From NCBI GenBank assembly GCA_030019365.1, contig JASEFA010000002.1, positions 458,525 through 522,524 of the forward strand: a stretch of 64,000 nt of DNA, written 5' to 3'. Origin of the DNA: Bacillota bacterium (GTDB lineage: Bacteria > Bacillota > Sulfobacillia > JACIYH01). The notes under the pieces are model-generated. The model was not told where the DNA came from. It made no database searches and saw only the letters and a list, made by a program, of their open reading frames with translations. The position numbers were made by a program, and so were the translations under genes. This document shows positions 1-64,000 of this stretch, piece after piece (position 1 is the first letter of the stretch; each line of letters starts with the position of its first letter).

Positions 1-692
1 ATTCCCCATCTTCCCCGCACCACGCTTTCCGCGAGTTCCAGGTCCTCGGCTACCGTGACCTTCAGGTTGTCGCGGGAGGAGGACACCAGCCGCACCGGGT
101 GCCCCAGCCTCTCCACCAGCACGCTGTCGTCCGTCCCCAGGTAACCCTCGACCCGGGCCCGGCGGTGGGCTTCCTCGAGCAGGTCTCTCCGGAATGCCTG
201 CGGGGTCTGAGCCTGCCACATCCCCTCCCGGGGCACGGTGCGCCTCACCGTGGCACCGCCCTCCTTGAGGGTGTCCACCACCGGCACGGCCGCCAGGGCC
301 GCGCCCGCTTCCCGCGCTGCCTCCACCACCCGCACCACCAGGTCGGCGGTGGCAAGGGGCCTGGCCACGTCGTGGACCACCACCCATCTCACCGCCGGGC
401 TGAGGGCGGCCAGCCCCCGGGACACGGACTCCTGGCGGTGGGCACCTCCCGGTACCACCGTGCACACGGCCCCGGCCTCCCCGGGCAAATCGCGCACCCG
501 GTGCCCGACTTCCTCCTCGGCCCCGGGAGGGACCACCACCGCCACCTCTTCCACCAGGCCGCTGCCCCGGAGGGATTGCAGGGCCCACGCCAGCAAAGGC
601 AGCCCGGCCAGGGGTACGAGGGCTTTGGGACCCAGGCCCAGCCTCTCCCCCTGGCCGGCCGCAGCCAGGATCGCTCCCACCCGCTCGCTCAT
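1..692 (-). CDS. ispD: 2-C-methyl-D-erythritol 4-phosphate cytidylyltransferase, 3' end outside window
   Basis: Cytidylyltransferase of the non-mevalonate (MEP) isoprenoid pathway; it joins CTP and methylerythritol 4-phosphate to give CDP-ME. The N-terminus shows the nucleotide-binding signature AILAAAGQGERLG, followed by KALVPLAGLPLLAWAL. About 230 residues lie in the window and the visible C-terminus (KVTVAEDLELAE) matches the usual IspD end, so only a few residues should be missing. The ATG at 692 overlaps the stop of the upstream PIN/TRAM gene (ATGA), so the two are translationally coupled. The order PIN/TRAM-ispD is the classical Firmicutes arrangement. A fusion to IspF beyond the edge cannot be excluded. 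Confidence 0.93.
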   Translation of the reverse strand, partial: MSERVGAILAAAGQGERLGLGPKALVPLAGLPLLAWALQSLRGSGLVEEVAVVVPPGAEEEVGHRVRDLPGEAGAVCTVVPGGAHRQESVSRGLAALSPAVRWVVVHDVARPLATADLVVRVVEAAREAGAALAAVPVVDTLKEGGATVRRTVPREGMWQAQTPQAFRRDLLEEAHRRARVEGYLGTDDSVLVERLGHPVRLVSSSRDNLKVTVAEDLELAESVVRGRWG

Positions 693-1768
693 CCCGCCCT
701 GTCCAGCTTGGGCCGGGCGAAGATCATGCGCCCGGCCGCGGTCTGCAGCACGCTGGTGACCGCCACCTCGATGGTCTCGCCGATGTGTCTCTTGCCACCT
801 TCGACCACGATCATGGTGCCGTCGTCCAGGTAACCGACTCCCTGCCCCGCTTCCTTGCCATCCCGCAGGATGTGGACGGACATCTCCTCACCGGGCAGCA
901 CTCTGGGCTTGAGGGCATTGGCGAGCTCGTTGAGGTTCAGCACGGGTATCCCCTGAACGGTACATACCCGGTTCAGATTGAAGTCGTTGGTAACCACCTT
1001 GCCCCGCATCTGTTTGGCCAGTCGCAGCAGCTTGGTGTCCACGTCGCGGCCGGGCACGTCCTTCTCCCACACCTGCACGGGTACCCCGGCCGTCTGCTGC
1101 AGCTGGGCGAGGACCTCCAGCCCCCGCCGGCCCCGGGTCCTGCGCGCCCCGTCGCTGGAGTCGGCGATGTGACGCAACTCCTCCAGCACGAAGGACGGGA
1201 TCACCACCGGCCCCTCCAGGAAACCGCTCTGGCACACGTCCACGATGCGCCCGTCGATGATGGCGCTGGTGTCCAGGATCTTGGCCGCACCATCCCGCGG
1301 GGCGCGCTCCCTGCCCCCCCACCGGCCCAGGAAGGGGATCAGTGCCGCCAGCTCGTCCCGCCGGTGGACAGCCAGGCTGGCCCCCAGATACCCCACGATG
1401 ACACTGGCCACCGGGGGCAGGAAGGGACCGATGCTCGGCAGCCGGGAAAACGGGTAGGTCAGCAGGTTGGCGATGAGCAGGCCGCATATCAACCCCAGAG
1501 TCCCCGCCAGCATGTCCGGGATGGGAACCCGGGACAGGCGCCCCTCCAGCCTTCCGGTACCGCTGAGGATCGCCCTCACCACCTGGGGGAGTAAGATGAA
1601 TCCGATAAGGCCGCCCAGCGCCGCTCCCAACACCAGCGCGCTGATGCGCTGGATGGGCGGCAGGGAACTCCCCAGGTACGCGAGCAGGGAATCCGCACCC
1701 CACCCACCGCCCGCCAGGCCCGATGCCAGGCCCGCATACGCCACCACTCTTCTCAGCCTGCTATTCAG
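689..1768 (-). CDS. PIN/TRAM domain membrane protein (YacL-like)
   Basis: Membrane-anchored protein with an N-terminal block of about four hydrophobic helices, then a PIN nuclease-like domain beginning at ILDTSAIIDGRIVD (about residue 165) and a C-terminal TRAM domain. The family is typified by Bacillus YacL, a putative RNase whose substrate I cannot infer. The frame is open up to an ATG at 1852, but a good promoter (1815-1844) lies inside that extension, so translation should begin lower. A CTG at 1768 has GGAGAGGGGG just upstream and gives a YacL-like N-terminus; GTG at 1747 is an alternative. Downstream ispD overlaps its stop. Family assignment is firm, the exact start is not. Confidence 0.85.
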   Translation of the reverse strand: MNSRLRRVVAYAGLASGLAGGGWGADSLLAYLGSSLPPIQRISALVLGAALGGLIGFILLPQVVRAILSGTGRLEGRLSRVPIPDMLAGTLGLICGLLIANLLTYPFSRLPSIGPFLPPVASVIVGYLGASLAVHRRDELAALIPFLGRWGGRERAPRDGAAKILDTSAIIDGRIVDVCQSGFLEGPVVIPSFVLEELRHIADSSDGARRTRGRRGLEVLAQLQQTAGVPVQVWEKDVPGRDVDTKLLRLAKQMRGKVVTNDFNLNRVCTVQGIPVLNLNELANALKPRVLPGEEMSVHILRDGKEAGQGVGYLDDGTMIVVEGGKRHIGETIEVAVTSVLQTAAGRMIFARPKLDRAG

Positions 1769-1814
1769 CGTACTACACCCCCTCTCCGCCCCGCACCTCT
1801 TGTCTCTGGAAGCA

Positions 1815-1844
1815 ATTATAGGCGAGAGAAGCACGCAGGGGCAA
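1815..1844 (-). promoter_or_regulatory. sigma-A type promoter of the YacL-like gene and ispD
   Basis: On the minus strand TTGCCC (1839-1844) is separated by 18 bp from a perfect TATAAT (1815-1820). Transcription would start near 1808, about 40 nt upstream of the proposed CTG start. This gives the pair a promoter separate from carD. Confidence 0.6.
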
Positions 1845-1886
1845 GGAAACATTCCCGCCCCCGCTCCTCACGCCGCCGAGCCCCTG

Positions 1887-2363
1887 TCAGGCCAGAGCTC
1901 GATCCAGAAGAGAAGAAGCTTCGTGCAGGGGAAGCCCCTTGGAGAGCACCAGCTCAGAGACCAGGATCTGCCGGGCTATCTCCAGCATGCGACGCTCCCC
2001 GGTAGAGAGCCCCTTTTCCCGATCGCGATGAGTGAGGCTCAGCACGACCTCCGCCACCTCAAAGGCGTTGCCGCTCTTGATCTTTTCCAGGTTGGCGCGG
2101 TAGCGGTGATTCCAGTTTCCGGGGACTGCGGGCGCCGTCTGTCGGAGGGTGGCCACGACGGCATCCATGCGCTCGGCCGGTTCCACAGCCCGTAACCCCA
2201 CCTGCTCCACACTGCTGGTGGGGATCATGACCTTCATCTCTCCCAGAGGCAGCCGCATTATGTAATACTGCTGCTTCTGACCCAGGACTTCGTGCTCCTC
2301 TACGGCCTCTATCACTCCCGCCCCGTGCATGGGATAAACGACCTTATCGCCGACCTTGAACAT
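1887..2363 (-). CDS. CarD/CdnL family transcription regulator
   Basis: 158-residue protein beginning MFKVGDKVVYPMHGAGVI, the hallmark of the CarD_CdnL_TRCF RNA-polymerase-interacting domain, which binds the beta subunit and affects open-complex stability. The C-terminal half is helical (LTHRDREKGLSTGERRML), as in CdnL-like proteins. The ATG at 2363 is chosen because GGGAGG stands 7 nt upstream and the family starts here; a longer open frame upstream has no support. It has its own promoter (2398-2426), divergent from the tRNA-Ala promoter. CarD next to yacL/ispD is common in clostridial lineages. Confidence 0.93.
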   Translation of the reverse strand: MFKVGDKVVYPMHGAGVIEAVEEHEVLGQKQQYYIMRLPLGEMKVMIPTSSVEQVGLRAVEPAERMDAVVATLRQTAPAVPGNWNHRYRANLEKIKSGNAFEVAEVVLSLTHRDREKGLSTGERRMLEIARQILVSELVLSKGLPLHEASSLLDRALA

Positions 2364-2397
2364 ACCGGCGGCCTCCCGAAACATCCCCTCTAACACT

Positions 2398-2426
2398 AGG
2401 GTAGCACAACGTCCACGGGGGGTCAA
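2398..2426 (-). promoter_or_regulatory. sigma-A promoter of carD
   Basis: Minus strand TTGACC (2421-2426), 17-bp spacer, TACCCT (2398-2403). Its upstream end abuts the -35 of the oppositely directed tRNA promoter, leaving no room for independent upstream activator sites. Confidence 0.65.
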
Positions 2427-2427
2427 C

Positions 2428-2456
2428 TTGACGGTATGCCAGGGCAGTTGTAAAAT
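2428..2456 (+). promoter_or_regulatory. sigma-A promoter of tRNA-Ala(CGC) and the downstream gene
   Basis: TTGACG (2428-2433), 17-bp spacer, TAAAAT (2451-2456). Predicted start near 2463, about 17 nt before the mature tRNA 5' end. Confidence 0.7.
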
Positions 2457-2479
2457 GGCCGTGCGAGAAGATCGGCGGT

Positions 2480-2554
2480 GGGCGTGTAGCTCAGTGGGAG
2501 AGCGTTCGGTTCGCATCCGAGAGGTCGCGGGTTCGAGTCCCGCCACGTCCACCA
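2480..2554 (+). tRNA. tRNA-Ala (anticodon CGC)
   Basis: 75-nt cloverleaf with encoded CCA. Acceptor arm GGGCGTG pairs with CACGTCC and includes the G3:U70 pair that specifies alanine. The anticodon stem is TTCGG/CCGAG with loop TTCGCAT, anticodon CGC, reading GCG. The T arm GCGGG-TTCGAGT-CCCGC is intact. Only 26 nt separate its 3' end from the TTG start of the next gene, with no terminator visible between them. Confidence 0.95.
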
Positions 2555-2580
2555 GTGCTTTCTCCGGAAGGTGGTGCCGG

Positions 2581-2979
2581 TTGAAGGACCTCCTGTGTGA
2601 CGGGTTTCAGCAGGCGGTGGAGGAGTGCCTGGTCAGGCATCGCAGCATCCTGGATGTTCTCTCCAAGCTGCAGGAATCCGGCGCACGGATCAACCGGGCC
2701 GTAAGCAAGACCGTCACCGCCTGCGGGTGTCTTAACGTGCACGCTCACAGGCAACAGATCCCGTCCGACGTCTCCTCGCTGCAGCAGCTACGGCATTACA
2801 TGGAGACCCACCTGGAAGGCAAGCTGTGCGAGCATTGCCAGGAAGTAATGGAGCAGGAAGTGGGCAACCACCTCTTCTACCTGGCTGCGCTCTGCAATCT
2901 ACTGGACCTCAACCTTTACGATATCTTCGTGAAAGAGCATCAACACATATCCACCCTCGGCCCCTATTCCCTGACCTGA
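2581..2979 (+). CDS. conserved hypothetical protein co-transcribed with tRNA-Ala
   Basis: 132-residue soluble, mostly helical protein with several cysteines (CGCLNVHAH near residue 48; LCEHCQEVM near residue 81). It resembles short proteins of unknown function conserved in clostridia that end in a similar NLYDI-containing tail; I recall a DUF label for that family but cannot verify it. The TTG at 2581 is chosen because GGAAGGTGG lies 6 nt upstream and the frame further upstream runs through the tRNA. It has no promoter of its own and should be expressed by read-through from the tRNA promoter. It converges on disA, 9 bp away. The CxxC pair suggests metal binding or redox, but this is inference. 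Confidence 0.75.
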   Translation: MKDLLCDGFQQAVEECLVRHRSILDVLSKLQESGARINRAVSKTVTACGCLNVHAHRQQIPSDVSSLQQLRHYMETHLEGKLCEHCQEVMEQEVGNHLFYLAALCNLLDLNLYDIFVKEHQHISTLGPYSLT

Positions 2980-2988
2980 GAAACGCCG

Positions 2989-4137
2989 TCAGCGGGTGGC
3001 AGGGGAGCCGGAGAGGCGGCGGGAGAGATCCTCGCGCATGCGCTTGAGGCCTTCGCAAACGGCCCGGGCCCTCACCTCCCCGATCCCCTCCACTTCGTCG
3101 AGTTCTTCCAGACTGGCGCGCATGACGGCAGGTAGCCGGTCGAACCGGGACACCAGGTTGTCCACCACCGCCGAGGGGAGGTGGGGGATGGCACGCAGGA
3201 CACGTACTCCCCGCGGGGAAACCCGCGTGTCCGCGAACCCCGGAGGCGAAGGGTAGCCCAGGATGCGGGCCAGGGTAGCCGTGTCCCGCAGCGTCTCCCG
3301 GCTCAGGGCGGCCAGTTCGTCCAGAGCCTCATCGGGATCCCGCCCGCCCGCTGCGTAGTCCGCCACCACCAGCCCTTCCTGTTCCCCGATGCCCACCTGC
3401 AGTTCCCGGAGCTCCAGGCTGACCAGCCATCCTTCCGTGCCCAGTTCGCCCACGTAGCCGTCCACTTCGGCCACGATCCGGTTGGCCATCTCCGCCCGGT
3501 GCACCACCGTGAGAACTTCCCCCAGGCTGACGCTGTCCTCCAGCTCCAGCATGGTGAGCCGCTGCAGGTCATCCTCGAACACGCTGCGGTACTTCTCCAG
3601 GGTCTGCAGGGCCTGGTTGGCCTTGGCCAGCACCACCGGGGTATCCGGCAGCACGTAGCGCAAATTGCCCCGGTAAAGCGTGATCGTATTCCGGCGCTGA
3701 GATACGGCAATGACCAGCTCGCCCGTCTGGCGGGCCACCCGTTCGGCAGTGCGGTGCCGGATACCCGCTTCATCCGAGGGGATGGTCGGGTCAGGTACCA
3801 GCTGAGTGTTGGCCCACAGCACCCGACCGGCGTCCCGGTTGAGCACGATGGCACCATCCATCTTGGCCAGCTCGTACAGCAGGGCGGGCACCACAGGAAC
3901 GTCCAGGGAAAATCCCCCCGTGACCAGCTTCATCACCTCGGGGCTGTCACCCACCACGATCAGGGCCCCGGTGCGGGCGCGCACGATGTTGTCCAGCGCC
4001 TCCCGCAGCACCGTGCCGGGAGCCACCATCCGTACCGTCCTGCTCCAGACTTCCGCACCTTCCCCCACGCGCACTCTGCCCCGTTCCACCCCGGTGCGCT
4101 CCGCCCCTGTCTGCGCCCGGGCGCCGCCCGCAGCCAT
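2989..4137 (-). CDS. disA: DNA integrity scanning diadenylate cyclase DisA
   Basis: Synthesises c-di-AMP from two ATP and signals DNA damage, notably at sporulation. The N-terminal DAC domain shows the catalytic DGA (residues 94-96, in MDGAIVLNRD) and RHRTAER (127-133). A central helical spine and a C-terminal helix-hairpin-helix (VEGIGEVRARAV) complete the DisA layout. Length 382 is about 25 residues over the usual size because of an unconserved N-terminus; an internal GTG may be the true start. It is the last gene of the clp operon, 27 bp after radA, as in Bacillus. Confidence 0.95.
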   Translation of the reverse strand: MAAGGARAQTGAERTGVERGRVRVGEGAEVWSRTVRMVAPGTVLREALDNIVRARTGALIVVGDSPEVMKLVTGGFSLDVPVVPALLYELAKMDGAIVLNRDAGRVLWANTQLVPDPTIPSDEAGIRHRTAERVARQTGELVIAVSQRRNTITLYRGNLRYVLPDTPVVLAKANQALQTLEKYRSVFEDDLQRLTMLELEDSVSLGEVLTVVHRAEMANRIVAEVDGYVGELGTEGWLVSLELRELQVGIGEQEGLVVADYAAGGRDPDEALDELAALSRETLRDTATLARILGYPSPPGFADTRVSPRGVRVLRAIPHLPSAVVDNLVSRFDRLPAVMRASLEELDEVEGIGEVRARAVCEGLKRMREDLSRRLSGSPATR

Positions 4138-4164
4138 CCGGGGCGCCGGCTGCGGGCGATATCC

Positions 4165-5538
4165 TCAGCCGAGTACCAGCTCGAGGGCCTCGCCCACGCC
4201 GGACACACCCTCCACCCGTATCTTGCCCTGCCATCCCATCCTATCGAGGCTCCTCACACTGGAGACGGGCAGGACGAAGGCGGTGAAGCCCACCCTCTGC
4301 GCCTCCCGCAGGCGTTCCCCCACCCGCGGGATGCCTCGCACCTCGCCCGCGAGGCCCACTTCCCCCGCCACCGCCACCCCGGGCCGCACGGGCAGATCGC
4401 GGAAGCTGGAGGCCAGGGCCACCGCCACCGCCAGGTCCACCGCCGGCTCCTCGATCTTGACGCCGCCCGCCACCTTCACGTAGGCATCCTGGTTGCCCAG
4501 GTGCATCCCCAGCCTCTTCTCGAGCACGGCCGCCATGAGCACGGCCCGCCCGGCGTCCACCCCTGCCACCATACGCCTGGGCACGGCAAAGGGGGTGGGG
4601 CTGACCAGGGCCTGGACTTCCACCAGGAGAGGACGCATCCCTTCCAGGCAGGCGGTGACCACCGACCCCGGCACCCGCTCCGGCCGCTCGGCCAGGAAGA
4701 ACCCCGAAGGATTGGGCACATCCATCAAACCGGACTCCACCATCTCGAAGACGCCCATCTCGCTGGCGGAGCCGAACCGGTTTTTCTGGGACCGGAGAAC
4801 ACGGTAGGCGTGGTGCCTGTCCCCGTCGAGGTAGAGGACGGTGTCGACCATGTGCTCGAGCACCCGGGGTCCGGCAATCTCGCCCCCCTTGGTAACATGG
4901 CCCACCACGAAGATGGCCACTCCGGACGACTTGGCCACTCGCAGGAGCTCGGCCGTGCACTCCCGCACCTGGCTCACCGAGCCCGGGGCAGAGGCCAGTT
5001 CGGCCCGGTACACGGTCTGGATGGAATCCACCACCGCCAGCCGGGGCTCGACTTCCCCCAGACGGCGAACGATGCCTTCCAGGTCGGTGTCGGCCATCAC
5101 CAGGAGCTGGGGGGAAAGGGCTCCCAGGCGCTCCGCCCGCATCCTGATCTGCTGTACCGATTCCTCCCCCGATATGTACAGGGCGGGAGCCTCCCGGCTC
5201 ACGGCGCAGCTCACCTGCAGGAGCAGGGTGGACTTACCTATGCCCGGATCGCCCCCGATGAGGACCACCGAACCCGGCACCACGCCGCCCCCCAATACGC
5301 GGTCCATCTCCGCACTGCCGGTGGGGAAGCGGGGCCGGGGCTGTGCTTCCACGGCGGTGATGGCCAGAGGAGGCGCAGACTCCGCCACCCAGGCCCGCCC
5401 TGGAGGGGAGCGCACGGGAAGGGGTTCCTCCACCAGGCTGTTCCACTGCCCGCACTGGGGGCAGCGCCCCAGCCAGCGGGGCGCCTCGTACCCACAACTC
5501 TGGCACACATAGCGGCTGCGCGCTTCCGGCAATGCCAT
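4165..5538 (-). CDS. radA: DNA repair protein RadA
   Basis: RecA-like branch-migration ATPase. The order is a Cys4 zinc finger (C12, C15, C26, C29), Walker A GGDPGIGKST (about 95-104), the RadA-specific KNRFG motif (about 252-256) and a C-terminal Lon-protease-like domain ending in GEALELVLG. Total 457 residues, the family length. The ATG at 5538 lies only 1 nt from AGGAGG, whereas TTG at 5532 has ideal 7-nt spacing to the same sequence, so the true start may be two codons later. Upstream is the TGS GTPase; downstream is disA. Confidence 0.95.
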   Translation of the reverse strand: MALPEARSRYVCQSCGYEAPRWLGRCPQCGQWNSLVEEPLPVRSPPGRAWVAESAPPLAITAVEAQPRPRFPTGSAEMDRVLGGGVVPGSVVLIGGDPGIGKSTLLLQVSCAVSREAPALYISGEESVQQIRMRAERLGALSPQLLVMADTDLEGIVRRLGEVEPRLAVVDSIQTVYRAELASAPGSVSQVRECTAELLRVAKSSGVAIFVVGHVTKGGEIAGPRVLEHMVDTVLYLDGDRHHAYRVLRSQKNRFGSASEMGVFEMVESGLMDVPNPSGFFLAERPERVPGSVVTACLEGMRPLLVEVQALVSPTPFAVPRRMVAGVDAGRAVLMAAVLEKRLGMHLGNQDAYVKVAGGVKIEEPAVDLAVAVALASSFRDLPVRPGVAVAGEVGLAGEVRGIPRVGERLREAQRVGFTAFVLPVSSVRSLDRMGWQGKIRVEGVSGVGEALELVLG

Positions 5539-5671
5539 CCCTCCTGACCACCCGCCGTCATCCAGGCCTTCCGGGCCCGTCTGCCTCCGGCCGCGCGCGA
5601 GGACCGCAGCCGCCTGCCACCGGAGCCGCCCGCCCACGAGTGTCGCTTTCCCGCCGGAGCCACCTGCCTGC

Positions 5672-6664
5672 CTAAGCGTGAAACTCCACCACGTCCCCTT
5701 CTTCCAGCACGAAGTCGCGGGGCACCATCTGCCCGTCGAAGGTGCGGGAGCTCCATATGCGCGCGTACTTAAGCCCCCGGGCAATGTCCTTGTGCAGGCC
5801 CTCCGCTCCCTCCCGCACCGTCGACCCCCGCGGCAGCACCAGGGGGGAGTCATGCTCCACCTTGCGCCCGGGTGCCTTGGGGTACACCCGGATCCTGTCC
5901 AGCAGCCAGAACACGCGACCGCGCAGCTCCTCCAGGTTCAGCCCGGAGGCGGCCGAGACGGGCAGCACCGGCAGGGGATCGTGTCCTCCAGGCGGTCGCC
6001 TGCACATGCCCTCCAGCAGTTCCAGATTGTCCAGGGCGCCGGGAAGGTCTGCCTTGTTCCCCGCCACCAGGGTCCGCTTGCGGGAGCGATCCGACCGCCC
6101 CTCGCTCACGAGGGTGAGGCGCGCCTCACCGAGCAGAACGAAAACCTCTTCGGTCTGAGCCAGGAGGTCATCGTCGGCCAGATCGAACACCAGCAGGACG
6201 GCATCCGCCGCCCGCACCAGTCCCAGCACCTCACCCGGGGTCATGTCCCGGGCCAGGGGAGGCAGGTCGACCAGCTGCACCTGCACGTTTTCGAAGGGCA
6301 TCATGCCCGCCAGCGGCAATCTGGTGGTGAAGGGATAGGGCGCCACCTCGGGGTTGGCATTGCTCAGGCACGCCAGGAGCCGGGACTTTCCCGAGTTGGG
6401 AGGGCCCGCCAGCACCACCTGACCGGCCCCGTGTTTCTCCACCCGGTACACGGAGCGGCGCCGGGCCGCCTGGGGCCGGGACTGGAGCTCGGCACGGATG
6501 CGGGCCATGCGGCGCTTGATGTCGGCCTGCATCTTCTCCGTCCCCTTGTGCTTGGGGATGGTGGCCAGCATCTCCTCCAGCGCCTCCAGCCTGTCCTCCG
6601 GCGTGACGGCTTCCCGAAAGCGCTGCTCTGCTGCCAGGTAGTCGGGAGTCAGGTTGGCCGGCAC
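5672..6664 (-). CDS. GTPase with TGS domain (DRG/Obg-related)
   Basis: 330-residue TRAFAC-class GTPase. A helical N-terminal region (1-75) is followed by G1 GPPNSGKS (87-94), a G3-like DLPPLARD, G4 NKAD (about 210), a G5-like SAASG, and a C-terminal TGS domain (about 255-330) ending VLEEGDVVEFHA. Domain order resembles the archaeal/eukaryotic DRG group and related bacterial proteins; the role is probably ribosome-associated, but no specific substrate is known to me. The GTG start at 6664 has GGGGGA 6 nt upstream. It sits between clpC and radA, which are usually adjacent, making it an insertion into the canonical operon. Confidence 0.85.
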   Translation of the reverse strand: MPANLTPDYLAAEQRFREAVTPEDRLEALEEMLATIPKHKGTEKMQADIKRRMARIRAELQSRPQAARRRSVYRVEKHGAGQVVLAGPPNSGKSRLLACLSNANPEVAPYPFTTRLPLAGMMPFENVQVQLVDLPPLARDMTPGEVLGLVRAADAVLLVFDLADDDLLAQTEEVFVLLGEARLTLVSEGRSDRSRKRTLVAGNKADLPGALDNLELLEGMCRRPPGGHDPLPVLPVSAASGLNLEELRGRVFWLLDRIRVYPKAPGRKVEHDSPLVLPRGSTVREGAEGLHKDIARGLKYARIWSSRTFDGQMVPRDFVLEEGDVVEFHA

Positions 6665-6696
6665 CTCGTATCCCCCCGCTACGAGAGTGCTGATCG

Positions 6697-9177
<2,481 letters not shown>

Positions 9178-9194
9178 GGCTTTCCCCCCTCGCC

Positions 9195-10259
9195 TCACCG
9201 GCGCAGGCGGTGACGGATGAGGGCAGCCCGCTCCGCATCCCGCTGAGCCGGCTCCAGATCCCTACCCACCACCTTCTGGATATAACCCGGCCGGGTGGCC
9301 ACCAGTAGCTCATTCAGGGCCTCCACCGGGACTCCCTCGGTTATGATCCCCAGATCCACTCCCAGACGCACGTCCGACCACAGCTTGATGGCTTCCTCCG
9401 AGGACATGACGCGGGCGTTGAGGAGGATGCCGTACGCCCGCCAGACCCGGTCCTCGAGCTGGAGGCGGGTCTGGGAAAGCAACGCCCGGCGGGCGTTGCG
9501 CTCGTGGGCGATCACCTGGGTGGAAACCGCCTTCAGGTTGCGCAGGATCTCCTCTTCCGAAGGTCCCAGAGAGGTCTGGTTCGATACCTGAAAGATGTTG
9601 CCGTGGGCTTCGCTGCCCTCACCGTAAAGACCGCGTACGGCCAGCCCCAGCTTGCCCAGGGCAGAGAACACCTGGCGGGCCTGCCCCACCATGGCCAGGC
9701 CGGGGAGGTGCATCATCACCGAACCGCGCATGCCCGTCCCCACGTTGGTGGGGCAGGTGGTCAGGTACCCGCGCCTCTGACAGAAAGCATAGTTGAGCCG
9801 GCCTTCCAGCACATCGTCGGCAGCCTGGGCCGTCCGCCAGGCCCCGTCGAGCTGCATGCCGGGGGTGAGACTCTGGATGCGCAGGTGGTCTTCCTCGTTG
9901 ACCATGATGCACAGGCTCTCGTCCTGGCGCAGGATGACCGCCCGCCCGCGGGGCTGCTGGGCATGGTGGGGGGAAATAAGGTGCTTCTCCACCAGCACCT
10001 GGCGATCCAGGTTGCTCAGGTCGTCCAGCCGGAACAGCCCCACCGGCCCGAGTTCGGGGTCGCGGTCCAGATCCTCGGCGGCGCGTTCCACCATGCGCAG
10101 CACCCGCTGGGCCCCCTCCTCCTCCATCCGGGAGGGAAAGACCACATCCTCCAGGTTGCGCGCCAGCCGGACCCGAGCGGAAAGGACCACGTCGCTGTCC
10201 GGTCCGGAAGGATCCATCCACGAGGTATGGGAGTTGTACAGGACTTCATCCAGGTTCAC
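9195..10259 (-). CDS. mcsB: protein-arginine kinase McsB
   Basis: 354-residue ATP:guanido phosphotransferase-fold kinase that phosphorylates arginines and marks proteins for ClpCP. The N-terminal motif [20 protein letters not shown], the internal catalytic region [19 protein letters not shown] and NARRALLS are typical. GTG start at 10259 with GAGAGGTGG 6 nt upstream. Lies between mcsA and clpC in the CtsR-controlled operon. Confidence 0.96.
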
Positions 10260-10281
10260 TGCCCGCCACCTCTCGCCCGCC

Positions 10282-10797
10282 TCACTGCAGCTTCTTCTCC
10301 AGCTCTCGGATCCGGTCCCGGATCTGGGCGGCCTTCTCGTACTCTTCCCTGATCACCACCTGGGCCAGTTCCTCCTGCAACCGGTTGAGCTCGCGCTTGA
10401 CCCGGGCCTCCTCACCGGTACGGCTGGGCACCTTCCCGCCGTGGACGATGGTGCCGTGCAGTCGCCGCAGCACCGAGTCCAGCTGGTTCTCGAAGGCCTG
10501 GTAGCAGTGCCGGCAGCCCAGCATTCCCGTGCGGGCAAACTCGGCGTACGTGAGGCCACACCGGTCACACCTGAGCCCTGCGGCCTGACCGGCCCCCGGG
10601 AAGGTGTGACCGCCGTCGGTGATGATGCTGGAAAGCAGGGTGGGTATGGTGAACGGCTCCCCCATGATGCCCAGTTCGCCGCGAGCGCGGGCACATTGCT
10701 CGCACAGGTGAAGCTCCCGCTTTTGCCCGTTGATGATCTGGGTAAGATGAACGGTGGCCGGCCGCTTACCACATTCCTGGCACACCACCGGTGTCAC
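10282..10797 (-). CDS. mcsA: McsA, zinc-finger activator of McsB
   Basis: 171-residue adaptor that activates McsB. Two pairs of CxxC motifs are seen (CQECGKR and CEQCARA near the N-terminus; CDRCGLTY and CRHCYQAF near residues 87-110) and a C-terminal UVR coiled-coil motif (EYEKAAQIRDRIRELE). GTG start at 10797 overlaps the ctsR stop (GTGA), implying coupled translation. The frame is open further upstream, but that stretch overlaps ctsR and has no homology to the family. Confidence 0.94.
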   Translation of the reverse strand: MTPVVCQECGKRPATVHLTQIINGQKRELHLCEQCARARGELGIMGEPFTIPTLLSSIITDGGHTFPGAGQAAGLRCDRCGLTYAEFARTGMLGCRHCYQAFENQLDSVLRRLHGTIVHGGKVPSRTGEEARVKRELNRLQEELAQVVIREEYEKAAQIRDRIRELEKKLQ

Positions 10798-11297
10798 TCC
10801 TTCCTCTCGGCCCGCTCCCCCGCCAGGGCCTCCGCCGTGTCCCTGGCCAGTTCCAGCAACATGGCTCGAAACACCCGCGCGCGCACCTCGTCCCGCCACG
10901 GGAGACCGAGGGCAAGGGTCTCCCGTCTCAGGGCAGCCGCCATGAGACGGGCCTCCCGCGCGGTTATTATCCCCTCTCCATGCAGGCGCAGGATGCAGCG
11001 TTCTGCCTGAACCTGACTCATGGTCTCGGGACCGTGTTCCAGGGCGCGCCGGATGACCTCGCGGGCGTGGGCGGGTAGCTTGACTATGCGCAGGTAGCCG
11101 CCCGACCCCCGCCGGCTCTCCACCAGGAAGCCCTGGGCATAGGTGAACCGGGTGTCGAGCACGTAGTTGATCTGGGAGGGGGCACACCCGAACCTCTCCG
11201 CCAGTTCGCCCCTCTGGACCTCCACCGATCCTTCCGGGGCGTCGACCAGGAGGGATTCCAGATATTCCTCGATCAGGTCGGCCAGATTGCGGGCCAT
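10794..11297 (-). CDS. ctsR: transcriptional repressor CtsR
   Basis: Repressor of the clp operon. Starts MARNLADLIEEYLESLL and contains the winged helix with RFTYAQGFLVESRRGSGGYL, the glycine-rich wing that inserts into the minor groove and senses heat in the family. 167 residues. ATG at 11297 with GGGAGG 6 nt upstream; an in-frame extension to 11351 lacks support. An operator match is found at 11359-11375, so the gene is autoregulated. Confidence 0.95.
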   Translation of the reverse strand: MARNLADLIEEYLESLLVDAPEGSVEVQRGELAERFGCAPSQINYVLDTRFTYAQGFLVESRRGSGGYLRIVKLPAHAREVIRRALEHGPETMSQVQAERCILRLHGEGIITAREARLMAAALRRETLALGLPWRDEVRARVFRAMLLELARDTAEALAGERAERKE

Positions 11298-11358
11298 CTC
11301 GTCCCTCCCAACCGGGTCACCGGAGCGCCCACCAGGGGGCACCTCCTGCACCCGAGGG

Positions 11359-11375
11359 TCTGACCTGTTTTGACC
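11359..11375 (-). promoter_or_regulatory. CtsR operator
   Basis: On the minus strand, GGTCAAA-ACA-GGTCAGA: two heptads in direct repeat with 3-bp spacing, one mismatch to the known GGTCAAA-NAN-GGTCAAA box in the second heptad and one in the spacer. It lies about 12 bp downstream of the -10, over the expected transcription start. Confidence 0.8.
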
Positions 11376-11386
11376 TTCCGCTACCC

Positions 11387-11392
11387 ATTATA
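11387..11392 (-). promoter_or_regulatory. -10 element of the ctsR operon promoter
   Basis: Perfect TATAAT on the minus strand. The -35 is weak (TGGATT at 17-bp spacing) and falls beside the T-run of the rlmI-like gene's terminator. Confidence 0.55.
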
Positions 11393-11406
11393 CGGGAACC
11401 ATCCCG

Positions 11407-11454
11407 AAAAATCCAGGGCTGGTGCAGCGGCCTGCCGTCAGGGACCACCAGCCC
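11407..11454 (-). terminator. intrinsic terminator of the EF-G/RlmI-like operon
   Basis: Minus-strand stem GGGCTGGTG (11446-11454) pairs with CACCAGCCC (11416-11424) around a 21-nt loop, followed by TGGATTTTT. It separates this operon from the ctsR operon on the same strand. Confidence 0.5.
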
Positions 11455-11502
11455 GCGGCCCGGTCAGCAGGAGCTGCAGAGGCGCGGGGCGGAGCGGCCG
11501 TG

Positions 11503-12684
11503 CTAAGCGGGAAACGAGCGGCAGATGAAGCACTTGAGATAGCGGCTCTCCGGGTATCCGAGCAGGACGGGGTGATCGGGAGGCTGGCCCCGCATCTCCA
11601 GCACCAGCACCCGGCGACCGGCGTCGCGAGCGGCCTTTGCCACCACCGTCAGGAAGGTGTCCGGGTCCAGATGGGAAGAGCAGGAACTGGTGACCAGGTA
11701 CCCGCCCGGGTTGAGCAGGCGCAGTGCGCGCAGGTTGATCTCCTTGTAGCCGCGCAGGGCGCCCGCGAGGGCGTCGCGGGAGCGGGCAAAGGCGGGCGGG
11801 TCCAGGATGACCAGATCAAACCGCTCGTGCTCCTGTTCCAGGGTACGCAACAGGTCGAAGGCGTTCCCCTCCCGGAAGCGGCACCCCTCGGCCACCCCGT
11901 TCAGTTCGGCGTTTTCCCGCGCCAACCCCACCGCCCAGGCGGAAGATTCCACCGCCAGTACCTCGCGAGCGCCGGCGCGGGCGGCGTGGACGGCAAAGCC
12001 GCCCGTGTACGAGAAGGCATCCAGCACACGGGCACCCGGGGCCAGGCGGGCCGCCGCCCCCCGGTTGAGCCGCTGGTCGAGAAAATGACCGGTCTTGTGC
12101 CCTGCGGCCACGTCCACCCACAGGCGGACGTCCCCCTCCGCCACCTCCACGCGCGGGGGCAGGTCCGCGGGGGTACCGGGCGCGGGGCCGCTTTCCAGGG
12201 GCAGGCCCTCCAGCTCCCGCACGGGGGCGTCGTTGCGCAGAAAGACGGCCGGGCACGCGGTAAGGGAGCGCAGGGCCTCCACCAGGAAGTCCCGGCGCAC
12301 GTCCACCCCCAGGGCCAGGGTCTGCACCACCAGCCAGGGGCCAAACCTGTCTGCCACCAGGCCGGGAAGGCCGTCCGACTCGGCGAACACCACCCGGCAG
12401 GCGGCATCCCCCCAGAACGGCTGTCGCTGCTCCCACGCGGCGCGCAGGCGAGCCAGCCAGAAGTCGTCGTCCACCTGCTCGTCCCGGTGGGTGAGCAACC
12501 TCACCCTGATCAGAGAGGCGGGGTTGATGAAACCCCGCCCCACAAACCGCCCGCGGTGATCCACCACGGTGACCAGGTCGCCGGGAGCGAAATCGCCTCC
12601 GATGTTCTCGATTTCGCTGGCGAACACCCAGGGGTGTCCTTCGCGAGCTCGATGCGGTCCCCGGGTGAGGTGGACGATGGCCAT
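11503..12684 (-). CDS. class I SAM-dependent rRNA methyltransferase (RlmI-like)
   Basis: 393 residues: N-terminal PUA domain (GHPWVFASEIENIGGDFAPG), an EEHD-like middle, and a Rossmann methyltransferase domain with SAM motif VLDAFSYTGGFAVHAAR, NPPY-like LDPPAFAR and catalytic-loop SCSSHLDPDTF. This layout is that of RlmI, which methylates C5 of a cytosine in 23S rRNA; the target here is inferred. ATG at 12684 follows the EF-G-like stop by 2 nt, so the two form an operon. Confidence 0.9.
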   Translation of the reverse strand: MAIVHLTRGPHRAREGHPWVFASEIENIGGDFAPGDLVTVVDHRGRFVGRGFINPASLIRVRLLTHRDEQVDDDFWLARLRAAWEQRQPFWGDAACRVVFAESDGLPGLVADRFGPWLVVQTLALGVDVRRDFLVEALRSLTACPAVFLRNDAPVRELEGLPLESGPAPGTPADLPPRVEVAEGDVRLWVDVAAGHKTGHFLDQRLNRGAAARLAPGARVLDAFSYTGGFAVHAARAGAREVLAVESSAWAVGLARENAELNGVAEGCRFREGNAFDLLRTLEQEHERFDLVILDPPAFARSRDALAGALRGYKEINLRALRLLNPGGYLVTSSCSSHLDPDTFLTVVAKAARDAGRRVLVLEMRGQPPDHPVLLGYPESRYLKCFICRSFPA

Positions 12685-12686
12685 GC

Positions 12687-14762
12687 TTACTTCTCCGCGG
12701 CCTCTCTGGCCGCCTTGGCCTGGGCGATGATCTCCTGGGCCAGGTGGGCCGGCACTTCCTCGTAGTGGTCGAACTCCATGGTGAAGGTGCCCCGCCCCTG
12801 GGTGATGGAACGCAGGTCGATGGCGTAGCGGAACATCTCCGCCAGGGGCACCATGGCCCGGATCACCTGGAAGGAACCGCGGGGCTCCATGCCCAGGATA
12901 CGGCCCCGCTTCTTGTTGAGGTCGCCCATCACGTCTCCCATGAAGGCTTCCGGCACCATGACCTCGACCCGGTCGATGGGCTCCAGCAACACAGGCTTAG
13001 CCTCCGCCATCCCCTTCTTGAAGGCCATGGAGGCGGCGATCTTGAAGGCCAGCTCCGAGGAGTCCACGGTGTGGTAGGAACCGTCGTAGAGAGTGACCTT
13101 GACTGCGGTGACGGGGTAGCCGGCCAGGACCCCCTCCTGCAGGGCCTCCCGCACGCCCTTCTCCACCGCGGGAACGTACTGCCTGGGCACCGCCCCTCCG
13201 AAGATGCGTTCGCCGAACTCAAACTCCCGGTCCGGCTCGCCCGGCTCGATCTCCAGGAACACGTGGCCGTACTGGCCGCGACCGCCGGTCTGTTTCTTGT
13301 GCTTGTACTCGGACTTCACGGACTGCCGCACCGTTTCCCGGTAGGGAACGCGAGGCGCCTCCAGGTTCACCTCCACCCCGAACTTGCGCCGCAACCGTTC
13401 CACGATCACGTCCAGGTGCAGTTCCCCCATGCCGTAGATGAGCATCTGCCCGGTAGCCGTGCTCTTCTCCACCCGGAAGGTGGGATCTTCCTCGGCCAGG
13501 CGGGCCAGGCTGGCCGAGATCTTCTCCTCGTCCCCGCGGGCCTTGGGAGAAACGGCCACCGCGTACACGGGCGAAGGGAAGGCGATACCCGGCAGCCGCA
13601 CCGGATGGCCCTGGTCGCAGAGGGTATCTCCCGTGGCCGTCTCCTGCAGCTTGGCCACCGTGCCGATGTCACCCGGCCCCACCGCTTCGGTGGGTTCCTG
13701 GTGCTTGCCCTTGAGGAAAAACAGTTGCCCCACCCGCTCCGTCCTGGCCCGGGTGGCATTGTACACCTGAGAATCCGATTGCACCTTCCCCGCGTACACC
13801 CGGAACAGGGTCATGCGGCCGACATACGGGTCGGCAGTGGTCTTGAACACCAGGGCGGCGAAGGGAGCGTCGGGGTCGGGTCGGCACTCCACGGTCTCGC
13901 CCGCGGGCGTCTCCGCTCGGGCCGGGGCATCGGCCGGCGAGGGGACCAGCCTCGCCACCGCGTCCAGAAGGGAGCCCACCCCCAGGGTGCGCAAGGCCGA
14001 CCCCGCCAGCACGGGGAACACCCTGCGCTGCCGCACGCCGGCGGCCAGGCCCTGCCAGATCTCATCGGGAGCCAGTTCCTCCCCCTCCAGGTACTTCATG
14101 AGAAGGTCGTCGGAGCCCTCGGCCGCCGCCTCCACCAGTTGCGCCCGGTAGGTGTTCACCTCATCCACCATATCCCCCGGGACCTCCATCTCGCGGGGCT
14201 GGCCGGCGCCGTCCCAAACCAGGGCGCACCTGGCTACCAGGTCCACCACCCCACGCAGAGCCGCCTCGGCCCCGATGGGAACGGTCAGGGGGACGATCCC
14301 CCGGCCCATGTTCCGCTGCAGACCCTCCAGGGTGCGGCGGAAGCTGGCGTTCTCGCGGTCCATCTTGTTCACGAAGACCAGGCAGGGGAGGTCCCGCTCG
14401 GCAGCGTATCCCCAGACGAGTTCCGTACCCACCTCCACTCCGGCCACCGCGTCACACAGCACGCAGGCGGCTTCCACCACCCGCATGCCCGCCTTGACCT
14501 CGCCCACGAAGTCGAAGTAGCCCGGGGTGTCGATCACGTTCACCTTGCGGTCGCTCCACCGTATGGGAGCAATTGAAGTGCTGATGGAAACCTTCCGTCG
14601 TACTTCCTCGGGGTCGTAGTCCGTGGTGGCCGAACCCTCGTCCACCCGGCCCAGGCGATCAACGGCGCCCGCCACATAAAGCATGGCCTCGGACAGCGTG
14701 GTCTTTCCCGCCCCGCCATGGGATACCAGGGCCAGATTGCGGATCCCTTCCGGTTTCGTCAC
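12687..14762 (-). CDS. elongation factor G paralogue (EF-G2 type)
   Basis: 691-residue translational GTPase with EF-G domains I-V. The P-loop reads HGGAGKTT (15-22) instead of the AHIDAGKTT of canonical FusA, a feature of the EF-G-like paralogue group; switch II DTPGYFDF and NKMD (about 131-134) are intact, and the C-terminus has EVMVPEAFMGDVMGDLNKKRG. It stands apart from any str operon gene (no rpsL, rpsG or tuf here), supporting paralogue status. Its role in translocation versus recycling is not known. GTG start at 14762 with GGGGAG upstream. Own promoter at 14809-14838; co-transcribed with the RlmI-like gene. Confidence 0.92.
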   Translation of the reverse strand: MTKPEGIRNLALVSHGGAGKTTLSEAMLYVAGAVDRLGRVDEGSATTDYDPEEVRRKVSISTSIAPIRWSDRKVNVIDTPGYFDFVGEVKAGMRVVEAACVLCDAVAGVEVGTELVWGYAAERDLPCLVFVNKMDRENASFRRTLEGLQRNMGRGIVPLTVPIGAEAALRGVVDLVARCALVWDGAGQPREMEVPGDMVDEVNTYRAQLVEAAAEGSDDLLMKYLEGEELAPDEIWQGLAAGVRQRRVFPVLAGSALRTLGVGSLLDAVARLVPSPADAPARAETPAGETVECRPDPDAPFAALVFKTTADPYVGRMTLFRVYAGKVQSDSQVYNATRARTERVGQLFFLKGKHQEPTEAVGPGDIGTVAKLQETATGDTLCDQGHPVRLPGIAFPSPVYAVAVSPKARGDEEKISASLARLAEEDPTFRVEKSTATGQMLIYGMGELHLDVIVERLRRKFGVEVNLEAPRVPYRETVRQSVKSEYKHKKQTGGRGQYGHVFLEIEPGEPDREFEFGERIFGGAVPRQYVPAVEKGVREALQEGVLAGYPVTAVKVTLYDGSYHTVDSSELAFKIAASMAFKKGMAEAKPVLLEPIDRVEVMVPEAFMGDVMGDLNKKRGRILGMEPRGSFQVIRAMVPLAEMFRYAIDLRSITQGRGTFTMEFDHYEEVPAHLAQEIIAQAKAAREAAEK

Positions 14763-14808
14763 CTGCTCCCCACCTACTTTCTGCTGGCCGGCGAAAAGCC
14801 CATCCGGT

Positions 14809-14838
14809 ATTATACTGGAGGCCGTGCCGGGCGGTCAA
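14809..14838 (-). promoter_or_regulatory. sigma-A promoter of the EF-G-like gene
   Basis: Minus strand TTGACC (14833-14838), 18-bp spacer, perfect TATAAT (14809-14814). Confidence 0.7.
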
Positions 14839-14898
14839 AGATCCGGTGCGAAACCATCGGGGCTTCTGTTTCGTCCATAAGGCGGGGAGAGATGGCAA

Positions 14899-16560
14899 GT
14901 GAGAAAGCTCGGCCCATTCATGGTAATCCCGCTGGTGCTGATCCCACTCCTGTTGGGTACCCTGTCTGCCTGCCGCCGCACCCCGCCCCCGCTACCCTCG
15001 TTCACCGTGCAGGTCATCCTGGCCCAGGTCACTGAGTCCCACCTGCTGCCTGGAGAGACTCAGGTAACCCCGGGAAAGCGGTACCTGATCGGCGCACCGG
15101 CCGCGGTGATCACTTTCCAGTTCCCGCAGGCCATGGACAGGGGGGCAACGGGCGCAGCCATCCTGGTGAAGCCCGCCCTCACCCACGAAATCCACTGGTC
15201 CGCAGACGACATCCTGCAGCTACGGATGGCAGACCTCCCTCTGGACCAACCGGTACGGGTCGGCCTGGGTGAGGGAGCACGGGCCGCCTCGGGTGCCACC
15301 GCCCTGCCCGTGGAGTTCTCCCTGGTGCGGGTCGAAGCACCGGCGGTGGTGGCCACTGTGGAGGGGCAACCCGGCGTAACCGGACCCGGCATGTACCGGC
15401 TCCTGGCGGGCAAGAAGACCGTGCGCCTGGACTTCACCCGCCCCATGGACCGTCCCGCCGTGGAGAAGCTGCTGCTGCCCCAGATCGACCCCCGGTGCCA
15501 GCCCAGCCTGAGGTGGGAAAACGACCAGCTCGCCTACCTGGACCTGGATCTGCTCGAGGGGACGCGGGTCGCCATTTCCTTCCTGGCATGGCCTGACAAC
15601 CGGGGGGTCCCCAGCCTGGAGCCCAGGCCGTTCGTTCTCGAAGGGGTGGGCACCGTACGCCTGGTCACGGGAGCGAGCCCGGACCGCCCCACCACGGTGG
15701 GTACACTCCTGGATCAGTTCTCCGAGGGCACGGTGGCCCCGGACGGGCGTCGCGTAGCCCTCCTGGAGCGGTTCCCGGTGGAGGAGGCGGAGGAGGTCGT
15801 GGTCTGGGTGCTGAACCTCACCACCCACGCCCTGGAACGACTGGCTTCCTTCACGGACACGGGCCAGTTCGCCATGGGCTGGATGCCCGATTCCCGTCAC
15901 CTGGTGGTAAACGCCGGCTCGAACCTGGTGGAGCTGGACACCTCGGGGGGCAAGTCCCGGAGTCTCCTGGAACCGGCCGAGCGGGTCATCCTGGGTATAG
16001 CGGTGGCCCCTGCCTCGGGCCGGGTGGCATGCTTCGTCTCCTCTGCCCCGGAAAAAGGCGCCGCCGTGGACCTGGTGATAGCGGGGAAGGAGGGCACCGC
16101 CACCTATCCGGCCGTCACCCACCTTCATTCCCGCGAGGGTTTCTGGATGCCCGTACCGGGTGCGTGGTCCCCGGACGAGGCCTGGATAGCCTTTCCGGAC
16201 CTCCGTTCTACCTCGGAGACCATACTGACTCTCATCGACCCCGACAAGGGGGGAACGCGCCTGCTCGGGGGCCCGGCGGACGCGCTGGCCTTCCCGCCCT
16301 CCGGCGCGGAACTGGTCGTGCGCAACCCCGACGGCAGCTGGGATCTGGTGGGTGTGGGCGACGGGTCGCGCACGTCCCTGCTGCCGGCCAGGGAAGGTTA
16401 CCAGCGCGTTTTCTGGTCCAGGACGGGCGAGCAGGCCTGTTTCGCCCGAACCGAAGGTGGCTTCCTGCTCTGGGACCGGAAGCAGGGGAACCTGGCTTCC
16501 GCCGCCCAGGGAATCCCTCTGGGCTGGGCGGGCGACCAGTTGCTCTGGATCACCCCGTGA
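14899..16560 (+). CDS. lipoprotein with Ig-like and WD40/TolB-like beta-propeller regions
   Basis: 553-residue secreted lipoprotein. N-terminal charged MRKLGP, a hydrophobic stretch and the lipobox LSAC (cysteine about residue 25) predict membrane anchoring. The first half (to about 250) is beta-rich with repeated MDR-containing strands resembling Ig-like modules; the second half has repeated aspartate-containing blades (TVAPDGRRVALLE, GWMPDSRHLVVN, AWSPDEAWIAFP) typical of TolB/WD40-like propellers. No substrate can be assigned. GTG start at 14899. Its stop lies 11 bp inside the convergent eRF1-like gene, so the 3' ends overlap. Confidence 0.8.
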   Translation: MRKLGPFMVIPLVLIPLLLGTLSACRRTPPPLPSFTVQVILAQVTESHLLPGETQVTPGKRYLIGAPAAVITFQFPQAMDRGATGAAILVKPALTHEIHWSADDILQLRMADLPLDQPVRVGLGEGARAASGATALPVEFSLVRVEAPAVVATVEGQPGVTGPGMYRLLAGKKTVRLDFTRPMDRPAVEKLLLPQIDPRCQPSLRWENDQLAYLDLDLLEGTRVAISFLAWPDNRGVPSLEPRPFVLEGVGTVRLVTGASPDRPTTVGTLLDQFSEGTVAPDGRRVALLERFPVEEAEEVVVWVLNLTTHALERLASFTDTGQFAMGWMPDSRHLVVNAGSNLVELDTSGGKSRSLLEPAERVILGIAVAPASGRVACFVSSAPEKGAAVDLVIAGKEGTATYPAVTHLHSREGFWMPVPGAWSPDEAWIAFPDLRSTSETILTLIDPDKGGTRLLGGPADALAFPPSGAELVVRNPDGSWDLVGVGDGSRTSLLPAREGYQRVFWSRTGEQACFARTEGGFLLWDRKQGNLASAAQGIPLGWAGDQLLWITP

Positions 16561-17710
16561 ACGGGGTCGGCAGGTAGCGAAGGAGAGCACCCACACCCCG
16601 CAGTTGATCGCGCCGGGGAGCGCCCCCCACCCTTTCCACCTGGCAGCCCCGTTCCAGGGCCAGTTCCATCAGTTCCGTGACCAGGTCGGCCACCGCCACC
16701 AGGGTACGCGCGCAGCGGGGGCACGCTCCTGCCTGCAGATCCAGGTAGCCGCAGGAGGGGCAGCGGCATCCGGACGTGTTGAAGGCGCTGTCGACCACCA
16801 CCGTGGTGGCGGCACCCTCCTGCACCGCCCGCAGGACCCCGGGCAGCCCCGTCACCACGTTTCCCCCCGCCCTGACTTCGGCCAGGACGTCCTCCAGCGC
16901 CTTCCTCCCCCGGCTGCGGGACACCTCCTCGTGGAGTCCGGTCACCGCTTCCAGCACCTGGGCCGGGCGGGCCGCGGCCGCCAGGGGCAGAGTTCCCAGT
17001 ACCCGTTCCCGCCAGGGCGAAGCAAGCCCATGCAGGAGCTGCTGGGAGAGGGCCGGGTTGCCCCCCACCACCACATAATCGCAATCGTGTTCCTCCGCCA
17101 GGGCCTGAGCGCGCCCGGCCACCTCCTTGAGGTGCCGCTGCACGTGATCGTCGATGTGCCGTTCAATGCGCCGCCCCTTGAGGCCGGCCCAGCCGGACCT
17201 GCGCACCCGGGAGGGGACATCCGAAGCAAGGGTCTCCACTTCGCGGGCCTGGCCGCCTCCCGCCGTCAGGAAGCGAGAGCCGGCCCGTTCCACCATGACC
17301 ACCCCGAAACGGGGGTAGTCGTGGAGCTGAAGCCAGAGGGGACGCAGGTAGGGCGCCCCCGCCGGCACCACCAGGTCGGGGACCGGCCCCGGCAGTCCGT
17401 AAACCTGCCACAGCCCCCTGGGTTCGCAGGCGAACACGGACAACCCTCTCACGCCGCCTTCCCGCTGAAATCCCAGGCCCACGTATTGCTCCATCCGCTC
17501 CAGGTCGGCTTCGGCAGCCCGCCGCACCTCACGGGGCAGGGTAGGGTCAAGGGACTCGCGCGCTTCCCGCAAGAGCTTGCGGGCGGTAACCTGATACTCC
17601 CTGCGGGGATACTTCTCGGCGGAAACGTCCAGGTAAAGACTCACCACCACCGCGTCCGGACCCGCCTGAAACTGCCGCAGCACCTCCACCTGCCGGCGGC
17701 TCAGCAACAT
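16550..17710 (-). CDS. bacterial eRF1-like (baeRF/Vms1-related) protein with zinc ribbon
   Basis: 386 residues. The layout resembles bacterial proteins related to archaeo-eukaryotic release factor 1: an N-terminal domain with VSLYLDVS, a middle domain with FGVVMVERAGSRFLTAGGG and HIDDHVQRHLKEVAGRAQAL, and an L7Ae-like C-terminal domain (VVVDSAFN) containing a Cys4 zinc ribbon (CRCPSCGYLDLQAGACPRC). Such proteins are proposed to act at stalled ribosomes or hydrolyse peptidyl-tRNA; I see no GGQ motif, so hydrolysis would rely on other residues. ATG at 17710 behind GGAGGGG. Family call is from motif memory and is moderate. Confidence 0.65.
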   Translation of the reverse strand: MLLSRRQVEVLRQFQAGPDAVVVSLYLDVSAEKYPRREYQVTARKLLREARESLDPTLPREVRRAAEADLERMEQYVGLGFQREGGVRGLSVFACEPRGLWQVYGLPGPVPDLVVPAGAPYLRPLWLQLHDYPRFGVVMVERAGSRFLTAGGGQAREVETLASDVPSRVRRSGWAGLKGRRIERHIDDHVQRHLKEVAGRAQALAEEHDCDYVVVGGNPALSQQLLHGLASPWRERVLGTLPLAAAARPAQVLEAVTGLHEEVSRSRGRKALEDVLAEVRAGGNVVTGLPGVLRAVQEGAATTVVVDSAFNTSGCRCPSCGYLDLQAGACPRCARTLVAVADLVTELMELALERGCQVERVGGAPRRDQLRGVGALLRYLPTPFTG

Positions 17711-17840
17711 CGACCCCTCCTCTCACGAGGCCGCCCGGGCCCCTACCACTGTATTCGTCGACACGCCCACGCAAGCAGTCCCAACGGCATATTATGGGAC
17801 GGAAGGCCCTGTCGGCCTTCGCACCGTCGAGGTGAGCCGC

Positions 17841-18806
17841 ATGGCCCGCTTCTACCCCCAGCGACTGCCGTACGTCTGGAGCCGGGAATCCTGGTCGGCC
17901 CGGCCACCTGCGGGGAAGCTCGTTCCTCTGGGAAGTCCCCGCACGATAACCCTGCACCACACCGTGTCCGCACCGGCCTCCCCCTACCGGGAAATCCATG
18001 GCATCCAGGATTACCACCTGCGCCGGGGGTTCATGGACATCGGCTACCATTTCCTGGTAGACCGCCCCTCCCATGTAAGTGGTCAGGACGCCTACTGGGG
18101 CCGGCAGACCCAGCCGGACGGCTCTCTCAGCCTGGGAGCCCATGCCCGCGACCACAACCAGGCCAATATCGGGGTGGCCGTCCTGGGAAACTACGAGGTC
18201 GACCAGGCCTCGCCCCAGCAGCTGGCAAGCCTGGCTGCCCTCCTGGCCTGGCTGTGCTTCGCCTGGGACATCGACCCCGCCCATATCGTACCTCATTCCG
18301 ACCTCAATCCCACGGCCTGCCCGGGCAGGCACCTGGCCGCCGCCGTCCCCTGGTTACGCTGGCAGGTCACCTGGTGGCTGCACGGCCTAAGCGGCGAGGC
18401 CCCCGCCTCCCCCCTGCCGGGCGATCAGGTGCGCATCGTCGCCCCTGCCGCTTCCGGCATCATCCCGGGCAAATGGCACGACGGCATCGCCTGGGCCGCC
18501 GTGCGCCCCCTGGCCACCTCTCTCGGCCGCCAGGTGGTGTGGGAGGATCACAGCCGCACCGTGTACGTATTCCTGCAGAAACGGCCCCTGCTCAGCCTGC
18601 GCCCGCCCCCGGTCCCCCAGGTGCGCGTGGTGGTGGAACATACCGTCCTCCCCCTCGACCCGCCCGCCCGCGTCGAGGACAACGCATCCATGGCCCCTCT
18701 GCAACCCCTCGCCGCGGCCATGGGGCAGACGGTACTGTGGTACCCTCCCTCCCGCACGGCGGCCGTGGTCACGTCCCCCGGGCCGCCCGCCCCCGCACGC
18801 ATGTGA
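17841..18806 (+). CDS. N-acetylmuramoyl-L-alanine amidase with copper-amine-oxidase-like stalk domain
   Basis: 321 residues. The N-terminal Amidase_2 (PGRP-like) domain has zinc ligands in ITLHHT, PHSDLNP and TACPG and spans about residues 35-180; it cleaves the bond between muramic acid and the peptide stem. Two C-terminal repeats resemble the copper amine oxidase N-terminal-like stalk found in clostridial wall proteins (GIAWAAVRPLATSLGRQVVW and the parallel ASMAPLQPLAAAMGQTVLW). No signal peptide is evident, so export would need another route or the start is mis-set. ATG at 17841 has GAGGTG 6 nt upstream, preferred over GTG at 17832. Confidence 0.88.
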   Translation: MARFYPQRLPYVWSRESWSARPPAGKLVPLGSPRTITLHHTVSAPASPYREIHGIQDYHLRRGFMDIGYHFLVDRPSHVSGQDAYWGRQTQPDGSLSLGAHARDHNQANIGVAVLGNYEVDQASPQQLASLAALLAWLCFAWDIDPAHIVPHSDLNPTACPGRHLAAAVPWLRWQVTWWLHGLSGEAPASPLPGDQVRIVAPAASGIIPGKWHDGIAWAAVRPLATSLGRQVVWEDHSRTVYVFLQKRPLLSLRPPPVPQVRVVVEHTVLPLDPPARVEDNASMAPLQPLAAAMGQTVLWYPPSRTAAVVTSPGPPAPARM

Positions 18807-18867
18807 AGGCAACGGCGCTTCACCTCCGCACAGGACCCGCGCGTCCCGCCTGCGCGAGGTTGCCCGG

Positions 18868-18893
18868 GGCCGGTCTTCCGGCCACATCGTTTT
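18868..18893 (+). terminator. possible weak terminator after the amidase gene
   Basis: GGCCGG-TCTT-CCGGCC hairpin (18868-18883) followed by ACATCGTTTT. The stem is short and the T-run is displaced by 6 nt, so this is tentative. Confidence 0.3.
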
Positions 18894-18910
18894 CATAGCA
18901 CTGACAAACC

Positions 18911-19259
18911 TGGTGGAGGTGCCGGGAGTCGCACCCGGGTCCGCAGGTGAACAGGTGCCAGTCTCTACGAGCGTAGCCCGCGTTTTGCTTTCGCCGCAGT
19001 CGGCTCCCGCGGGCGGGATCCGTCCCGGCTATCCTGGTTGCTTTCGCACCCGCAGCCTGCAGGAGGAAGGCTGCGGAGCTATCCTGCTGGTCGGCACCCG
19101 GCGGGTTCCGCAGGCCTAACCCGTCGGGCGTAGTGGCCGTCTAGGCCGCTAGAGCGAGATTCTCGTTGGCGTTTTGCTTTTCCCGCAGTTTAACGAGGCC
19201 ACGGGACCTCGGCTCGCTGCTCTCACCCGCACTACCCGCGTCGAACCTAGCTCACCCCC
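18911..19259 (-). ncRNA. ssrA: tmRNA (SsrA)
   Basis: 349-nt transfer-messenger RNA for trans-translation. The 5' end GGGGGTG pairs with 3' CACCTCC before ACCA, with the G3:U70 alanine identity pair; the T arm near the 3' end is GGGTGCGACTCCC-like. The resume frame (19170 down to 19141) reads A-N-E-N-L-A-L-A-A-stop with resume codon GCC, a normal ClpXP/ClpAP-type degradation tag. The smpB gene ends 97 bp upstream. Confidence 0.95.
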
Positions 19260-19279
19260 AAATCTCATTGCCTGTCACG

Positions 19280-19309
19280 ATTCTATCATGACCCGACCGC
19301 GCGCCGCAA
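19280..19309 (-). promoter_or_regulatory. promoter of ssrA
   Basis: Minus strand TTGCGG (19304-19309), 18-bp spacer, TAGAAT (19280-19285). A precursor leader of about 14 nt would precede the mature tmRNA 5' end. Confidence 0.5.
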
Positions 19310-19355
19310 GCACATCACCACCACAGCACATCACCACCAGCGGGCGGTCAGTACC

Positions 19356-19838
19356 TTACGATCGGTGTAGAATTCCACCGCATCCGTAGCGCTGCGTTTC
19401 CCGGCGGGCGTCGCGCTCGGCGATGTCGCGCCGGTGGTCGTAAAGCCGCTTACCCCGGGCCAGCGCCAGTTCCACCTTGGCCCTTCCCCCCCGGAAGTAG
19501 AGGCGCAGGGGGACCAGGGTGTAGCCCCGCTGCTTGACCCGGGCCTCCAGACGACGGATCTCGGCCCGGTGGAGGAGAAGCTTGCGGGGACGGCGGGGAT
19601 CGTGGTGACCGAAATGGGAAGCCGCCCGGTAGGGAGCAATGTGGGCGTTGACGAGGAAGACCTCACCGTCCCTAATCTCGGCATAGCTGTCCTGCAGGTT
19701 GGCGGCCCCCTCCCGGAGGGACTTCACCTCCGAGCCCAGCAGGCAAATCCCGGCCTCGATGGTGTCTTCGATGTGGTAGTCGTGCCGGGCCCGCCTGTTC
19801 TCGGTCACCGTCTTCGTGGCTTCCGGCCCAGCCGGCAT
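19356..19838 (-). CDS. smpB: SsrA-binding protein SmpB
   Basis: 160-residue RNA-binding protein that delivers tmRNA to stalled ribosomes. Family blocks are present: IEAGICLLGSEVKSLREG, DSYAEIRDGEVFLVNAHI, ARVKQRGYTLVPLRLYFRGG, AKVELALARGKRLYDHR and a basic tail (ERDARRETQRYG). ATG at 19838 fits the family start; the frame is open further upstream without homology. Adjacent to ssrA as in most Firmicutes. Confidence 0.95.
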   Translation of the reverse strand: MPAGPEATKTVTENRRARHDYHIEDTIEAGICLLGSEVKSLREGAANLQDSYAEIRDGEVFLVNAHIAPYRAASHFGHHDPRRPRKLLLHRAEIRRLEARVKQRGYTLVPLRLYFRGGRAKVELALARGKRLYDHRRDIAERDARRETQRYGCGGILHRS

Positions 19839-20017
19839 GCCGCCCACCCGCCTCCTCCCGCCAGTTACCGGGGCATACCGCCCGGTCTGCCCTCTTGCTG
19901 CCGGTTCCCCAGGCGTGACGCCCGGCCGCCTCTTCGGGCAGGTCACGCCGGCATGACGTCGGCTACCTGCTGGTGTCGCTCCCTTGCCGGTCGGCCGAGG
20001 CAGACGCCGACGAGCGG

Positions 20018-20569
20018 TCAGAGACCCAGCTCGGGCGCGATGGCCTGCATGGCTTGCAACCCGATGGAGACGAACTCCTCCAGCCCCAGCCCCAGCTCGG
20101 AGCACGCCTTGATGGGCTCCCTCCTGGCACCGCGGGCGAAGGATTTCTCTCCGAAACGGTGCAGGACAAAGGCGGTATCGATGGCAGCCAGCCTTTTCTC
20201 GGGATGGATGAGGGCAGCGGCAACGATCAACCCGGTGAGGGGGTCGCATGAGTACAGGGCCTTGCTCATGAGGCCGTCCCGGGGGAGGCCGTGGGCCTCG
20301 TTGTGGGCCCGCACCGCCTCCACCACATCGGCACCCAGGCCCATCCCGGCCAGCATGTCGGCCCCCACCATGCTGTGCCGGTCGGGATCATCCCTGGTCT
20401 GCTCGTAATCGATGTCATGCAGGATACCGGCCAGGCCCCACTTCTCCTCGTCTTCACCCAGCCGGCGCGCCAGACCCCGCATGACGGCCTCCACCGCCAG
20501 GCTGTGTTTGCGCATGTTGCGGTCGGTGAGATGCCGCCGCATCAGGGCCACCGCTTCTGCCCTCTCCAA
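20018..20569 (-). CDS. HD-domain phosphohydrolase
   Basis: 183 residues with the HD signature GLAGILHDIDYEQ and upstream NMRKHSLAVEAVMRGLA, then AVRAHNEAHG, consistent with an HDIG-type metal-dependent phosphohydrolase; the substrate is unknown. The TTG at 20569 is selected because AAGGAGG lies 9 nt upstream. It occupies the position between secG and smpB where other Firmicutes carry an esterase and rnr (RNase R). Confidence 0.85.
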   Translation of the reverse strand: MERAEAVALMRRHLTDRNMRKHSLAVEAVMRGLARRLGEDEEKWGLAGILHDIDYEQTRDDPDRHSMVGADMLAGMGLGADVVEAVRAHNEAHGLPRDGLMSKALYSCDPLTGLIVAAALIHPEKRLAAIDTAFVLHRFGEKSFARGARREPIKACSELGLGLEEFVSIGLQAMQAIAPELGL

Positions 20570-20646
20570 ACCAGAACGCCTCCTTACCAATCCGCAGGCG
20601 GCGTATGCCCCGCCGCCCCCGGCCGGAAAACTTAACGGGCCTGCAC

Positions 20647-20877
20647 TCACCCGTGGAACACGGTAAGGATGAGAGACGTGATCATGAACGCAGCCGCGAA
20701 GAACGTCGAGACCTTGGCCAGCAGATCGTCGAGGCCCTTCTTCTTGCCGAAGAGCTGCTCGGCTCCGCCCGCGATGGCTCCCGACAGGCCGGCGCTGCGC
20801 CCCGACTGCAGCAGCACCGTGGCGATCAGCCCCACGCAGAACACGATGTGCAAACCCAGCACCACGCTGGCCAGCAC
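20647..20877 (-). CDS. secG: preprotein translocase subunit SecG
   Basis: 76-residue SecYEG accessory subunit with two hydrophobic helices (VVLGLHIVFCVGLIATVLL; TFFAAAFMITSLILTVF) separated by QSGRSAGLSGAIAGGAEQLF, the conserved cytosolic loop. GTG at 20877 gives the normal family length; GGGGGGTGA precedes it. Located directly after eno, the usual eno-secG neighbourhood. Confidence 0.93.
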   Translation of the reverse strand: MLASVVLGLHIVFCVGLIATVLLQSGRSAGLSGAIAGGAEQLFGKKKGLDDLLAKVSTFFAAAFMITSLILTVFHG

Positions 20878-21018
20878 CCTATCACCCCCCGATGCCACAA
20901 TTCTACCACAGGCTGTCCCCTCCCACCAGTCGTCGCGGCCAACAACCAGTAAAACCCAATACTCCACGGACCTGGGGGAGTCGCCCTAAAGGTGCACCGC
21001 CTGATAGCAACTTAAACC

Positions 21019-23890
<2,872 letters not shown>

Positions 23891-24670
23891 TCAGCGTCCC
23901 CCCGGGTGGGCGAACGCCGTCACGATTTGCGCGAGGGAGGTCGCATCCAGGCTGGCCCCTCCCACCAGGGCGCCGTCCAGTTCGGGACGGTCCGCGAACC
24001 CGGCGATGTTACCCGGCTTGACGCTGCCACCGTAAAGGATGCGTACCCGGACGGCCCGTTCCCGCCCCAGGTATTCCTCCAGGCGGGCGCGGATGAAGCC
24101 GGCCACCCCGGCCGCATCCTCGGGCCGGGCGTTGTGCCCGGTCCCGATCGCCCACACCGGCTCGTACGCCACCACCAGTTCCATCCCCTGGGCGGGGTGA
24201 AACCCCTGTGCCCGCAGGGCCCCCACCAGCTGGCGTGCGACCACCTCTTCCGTGGCGCCGGCCTCCCGCTGGGCGAGGGTCTCTCCCACGCACAGGATGG
24301 GCACGAGACCGTGGCCGAGAGCCGCCCTCAGCTTGCGCCCCACCTGCCCGTCCGTCTCGCCGAACAGGTGCCGGCGCTCGGAATGTCCCACGATGACGTA
24401 GCGGCAGCCCGCCTCCACCAGCATGCCCGGGGAAACCTCCCCGGTGAACGCCCCTTCCTCCTCCCAGTGGACGTCCTGTCCCCCCACCGCCATGGGCCGG
24501 CCTACGACCATCGCGGCCACGGCGTCGATGGCGGTGAAGGGCGGGCAAATAACCACATCGACACCTTCGGACTCGAACTGAGGAAGGAACTCCTCCACGA
24601 AAGCGCGGGCCTGGGCCCGCGTCTTGTACATCTTCCAGTTTGCCGCCACCAGCGGCCTGCGCGACCTCAT
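23891..24670 (-). CDS. tpiA: triose-phosphate isomerase
   Basis: 259 residues interconverting dihydroxyacetone phosphate and glyceraldehyde 3-phosphate. Catalytic residues are in VAANWKMYK (Lys), VGHSERR (His) and VAYEPVWAIGTG (Glu); the phosphate loop GGSVKPGN and GALVGGASL are intact. ATG at 24670 fits the family start. Located between pgk and gpmI. Confidence 0.96.
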   Translation of the reverse strand: MRSRRPLVAANWKMYKTRAQARAFVEEFLPQFESEGVDVVICPPFTAIDAVAAMVVGRPMAVGGQDVHWEEEGAFTGEVSPGMLVEAGCRYVIVGHSERRHLFGETDGQVGRKLRAALGHGLVPILCVGETLAQREAGATEEVVARQLVGALRAQGFHPAQGMELVVAYEPVWAIGTGHNARPEDAAGVAGFIRARLEEYLGRERAVRVRILYGGSVKPGNIAGFADRPELDGALVGGASLDATSLAQIVTAFAHPGGR

Positions 24671-24698
24671 CTCACACCCCCGCAATGATGCCCCTTCT

Positions 24699-25943
24699 CT
24701 ATCCGGCCCGGAGGACGGCCACCCCGGGCAGAAGGCGCCCCTCCAGCAGTTCCAGCGCCGCCCCGCCTCCGGTGGAGACATGGGCCAGCCGGTCGGCCAC
24801 CCCGGCCCTGGCCACGGCGGCGGCGGAATCGCCGCCTCCCACCACTACCGTCCCGGGTACCGTGGCCATGCCCCGCGCCAGTGCCATCGTCCCCCGATCG
24901 AAGGGTTCCACCTCAAATACCCCCAGGGGTCCGTTCCAGAACACCGTGCCGGCGCGTTCCGCCTCTTCCAGGATGACGCTGACCGTGGCCGGTCCCACGT
25001 CCAGGGCCTTCCACCCCGCCGGCACCAGAGGCCGGCGCCCCGCCCCGGCCTCCGCCCGCAGCGGGCCCGCAGGCTGCCTGTCTCCCCCACCCGGCACTGC
25101 CAGCACCCGGGTAGGAACCTCCGCAGCGGGTCGCTCGGCCACCACCAGATCGCGGGGCAGGAGCAGGCGGACGCCCGCCCTCTCCGCCTCCTCTGCCAGC
25201 GCCCGGGCGAGATCCAGGCCAGCCTCTTCCACCAGGGAATCACCCATCTCCCACCCCAGGGCCCGGAGAAAGGTGTTGGCCATCCCGCCCCCCAGGGCGA
25301 GGGCATCGATACGGGGCAGCAGGTTCCTGATCACCCCTATCTTGTCGGAAACCTTGGCCCCGCCCAGCACGCACAGGAAGGGACGCCGGGGATCCTCCAG
25401 CAGGCCACCCAGGTGGGCCACCTCCTTTTCCATGAGCAGGCCGGCCGCCGAGGGAAGGTATTCCGCCACTCCCGTCACGGAAGCATGGGCACGGTGGGCC
25501 GCACCGAAGGCATCGTCCACGTAGGCATCCGCCAGCCGGGCCAGCGCTCGCGCGAACTCGGGGTCGTTCTTCTCTTCACCCGGATGGAAGCGCAGGTTCT
25601 CCAGCAAGAGGACCTGCCCCGGCTCGAGTTCTTCCGCCGCTCGCTCGGCCTCCGGCCCCACACAGTCGGGTGCCCACCCCACTGGTTGCCCGAGCAGTTG
25701 CTCCAGGTGCTCCCGCACCGGGGCCAGGCTGAACTCCTGGTTCCGGCGACCTTTGGGACGTCCCAGGTGACTGCAAAGGACCACTGCCGCGCCCCGCTGC
25801 AGCAACTCCCGTATGGTGGACAGGGCTGCCCGGATGCGGGTATCGTCGGCCACCCTGCCCCCGGACAGGGGTACGTTGAAGTCCACCCGTACCAGCACCC
25901 GGCGGCCCTCCACCTCCAGGTCGGCCATCTTCGTCAACCGCAA
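24699..25943 (-). CDS. pgk: phosphoglycerate kinase
   Basis: 414 residues catalysing ATP formation from 1,3-bisphosphoglycerate. N-domain motifs RVDFNVPLSGG and CSHLGRPKG and C-domain nucleotide motifs GPLGVFEV and VVGGGDSAAAV are present. A Gly/Pro/Ala/Arg-rich stretch of about 25 residues (around 25017-25105) enlarges the loop before AGWKALDVGPAT; most PGKs have a short turn there. TTG at 25943 has GAGGAGGAG 8 nt upstream. Between gap and tpiA in the glycolytic operon. Confidence 0.95.
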   Translation of the reverse strand: MRLTKMADLEVEGRRVLVRVDFNVPLSGGRVADDTRIRAALSTIRELLQRGAAVVLCSHLGRPKGRRNQEFSLAPVREHLEQLLGQPVGWAPDCVGPEAERAAEELEPGQVLLLENLRFHPGEEKNDPEFARALARLADAYVDDAFGAAHRAHASVTGVAEYLPSAAGLLMEKEVAHLGGLLEDPRRPFLCVLGGAKVSDKIGVIRNLLPRIDALALGGGMANTFLRALGWEMGDSLVEEAGLDLARALAEEAERAGVRLLLPRDLVVAERPAAEVPTRVLAVPGGGDRQPAGPLRAEAGAGRRPLVPAGWKALDVGPATVSVILEEAERAGTVFWNGPLGVFEVEPFDRGTMALARGMATVPGTVVVGGGDSAAAVARAGVADRLAHVSTGGGAALELLEGRLLPGVAVLRAG

Positions 25944-26030
25944 GGGATCTTCTCCTCCTCACGTCCCCTGCTGCCCGCCCGTCCGCCGCAGCAGCCCCCG
26001 GCGGCCTTTCGTCCCGCACCCGGGCTGCGG

Positions 26031-27032
26031 TCACAGCCCCAGGCGGTCCAGGTAGCGGGCCAGGTCCACCAGGCGCCGGCAGTACCCCCACTCGTTGTCG
26101 TACCAGGCCACCACCTTGGCCAGCCTTTCCCCCACCACCATGGTAAGGGGACTGTCCACGATGGCCGACTCGGTGATGCCCTTGAAATCCGCGGATACCA
26201 GCGGCACGTCGCTCACGCCCAGGATGCCGTGGAGCGATCCTGCCGCCGCCTCCCGCATGGCCTGGTTGATCTCCTCTTCCGTGGCCGGCCGGCCCAGCTC
26301 CGCCACCAGGTCCACCACCGAAACCGTGGCCACCGGGACCCGGAAGGCCAGGCCGGTGAGCTTGCCTTTCAGGTGGGGGATGACCAGGCCCACCGCCCGC
26401 GCCGCCCCCGTGGTGGTGGGGATGATGCTCAGCGCCCCCGCCCGCGCCCGCCGCAGGTCGCGGTGGGGGAAGTCCAGGATTACCTGGTCGTTGGTGTAGG
26501 CATGGCAGGTGGTCATGAGACCCTTCACCAGGCCGAAGCGCTCGTCCAGCACTTTGGCCACGGGCGCCAGGCAGTTAGTGGTGCAGGAGGCCATGGAAAT
26601 CACCCGGTGCCCGGCGGGATCATACGCCTGGTGGTTCACCCCCATCACCACGGTGATGTCCTCGCCCCTGGCCGGAGCAGAGATGATCACCCGCTTCGCC
26701 CCGCCCCGGTCGATGTGTAGGACCGCCTGCTCGCCGGAGGTGAAGCGCCCCGTGGACTCCACCACCAGATCCACACCCAGGTCAGCCCAGCGGAGGGCCG
26801 CGGGGTCCTTCTCCCGGGTCATATGTACCCGCCTGTCTCCCACCACAATGGTATCGCCGTCGGCCCGCACGTCGGGGCCGAAGCTGCCGTAGTTGGAGTC
26901 GTACTTCAACAGGTGGGCCAGGGTGGGAGCATCGGCCAGGTCGTTGACCGCCACCACCTGCAGGCCCTCCTCCCAGGCCGCCCGGAAGAATATGCGCCCG
27001 ATGCGTCCGAACCCGTTGATGCCGATCTTCAT
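26031..27032 (-). CDS. gap: glyceraldehyde-3-phosphate dehydrogenase, type I
   Basis: 333-residue NAD(P)-dependent enzyme. Rossmann motif INGFGRIGR at the N-terminus, catalytic cysteine in [15 protein letters not shown], and C-terminal [15 protein letters not shown] at 27032 with GGAGGAGG 6 nt upstream. It starts 16 bp after rpoN, with no CggR-type repressor between, so it is presumably co-transcribed with rpoN. Confidence 0.97.
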
Positions 27033-27048
27033 CGTATACCTCCTCCGC

Positions 27049-28488
27049 TTACCTTCCGTACCGCCGGCGCCGGGCCGACGAGGCGATGCCCAGTTCGGCC
27101 CGGTATTTGGCCACCGTGCGCCGGGAGATGTCAATCCCCCGCTCCCGCAGCAGGGCCACCAGCACCTCGTCACTGTACGGTGACGCCGGGTCTTCCCCGG
27201 TCACCATCTCCTGCACCAGCCGCTTCACCGCCGCGTTCGCCACCGCCTCTCCCGCCCGCCCCGCCAGGGCGCCGGGGAAGAAGAAACGCAGGGGAAACAT
27301 CCCCCGCGGGGTCTGGGCATACTTGCCCGCCACCGCCCTGGAGACGGTGGATTCGTGGCAGCCCGCCCCCTCGGCCACCTGACGCAAGGTGAGCGGTCGC
27401 AGGCCGGGCCAGCCCCGGTCCAGGAAGTCCCGCTGGTAGCGGAACATGGTTTCCGCCACCCGGTGCAGCGTGTAGCGGCGCTGTTCAATGCTGCGCAGGA
27501 ACCAGACGGCGCGCCGCATCCGTTCCTGCAGGAATTGCCGGGTGGGCTCATCCGCCATCCCCTCCAGCAGGAGGCGCCGGTAGTACCTGCTCACGCCCAG
27601 CCTGGGCATCCCCCAGTCGCTCACCAGTACCACGTAATCGGAACCCACCCGCTCGACCACCACATCCGGCTGCACGTAGCGAACGTCCGGCTGCCCTCCG
27701 AAGGCAAGACCCGGCTTGGGATCGAGGCCCCGCACCACCCGGGCCGCCAGGCGTATCTTTTCCACATCGGCGCAGAGGTGAAGCGCGAGGCGGTCAAGAC
27801 GTCCGGCGGCCAGATCCTCCAGGTGCTCGCGCACCAGGCACTCAGCCAGGGCCAGGACTTCGCCGTCCTCCGCCGCGACGACGGAGCGATGGAGCTGAAG
27901 CAAGAGGCACTCCTGCAGGGAACGGGCACCCACGCCCGGCGGGTCCAGGCTCTGTACCAGGGCCAGGGCCTCCTCTGCCAGCCTGCAGTCGCAACCCAGG
28001 GCCCCGGCCACCTCGTCAGTGGAGAAAGCCAGGTATCCCCGGGAATCCAGGCACCCTACCAGATACTCACCTATCACCTGCAGGTCGGCCGGGGCCCCGC
28101 TGACGTGCAGCTGAAAGAGCAGGTAGTCCCCCAGGCCTCCGGTCAATCCGGAGGGCGCATTCGCCAGGAGGTCGAACCCCCGCGGTTCCGGGCGCGATTG
28201 CTCGCCGGGCACCACTCCCAGGTCGCTGCAATCGCCAAAAAACTCAAGCCAGTCGGGCTCCTCGGCCTGCGCGTCCTCGGCCCGCCAGTCGGGCTCCTCG
28301 GCTTGCGCGTCCTCGGCCCGCCAGTCGAGCTCCTCCTGCACCTCCAGCACCGGGTTCTCGCATAGCTCCTGCTGCACCATCTGAGCCAGCCCGGCCAGAG
28401 GCAACTGCAGAACCGTCAACGCCTGGCGGAGCTGAGGACTCAGGACCAGCTTCTGCCGCTGTTCCAGGTTAAGGTACTGGCCGTGCAA
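27049..28488 (-). CDS. rpoN: RNA polymerase factor sigma-54
   Basis: 479 residues in RpoN layout: N-terminal region I rich in Gln/Leu ([18 protein letters not shown]), an acidic region II, the core-binding domain, the HTH region ([20 protein letters not shown]) and the C-terminal RpoN box [15 protein letters not shown]. Region II contains a tandem 12-residue duplication ([12 protein letters not shown] twice). TTG at 28488 is chosen for the family N-terminus. No enhancer-binding protein is seen in this window. Located directly upstream of gap. Confidence 0.94.
28250..28335 (-). repeat. 36-bp tandem repeat inside rpoN
   Basis: Two copies of a 36-bp unit (28250-28285 and 28286-28321, one mismatch) plus a partial third copy to about 28335. 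It adds whole codons in the acidic region II, so the reading frame is kept. Confidence 0.9.
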
Positions 28489-28583
28489 TACTCCACCCCC
28501 GCCCCGGGTAGCGCGGCTCCGTCTGCACATGGTATTCTAGCCCACGCTGCCCGGTTCCTTTCACCGCCTGCCGCATGCCGCCT

Positions 28584-29513
28584 TCACCGATCCCCTTTTC
28601 CCGGCACGAGCCACCGGCACAGCTTCTCCCAGGCGGCCACGAAGGGGAGCTCGGCCAGGCTGGTACCCAGGTTGAACAGCGTGTGCACCAGGGCCACCTG
28701 GGAAGGCGGATATACGGCAGACACCACCGCCAGACGGGCCAGGGCGGCGGAGGCGGGAAAGAACACGGCGATCCCCACCGCGTTGCAGAGGACGTGAAAG
28801 ACGGCCACCCGCCTGCCCGCGGCACCGCCCGAGACCAGGGCGGCCAGCAGGGTGGGCAGGGAGGAACCCAGGTTGATCCCCATCACCACCGGCGCTGCCA
28901 GGAGCACGGGAAGGCGGCTCTCTCCGGCCACCCCCTGCAGGATGGCCACCGCCGCGTTACCCGATTGCAGGGCCAGGGCCATCACCACCCCCAGTCCCAG
29001 GCCCCGCACCGGTCCCCGCAGCCCCGCCAGCAACCCCGCCCAGTCTACCCCGCGGGCGACGGGTTGCAGGGACGAGGCGGCCGTGCCCAGGCCCAGCAGG
29101 ACGAGGCCGAACCCCATCAATCCCTGGCCGGCAGCCCGAACGCGCCGCCAGGGGGACCCGAGCTTCATCAGGGCTCCCACACCCGCAAGGGGCAAACCCC
29201 AGTCTCCCAGGGGAGAGGCCAGGATCTGGGGGACGACGGTGGTGCCCACGTTGGCACCCAGGATCATGGCGATGGCTCCCCGCAGGCCTACCAGCTGCGC
29301 TTCCACCAGGCCCACCGTGAGCAGGGCCGTGGCTCCGGACGAGTTGAGGAGGGCTGCACACAGCGCCCCGGCCAGAAAGCCGGTCAGGGGACGGGCGGTT
29401 TGCCGCCAGAGCCTGTCCTGCAGGTGGCCCAGCGCACCTCGGGCGCCCTCGCGGAGCGATTCCAGGCCGTACCAGAAGATGCCCAGCCCGCCTGCCAGCC
29501 ACAGAAAAGGCAG
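28584..29513 (-). CDS. Na/Pi-cotransporter-family membrane protein with abnormal start
   Basis: About 309-residue polytopic membrane protein of the Na/Pi-cotransporter II-related family. Inverted repeat motifs are LLNSSGATALLTVGLVEAQ with ILGANVGTT, and LALQSGNAAVAILQ with GINLGSSLPTLL; together they form the substrate pore. No PhoU domain is attached. The frame contains no ATG, GTG or TTG before codon 29315, which lies inside the first transport repeat. Upstream conserved sequence (PFLWLAGGLGIFWYGLESL) must be translated from CTG 29513 or ATA 29519, both behind GGAGGCAGGGGG, or from ATG 29533 if one G is missing from the G5 run. Follows the M20 gene. Confidence 0.75.
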   Translation of the reverse strand: MPFLWLAGGLGIFWYGLESLREGARGALGHLQDRLWRQTARPLTGFLAGALCAALLNSSGATALLTVGLVEAQLVGLRGAIAMILGANVGTTVVPQILASPLGDWGLPLAGVGALMKLGSPWRRVRAAGQGLMGFGLVLLGLGTAASSLQPVARGVDWAGLLAGLRGPVRGLGLGVVMALALQSGNAAVAILQGVAGESRLPVLLAAPVVMGINLGSSLPTLLAALVSGGAAGRRVAVFHVLCNAVGIAVFFPASAALARLAVVSAVYPPSQVALVHTLFNLGTSLAELPFVAAWEKLCRWLVPGKGDR

Positions 29514-29579
29514 GGCTATCCCCCTGCCTCCATGTATGCAAAGTCCCCGGCGGCCATAACGCCGGCCGGTACCGGGGGA

Positions 29580-30779
29580 TCATCCGGGGAACGTGGCAAA
29601 GGCGGCAGCGGTTTCGGCCAGCACCCGCGCCGCTGCCACCGTCTGTTCCTCGCTCACGTATTCCACCCGGGCGTGGGCTCCTCCCCCGCCCGGCCCCAAG
29701 ATGGCGCAGGGAATCCCGGCCTGTCCCAGCAGCACGGCATCCGTCCAGGGGTAGGACCCGGTGTACGAAGGCTCTGCCCCCAGGGCGCGCCGGTACCCCT
29801 CCACCAGGGCTCCCACCACGCGCTCCCGGACATCCACCTCGTAGGGGCGCCGCGACAGGAGAAGCCTCACCCGCCAGTCCGCGGGCGAGGTTTCCATCCC
29901 TGCGCGTGCCTCCTCTTCGCTAACCTGCCGTATCAACTCCTCCACCTCTGCCCGCACATGCTCCTCGCTCTCGCCGGGCAGGGTGCGGCGCTCCAGCCGC
30001 AGGGTGCACCGGGCGGGATAGGTACTCAGTTCGCCACCCCCCTCTATCCACGAGGCATGCAGGGAAGGAGCACCCAGGTAGGGGTGGAGACGGGCCATCA
30101 GGTGACTGCGCTGGTGGCGATCCAGGGCCCCCAGCAAGCGCCCCGCGCGCAGGATGGCGTCCACCCCCTCCCGGTAGTTACTGCCGTGGGCCGCCCGGCC
30201 GGCCGCCTCCACCTCCACCCAGACGAACCCCTTGTGACCCAGCCCGATCCCCAGGGCAGTGGGTTCCAGTACCAGCGCCCCGGCCGCGCCATACTCCCGC
30301 ACCAGGGCAGAAGTGCCCAGGCTGGCATACTCCTCGTCGCACACCCCGGCCAGGATGACATCGCCGGGCACGCCCCCGGCCCGCCGGATGGCATCCAGGG
30401 CCCCTACCGCCGCCGCCAGGCCGGCCTTCATGTCGTAAGCGCCCCGGCCGTACACCATTCCCCCTTCCCGCCGCGCGCGGAAGGGATCGGCCATACCCTC
30501 CACTCCCACCGTGTCCAGATGGCCGTTCCACATCAGGACCGGGGCCCGGGGATCACCGCCCCGCAGGATGCCTACCACGTTGGGGCGACCCGGGGCAACT
30601 TCCTGGAAGCGGACTTCCAGCCCTATCCGCCCCAGGCGATCGCCCAGGTAGCGCGCGATGGCCTCCTCACCCGGAGCACCCGGCACCAGGTCGGGGTTGC
30701 GGGAATCGATGGCCACCAGTTCACAGAGGACCTCGATGACCAGATCCTGATCCACATGGCGCGCGTAATCTCCCTGCAC
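29580..30779 (-). CDS. M20 family metallopeptidase (ArgE/DapE/CPG2-like)
   Basis: 399-residue di-zinc amidohydrolase. Metal-binding motifs are NGHLDTVG, GRGAYDMKAGLAA, VCDEEYAS and the C-terminal region GGGGAHARVEYVSEEQ. The dimerisation lid domain interrupts the catalytic domain as in the family. Deacetylation or desuccinylation of an amino acid is likely, but the substrate cannot be told; it is far from the arg operon, which already has ArgJ. GTG start at 30779. Lies 41 bp after the Asp23-like gene. Confidence 0.88.
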   Translation of the reverse strand: MQGDYARHVDQDLVIEVLCELVAIDSRNPDLVPGAPGEEAIARYLGDRLGRIGLEVRFQEVAPGRPNVVGILRGGDPRAPVLMWNGHLDTVGVEGMADPFRARREGGMVYGRGAYDMKAGLAAAVGALDAIRRAGGVPGDVILAGVCDEEYASLGTSALVREYGAAGALVLEPTALGIGLGHKGFVWVEVEAAGRAAHGSNYREGVDAILRAGRLLGALDRHQRSHLMARLHPYLGAPSLHASWIEGGGELSTYPARCTLRLERRTLPGESEEHVRAEVEELIRQVSEEEARAGMETSPADWRVRLLLSRRPYEVDVRERVVGALVEGYRRALGAEPSYTGSYPWTDAVLLGQAGIPCAILGPGGGGAHARVEYVSEEQTVAAARVLAETAAAFATFPG

Positions 30780-30820
30780 TTCCCCCGCCCCCTCTTCCTG
30801 CCGGTGGCGGACCCGTCGCC

Positions 30821-31642
30821 TTAATCCAGGACGAGCTTGCGGGCAATAACGTTGATCCCCAGAACGTTCAAGGCTGTCATGTGTTCCAGGGTCCCGGCCA
30901 CCCTGTCCTGGACGCCGGGCATGGTGTGGGCCAGCCCGGGAACCCGCCGGAGGGCAACATCCAGGTTAACCACCACCCCGTCGGGTTTGAGGTCCACGCG
31001 GGCCCGCAGCACCCGCGCTATCCCTTCCACTTCCCGGCAGGCGCGGGCAGAAATGGCCACCACCACCGCCTGGGAGATGAGAAACCTGCCCAGGGAACTG
31101 TATGTGGGGCGCACCACGGACTTCTCCACCACCAGCCGGGTGGGCTCGGGAGCCTGCCGGGGCCGGAACAGGAACCGGAGGGGATCCACCAGGTACCCGG
31201 AGAATCCCTTCTTAACCTCGAAGGTGGGCGCCGGGATCACATGCTTGCCCTCCTGCCGCCTGGCCCTGAGGGCCAGGCGGATCTCCTCGGCGGACGCCAC
31301 CTGGTCGATGGATATGTACTCGGCGGGCAGGGGCAGGTCCAGGGTGCGGCAAATGCGGTCGGCCATCCCCACCGAGGTGGCCAGCACCAGCACCCGGGAT
31401 GGGGCCAGCTCCCGGATCTTCTCGGAGGCCTGGCGGGCATGGGCAGGATCCACGAAGAAGGCGGCACGCAGAGCACCCACCCGGGTACCCTCCCGTTTGG
31501 CCGACCTGCCCGCGACTATGCGGCCGTCGCAGACGACCAGACCGTCGTCCACGATCAGGTCTGCCCGGGTCTCGTATGCCACCAGGGAAGCGTGGTGGCT
31601 CTTGCCCGTTCCGCTCGGTCCCACAAAGGCCAGCACTTCCAC
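30821..31642 (-). CDS. P-loop protein with C-terminal Asp23/Gls24-like domain
   Basis: About 273 residues. The N-terminus reads VEVLAFVGPSGTGKSHHASLVA, a Walker A P-loop. An HPr-kinase-like nucleotide-binding part with VDDGLVVCDGRI follows, and the last 100 residues resemble the Asp23/Gls24 alkaline-shock fold (GVVVNLDVALRRVPGL, MTALNVLGINVIAR). This arrangement occurs in clostridia but its function is unknown to me. The open frame continues upstream through Gly/Pro-rich sequence without homology; GTG at 31642 is the first plausible start, with only a weak ribosome site. Confidence 0.75.
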   Translation of the reverse strand: MEVLAFVGPSGTGKSHHASLVAYETRADLIVDDGLVVCDGRIVAGRSAKREGTRVGALRAAFFVDPAHARQASEKIRELAPSRVLVLATSVGMADRICRTLDLPLPAEYISIDQVASAEEIRLALRARRQEGKHVIPAPTFEVKKGFSGYLVDPLRFLFRPRQAPEPTRLVVEKSVVRPTYSSLGRFLISQAVVVAISARACREVEGIARVLRARVDLKPDGVVVNLDVALRRVPGLAHTMPGVQDRVAGTLEHMTALNVLGINVIARKLVLD

Positions 31643-31870
31643 GCCAGAACCCGTCCCTCCGCCACCCGCCCGCCCCCGCGCCGGCGCCTCCGCACCCGGC
31701 GGCGGACAGACGCCGCGCTCGGCGGCCGGTTCGTACCTGCCGGGTTCGACGCCACCGCGGCCGCCTCCTGCTCCCTCGAGCCGCCCACCCCGACCCGGTG
31801 CCAACAAAGAGGGCCCCGCCCCAGCGGGACCACTCCTGTCCTTTCCTGCGGAACCCAACCGGTTGCTCGA

Positions 31871-32053
31871 TCAGGGGGGGTTGGCGGGCGGGTTTGCCCG
31901 GTTGTCGCGGCGGCCTTTCCGGCCCCGCTCCCGGGGCTGGCGGGCCCGGTTGGGATCTACCCCGATCTCCTCCGCCACCTCGTATTCCAGGCGCTCCTGA
32001 TCCAGGTCAGGGAGGCGGGTCCTGTTCCCGGACCTATCCTGCTGGCGACCCAA
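31871..32053 (-). CDS. probable small acid-soluble spore protein-like
   Basis: 60-residue hydrophilic, Arg/Asn-rich protein. The segment DQERLEYEVAEEIGVD closely resembles the conserved helix of alpha/beta-type SASPs (usually KYEVAxEIGV). The second SASP helix is not obvious: the C-terminus is instead a basic, disordered RQPRERGRKGRRDNRANPP. TTG at 32053 follows GGAGGTGG by 4 nt. If correct it would coat spore DNA. Identity rests on one motif, so it is moderate; SpoIIP elsewhere in the window supports sporulation. Confidence 0.5.
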   Translation of the reverse strand: MGRQQDRSGNRTRLPDLDQERLEYEVAEEIGVDPNRARQPRERGRKGRRDNRANPPANPP

Positions 32054-32216
32054 ATTACCACCTCCACCCCTATCATCTCCCACCTCCCGAGCCCCCATCC
32101 CTCAAGCCCGACACGCGATGGCGCGGGATGGGCGCGGGAGGGATGGGACGGCGGCTGTGGAATACGATTCTTGTTGCGCCGGGAAACTGCAGGCAGATGG
32201 AACGGGGTGGTGAGCG

Positions 32217-33038
32217 GTGCCCGTGTGGTTCGACGAAAAGCACGCGGACGGTACCTATCTGAGGCTCAAGGTGCGCGAGGTCCTCTTTCAAGAGCACACG
32301 GGCCTGCAGGATCTGGCCATCATCGATACCGAGGATTTCGGCCGGGCGCTGGTGCTCGACGGCGTGCTCCAGACCACGGAGCGCGACGAGGTCTTCTACC
32401 ACGAGATGCTCGCCCATGTTCCCCTGTGCGCCCACCCATCGCCCCGCAGGGTGCTGGTGATCGGAGGGGGCGATGGGGGCGTGGTGCGAGAGGTGCTGAG
32501 GCATCCCGGCGTGGAACACGTAACCATGGTGGAGATAGATCGGGGAGTGGTGGAGGCGTGCCGCCGTTATCTCCCCACCCTGAGCAGGGGGCTGGCGGAT
32601 CCCCGCGTGCGGGTCGACTTCCAGGATGGGGTCCGGTACGTACGGCAGTGCTCCGGGTCGTTCGACGTGATCCTGGTAGATTCCACCGACCCATCGGGGC
32701 CATCCCTGGGGTTGTTTACGCCGGCTTTCTGCGCCGACTGCTTCCGCCTTCTCACCCCCCAGGGTTTTCTGGCCTGCCAGACCGAGGAGCCCTTCTTCAG
32801 GACGGACGCCATGCGCCAGGCCTACCGAGCGGTGGCCAGCGTGTTTCCCCTCACCCGGCTCTACCTGAGCATGGTGCCGGTGTATTCCGTATGGTTCTGG
32901 ACCTTCACCGTGGGCAGCAAGGGGGGACTGGACCCCTCGGAGACCCGCTCCGCTGCTCCGCCCGGGACAGGCTACTACTGCCCGGAAATCCACCGGGCCG
33001 CCTTCGCCCTTCCCCCCGTCATCAGGCAGCAGCTGTGA
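32217..33038 (+). CDS. speE: polyamine aminopropyltransferase (spermidine synthase)
   Basis: 273 residues transferring aminopropyl from decarboxylated SAM to putrescine. N-terminal beta domain (LFQEHTGLQDLAIIDTEDFGRALVLDG) then a Rossmann fold with VLVIGGGDGGVVREVLRH, catalytic Asp in VDSTDPSGP, and C-terminal VPVYSVWFWTFTVGS. GTG start at 32217. Divergent from the SASP-like gene; no adjacent speD or speA is seen. The 160 bp upstream holds no clear promoter. Confidence 0.95.
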   Translation: MPVWFDEKHADGTYLRLKVREVLFQEHTGLQDLAIIDTEDFGRALVLDGVLQTTERDEVFYHEMLAHVPLCAHPSPRRVLVIGGGDGGVVREVLRHPGVEHVTMVEIDRGVVEACRRYLPTLSRGLADPRVRVDFQDGVRYVRQCSGSFDVILVDSTDPSGPSLGLFTPAFCADCFRLLTPQGFLACQTEEPFFRTDAMRQAYRAVASVFPLTRLYLSMVPVYSVWFWTFTVGSKGGLDPSETRSAAPPGTGYYCPEIHRAAFALPPVIRQQL

Positions 33039-33110
33039 GCTGTTCGCCCGGCTTCCCAACCATCCTGGCAGCACTGCACCTGGGTACAGGAACGGTAGGG
33101 GGTGAGGCCA

Positions 33111-33704
33111 TTGCCTGACGACATCCCCATGTTCGGCGTGACCGGCACTTCCGGGAGCGGCAAGACCACCCTGCTGGAAGCCCTGATACGGGTCATGCGA
33201 GACCGGGGGTGGCGGGTGGTAGCTTTGAAGCACACCCCGGGCGGGTTTTCCCTCGACCGGCCGGGGAAAGACAGCTGGCGCTTCGCCCGCGCTGGCGCGG
33301 AAGCAGTGCTGCTGCATTCACCCCAGAATTGGGCCCTGCTGGGACAGCCGGGTCATCCCCTCGACCCATCGCGCCTGGGGGTAGCCCTGGCCGCCTTCTA
33401 CCGCTCCCTCGGGCTCCCTCCCCCCGACGTCATCCTGGTGGAAGGCCACCATGGCCTGGACATCCCCAGCGTCCACGTCCAGACCCCAGACCTGCACCGC
33501 GACCCGGGTCCCCGTTGCCTGGCCAGGGTGCACGGCCCCGAGGAGGCGGAGCACCTGGCCGACCTCATAGAGCAAACCCTTGGTCTCGATAGCCCCAACA
33601 GGAGGAGGTTTGCCGACAATCCGCCCGGCACCGGCAGCAGGACCCCGACAGACGGTCCCGATGGTGCCTGCGGGCCGGCACCGGAGGGGGCTTCGGACCG
33701 GTGA
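33111..33704 (+). CDS. mobB: molybdopterin-guanine dinucleotide biosynthesis adaptor MobB
   Basis: 197-residue P-loop GTPase that assists MobA in attaching GMP to molybdopterin. Walker A GTSGSGKTTLLEALI near the N-terminus, VVALKHTPGGF and ILVEGHHG are family motifs. The last 35 residues are Pro/Gly-rich and unconserved. TTG at 33111 has GGGGGTG 6 nt upstream; GTG 33102 is an alternative. Stop overlaps mobA (GTGA). Confidence 0.9.
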   Translation: MPDDIPMFGVTGTSGSGKTTLLEALIRVMRDRGWRVVALKHTPGGFSLDRPGKDSWRFARAGAEAVLLHSPQNWALLGQPGHPLDPSRLGVALAAFYRSLGLPPPDVILVEGHHGLDIPSVHVQTPDLHRDPGPRCLARVHGPEEAEHLADLIEQTLGLDSPNRRRFADNPPGTGSRTPTDGPDGACGPAPEGASDR

Positions 33705-34516
33705 GCGGGGGTGGCCTTCAGCGGGCGGGTGACGGGGAACGGCACCGGAGCCGCGCCGACCTCCCCGCCCAGGGGGTGACGGGGTTGCTGCTCGCCGGAG
33801 GCACTTCCTCCCGCATGGGAGTCAACAAGGCCCTGACCGCGGTGGGGGGAATGACCCTGGTGGAGCGAACCGCCCGGCTCCTTGAGGAGCTGACCGGCAC
33901 CGTGCTGATTGTCAGCCGGGACCGCTCGGCCGGCAGCGGCCTGCCTTACCGCGTGGTGGACAGCGAGACGCCCGGGATAGGACCCCTGGCCGCCCTGGCC
34001 GCCGGGCTGCGGGAGTGCACCACCCCCTGGGTTCTGGTGCTGGCCTGCGACCTCCCCCTCTTCCCTGCCGGCCTGGGCGCGTATATGCTGGCGGTGGCCA
34101 CCGCCGGCTCTCCTGAGACCGCCTGCAGCAGGGCATCCGCGGGGGACAGGAATGAATGCGGCCCCCCTGATGCACCCGAAACCGGAGCAGGTGAGTGGCA
34201 GGCGGTGGTGCCGCGCTGGAACGGGTTCTGGGAGCCGCTGGCGGCGGTGTACGCCCGTTCCTGCCTACCCGCCATCGAAAGCACCCTGGCCCGGGGAGAA
34301 AGACGGGTGGCATCCTTCTACGGGCAGGTGACGGTACGTCCCGTGGAAGAAGAGGAAATTCGCCGCTTCGCCCCGCCCCGGGTGGCATTCTTCAACGTCA
34401 ACAGTCCCGCGGACCTGGAGTGGGTCGAAACCGGGGGCTCAAGGCGTCTCCAAGAGCTCCTCGACCAGGAGGGACAGCACCCGGCTGGCGGTGGTGTCGC
34501 GGAGCCGTTGGGCTAA
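33701..34516 (+). CDS. mobA: molybdenum cofactor guanylyltransferase MobA
   Basis: 271-residue nucleotidyltransferase. Motifs: VTGLLLAGGTSSRMGVNKAL (nucleotide binding), VLACDLPLFP (metal ligand) and the C-terminal FFNVNSPADLEW. An unconserved stretch (about 34108-34200, including RNECGPPDAPETGAG) enlarges the middle. Starts with GTG overlapping mobB. The last 78 bp overlap the 3' end of the convergent TPR gene. Molybdoenzyme genes are not in the window, so the user of this cofactor is unknown. Confidence 0.92.
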   Translation: MSGGGLQRAGDGERHRSRADLPAQGVTGLLLAGGTSSRMGVNKALTAVGGMTLVERTARLLEELTGTVLIVSRDRSAGSGLPYRVVDSETPGIGPLAALAAGLRECTTPWVLVLACDLPLFPAGLGAYMLAVATAGSPETACSRASAGDRNECGPPDAPETGAGEWQAVVPRWNGFWEPLAAVYARSCLPAIESTLARGERRVASFYGQVTVRPVEEEEIRRFAPPRVAFFNVNSPADLEWVETGGSRRLQELLDQEGQHPAGGGVAEPLG

Positions 34517-35857
34517 CCCCTGCAACTCCTCCCGGTCCAGCAGGTCGGGACAGGTCTGAACGGCCCGGGCCACGAACCCCCGGATGCGGGTGGCCCGGCG
34601 GAGGGAGCGCACCACGCCCAGTTCGTCGCCCTGCCGGGCTGCAGCCAGGAACTCCACCACCACGACCCGCGCATCGTCAGGATCGATCTCGGCTGCCTCC
34701 CTGCACACCTGCCGGGCGCGGACGAACTCCCCCGCCTGGAGCAGCACCTGGGCCAGATAGCCGCGCGCCTGCCCGTCGCGGGGGTCGATCCGGACGGCTT
34801 CTTCCCACAGGGCGATGGCCTCCGCCGCCCGTCCCTGGTTCACCAGCAGGGTCGCCAGGGCCCGCCGCGCGGGGACAAACCCCTCCCTGCTCTGCAACGC
34901 CCGGCGCCAGTAAGAGGCAGCTTCCTCCTCGCGCCCCTTGCGCAGGGCCGCCACCCCCAGATCGTAGAGGGCCAGGGGGTTGCCCTGTTCCCTGTCCAGA
35001 GCCTTCTGCCACGCCTGCTCGGCCTCGTCCGGCCGGGCGGCGGCGGCATACGCCTCCCCCAGGGCGATCAGCGAGGAGAGGTGGGCGGGGTCGAGGGAAT
35101 GGGCCTTCTCCAGGTGGTCGACGGCCTGCTCGACGTCTCCGCGGCGCAGGTAGGCCAGGCCCAGGTTGTAAAAGAGGGCGGGGTGGGAACCTCCCGCCAG
35201 CAGGGCCCGGTTGCCCTCCTCAATGGCCAGGTCCAGCATGCCCCGGTCCACGTAGGTCCCCACCAGGTTGCGCCGGGCGTAATCATTGCTGGGGTCGAGC
35301 TCAACCACCTTGCGCCAGCAGGCGCTGGCCCGGCCCATGTCGCCCAGGGCCAGGTAGATTTCCCCCAGATACGCGATCATGCGGGGATGAGGCTCGATCT
35401 CTACGGCCCGCCGCACCTCGGGCTCCGCTTCCTGAAACTTCCCCTGGATTCCCAGGATCCTCCCCAGGAAATAATGGGCCAGGGCATGGCGGGGTCGGGC
35501 CCTGATCACCTGGCGCAGATGGGAGGCCGACTCATCCAGCTTGCCCTGCTCGGCCAGGCACAGGGCCAGCAGGTATCTGGCCCCCGCATCGCGCGCATCC
35601 CTGGTCACCACGTGCTGCAACTCTCCCGCCGCCGTGTCCACCTGGCCCAGCTGGTAAAGGGCCGAGCCCAGGTCGCGGCGGGCCGTCAGATTGCGGGGAT
35701 CCCGGGCCAGGGCCTCGCGGCACTGCCGCACAATCTGCTCCAGAGCCTGCCGGGAAGCGGCATCCTGGTCCCCCGCCGGCCGGTCGGATGCTAATCCGGA
35801 AGGGCCCGCGCCGGCCCCGGGCGGCACAGGTGGCTGGGTCGGTTCGAGGGGAGACAC
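34439..35857 (-). CDS. tetratricopeptide repeat protein
   Basis: 472 residues with about ten TPR units (for example LGSALYQLGQVDTAAGELQH, YNLGLAYLRRGDVEQAVDHL, YDLGVAALRKGREEEAASYW), preceded by a Pro/Ala-rich leader of about 35 residues and ending in a non-TPR helical cap. No signal peptide or membrane helix, so a cytosolic scaffold is likely; partner unknown. GTG at 35857 is 21 bp after argH, so it probably rides on the arginine operon. The 3' end overlaps mobA by 78 bp on the opposite strand. Confidence 0.85.
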   Translation of the reverse strand: MSPLEPTQPPVPPGAGAGPSGLASDRPAGDQDAASRQALEQIVRQCREALARDPRNLTARRDLGSALYQLGQVDTAAGELQHVVTRDARDAGARYLLALCLAEQGKLDESASHLRQVIRARPRHALAHYFLGRILGIQGKFQEAEPEVRRAVEIEPHPRMIAYLGEIYLALGDMGRASACWRKVVELDPSNDYARRNLVGTYVDRGMLDLAIEEGNRALLAGGSHPALFYNLGLAYLRRGDVEQAVDHLEKAHSLDPAHLSSLIALGEAYAAAARPDEAEQAWQKALDREQGNPLALYDLGVAALRKGREEEAASYWRRALQSREGFVPARRALATLLVNQGRAAEAIALWEEAVRIDPRDGQARGYLAQVLLQAGEFVRARQVCREAAEIDPDDARVVVVEFLAAARQGDELGVVRSLRRATRIRGFVARAVQTCPDLLDREELQGLAQRLRDTTASRVLSLLVEELLETP

Positions 35858-35878
35858 GCGAGCATCACCACGGGGCCA

Positions 35879-37270
35879 TTATACCACCTCGGGATGGGAA
35901 CTTCCTGCCAGGGCCCGCGCCTTTTTTAGCTGGGCCGTCACGCTCTCGGGGGCAGTGCCGCCGGGGGACCGGCGGGCGTGCACGCTGGCCTCGGGCGTCA
36001 CCACACCGGGCACGTCGTCGTCAAAGAGGGAAGAAAAGCCCCGGTACTCTTCGGTGCTCAGTTCCCACAGCTCCTTTCCCCGCTCCAGGCTGTGGAGGAC
36101 GATCTCGCCCACCAGCCGGTGAGCCTGCCGGAAAGGCATCCCCTTGCGGACCAGGTAGTCGGCCAGGTCGGTGGCGGTGAGCAACCCGCTCCGGCAGGCC
36201 CGGGCCATGGCCTCCGGCTGCGGACGGGCAGTGGCCAGCATCCCCGCCATCACCCGCAGCGAAGAGACGGTGGTGTCCAGGGCGTCGAATGCAGCCTCCT
36301 TATCCTCCTGCATGTCCCGGCAGTAGGTGAGAGGAAGGCCCTTGAGCACGGTCAGGAAGCCGGCCAGGTGCCCCGCCACCCTGCCCACCCGGCCCCGTGC
36401 CAGCTCCGCCACATCGGGATTCTTCTTCTGGGGCATGATGCTGGACCCGGTGGCATAGGCGTCGTCCAGTTCCAGGAAGCCGAATTCGCGGCTGGTCCAG
36501 AGGACGATCTCTTCCGCCAGGCGGCCCAGATGCACCATGATGAGGGCGCAGACCGCCAGGACTTCGACCACGTAGTCGCGGTCGGACACCGCATCGATGG
36601 AGTTCTCGTAGAGCCGGGAAAAGCCGAGATCCCGGGCAACCTGCACCGGGTCTACGGGAAACCCGGTGCCGGCCAGGGCGGCCGCCCCCAGGGGCATGCG
36701 GTCAAGCTGGCGGGAGCAGAAGGCCAGGCGCTCCCGGTCCCGCTGGAGCATGAAGAAATAGGCCAGGAGGTGATGGGCAAAGAGCACGGGCTGGGCCCGC
36801 TGCAGGTGGGTGTACCCCGGCATGATGAGGCCCTGATGGCTCTCGGCCAGGCTAAGGATGCTCTCCTGCAGGCCGCGTACCGCTTCGTCCAGGGCCGCCA
36901 CCTGTTCCCGCAGGTAGAGGTGCATGTCCAGAGCCACCTGGTCGTTGCGGCTGCGGGCGGTGTGCAGCTTCCCGGCCACTTCTCCCACCAGTTCGGCCAG
37001 GCGCGCCTCCACGCAGGTGTGGATGTCTTCCAGCTCTGGGCGGAACGGGAAAGTACCCCCCTCGATCTCCCCGGCGACCGTGTCCAGCCCCTCCAGCAGG
37101 CGCCTGACCTCGCCGGCGGTCAGGATGCCCCGGGCCCCCAGCATACGCACGTGGGCCCGGCTGCCCTCCACGTCGTGGCGGGCCAGACGGCGGTCGTAAG
37201 GAAGGGAGGAGGTGTACTCCAGCACCTCCTCCCGGGGCTGCCTCTGGAAGCGCCCCCCCCACAGCCTCAC
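35879..37270 (-). CDS. argH: argininosuccinate lyase
   Basis: 463 residues releasing fumarate and arginine from argininosuccinate. Start VRLWGGRF, then [27 protein letters not shown] and the fumarase/lyase signature [12 protein letters not shown] are conserved. GTG at 37270 overlaps the argG stop (GTGA), with GGAGG 9 nt upstream. The frame remains open far upstream inside argG, but that part has no homology. Fifth enzyme of the arg operon. Confidence 0.96.
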
Positions 37271-38556
37271 GACGGCGACCCTCCACTGGCCGCTGCCGGC
37301 ACGGCTGCCAGCACCTGCCCGGGCGCCCCGCCGCTCCCGGTGGCCACGCCGGCGGCCCCGGTGCCGGAGAGCGCCTGCACCCGGGCGGCCACCCGGGTGG
37401 GCAGGCCCCAGATGTCGATGAATCCCACCGCGGAATCGTGCCGGAAGGTGTCGGCGGCAGCGTAGGTGGCCAGGCCGTAATCGTAGAGGGAATAGGGGGA
37501 CCGCCGGCCCGCCACCTGGCAGGTAGCCCGGTGCAGCTTCACCCGCACCGTGCCGGTGACATACTCCTGGGTGGCGGCCACGAAAGCGTCCAGGGCAGCC
37601 CTCAGGGGCGAGTACCAGAGTCCGCAGTACACCAGCTCCGCGTACTTCTGCTCCACCAGCATCTTGAAGTGAGCGGTCTCCCGGGGCAGGCAGAGGGTTT
37701 CCAGGGCCCGGTGAGCGGCCAGGAGAATGGTAGCCGCCGGGGCCTCGTACACCTCCCGGGACTTGATACCGACCAGCCGGTTCTCCACGTGATCGATGCG
37801 TCCCACCCCGTGCTCGCCCGCCAGGCGGTTGAGCCGCCCCAGCAGCTCCACCGGCCCGAGAGGCTCTCCATCCACCGCCACCGGTGTCCCATGAGCAAAC
37901 TCGATCTCGAGGTAACAGGGCTCGGCAGGGGTGTCGGCAACGTCGCGCGTCCAGGCGAAAGCCTCCGACGGTGGCTCTACCCAGGGGTCCTCCAGGACCC
38001 CGCACTCGATGCTGCGCCCCCACAGGTTCTGGTCGATGGAGAACGGATTCCGCTTCTCCACGGGGACGGGAATGCCGTGGGCGCGCGCATAGTCGATCTC
38101 CTCCTCCCGGGACCAGCTCCACTCCCGCACGGGGGCAATCACCCTGAGGGTGGGGTCCAGGGCAGCCACCGACACGTCGAACCTGACCTGATCGTTCCCC
38201 TTGCCCGTGCATCCGTGAGCCACCGCCTTGGCGCCCTCGGTCCGGGCCGTCTCCACCAGGAGACGGGCGATGAGAGGCCGGGACAATCCGGCCGAGAGGG
38301 GATACACGCCCTCGTACAGGGCGTGGGCCTGCAGGGCCGGGAACACGTACTCGCTCGCGAACTGCTCCCGGGCGTCCACCACCCGGCAGGACACCGCCCC
38401 TATGTTCACCGCCTTGCTGGCCAGCGCCTCCACGTCCCGCCCCTCTCCCAGGTCGGCGATGAGTGCCACCACTTCCATGCCGTACTTTTCCTTCAACCAG
38501 TGGATGGCCACCGACGTATCCAGGCCACCCGAGTAGGCCAGCACCACCTTATCCAC
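37267..38556 (-). CDS. argG: argininosuccinate synthase
   Basis: 429 residues joining citrulline and aspartate with ATP. P-loop [15 protein letters not shown] at the N-terminus, [13 protein letters not shown], and [18 protein letters not shown] are diagnostic. About 25 unconserved Ala/Gly/Ser-rich residues extend the C-terminus. GTG at 38556 overlaps the argBD stop by 8 bp; argH follows with 4-bp overlap. Confidence 0.96.
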
Positions 38557-40762
38557 GGTATCCCTCCTCCCCGGCCACTGCCAGGGCCTGATCCAGAATA
38601 TCGACCGCCTCGTCCACTTCCCGCCGGGTGACGTTCAGAGGGGGCAGCAGGCGGATGACCACCTCCTCCGTGCAGTTGACCAGCAGCCCCCGCTCCCGGC
38701 AGGCCGCCACCACCGGTGCGCCCGGAACCCGCAACTCCATCCCCGCCATCAGGCCCAGCGCCCGTACTTCGGCCACCACAGGGTGGCGCCCGGCCAGCCG
38801 GGCCAGGCGGGTGGCCAGGTGCTCGCCCGTGCGGGCGGCGTTCTCGACCGCGCCTTCCTCCTGCAATGCCTCCAGGTAAGCCAGGGCGGCCCGGCAGGCC
38901 AGGGGATTGCCGCCGAAGGTGGAACCGTGGTCGCCGGGACCCAGGCAGGATGCCACCTCCTCCCGCGCCAGCACCGCCCCGATGGGCACGCCGCCGCCCA
39001 GGGACTTGGCCAGGGTGACGATATCGGGCCGGACGTCGTAGCGCTGGAAGGCAAACCATCTGCCCGTCCGGCCCAGGCCGCACTGGATCTCGTCGCAGAT
39101 GAGGAGAATCCCGTCCTCCTGCAGGCGGGCCAGGGCGGCCATGAAGTCCGGCGAGGCCGGATAGATGCCGCCCTCTCCCTGCACGGGCTCCACCATAACC
39201 GCCACCGTCTCGGGGGTGACCGCCCGCTCGAGGGCAGGCACGTCGCCAAAGGGAACGTAGCCGAACCCCGGCGGCAGGGGAGCAAACCCCCGCTGGTACT
39301 TCTCCTGGCCGGTGGCGGCCAGGGTGGCCAGAGTACGCCCGTGGAAAGAGCGGTAGGCGGTAACTATGCGGTGGCGCCCGTCCCCGGACCCGAACTTACG
39401 GGCCAGCTTGATGGCCCCTTCGTTGGCCTCGGCCCCCGAATTGGCGAAGAAGGCCCTCTCCAGGCCGCTGAGCCGCGCCAGTTCCCGCGCCAGGAGCACC
39501 TGAGGCACGGTGTAGTACAGCGACGAAGTGTGCACCAACTGCCCCGCCTGCTCGGCGATGGCCTGCGTGACCCGGGGGTGACAGTGGCCGAGCCCGCAGA
39601 CGGCCAGCCCGGTGACGAAATCCAGATAGCAGCGGCCCTGGATGTCCCACACCCGCGATCCCTGCCCGCGCACCAGCACCAGGGGCTGTCGCCGGAACAC
39701 CGGCCAGAAGTGGCGGCTCTCCAGCTCAACTATCTCCTCCCCCGTGGCCTCCCCGGACTCCACCGCCGCATCCTCGGAAGCCGCTCCGGCCCCCTCTGTG
39801 ACGTCGGGCGTGGCCGCCCCTGCCTCCTCGGTCGTAGCGGGCGTCGCCGCCCCGGCCTCACCCGGTGCCACCGCCTCTGCCGCCGCTTGTGCGGAGGCGT
39901 CGGGGCTGGAGAGGACCATGGTCCCCGCGCCTGCGCGGGTGAATATCTCCACCAGCAGGAGGTGGGGACGCCGGCCGTCGACGATGTGGGCCGATTTCAC
40001 CCCTCCCCGCACCGCCCGCAGGCAGGCCCTGAGCTTGGGGATCATGCCCCCCTCTACTCCGCCCTCATTGATCAGCGCCTCGGCTTCATCCGGTCCCAGC
40101 AGGGAGACCAGGGAAGAAGGATCGTGGCGATCTCTGAGCACGCCCGCCACGTCGGTGAGCAGGACCAGCTTTTCCGCCCCCAGCGCCACGGCCAGTTCGG
40201 CCGCCGCGGTGTCGGCGTTGAGGTTGTATGCCTCCCCGTCGGGGCCCAGGGCAATGGGGGCACACACCGGTACGTAACCGCTGTCCAGGAGGGTGGCCAC
40301 CAGGCGGGGATCGACCTCCTGCACTTCCCCCACGAAGCCCAGGTCGATGGGGCCCTCCTTCTTGCGGGCCCGCATGAGGGCGCCGTCCTTACCGCTCACC
40401 CCCACCGCCCGCCCGCCGCGGGCTGCGATGGCGGCCACGATCTCCTGGTTCACCTTGCCCGACAGGACCATCTCCGCGATCTCCACGGTCTCGCGGTCGG
40501 TGACACGCAGCCCCTCCACGAACACAGGCTTTTTACCCAGGCGCTCCATGAGCGCGGATATCTCCCGCCCACCCCCGTGCACCACCACGGGCCGGATGCC
40601 CACCAGATGCAGGAAGACCACGTCCTCCGCGAAGGACTTCAGGTCCTGGTCCAGGTGTCCTCCATACTTGACGACCACCGTCTTGCCCCAGAAAGCCCGC
40701 ACGTAGGGCATGGCTTCCAGGAGCACCGCCGCCTTCTCTTCCGCCCTCATGCCCACCCTCAT
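38549..40762 (-). CDS. argBD: fused acetylglutamate kinase / acetylornithine aminotransferase (ArgB-ArgD)
   Basis: Single uninterrupted frame of 737 residues. Residues 1-286 are a full N-acetylglutamate kinase ([53 protein letters not shown]). Residues about 287-341 are an Ala/Glu/Thr-rich linker containing EAGAATP twice. From about 345 it is a complete class III aminotransferase ([37 protein letters not shown] lysine in [24 protein letters not shown]). It should catalyse steps 2 and 4 of arginine synthesis. ATG 40762 has AGGAAGG 5 nt upstream; ATG 40813 is an alternative. No stop or frame change occurs in the linker. Confidence 0.94.
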
Positions 40763-40816
40763 GCCCACCTTCCTGACGCGCGCCAGCCCCGGGGTTGGGA
40801 CCCGATCCGGCATGAT

Positions 40817-42079
40817 CTAGCTGCGGTAGCTAGCGTTGATGCGCACGTACTCCTCCGTAAGGTCACAGCCGAAGGCCCGGGCGCCATGAGGACCCGCTCC
40901 CAGGTGAACGCCGATGTGCACCTCCGGTGCGCTCAGGGCCAGCCGCGCCCGTGCCTCATCGAAGGGAACCTCCACCCCGTGCCGGGCCACTTCGACCGGT
41001 CCCAACGACACGGCCACGCGGCCGGGGTCGAAGGAGGCCCCCGAATGGCCCACGGCAGCCAGGATGCGACCCCAGTTGGGGTCGGCTCCCGCCACCGCCG
41101 TCTTCACCAGAGAAGAAGAGGCTACCGCCCGGGCCGCCCGCCGGGCATCCTCCCGCGTGGCCGCCCCCCGCACCTCCACCTCCAGATAGCGGGACGCCCC
41201 TTCACCGTCGCGGGCGATCTGCCGGGCCAGGTCCAGGCACACGCGGGTCACCGTCTGTTCCAGGACATCCTCCCCGGGATCGATGCCGCTCGCCCCGTTG
41301 GCCATGAGCACCACCATATCGTTGGTTGAGGTGTCCCCATCCACGGTGAGCATATTGAAGGTGTCGTCGACCGCCCGGCGCAGGATTCCCCCCAGGGCGG
41401 CCTCCCCAGCGCGGGCGTCGGTGAAGATGAAGGCCAGCATGGTGGCCATGTCGGGGTGGATCATGCCCGACCCCTTGGCCATGCCCGCCACTGTCACTTC
41501 TCCGTCGGGAAGGTTCACCGTCACCCCCGCCGTCTTGGGTCGGGTATCGGTGGTCATGATGGCGCGGGCCGCCTCCGCGAAGCCTTGCCGGGACAGGCCG
41601 GTCCCCGCCCGGCGAATACCCTCCCTCACCCTGTCCATGGGCAGGGGGACGCCGATCACCCCGGTAGACGCCACCGCCACCTGTCGGGCCGGTACTTCCT
41701 CGCCCAGCGACTGCGACAACACAGCCGCCGCCTCTTCGGCCATGGCCCGTGCATCGGCAAGGCCCTGCTCCCCCACGCAGGCATTGGCCCGCCCGCTGTT
41801 GCACACCAGGCCCCGCAGTACACCGCCCTGCAGGTGCTCCCGAGTGACCGCCACGGGAGCGGCCTGGACCCGGTTACGAGTGAACACTCCGGCCGCCCGG
41901 GCCGGGCACAGGCTGGCCACCAGGGCGAGGTCCAGCCTGCCGTTCTTCTTGAGCCCGGCATTCGCCCCGGCGGCCAGGAAACCTGACGGCCATCTGACCC
42001 GCCCCTCGGCAGGCTCCGTCACGACCATGGCCAGCCGCTCCCCGCCCGTCTCCAGGAACACTGATGCCTTCTCGTCCAT
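40817..42079 (-). CDS. argJ: bifunctional ornithine acetyltransferase / N-acetylglutamate synthase
   Basis: 420 residues recycling acetyl groups between acetylornithine and glutamate. The self-cleavage site lies in KGSGMIHPDMATMLAF (between A and T), which generates the alpha and beta chains; CNSGRANACVGEQG and the C-terminal EEYVRINASYRS are conserved. Follows argC by 16 bp. Its presence makes the pathway cyclic, so a separate ArgA/ArgE is not needed. Confidence 0.96.
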   Translation of the reverse strand: MDEKASVFLETGGERLAMVVTEPAEGRVRWPSGFLAAGANAGLKKNGRLDLALVASLCPARAAGVFTRNRVQAAPVAVTREHLQGGVLRGLVCNSGRANACVGEQGLADARAMAEEAAAVLSQSLGEEVPARQVAVASTGVIGVPLPMDRVREGIRRAGTGLSRQGFAEAARAIMTTDTRPKTAGVTVNLPDGEVTVAGMAKGSGMIHPDMATMLAFIFTDARAGEAALGGILRRAVDDTFNMLTVDGDTSTNDMVVLMANGASGIDPGEDVLEQTVTRVCLDLARQIARDGEGASRYLEVEVRGAATREDARRAARAVASSSLVKTAVAGADPNWGRILAAVGHSGASFDPGRVAVSLGPVEVARHGVEVPFDEARARLALSAPEVHIGVHLGAGPHGARAFGCDLTEEYVRINASYRS

Positions 42080-42095
42080 GAGTTCCTCCCGACCT

Positions 42096-43166
42096 TCATG
42101 GGAAGAGGGCCGGGGCCCCCAGCCCCGTCTCCTCCGGCCATCCCATCATCACGTTCAGGTTCTGCACGGCCTCGCCGGCCGCACCCTTGCCCAGGTTGTC
42201 GATGGCCGAGAACACCAGCACTCCGCCGGTGCGCCCGTCCACGCCCACCGCCAGGTGGCACCGGTTGGTTCCTCGTACGTGGACGGTGGCCGGTAGCTCC
42301 CCGGGCTCGAGGACGTGCACGAAGGGCTCATCCCGGTAATGCTCCCGGTAGGCCTGGTACAGGTCATCCAGCGACGGCACCGGCTCAACCCGCAGGTATA
42401 TCACCGAAAGCATCCCCCGTGACATGGGCACCAGGTGCGGCGTGAAAGCCACCCGCACCTCGCGCCCGGCCAGGCCCGCCAGTTCCTGCTCGATTTCGGG
42501 GACGTGCCGGTGGACACCGGCCACATTGTAGGGTCGCAGGGAATCGTTCACCTCGGGGTAGTGGGTCCCCAGGGACGGCCCCCGCCCCGCCCCCGTCACC
42601 CCCGACTTGCAGTCAGCCACCACCGCCCTCCAGTCCACCCCCGGCCAGGATGCCAGGGGTGCCAGGGCCAGGATCACGCTGGTGGGGTAACAGCCCGGAT
42701 TCGCCACCAGGCGGGCGCGGGCAATCTCCCGGCGCTTGACCTCGGGAATGCCGTAAACGGCCTCTCCCAGCAGTTCCGGACACCGGTGGGCATGACCGTA
42801 CCACTGCCGGTATGCCTCCGGGTCCCGAAGGCGGAAGTCGGCCCCGAAGTCCACCACCCGCCTGCCGGCCTCCAGCAGCCCGGGCACCATGTCCATGGCC
42901 AGGCCGTGGGGCAGGCAGAGGAAAACGACGCCGGCCTCCTCCGCTACCTCGCCCACCGGGGCGGAGGTGGGCTGCAGGATGAGGGGCGAGGGGTACAGGT
43001 GGGGGAAGATCCCGTCCAGCCTCTTTCCCGCGTAAGAATCCGACGTGGCCGCCGTTACCTGTACGCCGGGATGACCGGCCAGCAGCCGCAGGAGCTCCGC
43101 CCCCGTGTAACCCGTGGCCCCCAGGACGGCCACCTTCACCGGCACCGCGTCAGCCTGATCGAGCAA
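42096..43166 (-). CDS. argC: N-acetyl-gamma-glutamyl-phosphate reductase
   Basis: NADPH-dependent reductase of arginine synthesis. Rossmann motif VAVLGATGYTGAELLRLL, catalytic Cys in VANPGCYPTSVILAL, and HRHVPEIEQEL are typical. Three starts are possible: ATG 43190 (at the predicted transcription start, so leaderless), TTG 43166 (AGAAGGGGGG upstream, used here) and GTG 43139, which gives the usual 347 residues. First gene of the arg operon. Confidence 0.93.
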   Translation of the reverse strand: MLDQADAVPVKVAVLGATGYTGAELLRLLAGHPGVQVTAATSDSYAGKRLDGIFPHLYPSPLILQPTSAPVGEVAEEAGVVFLCLPHGLAMDMVPGLLEAGRRVVDFGADFRLRDPEAYRQWYGHAHRCPELLGEAVYGIPEVKRREIARARLVANPGCYPTSVILALAPLASWPGVDWRAVVADCKSGVTGAGRGPSLGTHYPEVNDSLRPYNVAGVHRHVPEIEQELAGLAGREVRVAFTPHLVPMSRGMLSVIYLRVEPVPSLDDLYQAYREHYRDEPFVHVLEPGELPATVHVRGTNRCHLAVGVDGRTGGVLVFSAIDNLGKGAAGEAVQNLNVMMGWPEETGLGAPALFP

Positions 43167-43197
43167 AACGAACCGGGCCCCCCTTCTCATTGCACAG

Positions 43198-43226
43198 ATT
43201 ATACTGCAGGCCGCATAAGTATGCAA
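43198..43226 (-). promoter_or_regulatory. sigma-A promoter of the arginine operon
   Basis: Minus strand TTGCAT (43221-43226), 17-bp spacer, perfect TATAAT (43198-43203). The inverted repeat at 43213-43224 overlaps its -35 and spacer. Confidence 0.75.
43213..43224 (-). promoter_or_regulatory. candidate operator (ArgR-like or GntR-like) in the argC promoter
   Basis: Imperfect palindrome GCATA-CT-TATGC between the -35 and -10 elements. Its position fits a repressor site. It is short for a full ARG box, and resembles the TTGCAT/ATGCAA repeat in front of the GntR gene at 46592, so the cognate regulator is uncertain. Confidence 0.4.
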
Positions 43227-43362
43227 GCTTGCTCCGCCCTGAGCGCCCTGACCCTGGCCGCCAGCCGTCCCGGCGCGGCCGCCCGTTGCCGCTACCCCGC
43301 CCATCCCGCCCCCGGCTCCCCGGTCGCACGCTCCGCCCCTGGCCTGCCACCCCTGCCGGGGC

Positions 43363-43392
43363 TTGACGTAGGGTTACATACGTGGATACAAT
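43363..43392 (+). promoter_or_regulatory. sigma-A promoter of the 51-aa gene and GntR regulator
   Basis: TTGACG (43363-43368), 18-bp spacer, TACAAT (43387-43392). Divergent from the argC promoter about 140 bp away. Confidence 0.7.
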
Positions 43393-43430
43393 GATTCTGT
43401 CAGACCGGGGGCGATGAGGTGGAGGATAAC

Positions 43431-43586
43431 GTGGCTTATGGCGAGAAGTACCACCTGCGGGCGGGGGAGTGGTATCCCCACCGGCCGGGCAACTTCCCGG
43501 ATGAGGAAGCGGCGGGCGAGGAGGACCGCATGATGTGGGACCTCATCCTGCGTGACTTTCTCGCCTCGCTGCCCCTGGAGGACTGA
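43431..43586 (+). CDS. small acidic protein, unknown function
   Basis: 51 residues, acidic and Trp/Tyr-containing (EKYHLRAGEWYPHRPG at the start, MMWDLILRDFLASLPLED at the end); no membrane helix or cysteine. GTG at 43431 has GGTGGAGG 5 nt upstream; GTG 43419 would add four residues. It follows a good promoter and its stop is 1 nt before the GntR gene start, so the two are translationally linked. I do not recognise a family. Confidence 0.6.
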   Translation: MAYGEKYHLRAGEWYPHRPGNFPDEEAAGEEDRMMWDLILRDFLASLPLED

Positions 43587-43587
43587 A

Positions 43588-44268
43588 GTGAGCGAAACCC
43601 TGGATCTCCCCGAGGCTCCGCCCGTCTCCCTGAAGAGCCAGGTACTGGGCCGCCTGCGGGAAGCCATCGTGCAGGGCCGGTACCGTCCCGGCGAAGTGCT
43701 GGTGGCGGCCCGGGTGGCTGAGGAGTTGGGCGTGAGCCGCACTCCGGTCAGGGAAGCCCTGCAGGCCCTGGAAGCGGAGGGGCTGGTGCGCTCCCTGCCC
43801 AACCGGGGGGTGGTGGTGGAAGGCATCACCCCCGCCGAGGTCGAGGACATCTTCACCATCAGGTCGGTCCTGGAGGCGCTGGCCGCCCGCTGGGCCGCCC
43901 GGAACATGACGGAGGAAGAACTGGCGGAACTGGGCGAGATAGTGGACCTGATGGAATTCTACACGGCCCGCGAGGACGTGGACCAGGTTACCCGGCTGGA
44001 CACCCGCTTTCACCAGTTGATCGTCAACGGTTCCCGCAGTCGCCCCCTGAAGCATGCCCTGGGCGGGGCCGTCTACTATGTACAGCAGGCCCGGGCCGCC
44101 TCCCTGAGGGTTCCGGGACGCCTGCTGCGCGCCCTGGAGGAACACAGGGACATATGCCGGGCCCTGACCGCCCGCGATGGGGACCGCGCGGCCGAGGCCA
44201 TCTCCACCCACATAGGGCACGCCCGCGCCAACCTGCTGGGGGCCCAGCGTCAATCCTCGGAGGAGTAA
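43588..44268 (+). CDS. GntR family transcription regulator, FCD subgroup
   Basis: 226 residues: N-terminal winged helix (AARVAEELGVSRTPVREALQALEAEGLV, residues about 35-65) and a helical FCD ligand/metal-binding domain (RSVLEALAARWAARN, DTRFHQLIVNGS, HIGHARANLL). FCD members usually sense carboxylic acids. GTG at 43588 with GGAGG 6 nt upstream. Converges on the Cys/His protein gene, with a 19-bp 3' overlap, and likely controls the neighbouring locus. Confidence 0.9.
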   Translation: MSETLDLPEAPPVSLKSQVLGRLREAIVQGRYRPGEVLVAARVAEELGVSRTPVREALQALEAEGLVRSLPNRGVVVEGITPAEVEDIFTIRSVLEALAARWAARNMTEEELAELGEIVDLMEFYTAREDVDQVTRLDTRFHQLIVNGSRSRPLKHALGGAVYYVQQARAASLRVPGRLLRALEEHRDICRALTARDGDRAAEAISTHIGHARANLLGAQRQSSEE

Positions 44269-44882
44269 GCCTCGAGCAGGCGGGCGGCCCGCTCGTGGTT
44301 GAATATGCCGCAGGGGCACATCCGCGCCAGCCGCCTCGCGGCGGTGGCCGGCTTCACTTTGCCCCGCCTGACGTCGGCAATGGTCTTCTTCACCAGTTGA
44401 GCCGAAATCATGTGATGCCCGCACATGGTGGTGATGGCCAGCACCTGAGGCGAAGGCAGGAGTTCCTTCCTGCCCCAGACGCCCAGCGAGAAGTTGATGG
44501 TGTGGGGCTTCACCCCGGCTTCGTCGCGTGCGGCCAGCACCTGGTCGAGGAGGCCGCTCACCACCACCGAAAGTCCCAGGTTCTTCTCGCGCAGCGTCCT
44601 GAGGAATCTCACCACCTGCTGCCGCGAGGTGAACACACCCCGGATGCGGGAACTCTGGCCCAACCCGGCCTTGACCAGGGCGGGGTCCAGGTCCAGGACG
44701 CACCCGGCCTTTACGTCCCCCCAGTTGGTGCAGCCTGCCTCCTCAGCCGCCTCCAGCGCCTCCCGGGCCTTGCGCGGGAAATCGTCGTCGTTGATCCCTT
44801 TGGCCTGGTACGCCAGCCACACGAAATCCCCGTCCATGAAGCGGCGGTCGCCGATGCGATGCAGGCTGTGGGTCAAGTGCAT
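44250..44882 (-). CDS. conserved protein with Cys/His cluster, function unknown
   Basis: 210 residues, soluble, no family recognised. Notable features: an N-terminal His-rich start (MHLTHSLHR), two internal cysteines (AGCTNWGDVKAGC), and a C-terminal set MCGHHM plus MCPCGIFN that could bind a metal or iron-sulfur centre together. ATG at 44882 follows GGGAAGGGAGAG and the ferredoxin-domain gene ends 12 bp upstream, so the two are one unit. Association with an Fe-S protein and FCD regulators suggests a catabolic or redox role, which is inference only. Confidence 0.7.
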   Translation of the reverse strand: MHLTHSLHRIGDRRFMDGDFVWLAYQAKGINDDDFPRKAREALEAAEEAGCTNWGDVKAGCVLDLDPALVKAGLGQSSRIRGVFTSRQQVVRFLRTLREKNLGLSVVVSGLLDQVLAARDEAGVKPHTINFSLGVWGRKELLPSPQVLAITTMCGHHMISAQLVKKTIADVRRGKVKPATAARRLARMCPCGIFNHERAARLLEAYSSED

Positions 44883-44894
44883 CTCTCCCTTCCC

Positions 44895-45623
44895 TCAGGG
44901 CTCGGCCAGGGGACGTCCCAGTCCGACGTTCACCTTGGCGCGGAACGGGTACTCGATCCCCAAGCGGTCCAGCTCCTCCCGCAGGCTGGGGGAAAGGCCC
45001 TCGTCGGCGCGCATCACCAGGCCCACCGAGAACACCGTCTCCACCTCGGCCTCCACCCGGCGCAGCGCCTCCAGGACGCTCCCCAGCCGGTCCAGGGGGG
45101 CCTTCCCCTCGATGATGATGGAAAGCAGGTGCTGGTCCAGCACGTCCTCCCGCAGCCTGCCGGTCTCCAGGTCCTCCACCACCATCCCCAGGGGGCTCAC
45201 CGTCGGTCGCTCCAGCTTCAGGCCCGCAGCCACCACCGCCCGGGCCACCCTATCCACGTCCCGCAACCTGACCCCCACGCCCGGCCGCCCCATGTCCACG
45301 CACAGTCCGAACTCGCCCCGACGCACCCGTCCGGTGACGTCGTTGGTCTTGGACTCCTCCGTGCCCCGGCCGGGGACTCCGGTCTCGGCCATGGTCTCCG
45401 TGGGGTCGGACAGGACATGGCGAAACACATCGCCGAAGCCGGGCAGCGCCCCGGGCTCAAAGGCCTTCCGCGCACACGCGTGGCGGATGCACACATAGCA
45501 ATCAGTACAAAGGCTGCCGTCGACCACCACCCGCCTGCGGGCGGCGTCAAGGCTCAGCGCTCCCACCGGGCAGTACGGCACGCATACCCCGCAACCGTTG
45601 CAGCGATCATTTAGGATGACCAA
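44895..45623 (-). CDS. 4Fe-4S ferredoxin-domain protein with C-terminal extension
   Basis: 242 residues. Two cluster motifs at the N-terminus: CNGCGVCVPYCP (about residues 7-18) and CTDCYVCIRHAC (about 37-48). The remaining 170 residues are alpha/beta without recognised motif (RGEFGLCVDMGRPGVGVRL; QHLLSIIIEGKAPLDRLGSV) and could be a partner-binding or catalytic domain. TTG at 45623 has AGGAGG 8 nt upstream. Likely an electron carrier for the downstream Cys/His protein. Confidence 0.8.
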   Translation of the reverse strand: MVILNDRCNGCGVCVPYCPVGALSLDAARRRVVVDGSLCTDCYVCIRHACARKAFEPGALPGFGDVFRHVLSDPTETMAETGVPGRGTEESKTNDVTGRVRRGEFGLCVDMGRPGVGVRLRDVDRVARAVVAAGLKLERPTVSPLGMVVEDLETGRLREDVLDQHLLSIIIEGKAPLDRLGSVLEALRRVEAEVETVFSVGLVMRADEGLSPSLREELDRLGIEYPFRAKVNVGLGRPLAEP

Positions 45624-45688
45624 TCGCGCACCCTCCTGTGACCGTCTCTGCACGCGCCTGGGGGACCCTGCCCCGCGGCGCCCACCGC

Positions 45689-45919
45689 TCACGCATGGGT
45701 GGCCCGCGTGCGTGCGGCCTGGCGCAGGAACCTCACCACCGCCAGGATCACCACCGCGGCGATGGTGAGCAGAACCGCACTGATGGGCCTGGCCATGAAG
45801 ATGGCCATGCTCCCGCCCGAGATGATGAGCGACTGGCGCAGGCTGGTTTCCACCACTCCTGCCGGGCAATAGGGAACGCAAATACCGTAGCCGTTACACT
45901 TCTGGGGATCGATGTACAT
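45689..45919 (-). CDS. chimeric remnant: broken ferredoxin N-terminus joined to TctA C-terminus
   Basis: 76-residue frame with two unrelated halves. Residues 1-22 (MYIDPQKCNGYGICVPYC and following) are the start of a ferredoxin like the next gene, but the second cluster cysteine is Tyr, so no cluster can form. From residue 24 on, SLRQSLIISGGSMAIF and ARPISAVLL match the last segment of TctA, the large permease of tripartite tricarboxylate transporters, including its final membrane helix. The junction is near 45850. ATG at 45919 has GGAGG 6 nt upstream, inside the GntR gene. Most likely an in-frame deletion scar; function doubtful. Confidence 0.65.
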   Translation of the reverse strand: MYIDPQKCNGYGICVPYCPAGVVETSLRQSLIISGGSMAIFMARPISAVLLTIAAVVILAVVRFLRQAARTRATHA

Positions 45920-46592
45920 GTCTGCCCTCCTTGGATGCCTCCATCTGCGCCAGGGCCGCCTGCCGGCCGCGCTGGATGTGCTCCCTCACCAGCATCTCGG
46001 CCCGGGGGCCGTCGCCGGCGGCCAGTGCCTCCACGATGCCCACGTGCTCGCATATGGCCTCTTCCGGTCGACCGGGCCGGGAAAGGGCAGTGACGCGCAA
46101 CAGGTTGATGTGATCCTGGATTTGCTCCAGCAAAGTGGCCAGGGGGGCGTTTCCGCTCAACCGGGCCATCTCGGCATGAAAGCGCCGGTTGAGGGCATTT
46201 ACTCCCGGGTAGTCGCCGTTCTGGGCGGCCACCTGGGCCTGTTCCACGATGGACCGCAGCAGGAGAAGGTCGGCCGGTCCGGTGCGGGAGGCGGCCAGCC
46301 TGGCCGCCAGCGACTCCAGGGCGTCACGTACCTGGAAAAGCTGCTCTGCCCGTTCCCGCGGCACCCTGACCACTTCCGCCCCCCGGAAGGGACGCAGGGC
46401 CACCAGGCCCTCCCTGTCCAGACGGCGCATGGCCTCCCGCACCGGAGTGCGGCTCACCCCCATTTGCTCCGCCAGCTCGACCTCCAGCAGGCGCTCCCCG
46501 GGCAGGAGCCGCCCCAACAGGATGGCCTCCTTGAGGTGCTCGTAGACCACGTCTCTCAGGGGCCGGGCGAGAATCTCGGGCAGCCGCTTCAC
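45894..46592 (-). CDS. GntR family transcription regulator, FCD subgroup (second)
   Basis: 232 residues: winged helix (EVELAEQMGVSRTPVREAMRRLDREGLVAL) and FCD domain (RDALESLAARLAASR, NRRFHAEMARLSGN, CEHVGIVEALAAGD). GTG at 46592 lies 9 nt after AAGGGGGG. A perfect inverted repeat (46624-46640) sits just upstream and is probably its autoregulatory operator. Its stop overlaps the chimeric remnant by 26 bp. Transporters of the TctABC type are often adjacent to such regulators, agreeing with the TctA remnant. Confidence 0.9.
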   Translation of the reverse strand: MKRLPEILARPLRDVVYEHLKEAILLGRLLPGERLLEVELAEQMGVSRTPVREAMRRLDREGLVALRPFRGAEVVRVPRERAEQLFQVRDALESLAARLAASRTGPADLLLLRSIVEQAQVAAQNGDYPGVNALNRRFHAEMARLSGNAPLATLLEQIQDHINLLRVTALSRPGRPEEAICEHVGIVEALAAGDGPRAEMLVREHIQRGRQAALAQMEASKEGRHVHRSPEV

Positions 46593-46623
46593 CGCAACAT
46601 ACCCCCCTTTCACTCATTACAGA

Positions 46624-46640
46624 TTGCATTTTGTATGCAA
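46624..46640. promoter_or_regulatory. inverted repeat, probable GntR/FCD operator
   Basis: TTGCAT-N5-ATGCAA, perfect 6-bp arms, 31 bp upstream of the GntR start. FCD regulators typically bind short palindromes of the TNGTNNNACNA kind; the core on the minus strand, TTGCATACAA, fits loosely. Confidence 0.55.
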
Positions 46641-46688
46641 GATACATTTACGCCATCGGCGACCAAACTCCTGCTACCCGGACCGCGC

Positions 46689-47897
46689 TTACCGGGCAGA
46701 GGGCGCGGACCCCTCTTCAGCGATCACCGTGGCCAGGACGTCGGCCAGGAGGTGGGCCGAGTACAGGGCCTCCTCCAGGGTGTTCTCCACGCCGCCGATT
46801 TCGAAGAGCAATCCTCCCGGGGAAAGGTGCTGGTTGTAGCGAGCGTCCGCCACCAGCACCTTGCGCAGCAGTCCCGGATACCGCTGTTCCATAAGACCGG
46901 ACACGCGATCGGCCAGGGCCCGGTTATGGGCCCAGTTTGGTCCCACCTGGTAGGGAGATCCCAGCACGATCATGATACGGGCGGCCGGGCGCCCGCCTAC
47001 CGTGGCCACGGTCGCCTCCCTGCCCGGGGAATCCCGGTGGACGTCGAACAGGAAGCGCACGTCGGGGTACTCGCGCAGCAGAGTCTGCACCGTTTCCTGG
47101 GAACGGACGTATGCGCCCAGCTTCCCCTGGCGGTCGTGCACGCGGCGCGACATGACCACGCCGATGCCGTGCTCCTGGCTCAAGGTGCGGGCCAGCTCCT
47201 CGGCTACGCGCAGCATGTTGCGCGACCCGTCCAGGGTATGGGCGTCCTCGGGATCACGGGCCCCTGCCAGGGCGGGCAGATAGGACTCGCGGGCATGGGT
47301 GCAATACAAACCCACCAGGACCCGACCGCGGAGCGCCGCGGGGACATCGGGGCCGGAGATCCCGCCCGGCCGGGGGGAGGGTTCTCCGCTCGAGGGGCCG
47401 GCCGCGCCCTGCGAGGGACCGCCGGTCTCGGCCAGATATGGCACGGGAGCTTCCTGGGCGCGGGCGGAAGCCGGGGCCGGGAGTACCAGCCAGGAAAGGG
47501 GATCGTACCACCGCAGCCCGGTGAGGACGCCCATCCCCTCCAGCAATACCTCTCCCCAGCCGGGTTCGTCGTGGGGCACGTGGTCCCCCGGCAGGGCGGG
47601 CAGAACCTGCCGCAACAGCCACTTCCACAGGGGAGCTTCCGGTGACTCCCACAGCGAAAACAGGCCCGCCCGACCTCCGGAGAGCACTGTGAGCAGCATG
47701 CCGCCCAGGCCGGGAGACTCCCCGGGCAGAAGGGAGGCCGGGGCGAGGGCGGAAACCACCCGGGGAGAGGACGGCCACAGGAGTACGGTCACCAGGACCG
47801 CGGCCAGCAGCAGGTATCCCGCCCCCAGCCATCCCCATTTCCTTACCGACCGCTTCCACCAGGGACCTGCACCCCACCAAAACAAATGGCCCGCCAA
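46689..47897 (-). CDS. spoIIP: stage II sporulation protein P (SpoIIP)
   Basis: 402 residues. An N-terminal membrane helix (GWLGAGYLLLAAVLVTVLL) anchors an extracytoplasmic amidase/endopeptidase that thins septal peptidoglycan during engulfment with SpoIID and SpoIIM. Catalytic-domain motifs are YCTHARESYLP, FLFDVHRDSPGRE and LLFEIGGVENTLEEA; a Pro/Gly/Ser-rich spacer (about residues 150-190) precedes it. TTG at 47897. A mother-cell sigma-E promoter would be expected; none is clear. The 229 bp upstream hold only a short tandem repeat. Confidence 0.92.
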   Translation of the reverse strand: MAGHLFWWGAGPWWKRSVRKWGWLGAGYLLLAAVLVTVLLWPSSPRVVSALAPASLLPGESPGLGGMLLTVLSGGRAGLFSLWESPEAPLWKWLLRQVLPALPGDHVPHDEPGWGEVLLEGMGVLTGLRWYDPLSWLVLPAPASARAQEAPVPYLAETGGPSQGAAGPSSGEPSPRPGGISGPDVPAALRGRVLVGLYCTHARESYLPALAGARDPEDAHTLDGSRNMLRVAEELARTLSQEHGIGVVMSRRVHDRQGKLGAYVRSQETVQTLLREYPDVRFLFDVHRDSPGREATVATVGGRPAARIMIVLGSPYQVGPNWAHNRALADRVSGLMEQRYPGLLRKVLVADARYNQHLSPGGLLFEIGGVENTLEEALYSAHLLADVLATVIAEEGSAPSAR

Positions 47898-47948
47898 AAG
47901 GAGCCACCCCTCCAGCGAAGCCTATGCACCCCGGCAAGACAAAATCCC

Positions 47949-47974
47949 GGGGATCAGAGGTGGGGATCAGAGGT
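47949..47974. repeat. 13-bp tandem duplication
   Basis: Two exact copies of GGGGATCAGAGGT in the region between spoIIP and the holin-like gene. No function apparent. Confidence 0.8.
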
Positions 47975-48126
47975 GGGTCGGGCGGGCGCAGGCATTTGCC
48001 GATCGGCCCGCGCCCCGCCCCCCACGGCGACAATCACCCGCTGCCCTTCACTCGCGGGCCCCGGGCAGCCGGTCCTGCCTCCGCCAGCCGACCCGGACTG
48101 CGGCAGCCTGTCTTAACTCCGGCGGC

Positions 48127-48462
48127 CTATCTCAGCTCGGTGGGCACGAAAGCGTCCACTATGCCGATGATGAGTGACGCCAGCAGAGCCCCCCAAACGC
48201 TCACCTGCATCCCGGGGACCAGGAACTGTGCCACGTAGATGACTACCGCCGCCACGATGAAGCCGACCACCCCACGCCCCTGGGGGGACACCCGGCGCCC
48301 GAAGAGAGCTTCCACCACCCACCCGAGCACGGCAATCACCACTGCCGCCAGGAGCGCGAACCAGAATCCGGCGATGCGGAATCCGGGGAGTATGGCGGCG
48401 AGCAAGAGCAGGACTACCGCCGAGACCACCAGCCGGATGACAAAGCCGAACCATCCTCGCAT
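48127..48462 (-). CDS. small four-helix membrane protein (phage holin family 4/YvlD-like)
   Basis: 111 residues with four hydrophobic segments (FVIRLVVSAVVLLLLAAILP, FWFALLAAVVIAVLGWVV, VVGFIVAAVVIYVAQFLV, VWGALLASLIIGIVDAFV). This is the pattern of the YvlD / mycobacterial 4-TM 'phage holin' family, which in chromosomes is generally not a lysis gene. ATG at 48462 with GAGGTGGTGAG 4 nt upstream. Confidence 0.82.
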   Translation of the reverse strand: MRGWFGFVIRLVVSAVVLLLLAAILPGFRIAGFWFALLAAVVIAVLGWVVEALFGRRVSPQGRGVVGFIVAAVVIYVAQFLVPGMQVSVWGALLASLIIGIVDAFVPTELR

Positions 48463-48574
48463 AGGACTCACCACCTCTGGCGTAGCTTGCCCGCCGGGCA
48501 CAGCCTCGTATACTGCTCCCGCCACTGGGCGGCCCGCGCGTGCGCAGCCGCAGCCTGACGCCACGCGGCGCGTG

Positions 48575-48603
48575 TTGCAGCGCATCCGCTCAGATGGTAC
48601 AAT
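48575..48603 (+). promoter_or_regulatory. sigma-A promoter of rpsT
   Basis: TTGCAG (48575-48580), 17-bp spacer, TACAAT (48598-48603); start of translation 20 nt further on. Confidence 0.7.
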
Positions 48604-48623
48604 GCCCGCCGGGGGTGAAGTCC

Positions 48624-48911
48624 TTGCCAGAGAGAAACACCGCTGCCAAGCGCGCCCGCCAGGCAGAAGAGCGCCGCCTGCGCAACGTGGCCGTGAGGAC
48701 CAGGATGCGCACAGCCATCCGCCGCTTCCGGGAGGCCCTCGCCTCGGGTGACCTGGAGGAGGCCGGGGTTCAGTTGCAGAAGGCCATCAGCATGGTCGAC
48801 AGAGCCGCCAGCAAGGGGGCCATCCACCGCAACCAGGCCGACCGGCGGAAGGCACGCCTGCAGAGACACTACAACGCCGCCCGGCAACAGGCGCTGGGGC
48901 AGGCCGGCTAG
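48624..48911 (+). CDS. rpsT: 30S ribosomal protein S20
   Basis: 95 residues, very basic, with NTAAKRARQAEERRLRN, KAISMVDRAASKGAIHRNQADRRKARL and the terminal helix typical of S20, which binds the 5' domain of 16S rRNA. TTG at 48624 follows GGGGGTGA by 5 nt; rare start codons on rpsT are known in other bacteria and linked to autoregulation. Converges on holA with 10 bp between. Confidence 0.95.
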   Translation: MPERNTAAKRARQAEERRLRNVAVRTRMRTAIRRFREALASGDLEEAGVQLQKAISMVDRAASKGAIHRNQADRRKARLQRHYNAARQQALGQAG

Positions 48912-48921
48912 GCGCAGCCCT

Positions 48922-49896
48922 TCAGGGGGAACTGCCCGAAGCGGTACGAAACAGGAATTCCTCCAGCGCCTGCCGGGGGCTGACGCGGCCCGTCTTCATC
49001 AGGTAATCGGTTTCTCCCAGCATCTCCAGCGCTGACTCCAGCTCAGCGACAGTGAATTTCCGTGCCCGGGCCGCCGTTGCCCTGACGCCCGCGCTGCTAG
49101 TTTCCATCAGCTTGGCCGCCTCCGCTGGAGACCGCATACCCTCGCGCTGCAGATACGAATACAGCAAGAGCGATCTCACCTGCCAGGCCAGCGTGCCCAG
49201 CAGCCGGGGGGCATCGGCACCCTGTTCGAGCAGGCGGGAGAGGCAATCCAGCGCCCGGGGCAGATCGCGATTGGCCCAGGCATCCGCCAGAGCGAACGGC
49301 GCCGCCGGGCCGGGGAAAACATGCTCGCGCAGGTCTTCCTCACGCACGGGCCGGCCCGGCTCCAGGGCAAGACTGAGCTTTTCCAGCTCGGTTTCCACCA
49401 GGTCGGGATCGCCTCCGCACATCTCTCCCAGGAGCCAGGCCCGGGCAGGCCCCAGGTTGACCCCCCTGGCCCGCGCCCGCTCCCGCACCCAGGAGGGGAA
49501 ATCCCCTCTCCCCACCCGGCAGGCGATCACCGTGCCGTGTTTTGCGCACAGGGAGCGCAGGCGACCTCCTGCCCGGCCACGGACCCGTATCACCAGCACC
49601 GCCCAGGGAGGGGGATCATCCAGGTAGTGCTCCAGGACGGCGATATCCGGCCGGTCGCCATCCCCTTCCCCACTGGACGCCAGGGTTACGATGGCCATCC
49701 GCTTCCCGCCCGAGAAAGGGATGGTCTGCAGGAACGCCAGCGCTTCTGCCAGGCGGTCCCCGTCCCAGCGGGCGCACCCCGTCTCCTCGCCCCCAGCGGG
49801 GAAGCATGCCCGCCGCAGATCCCGTTCCGCCCCGGCGGCCAGCGTGTCCGCCTCTCCTTCAAGCAGGTACACCGGCTCCAGTTCCTTCGCCGTCAT
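48922..49896 (-). CDS. holA: DNA polymerase III subunit delta
   Basis: 324 residues of the clamp loader. Degenerate AAA+ fold with YLLEGEADTLAAGAERDL at the N-terminus, FSGGKRMAIV, and the C-terminal collar with LEQGADAPRLLGTLAWQVRSLL. ATG at 49896 is used; TTG 49905 is possible. The holA-rpsT pair is a typical Firmicutes neighbourhood. Confidence 0.93.
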   Translation of the reverse strand: MTAKELEPVYLLEGEADTLAAGAERDLRRACFPAGGEETGCARWDGDRLAEALAFLQTIPFSGGKRMAIVTLASSGEGDGDRPDIAVLEHYLDDPPPWAVLVIRVRGRAGGRLRSLCAKHGTVIACRVGRGDFPSWVRERARARGVNLGPARAWLLGEMCGGDPDLVETELEKLSLALEPGRPVREEDLREHVFPGPAAPFALADAWANRDLPRALDCLSRLLEQGADAPRLLGTLAWQVRSLLLYSYLQREGMRSPAEAAKLMETSSAGVRATAARARKFTVAELESALEMLGETDYLMKTGRVSPRQALEEFLFRTASGSSP

Positions 49897-49905
49897 CCCG
49901 CCCAA

Positions 49906-49935
49906 ACTCTAGCTGAACGCTCCCCCATCCGTCAA
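49906..49935 (-). promoter_or_regulatory. possible promoter of holA
   Basis: Minus strand TTGACG (49930-49935), 18-bp spacer, TAGAGT (49906-49911). The predicted start would leave almost no leader before ATG 49896, so this is tentative. Confidence 0.35.
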
Positions 49936-50023
49936 CCACGGGCGCGGGCGGCAGGGATGGCCACCGGCCGTGAGGAATGCTATCCCCAGTTCCGGGCTGA
50001 GCGCTGGTGAGGAGAGGGACGGT

Positions 50024-50662
50024 ATGCCTCTGAGGCCGTCACCCCGGCTGTCGTCTGTGCTGCCCACCCCCGCCGGCCAGATCGTGCTGGAAGGCCCCCT
50101 TTCCCGAGAAGAGCTCGGGCACCTGGAGATGGACCGGGGCCTGGACTGGTTCCGGCCCGCCTGGCGGCAGAAGCAGGCCCTGGAGCAAGTGGCGGCCATG
50201 GACGAGGGCCGGGTGTGGGTAGCCCGTACCGCCAGTACCATCGTGGGATACGCGGTCATCCACCCGCCCCACCCCTTCGAGCGGTGGGGCAGGGACCGGG
50301 TCCCCGGCATCCTGGAGCTGGGCGCCGTCGAGGTTTCCCCCTCCTGGCGGCGGTCGGGAGTGGCGACGGCGCTGTTTGGCCTCATCGGGGAGGATCCCGC
50401 CCTGGACCATTACATAGTGGTGGCCACCGAGTATTGCTGGCACTGGGACCTGGAACGCACCGGGCTCACCCGGGCCGAGTACCGCCGCATGCTGGAGAGA
50501 CTCAAGGGAGTATCGGGCGTGCAGCCCTGTCCTACTGACGATCCCGAGATCGCCTCCCACCCCAGTAACGTGCTCATGGCGCGCATCGGCAGGTGCGCCA
50601 GCGCCGAGCTGCGGGAGAGATTCCAGAATCTCCTGTTCGAAAAGAGGTCTGGTCCCCCATGA
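50024..50662 (+). CDS. acuA: GNAT acetyltransferase AcuA
   Basis: 212 residues. GNAT core (ILELGAVEVSPSWRRSGVATALFGL) and the AcuA-specific strings TEYCWHWDLERTG and DDPEIASHPSNVLMARIG, which match Bacillus AcuA. That enzyme acetylates and inactivates acetyl-CoA synthetase. ATG at 50024 with GAGGAGAGGG 5 nt upstream. Its stop overlaps the acuC start (ATGA). No acsA or acuB is nearby. Confidence 0.9.
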   Translation: MPLRPSPRLSSVLPTPAGQIVLEGPLSREELGHLEMDRGLDWFRPAWRQKQALEQVAAMDEGRVWVARTASTIVGYAVIHPPHPFERWGRDRVPGILELGAVEVSPSWRRSGVATALFGLIGEDPALDHYIVVATEYCWHWDLERTGLTRAEYRRMLERLKGVSGVQPCPTDDPEIASHPSNVLMARIGRCASAELRERFQNLLFEKRSGPP

Positions 50663-51813
50663 GTGGCAAAGCAGGCTTCGTTTGGGCTCCGGAACACAGC
50701 CAGTACTTCTTTGGGCCCGAACACCCCCTCCACCCCATCCGTCTGGACCTGACCCTTGACCTCATCCGCAGCCTGGACTTGCTGTCCGCTCTGGACGTCC
50801 TCACCCCGACCCCCGCCCGTGACGAAGACCTCTTCCTGGTGCACAGCCCCGAGTACGTGGCCGCAGTCCGGTCGGCCCACCCCGATCACCCCGACCCTGG
50901 CCTGCTCTGCTTCGGGCTGGGCACCGATGACAACCCCCTGTTCGCCGACATGCACCAGGCGAGCAGCCTGGCGGTGGGGGCCAGCCTGCTGGGGGCGGAG
51001 CTGATTGCCACCGGGAAACTGGACCACGCCCTCAACCTGGCTGGCGGCCTGCATCACGCCCAGGCCGCCAGCGCCTCCGGATTCTGCGTTTACAACGATC
51101 CGGCCGTGGCCATCGCCCACCTCCGCCGGCGCCACGGCTGGCGGGTGGCCTACGTGGACATCGACGCCCACCACGGCGACGGGGTCCAGTGGGCCTTCTA
51201 CTACGACCCGGAAGTGCTCACCGTATCCCTGCACGAGACGGGCCGCTTCCTGTTCCCGGGGACGGGGTTCGTCAACGAGCGGGGAGCCGGCCCGGGTTAC
51301 GGCTACGCCGTCAACGTCCCTCTGGAACCCTTCACCGAAGACCCATCCTGGCAGGAGGCCTTCCTGGCGGTGGTGCCACCCCTGGTGCGCCGCTTCCGGC
51401 CCCACATCATCGTCAGCCAGCACGGCTGCGACGGCCACCACCTCGATCCCCTGGCCCACCTGGCCCTCACCACGCAAAGCTACGAGCTGGCCGCCCGTAC
51501 CCTGCACGATCTGGCCCACCAGGTATGCGGCGGCAGGTGGCTGGCCCTGGGCGGGGGCGGCTACGACTGGCGCGTCGTCCCCCGGGTCTGGACCCTCCTG
51601 TGGGCCGAAATCGCCGGCCTCCGGGTTCCCGCCGACATCCCGGCCCCGTGGGTGCAGAAATGGAAGGGGCAATCCCGCCATCCCCTGCCTCATGCCATGC
51701 GCGACAGCTCCGCCGACCTTCCCGCCGTGCTGCGCTGCGATGACATCAGCGACCGTAACCGCCGCACCGTGGCCCTGGTTCTTGAGGGCTTGCCTCCGGC
51801 CCTCAAGCCATAG
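50659..51813 (+). CDS. acuC: histone-deacetylase family protein AcuC
   Basis: 384-residue zinc-dependent class I HDAC-like hydrolase. Catalytic motifs are GGLHHAQAASASGFCVYND, VAYVDIDAHHGDGVQWAFY and LGGGGYDW. In Bacillus AcuC removes the acetyl group that AcuA adds, and the overlap with acuA supports the same pairing here. Confidence 0.94.
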   Translation: MSGKAGFVWAPEHSQYFFGPEHPLHPIRLDLTLDLIRSLDLLSALDVLTPTPARDEDLFLVHSPEYVAAVRSAHPDHPDPGLLCFGLGTDDNPLFADMHQASSLAVGASLLGAELIATGKLDHALNLAGGLHHAQAASASGFCVYNDPAVAIAHLRRRHGWRVAYVDIDAHHGDGVQWAFYYDPEVLTVSLHETGRFLFPGTGFVNERGAGPGYGYAVNVPLEPFTEDPSWQEAFLAVVPPLVRRFRPHIIVSQHGCDGHHLDPLAHLALTTQSYELAARTLHDLAHQVCGGRWLALGGGGYDWRVVPRVWTLLWAEIAGLRVPADIPAPWVQKWKGQSRHPLPHAMRDSSADLPAVLRCDDISDRNRRTVALVLEGLPPALKP

Positions 51814-51909
51814 CGCGCCGGTTGTTCCCCGGGCCCGGCCGCCGGGTTCGAAGCGACGCCAGCCCCGCGCAGGCAGCCTGTGGGGATGCCGGAGGAGAGG
51901 TGAGGAAAG

Positions 51910-53040
51910 ATGCTAGCCATGGTGCTGCAGTCGCCCGGCCCCGTGGAGGAGAACCCCCTGTGCCTGGAGCAGGTTCCCACGCCGGTGCCGCGACCGGGTC
52001 AGGTCCGCCTGCGGGTGAACGTGTGCGGGGTCTGCCACACCGACCTGCACACCGTGGAGGGAGAACTGCCTGCCCACCGCCTGCCCCTGATACCCGGCCA
52101 CCAGGTGGTGGGGACCATCGACCAGATCGGGCCTGGCGCAGACTCCCCCACGGGCAGCCCTGCGGACGCCGCCGCTGGCGTGCCTGCCGGCACCCCCACG
52201 GGCTCTGTCAACACGCAGGCACACGCCCCCGCGGGCTCCGGTGCGGACAGAACTCCAGCCTCATCGACCGCACGCCGGTGGCAGGTCGGCGACCGAGTGG
52301 GAGTACCGTGGCTGCACTGGACCTGCGGCGAGTGCGAGCACTGCCGGCGGGGGCAGGAGAACCTGTGCGAGCGAGCCCTCTTCACCGGCCTGGACGTGGA
52401 CGGGGGCTATGCCGGGTACATGGTGGCCCCGGAGGACTTCGTGGTGCCCATCCCCGACGTCTTCTCTGACACCGAGGCAGCCCCTTTGCTGTGCGCGGGC
52501 ATCATCGGTTACCGCTCACTCCGGATCGCCGGCGTGCAGCCGGGCGAAACCCTGGCTCTTTTCGGCTTCGGTGCTTCCGCCCACCTGGCCATCCAGGTGG
52601 CCCGCTACTGGGGATGCCGGGTGTACGTCTTCACTCGCTCGCGGGAGCACCAGCAACTGGCCCGCGAGCTGGGGGCAGCCTGGGCGGGTGCCGCCGGGCA
52701 GCAGGCACCTTCCCCGGCCGACCGGGCCGTCACCTTCGCCCCCGCTGGAGACCTCATCCCCGTTGCCCTGGGCGCCCTGCGCCGGGGCGGAACCCTGGCC
52801 ATCAACGCCGTCCACCTGGACCGCATCCCCGCCTTCGACTACCGCCTGCTTTACTGGGAGCGGACCGTGCGTAGCGTCGCCAACAGCACCCGGCAGGACG
52901 CTTCCGAGTTGATGGACATCGCTGCGCGCATCCCCATCCGGGTCACCGCTCAGGTGTATCCCCTGGAAGAAGCCAACCGCGCCCTGCAGGACCTCAAGCA
53001 CCGTACCGTCTCGGGCGCCGCCGTACTCTGCATCGACTGA
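51910..53040 (+). CDS. zinc-dependent alcohol dehydrogenase family protein
   Basis: 376 residues, medium-chain dehydrogenase fold. Catalytic zinc ligands lie in NVCGVCHTDLHTVEGE and PGHQVVG; the structural zinc site is WTCGECEHCRRGQENLCERA; a Rossmann motif FGFGASAHLAIQ follows. An Ala/Gly/Ser/Thr-rich insertion of about 45 residues (52138-52275) sits between the GHE-type motif and WQVGDRVGVPW. ATG at 51910 has GGAGAGGTGAGG upstream. Starts 96 bp after acuC; may share its transcript. Substrate unknown. Confidence 0.9.
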   Translation: MLAMVLQSPGPVEENPLCLEQVPTPVPRPGQVRLRVNVCGVCHTDLHTVEGELPAHRLPLIPGHQVVGTIDQIGPGADSPTGSPADAAAGVPAGTPTGSVNTQAHAPAGSGADRTPASSTARRWQVGDRVGVPWLHWTCGECEHCRRGQENLCERALFTGLDVDGGYAGYMVAPEDFVVPIPDVFSDTEAAPLLCAGIIGYRSLRIAGVQPGETLALFGFGASAHLAIQVARYWGCRVYVFTRSREHQQLARELGAAWAGAAGQQAPSPADRAVTFAPAGDLIPVALGALRRGGTLAINAVHLDRIPAFDYRLLYWERTVRSVANSTRQDASELMDIAARIPIRVTAQVYPLEEANRALQDLKHRTVSGAAVLCID

Positions 53041-53189
53041 GCAGGCGCCGTTACTGCGGTTGCGAGGTTCGCTCGTGGACTACCGTGCGGTCCTGGAAGT
53101 CTGCCCCCGCTGCCGGCTGTCTTGCTGATCAATGCTGTCCCTGGCGTCATTTCCCGACGCACGGGCGAACTTCTACTCTGGACAATGAA

Positions 53190-53214
53190 GAGGGGCCGGA
53201 ACATCCGGCCCCTC
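53190..53214 (-). terminator. probable terminator after groEL
   Basis: Perfect 11-bp stem GAGGGGCCGGA/TCCGGCCCCTC with a 3-nt loop; on the minus strand it is followed by TTCATTGT. The 268-bp gap between the dehydrogenase and groEL holds no other feature I can support. Confidence 0.5.
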
Positions 53215-53308
53215 CCGGTACCAGGGGACGACCGACGCCTTCTCACACCGCCTTTGGGGCGCCCGCGGTCGTGGGACTGCTCGCGGGAGCCCCCTGCCCG
53301 GTGAGCGG

Positions 53309-54943
<1,635 letters not shown>

Positions 54944-55243
54944 CTACTTGGCCTTGACGGCCAAGATGTCGCTTTCCCTCATGATGAGGTACTCCTCGCC
55001 TTCGATCTTGATCTCGGTGCCGCTGTACTTGGAGAAGATGACGCGGTCGCCCACGGCGACCTCCATCCCCACCCGCGTGCCGTTGTCCAGGATGCGGCCC
55101 GGGCCCACCGCCACCACCTCGCCCTCCTGCGGCTTGTCCTTGGCGGTATCGGGTAGGACGATGCCGCCCTTGGTCCGCTCCTCCTGGGTGAGCGCCTTCA
55201 CGACCACCCGGTCCGCCAGCGGCTTGAGCTGGTTGACAGACAT
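54944..55243 (-). CDS. groS: co-chaperonin GroES
   Basis: 99 residues: [17 protein letters not shown], the mobile loop [20 protein letters not shown] and [17 protein letters not shown] at 55243 with AAGGGGGG 5 nt upstream. First gene of the groESL operon. Confidence 0.97.
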
Positions 55244-55309
55244 ACTAACCCCCCTTGCCGGGCACCCGGCCACCCCCAGTTCCCGGTGCGGCCGACCGCC
55301 CTGTAATTG

Positions 55310-55336
55310 TTAGCACTCATCCCGGTTGAGTGCTAC
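55310..55336. promoter_or_regulatory. CIRCE element (HrcA operator)
   Basis: TTAGCACTC-N9-GAGTGCTAC, one mismatch from the consensus inverted repeat. It lies just downstream of the -10 of the groES promoter. hrcA itself is not in the window. Confidence 0.93.
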
Positions 55337-55345
55337 CAGCCACGT

Positions 55346-55374
55346 ATTATATCCAGGGCTACCAGTCCTGTCAA
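55346..55374 (-). promoter_or_regulatory. consensus sigma-A promoter of groESL
   Basis: Minus strand TTGACA (55369-55374), 17-bp spacer, TATAAT (55346-55351): a perfect match to both hexamers. Confidence 0.92.
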
Positions 55375-55441
55375 CAGGAGCTCGCCGGGCGCAGAGCGCA
55401 GTGCGCCGGGCGAGGAGCAGGCGCGAGCAGGTGCCCCGGCC

Positions 55442-56710
55442 TCAATCGGGGGAAACCACCTCCAGGAGGGCGTCCACCCGGGCCGGGATGGTGGGGGCAT
55501 CCCCGCCGGCCTGCTGCAGAGCCGTCTCGGTGTCCTTAAGGCCACTCCCCGTGAGCACGGCTATCACCCTGTCATGCAGGCAGAAAACCCCGCGGCCCCC
55601 GAGCTTCCTTACCCCCGCGAGCGCCGCTGCCGCGGAGGGTTCGGCGAAAACCCCCGCCAGACGGGCCAGTTCCCGCTGGGCGTCCAGCATCTCTGTGTCG
55701 GACACCGCGATTGCCATGCCGCCGGTCTGCCGCATGGCCTGCAGGCACTGGCGGGCATTGAGCGTGAGGGTCTGAGAGATACCCCCGGCGATGGAATCCG
55801 AGGGCCCGGGGATGCCCTCTTCCCTCCCCTCTTCCCAGGCCCTCACCAGGGAAGGAGAGCCCTCCGGTTGCACGCCCACCAGCCTGGGCAGGCGGGAGAT
55901 GAATCCCGCCTCCTGCAGGTCGAGGTAACCCTTCCAGTGGCCCACGAAGTTGCAGCCGTATCCCACCGGGATAACCACCCAGTCCGGTGCGACGGCTCCC
56001 CGCGCGGCCAGCTGGGACCACTCTTCGTACGCCATGGTCTTGGCTCCGTATGATCCATAGGGACAAAGGGGCGAGGTGGCGGTGAACCACCCCAGGCGCC
56101 GGGCCGCCTCCAGGCACAGGCTCAGCCGGTCCGTCTCGGTGGGACCCACCCGCACCACATCCGCCCCGTACATCCTGATCTGGGCCACCTTGGCCACGCT
56201 GGTCTCCGGCGCCACCACCGCCGTCACCCGCAGGCCGGCCGCCGCCGCCAGGGAAGCCACGCCGCCTGCCATGTTACCCGACGAAGACAGGATCAGCCGG
56301 TGCGCTCCCGCTTCCAGCGCCTTGGCCACCACCATGACCGCCACCCGGTCCTTGAAGGAACCCGTGGGATTGAAGGCCTCGTTCTTCAGGTAGAGGTCGA
56401 TCCCCAGCGTCTCGCCCAGGCGCTGCGCCCGCACCAGCGGGGTGTCACCCTCGCCGCCCGTCACCGGCTCGCCGGAGGCGCTCCGCGGGACGCCGCTCAC
56501 GGGAAGCACTTCGGCGAAACGCCATATCCCCCACTCCCGGGGAGAACGCGCCAGCATCCTCTCCCAGGAGCCCCGGCCCAGCCCGGTATCCTGTCTGATT
56601 TCCAGGATACTGGGGGACTCCGGACCCCCGTCACAGGCAGGGCAGGTGGTGGCGGTCGGATCGGCCGGATAAACCCTGCCGCACCGTGTACACCGTAACG
56701 AAAACGCCAA
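55442..56710 (-). CDS. thrC: threonine synthase
   Basis: 422 residues, fold-type II PLP enzyme converting phosphohomoserine to threonine. N-terminal zinc ribbon (CTRCGRVY and CPACDGG), PLP lysine in PTGSFKDRVAVMV, SSSGNMAGGVASLAAAAG and VIPVGYGCNFVGHWKGY. A related PLP lyase is possible, but the ribbon and core favour ThrC. TTG at 56710 has GGAGAAGG 13 nt upstream, a wide spacing. The 168 bp in front contain no clear promoter. Confidence 0.87.
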   Translation of the reverse strand: MAFSLRCTRCGRVYPADPTATTCPACDGGPESPSILEIRQDTGLGRGSWERMLARSPREWGIWRFAEVLPVSGVPRSASGEPVTGGEGDTPLVRAQRLGETLGIDLYLKNEAFNPTGSFKDRVAVMVVAKALEAGAHRLILSSSGNMAGGVASLAAAAGLRVTAVVAPETSVAKVAQIRMYGADVVRVGPTETDRLSLCLEAARRLGWFTATSPLCPYGSYGAKTMAYEEWSQLAARGAVAPDWVVIPVGYGCNFVGHWKGYLDLQEAGFISRLPRLVGVQPEGSPSLVRAWEEGREEGIPGPSDSIAGGISQTLTLNARQCLQAMRQTGGMAIAVSDTEMLDAQRELARLAGVFAEPSAAAALAGVRKLGGRGVFCLHDRVIAVLTGSGLKDTETALQQAGGDAPTIPARVDALLEVVSPD

Positions 56711-56878
56711 GTCGTATCACCGTCCTTCTCCAACCTTACATACTACTTCGGTTCGGGAGCCTCCTGCCCGAGCAATCCCGGTCCCTCCCCGCCTATGGGC
56801 GGGCCCGCTCCCCGCTCCGGATCCTCGGACCTGCTCGGGCCACGGTGCGGACTGGCAAAGAGGGTGAACGGGCAACCG

Positions 56879-57631
56879 CTACCGGGTAACCAGCCATTCC
56901 CTCATGCTTTCCAGGGTTTTGGGCCCTATGCCTGGTACCCGGGTGAGGTCCTCCACCCGGGCAAAGGGACCGTTGGTCCTGCGAAAGGCCACGATCCTCT
57001 GGGCGAGGGCGGGTCCGATCCCGGGGACGGTGTCCAGCTCCTCCACCGAAGCGTGGTTGATATCCACCGGCCGCGCGGGAGCACCGCCTGCCATGACGCC
57101 GCCGCCGGGCCGCCAGTTGCTCCCGCTTCCGTAATCCGCCACTTCCCGCCCGGTGGGGACGTAAATGCGATCTCCGTCCACCACCCGGGCGGCCAGGTTC
57201 AGCGCCCAGGCGGCCCCGCCCTCCCTTTCTCCCCCGGCCGCCCGGATGGCATCGACCACCCGCGCCCCGCCGGGCAGGCGGTACACTCCGGGATGGCGCA
57301 CCGCACCGGCGACGTGCACCACCACCCCGCCGCCCTCACCTGAACCCGTACTCTCGTACGGCCCACCCTCCATGTCAGTGCCGCCAGGGGAAACCCCCTG
57401 CGGCGGCACACCGGCGGCGGCGCCTTGCGGCTGCCCGGCGGCGGGGCCAGCGCTTTCCTGCGGCCCGCTGGCGGGGCCGGCGCTCTGCTGGAGCGTCCAG
57501 CCGGAATCCCCGAGAGCGGCGGGCAAGGGCCCCAGGACACCGTGACGCCACATGCTGACCGGCACTGCTACCAGGGCCAGGGTGAGCAGTATCACCGTGG
57601 CCAGGCGCTCGGGCGCAGACACCACCGCCAC
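56879..57631 (-). CDS. comEA: ComEA family competence/helix-hairpin-helix protein
   Basis: 250 residues. One N-terminal membrane helix (VILLTLALVAVPVSMW), an Ala/Gly/Pro/Gln-rich extracellular spacer (about residues 45-95), an SLBB domain (VVVHVAGAVRHPGVYRLPGG) and two C-terminal HhH motifs (ELDTVPGIGPALAQRIVAFR, TRVPGIGPKTLESM) that bind DNA. Matches ComEA, the DNA receptor of transformation; no comEB or comEC follows in the window. Confidence 0.92.
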   Translation of the reverse strand: MAVVSAPERLATVILLTLALVAVPVSMWRHGVLGPLPAALGDSGWTLQQSAGPASGPQESAGPAAGQPQGAAAGVPPQGVSPGGTDMEGGPYESTGSGEGGGVVVHVAGAVRHPGVYRLPGGARVVDAIRAAGGEREGGAAWALNLAARVVDGDRIYVPTGREVADYGSGSNWRPGGGVMAGGAPARPVDINHASVEELDTVPGIGPALAQRIVAFRRTNGPFARVEDLTRVPGIGPKTLESMREWLVTR

Positions 57632-57649
57632 CCCCGGTGACTGGCAAAT

Positions 57650-57676
57650 AGGAAACGGCTCCCCGACGGGGAGCCG
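57650..57676 (-). terminator. intrinsic terminator after leuS
   Basis: Minus-strand stem CGGCTCCCCG/CGGGGAGCCG with a minimal loop, followed by TTTCC. It separates leuS from comEA on the same strand. Confidence 0.55.
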
Positions 57677-57739
57677 CCCCCCTTTCCTTCGTCGTGGTGC
57701 CGGCCGATTCCTCCTCCCGCTCAGGCCCTCCCCTTCGGC

Positions 57740-60355
57740 TCAGGAGGCAGCAGGGCGGGTGGCGATGCTCACCAGCCTGCCGGGGACGATAACCACGCGG
57801 GACACCTCGCGACCGTTCAGGAACTGCCGCACCCGGGGAGCGGCCAGGGCCTGCGCTTCCAGTTCCTCCGGCGCGGCGTCGGCACGGGCCTGAAAGCGAT
57901 GACGGACGCGCCCGTCCACCTGCACCACCACCGTCACCTCTTCCACCGCCACCAGGGCGGGATCGTACCGGGGCCAGGGCTGCCGGTGGACGCTACCTTC
58001 TCCGCCCAGGTGATGCCACATCTCTTCCGTCAGGAAGGGGGCGAAGGGTGCCAGCAGGCGCACCAGGGCGTGCAGGGCTTCCGCCACCACGTGGCGGTCG
58101 CCTCCGGTACGGTCCTCGCCCGCGTACGCGTAGAGGCCGTTGACCATCTCCATGAGGGCGGCCAGGGCAGTGTTGAGCATGTAGCGGTCGCGTACGTCCT
58201 CGGTGACCTTCTTGATGGTGCGATGCACCAGCCGTCTCACTTCCAGGGCGGCCACGCCGCCGGCATCGGGCCGGGCCGCTCCATCTCCGGCGTTGGGCCG
58301 CTCACCGGCGGCATCGGCGTCCCCCGTGCCCCCTGCCGGCGGCAGCGCCGGGTCGCGCCCCCCGGGCAGCGCCTGCTCCGGGCCGGGCAGGCCGGACACC
58401 TGGCGGAAGAGACCGGGACGAACCTCGCCCAGGCGCCACACCCGCGTGAGGAAGCGGTAGGCTCCCTCCACGCCCCGGTCGGACCAGTCGATCTCCTTCT
58501 CGGGGGGCGCGGCGAAGAGCACGAACACCCGGGCGGTGTCGGCACCGTACTTCTCCACGATGGGCCCGGGCTCCACCACGTTGCCCCGCGACTTGGACAT
58601 GGCTGATCCATCCTTGAGCACCATGCCCTGGGTGAGCAGGCGCCGGAAAGGCTCGGGTTCCGGTACCAGCCCGCCATCGTAGAGCGCCTTGGTCAAGAAG
58701 CGCGAGTACAGGAGATGGAGGACGGCGTGCTCTATGCCGCCCGTGTACTGGTCAACGGGCAGCCAGTAGAACGCCGCCTCCTTCTGGAATGGCCCGGCCG
58801 TGTAGCGGGGGGAGACATAGCGCATGTAGTACCAGGAGGAACACACGAAGGTGTCCATGGTATCGGTCTCCCGCCGGGCAGGACCGCCGCAGCTGGGACA
58901 GGTGGTTTCCACGAATTCCCGGGCGGCTGCCAGCGGCGACATGCCCCTGGGGGAGAAATCCACCATCTCGGGGAGCAGCACGGGCAGGTCCTGCTCGGGG
59001 ACAGGCACGATGCCACACTCATCGCAGTAAACGACGGGGATGGGAGCACCCCAGTACCGCTGGCGGGAGACCAGCCAGTCTCGCAGGCGGTACTGTACCG
59101 CCGGCTGCGCCCACCCCTGCTCCTCGCCCCAGGCAGTGATGCGGGCCTTGCCCTCTTCGTGGGGGGTTCCATCGAAGGGACCGGAGTTCACCATCACCCC
59201 CGGCCCATCGTAGGCGCTGTCCATGGTGTCGCCGTCCAGGTTGCTCCCGGGGGGCTGGATCACCACGCGTACAGGTAGCCCGTGCTGCCGGGCAAACTCC
59301 AAGTCGCGCTGGTCGTGGGCGGGAACCCCCATCACCGCGCCGGTACCATACTCCATGAGCACGTAGTCAGCCACCCAGATGGGGATGGGCTCGCCGGTAG
59401 CGGGGTTGCGGCAGTACGAATCGAGGAAGATACCCTCCTTGGGACGGGCGGCCGCACCCTCCTCCTCTTCTCCCTGCCGCTGGCGGGCAGCGGCCCGCTC
59501 GACGAACTCCAGCACCCGGGCCTCCTGCGGCCTGCCCGCCGCCAGCCGCCTGACCAGAGGATGCTCCGGGGCCAGCACCATGAAGGTGGCACCGAAGAGG
59601 GTGTCCTGCCGGGTGGTGAAAACGGTGATGTCCTCGCCCAGCTCCTCGACCCGGAAGCGGATCTCGGCCCCCGCGGAACGCCCGATCCAGTTGGCCTGCA
59701 TCACCTTCACCCGCTCGGGCCACCCGTCCAGCAGCTCCAGGTCGTCGAGCAGGCGGTCGGCGTAGGCGGTGATGCGGAAGAACCACTGCTCCAGCTCCTT
59801 CCTGACCACCGGAGTGCCACACCGCCAGCACCCGCCCTGCACCACCTGCTCGTTGGCCAGCACGGTGGCGCACTGCGGGCACCAGTTCACTGGGGCGCGA
59901 GCCCGGTAGGTGAGGCCGCGGTGGTGCAGGAACAGGAACATCCACTGCGTCCACCGGTAGTAATCGGGGTGGCAGGTGGATATCTCCCGCTCCCAGTCAT
60001 ACGAGTAACCCATGCGGCGGAACCAGTAACGCAGCTTATCGATGTTCCCCCATGTCCAGTCGGCCGGGTGCATGCCGCGCACGATGGCGGCATTCTCGGC
60101 AGGAAGGCCGAAGGCATCGTACCCCATGGGGTGGAGGACGTTGTACCCGTTCATGCGGTAGAAGCGGGCCAGCACGTCCCCGATGGTGTAGTTGCGCGAG
60201 TGACCCATGTGGAAGTCGCCCGAAGGGTACGGGAACATCTCCAGGCAGTAGTACTTGGGCCGCGAGGGATCCTGTTCCGTGCGGTAGAGGTCCCACTCCT
60301 GCCAGCGGTCCAACCAGTAAAGCTCGCGACGGTCCGGTTCGTAGTTCATGCTCAA
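57740..60355 (-). CDS. leuS: leucyl-tRNA synthetase
   Basis: 871-residue class Ia synthetase. HIGH motif in PYPSGDFHMGHSRN, a zinc-type insertion (WCPQCATVLANEQVVQGGCWRC), the CP1 editing domain (TRQDTLFGATFMVLAPEH), KMSKS in DGSAMSKSRGN, and the anticodon-binding and C-terminal domains. A Gly/Pro/Ala/Asp-rich insert of about 45 residues (58249-58398) interrupts the region between LRQV-type helices and VRRLVHRTIKKV. TTG at 60355 (GGAGGTG 5 nt upstream) is preferred over ATG 60349. Controlled by the T-box leader upstream. Confidence 0.96.
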   Translation of the reverse strand: MSMNYEPDRRELYWLDRWQEWDLYRTEQDPSRPKYYCLEMFPYPSGDFHMGHSRNYTIGDVLARFYRMNGYNVLHPMGYDAFGLPAENAAIVRGMHPADWTWGNIDKLRYWFRRMGYSYDWEREISTCHPDYYRWTQWMFLFLHHRGLTYRARAPVNWCPQCATVLANEQVVQGGCWRCGTPVVRKELEQWFFRITAYADRLLDDLELLDGWPERVKVMQANWIGRSAGAEIRFRVEELGEDITVFTTRQDTLFGATFMVLAPEHPLVRRLAAGRPQEARVLEFVERAAARQRQGEEEEGAAARPKEGIFLDSYCRNPATGEPIPIWVADYVLMEYGTGAVMGVPAHDQRDLEFARQHGLPVRVVIQPPGSNLDGDTMDSAYDGPGVMVNSGPFDGTPHEEGKARITAWGEEQGWAQPAVQYRLRDWLVSRQRYWGAPIPVVYCDECGIVPVPEQDLPVLLPEMVDFSPRGMSPLAAAREFVETTCPSCGGPARRETDTMDTFVCSSWYYMRYVSPRYTAGPFQKEAAFYWLPVDQYTGGIEHAVLHLLYSRFLTKALYDGGLVPEPEPFRRLLTQGMVLKDGSAMSKSRGNVVEPGPIVEKYGADTARVFVLFAAPPEKEIDWSDRGVEGAYRFLTRVWRLGEVRPGLFRQVSGLPGPEQALPGGRDPALPPAGGTGDADAAGERPNAGDGAARPDAGGVAALEVRRLVHRTIKKVTEDVRDRYMLNTALAALMEMVNGLYAYAGEDRTGGDRHVVAEALHALVRLLAPFAPFLTEEMWHHLGGEGSVHRQPWPRYDPALVAVEEVTVVVQVDGRVRHRFQARADAAPEELEAQALAAPRVRQFLNGREVSRVVIVPGRLVSIATRPAAS

Positions 60356-60403
60356 GGGAACACCTCCCCGCTCGGGCGGCACCGGACACTGCCTGTACCT
60401 ATG

Positions 60404-60430
60404 AAAAAGCCCCGTCCCTATGGGGACGGG
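60404..60430 (-). terminator. T-box terminator hairpin in the leuS leader
   Basis: Minus-strand CCCGTCCC (60423-60430), loop CATA, GGGACGGG (60411-60418), then GC and TTTTT (60404-60408). It is the default-off element of the T-box. Confidence 0.9.
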
Positions 60431-60476
60431 AGCATTCCCGCGGTACCACCCCGCTTGATAAAGCAACAAAACCTGA

Positions 60477-60552
60477 TGGTGGAGCCGATGGGAGTCGAAC
60501 CCACGACCTCATGAATGCCATTCATGCGCTCTCCCAGCTGAGCTACGGCCCC
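60477..60552 (-). tRNA. tRNA-Ala (anticodon GGC), embedded in the leuS T-box leader
   Basis: 76-nt complete cloverleaf with encoded CCA. Acceptor GGGGCCG/CGGCTCC contains G3:U70. Anticodon stem CATGA/TCATG, loop ATGGCAT, anticodon GGC. T arm GTGGG-TTCGACT-CCCAT. All stems pair, so it looks functional. It has no promoter of its own visible between the T-box specifier and its 5' end; transcription should come from the T-box promoter at 60746-60774. Confidence 0.95.
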
Positions 60553-60745
60553 ACGCTTTATCCGCTCGCCGCTGTAACGGGCTTCGTCCCGGCTGCAGCT
60601 ACCGGAACACTCTTTCGCTGCATCGACTCCGGGGCGAGTTTGGCGCGCTGCGCGACCGGTTTGCACCACCCACCGGCTCTCTGGACGGGCAGCGGCAGCC
60701 TACTGCTCCCCATCACCGCCGTTTATCCTTTGCAGTTCACAGCCT

Positions 60746-60774
60746 ATTATATGAGCGGAGCCGGCGGACGTCAA
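60746..60774 (-). promoter_or_regulatory. sigma-A promoter of the T-box/tRNA-Ala/leuS transcript
   Basis: Minus strand TTGACG (60769-60774), 17-bp spacer, perfect TATAAT (60746-60751). The -35 overlaps the trkA stop codon. Predicted start near 60739. Confidence 0.85.
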
Positions 60775-61448
60775 GGCAAATGGCCGGTGCGCGCCGCTTC
60801 CTCCAGCACCTTCTCGAAGCGGGCCAGGGCCTCGTTGCGACCCGCCACCACCAGGACGTCCCCTTCGTTCACCACCTCGTCGGCCAGGGGCAGGTAGGTG
60901 GCTTCCTGGCCCTTCTTGATCATGAGCACGTTGACCCCGTAGCGGGCCCGCAGGTTCAGCTGCCGCAGCGTCCTGCCCGCCATCTCTTTGCCCGCGGTAA
61001 GCTCCACCAGGCTGAACTCGGGCGAAACCTCCAGGTGATCCACCACCCTGAAGGCGGTGAGGTTGCGGGCTACCCTGATCCCCATATCCCGCTCGGGGAA
61101 TACCACCCGGTCGGCCCCCAGCTTGCGCAGCACCTTGCCGTGAATGTCCGAGGCGGCCTTGGCGATGACGTACCTGGTGCCCAACTCCTTGAGGAGGATG
61201 GTGGTGAGCAGGCTGGCCTGCAGGTTGCCCATGGCCACCACCACGGCGTCATACTCCCAGACCGCCAGGGCCCGCAGGGCCTCCTCGTCGGTCACGTCGG
61301 CCCGCACCGCCCGCGAGCAGCACTGGCTGATGGCGGCCACCTTTCCCTCATCGTTGTCCACGCCCAGGACGAAGTGCCCCTGTTCAAACAGGGCCTTGGC
61401 CACCGCAGTCCCGAAGCGTCCCAACCCCAGCACGGCGAATTCTCTCAT
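60771..61448 (-). CDS. TrkA/KtrA-type potassium uptake regulatory subunit
   Basis: 225 residues: RCK-N Rossmann domain (FAVLGLGRFGTAVAKALFEQGH, with acidic VDNDE) binding NAD/ATP, and an RCK-C domain (LRQLNLRARYGVNVLMIKKG). Cytosolic gating ring for the TrkH/KtrB channel encoded 118 bp upstream on the same strand. ATG at 61448. Confidence 0.93.
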   Translation of the reverse strand: MREFAVLGLGRFGTAVAKALFEQGHFVLGVDNDEGKVAAISQCCSRAVRADVTDEEALRALAVWEYDAVVVAMGNLQASLLTTILLKELGTRYVIAKAASDIHGKVLRKLGADRVVFPERDMGIRVARNLTAFRVVDHLEVSPEFSLVELTAGKEMAGRTLRQLNLRARYGVNVLMIKKGQEATYLPLADEVVNEGDVLVVAGRNEALARFEKVLEEAARTGHLP

Positions 61449-61566
61449 CTGTCCATCCCTGCCCGCTCCCCGCCCCCGGTTGTCTCTCGCCCGGCGGGCA
61501 GGATTTCCGCCCGCCCCCGGTCTTGCTTCCGCCCGGCTAATTCCATGGCGCCCACCCGGCAGATAT

Positions 61567-62907
61567 TCAACCGACGGCCACCTTTTCCTCCAGGAAGTGC
61601 AGGGGCGCCGGGGGCCGGCCGCGTTTGGCCAGGGCTATGGCCAGGGTGAGAGGCCCCACCCGCCCCGCGAACATGGTGAACACGATGAGCAGGCGGCCGG
61701 CCGGAGAAAGGCCCGGGGTCACACCCGCGGACAGTCCCACCGTACCGAAGGCGGAGGTGGTCTCAAAGAGCAGGGGGAGGTATTCGCCCCCTTCGGTGAG
61801 GCTGAGGGCCATGCTCACCCCCATCACCAGAGTGAGGGAGATGAAGGTGATGGCCAGGGCCCTCTGCACCACCTCCCCCGGCAGCCTGCGCTCGTGCACC
61901 GTTATCTCCGGATATCCCCGCACGGTGGCCCACACCGCCAGCACCTGGGAGGCGAACGTGGTGGTCTTGATACCCCCGCCCGTTCCTCCCGGCGAAGCCC
62001 CGACGAACATGAGAACGATGGTGAGGACCAGCGTGGCAACCCGCAATCCTCCCACCGGTACCACGCTGAATCCGGCCGTGCGCGGGGTGACGGACTGAAA
62101 CAGGGCAGCCAGCAGTTTCCCCTTGAGGGAAAGGGGGCCCAATGTGAGGGGGTTGCTCCACTCCACCAGCAGGATAAACAACATCGCGAACGCAATCAGC
62201 AGGCCGGTGACCCTGAGCACGAGGTAGGTGTGGAGGGAGGGCCGCCACTGCCCGCGCCGGAAGCTCCACATCTCCGCCAGGACAACGAATCCCAGGCCGC
62301 CCAGGACGATCAGGCCCGCCACCACCAGCACCACGCCGGCATCTTCCACGAAGGGCTGCAGGCTCACAGAGAAGAGGTCGAACCCGGCGTTGTTGAAGGC
62401 AGAAACGCTGTGGAAGGCGGCCAGGGCCAGGGCGCGGGGGGCGGGATACCGGCCCACCCACTGCAGGAAAAGAAGGAGCATGCCCAGTCCCTCGCACATG
62501 GCGGTCGCCAGCAGCACCAGCCGGACCAGGCGGACGATGCCGGCCAGGGTGAGTTGCCCCAGGGCCTCCTGCACCACCAGCCTCTCCCGCAGCGTGATGC
62601 GCTTGCCGATGAGAAGGGCGAAGAAGGTCGACATGGTCATTATGCCCAGACCACCCACCTGGATGAGCAGGGCGATCACCAGGTGGCCCAACCAGGACCA
62701 GTGGGTGGCGGTGTCCACCACCACCAGCCCCGTCACGCAGGTGGCGGAAGTGGCGGTGAAAAGGGCGGTGAGGACGTCCGTACGCCGCCCCGGCGCGGTG
62801 GCGGCCGGGATGAGCAGGAGAATGGTGCCCAGCGCGATCACGGCGGCGAAGCCCAGCACCAGAACCCGGGCCGGACTATCCTGGATCACCCGCAAAGGGC
62901 GCACCAC
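61567..62907 (-). CDS. TrkH/KtrB family potassium uptake protein
   Basis: 446-residue membrane protein with about ten helices and four P-loop-like repeats (TSATCVTGLVVVDT, SVSAFNNAGFDLFS, SVTPRTAGFSVVPV, TTSAFGTVGLSAGV), the potassium filter glycines being visible in each. Size and start favour KtrB over large TrkH. GTG at 62907 overlaps the rsfS stop by one base. Partners with the RCK protein downstream. Confidence 0.94.
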   Translation of the reverse strand: MVRPLRVIQDSPARVLVLGFAAVIALGTILLLIPAATAPGRRTDVLTALFTATSATCVTGLVVVDTATHWSWLGHLVIALLIQVGGLGIMTMSTFFALLIGKRITLRERLVVQEALGQLTLAGIVRLVRLVLLATAMCEGLGMLLLFLQWVGRYPAPRALALAAFHSVSAFNNAGFDLFSVSLQPFVEDAGVVLVVAGLIVLGGLGFVVLAEMWSFRRGQWRPSLHTYLVLRVTGLLIAFAMLFILLVEWSNPLTLGPLSLKGKLLAALFQSVTPRTAGFSVVPVGGLRVATLVLTIVLMFVGASPGGTGGGIKTTTFASQVLAVWATVRGYPEITVHERRLPGEVVQRALAITFISLTLVMGVSMALSLTEGGEYLPLLFETTSAFGTVGLSAGVTPGLSPAGRLLIVFTMFAGRVGPLTLAIALAKRGRPPAPLHFLEEKVAVG

Positions 62908-63293
62908 TATTCCCCGCTCTCTACCGCCAGGACGGGGCTGCCAGCCGCGTACACCACAGGGGCGTCACCCCACAGTCTTTCCAGGGCATAGAACTTGCGC
63001 TCTTCCTCGCAGAACAGGTGCACCACCACGTCCCCGTAATCAAGCAGCACCCACCGGCCCCGATCGTAACCTTCCCGGTGAAGCAGCCGGACCCCACGGC
63101 GGGCGGCCTCATCCTCCACCTGGTCGGACATGGCCCGTACCTGGATGGGGGTGCGGCCGCTGGCCAGCACGAAGTAGTCGGTCAACGTGGTGAGGTCCCG
63201 CATCTCCATGACCATGACGTCCCTGGCCTTCCTGCCCTCGGCGGCCCGGGCCGCCAGCATGGCGAGTTCCAGAGCTTCCAACTCAGGGCTCAC
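62907..63293 (-). CDS. rsfS: ribosome silencing factor RsfS
   Basis: 128 residues that bind L14 and block subunit joining when nutrients fall. Motifs: DLTTLTDYFVLASGRTPIQV, WVLLDYGDVVVHLFCEEERKFYALERLW. GTG at 63293 is one of several possible starts (ATG 63311, TTG 63281) and overlaps the end of the LCP gene. The rsfS/LCP pairing is common in Firmicutes. Confidence 0.93.
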   Translation of the reverse strand: MSPELEALELAMLAARAAEGRKARDVMVMEMRDLTTLTDYFVLASGRTPIQVRAMSDQVEDEAARRGVRLLHREGYDRGRWVLLDYGDVVVHLFCEEERKFYALERLWGDAPVVYAAGSPVLAVESGE

Positions 63294-64000
63294 TCCCCCG
63301 TACAACCACATCGGCCCCCAGGATTACGGTCAAGCGCGCGGGCCCATGGCCGTCGGCGTGGTTGGGAGCCTTCTCCACAGCAGGACGGCTCACCATACCG
63401 GAAAGAGCCGCCGCCACCGCGCCGGCCTCCTGTTCGCCGGCCTCGCCCACCCGGATCACCGTCCGGGGATACTCGCGGTCGGCGTTTCCCACGTGCACCA
63501 CCGAGAACCCCTGCTTGCGCAGGACCTCGGCGGCCAGGGCGGCCAGGCCCGGCCTCCCCGTACCATTCAGCACCTCAATGGGGACGGCCTGCTCGACGCC
63601 ATACAGTACCTGCCCGATGGTGCGCGCCAGCCCTTCCCGGTCCAGGACCCAGTAGCTCAATCCCCCGATGTCCCGGGGCGCTCCGGGAGCGGTTCCCACC
63701 CGCATCCTGTCAGTGGACAGGGACAGTCCCAGGCGCGCCAGGGCCAGAACCTTGCGCGCCGGCACGTTGGTATCCACACAGGCCAGGGCGTCATCGACCA
63801 GAAAGGGCAAGCGGGCCAGAGTCACCACCGAGAGGGCCTTGTGGAGGGCCGCCATCACAAAGGCCTGCTGCACCCTGATGCGATCGATGTCCCCGTCCGG
63901 ATACTGCCGGAAGCGCAGGAGCTCGACGGCTGCCTTTCCGTCCAGCACCTGCCGGCCGCCTTTCAGATGGATATAGAGGTTCTGGTAGGGGTCCTCGTAG
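63283..64000 (-). CDS. LytR-CpsA-Psr (LCP) family protein, 5' end outside window
   Basis: About 239 C-terminal residues visible. The LCP core shows GGRQVLDGKAAVELLRFR and the catalytic string YPDGDIDRIRVQQ, used to transfer polymers to peptidoglycan. A LytR C-terminal domain follows (PIEVLNGTGRPGLAALAAEVLRKQG). The signal anchor and pyrophosphate-binding N-terminus lie beyond the right edge. The stop lies inside rsfS. Confidence 0.9.
   Translation of the reverse strand, partial: YEDPYQNLYIHLKGGRQVLDGKAAVELLRFRQYPDGDIDRIRVQQAFVMAALHKALSVVTLARLPFLVDDALACVDTNVPARKVLALARLGLSLSTDRMRVGTAPGAPRDIGGLSYWVLDREGLARTIGQVLYGVEQAVPIEVLNGTGRPGLAALAAEVLRKQGFSVVHVGNADREYPRTVIRVGEAGEQEAGAVAAALSGMVSRPAVEKAPNHADGHGPARLTVILGADVVVRGSEP

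Follow-up and report, generated by a model that had tools for sequence, protein, structure and literature searches.

The leader of leuS, the gene for leucine--tRNA ligase, was found to be a leucine T-box riboswitch that carries a complete tRNA-Ala(GGC) gene within its Stem III, and this arrangement is widespread rather than singular. Judging from the sequences, the leader is likely to be dual-purpose, as the tRNA would be made at each initiation while the T-box would gate only leuS. The locus lies in a 64,000-nt stretch of DNA, referred to here as the window, from a Bacillota bacterium (GCA_030019365.1, contig JASEFA010000002.1, positions 458,525-522,524 of the forward strand; GTDB Sulfobacillia; JACIYH01). 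The annotated features, in window coordinates, are as follows.

60774-60410, minus strand: leuS leader, from promoter to terminator
60746..60774, minus strand: promoter TTGACG-17-TATAAT (consensus scan)
60419..60725, minus strand: T-box leader RF00230 (Rfam model positions 1-219 of 219, 100.1 bits)
about 60719-60626, minus strand: Stem I (Rfam covariance model)
60636..60638, minus strand: specifier CTC (Leu), followed by a purine (sequence and RF00230 alignment)
60563..60567, minus strand: GAGCG, the RRRxG element on the 5' side of the Stem III discriminator (purine motif from PMC7583486)
60555..60562, minus strand: Stem III 5' arm, GATAAAGC
60477..60552, minus strand: tRNA-Ala(GGC), complete, with CCA, G3:U70 and U as base -1 (ARAGORN and RF00005)
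60457..60464, minus strand: Stem III 3' arm, GCTTTATC
60455..60456, minus strand: AA, the element of this motif on the 3' side of Stem III
60439..60450, minus strand: T-box core, GGTGGTACCGCG (sequence and RF00230)
60448-60445, minus strand: UGGU of the T-box core, which pairs with tRNA ACCA
60410..60431, minus strand: intrinsic terminator, a stem-loop followed by a T run
57740..60349, minus strand: leuS, leucine--tRNA ligase, 869 aa (TIGR00396, 1021 bits)

By every feature tested, the T-box part belongs to the known family RF00230. The match is full length and scores 100.1 bits against a gathering score of 93, with Stem I placed as in a preliminary description of this DNA. The leucine T-box with promoter, CTC specifier, core and terminator claimed there is confirmed by this match and by the consensus scan, as is the nesting within it of a complete tRNA-Ala(GGC) with G3:U70 and CCA. 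The embedded tRNA has a cloverleaf, a GGC anticodon, a discriminator A and an encoded CCA (ARAGORN; RF00005, 63.8 bits), and its G3:U70 pair was read directly off the sequence. It occupies an 85-nt insert that the RF00230 alignment puts in the loop of the helix preceding the antiterminator, i.e. the apical loop of Stem III. The two 8-nt sequences flanking it, GATAAAGC at 60562-60555 and GCTTTATC at 60464-60457, are perfect complements and were found to be the Stem III arms, as had been suspected; around them, the RRRxG...AA flanks read GAGCG...AA. When the whole leader was folded at equilibrium, the resulting structure was non-native and was left out of the evidence. The CUC specifier (Leu) agrees with the downstream gene, and tRNA-Leu GAG, which reads this codon, has one copy in the window's genome; antitermination by uncharged tRNA-Leu is predicted at this leader.

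The leader promoter matches the consensus at 11 of 12 positions and is the sole promoter-like site found by consensus scan on both strands of 60340-60860. No second promoter, including one dedicated to tRNA-Ala, was found on either strand of this region by the scan, which internal promoters of unusual sequence could escape. The same region holds only one terminator-like site (60431-60410), located downstream of the tRNA-Ala, whose 3' end lies about 70 nt ahead of the terminator's end. Elsewhere in the window, an ordinary tmRNA gene (tag ANENLALAA) was found at 18911-19259; an overlapping longer ARAGORN tmRNA is spurious.

The distribution of the arrangement was surveyed with a pattern indifferent to tRNA type, which required the 3' half of a CCA-terminated tRNA followed after 8-38 nt by a T-box core. 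At least 120 matching stretches were found in 84,980 species genomes, and 109 of the 120 among the matches listed are tRNA-Ala(GGC) according to ARAGORN. The matches listed come from Bacillota, Chloroflexota, Thermomicrobiota, Armatimonadota, Coprothermobacterota and other phyla, and their cultured carriers include Syntrophomonas, Thermosyntropha, Desulfofundulus, Desulfovirgula, Carboxydothermus islandicus and Orenia metallireducens. Within the window's phylum the pattern matched in 64 of 398 genomes and 41 of 267 genera, which are lower bounds as tRNAs without a complete encoded CCA escape the pattern, and both same-genus relatives of the window's genome carry the arrangement. Seven relatives of the window's class with an incomplete encoded CCA (L182, L185, L186, L187, L188, L194, L199) also have a tRNA-Ala inside the leuS T-box. 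Among forty pattern-negative genomes, one per family, an embedded tRNA was observed in three and a leuS T-box without tRNA in eleven. By a rough estimate, the tRNA is present in about half of the phylum's leuS T-boxes.

The preliminary description had allowed for an assembly error. The likelihood of such an error, or of a chance juxtaposition, is negligible given that the arrangement occurs in more than 100 species of several phyla, in cultured strains and in single-contig genomes; the reversed pattern gave no matches in the same 398 phylum genomes, which also argues against chance. Other tRNA types returned by the scan (Ser, Gln, Pro, Leu and Ala-CGC) were rejected since they adjoin chance GGTGGNACCGCG strings; no T-box was found around the non-Ala(GGC) matches inspected (L040, L122 and L127), and L048 and L069 were set aside by lineage only. 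In a Symbiobacterium MAG (L046), unrelated sequence replaces the 5' half of the embedded tRNA, 5' of position 256, with the T-box core and leuS intact downstream, representing either an assembly fault or a broken tRNA.

Stem III is real, conserved and covarying. Of the 112 non-redundant loci, 107 keep the purine motif, with RAGNG preceding the 5' arm and AA following the 3' arm. On average, 4.32 out of 6 pairs form between the arms in these 112 loci, compared to 3.32 out of 6 when the 3' arms were swapped among loci (sd 0.087; maximum 3.65 over 5000 shuffles); these shuffles ignore relatedness and so overstate independence, yet the pair exchanges span phyla. At pair 2, A-U (36 loci) exchanges with G-C (34), and at pair 3, U-A (37) with C-G (31); the duplex energy agrees with the pair counts (z of -12.5 for the 120 loci listed). 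In sixty loci, chosen because 5 or all 6 of the pairs form, the arms have a median length of 8 bp and are separated from the tRNA 5' end by a median of 4 nt, with a gap of 0-1 nt in nineteen of them; in the window, the distance from Stem III to the RNase P site is 2 nt, falling to 1 nt when a ninth, G-U pair is included. The combination RRRxG-Stem III-AA is the T-box discriminator motif, and Stem III is general in T-boxes and required for discrimination (PMC7583486).

A total of 42 tRNA genes were found in the window's genome, in an inventory assembled from sequence stretches of the assembly, and tRNA-Ala(GGC) occurs among them only once, as the embedded gene. This gene is also the only tRNA-Ala(GGC) pattern match in all 45 phylum genomes with the arrangement that were sampled (37 genera, several single-contig assemblies), and within the window's class it is the sole one in 12 of 13. 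From this sole-copy status we infer that the embedded tRNA-Ala is expressed and matured. GCC and GCT make up 62% of the alanine codons in thirty long ORFs of the window. Neither tRNA-Ala(TGC) nor tRNA-Ile(GAT) was found in the assembly of the window's genome; both are probably located in unassembled rRNA operons.

Downstream of the leader, leuS is present in nearly all listed loci with enough flanking sequence, with the exception of L113, where none was found within 395 bases. About 117 of the 118 leaders having a Stem I contain a Leu specifier (109 by a strict pattern, the remainder by eye); one Actinomycetota MAG with the arrangement (L079) shows an apparent UUU or UUA where the CUC specifier is expected. 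The next gene in Armatimonadota is a branched-chain transaminase followed by leuS, and because of this order the T-box there still has the appearance of a leucine-responsive regulator. A gene of about 1 kb separates the leader from leuS in the Armatimonadota-like loci L026, L060, L039 and L071, and in the two that were scanned (L026 and L039) it encodes a branched-chain amino acid transaminase, forming a leucine-related operon. Other intervening genes are acyl-CoA-ligase-like (Pelotomaculum and Desulfofundulus) or encode a GNAT protein (Chloroflexota). T-boxes with an ultrashort Stem I are usually translational; tRNA-bearing leuS T-boxes with a very short Stem I lacking distal loops were observed in L021, L035 and L038 (Coprothermobacterota and Caldisericota), and a clear transcription terminator is present in L038.

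If the leader is dual-purpose, a single promoter would give an RNA that acts as a leucine T-box and from which the cell's sole tRNA-Ala(GGC) is also processed. The tRNA would fold in the loop of Stem III, a naturally variable part of T-boxes, and the discriminator could form intact around it because the Stem III stem and loop tolerate variation. The polymerase would transcribe the tRNA-Ala before reaching the terminator, and both the leaders terminated when leucine is plentiful and those read through in response to uncharged tRNA-Leu would give tRNA-Ala. Its production at every initiation, as originally proposed, is implied by the architecture, since the terminator follows the tRNA and no other promoter was found by the consensus scan. 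Leucine would then gate leuS alone, or ilvE-leuS and similar operons. RNase P would cut the 5' end, whereupon the tRNA would depart, and the decision to terminate or continue probably precedes this cleavage because the end of the terminator is only about 70 nt past the tRNA.

RNase P prefers U at position -1. In line with this preference, U precedes the embedded tRNA in 96 of the 120 listed leaders, against 20 of the 42 tRNA genes of the window's genome. Excision had earlier been attributed to RNase P and RNase Z; cleavage by RNase P is still predicted here, whereas RNase Z is an unlikely 3' processor in the window because the tRNA encodes CCA, an antideterminant for this enzyme (PMC4919913). 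The 3' maturation route likely differs in the seven relatives mentioned above in which CCA is not fully encoded. A conserved function for pairing in cis between the T-box UGGU and the ACCA end of the embedded tRNA was judged unlikely, as several relatives are without a complete encoded CCA.

The riboswitch and the tRNA were also observed apart. Three loci (L213, L219 and L231) have a T-box without tRNA and a short Stem III loop at the corresponding place. L198 keeps the Stem III arms, tRNA and terminator with Stem I lost and the core damaged, L197 keeps the tRNA and a mere trace of the T-box, L206 has a plain promoter-tRNA-terminator ahead of leuS, and L104 keeps the tRNA with the T-box partly or wholly gone. 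The tRNA in L190 and L191 is accompanied by neither a T-box nor leuS, and an rsfS gene precedes it in L191, likewise in L198. No RF00230 match was found in L198, L197, L206, L190 or L191. These five loci and L104, where tRNA-Ala(GGC) outlasts the T-box, mostly together with the terminator, represent a natural deletion series. As tRNA-less T-boxes and tRNA loci with a decayed T-box both occur, neither part needs the other and their functions are separable. In a LeuS tree the rows group largely by phylum and the arrangement occurs on both deep sides. The tRNA-less and T-box-less forms are scattered, giving at least 17 changes among four states in a tree that cannot tell gain from loss and whose sampling favoured the arrangement. 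This picture fits a putatively old arrangement with repeated loss.

The decayed loci bear on whether the riboswitch is maintained at all. L198, L197, L206 and L104, which keep the tRNA with part or none of the T-box, favour a reading of the T-box as a relic, with the tRNA-Ala gene and a terminator that chances to precede leuS as the maintained part. This is very improbable, as the window and most relatives retain an intact specifier, Stem I, Stem III motif and core, which neutral decay would have erased. Excision of the tRNA might instead be regulatory in itself: it would separate the sensor part of the T-box from the part with the terminator and leuS, leaving Stem III as the only possible link between the two, and so reset the switch, set a time window or alter leuS mRNA stability. 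Maturation must indeed cut there, as the tRNA sits between specifier and terminator, and the arms of the sixty selected loci are long enough to join the two fragments (median 8 bp). We regard this as unlikely, since the tRNA-less leuS T-boxes scattered among relatives indicate that cutting is dispensable for regulation, and the decision point follows close behind the tRNA.

A role of Stem III in gating tRNA maturation, where the paired leader and trailer beside the acceptor stem would delay RNase P cleavage and trimming of the 3' end until the switch decides, and thereby protect the riboswitch or tie tRNA-Ala release to its state, is distinctly improbable. The proximity of Stem III could slow tRNA processing, given the median gap of 4 nt, the 0-1 nt in 19 of the 60 selected loci and the 2 nt in the window; however, gap lengths vary widely, and the conservation of Stem III is explained otherwise by its generality and its requirement for discrimination (PMC7583486). 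It is doubtful that the riboswitch is cut apart by the maturing tRNA with Stem III both completing the sensor and controlling the release of tRNA-Ala(GGC), which would link leucine, leuS and Ala-tRNA supply. The interpretation given in the preliminary description is partly supported; its proposals that cleavage alters the switch, that a kinetic window is imposed, or that Ala-tRNA supply is coupled to the switch stay hypothetical. Returning to the dual-purpose leader, the persistence of the nesting across phyla despite separability may point to an advantage beyond this explanation.

The leader shares with transcriptional leuS-type T-boxes of RF00230 a Stem I with CUC, Stem II elements, a Stem III with RRRxG/AA flanks, the UGGN core, the terminator and leuS downstream. 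Unlike in ordinary members, the Stem III loop holds an entire tRNA gene that is essential, present in a single copy and specific for a different amino acid. Among nineteen other tRNA-bearing T-box leaders compared with RF00230, seven reach the gathering score and twelve fall below it, all twelve being full-length. The sub-cutoff scores are probably caused by the tRNA insert, and the low scores may explain why standard annotation overlooked these T-boxes. A bacterial transcript carrying tRNAs together with an mRNA is known from the E. coli tRNA-tufB operon, where the promoter is likewise common to tRNA and protein gene and the tRNA must be excised, whereas its tRNAs flank the gene without nesting in a riboswitch helix. 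RNase P cleaves riboswitches at structures that form transiently (Altman et al. 2005, as cited in PMC11143913); as far as that citation describes, RNase P is able to act on a riboswitch leader as here, but its targets are transient riboswitch structures and not a true tRNA gene. Curious insertions whose function is unknown occur in every T-box domain, with Stem III named for translational T-boxes (PMC7583486); the tRNA insert resembles these Stem III insertions, although the term 'tRNA gene' is absent from that work. No mention of a tRNA gene within a T-box was found in the full-text literature searched, including PMC2494555, PMC3766115, PMC7778990 and PMC7583486, with Vitreschak 2008 and Gutierrez-Preciado 2009 outside its scope, and as far as this literature goes there is no description of a whole tRNA gene, the sole copy of its kind and specific for a different amino acid, nested in Stem III.

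A tRNA-sensing riboswitch and a tRNA gene, whose functions were thought separate, are united here in one widely kept nested structure, in a large class of leuS T-boxes that often fall below the cut-off in standard Rfam scans. The T-box leader would thereby be indispensable on grounds other than leuS, and the arrangement would provide a natural system for the coexistence of tRNA maturation and co-transcriptional riboswitch decisions on one RNA.
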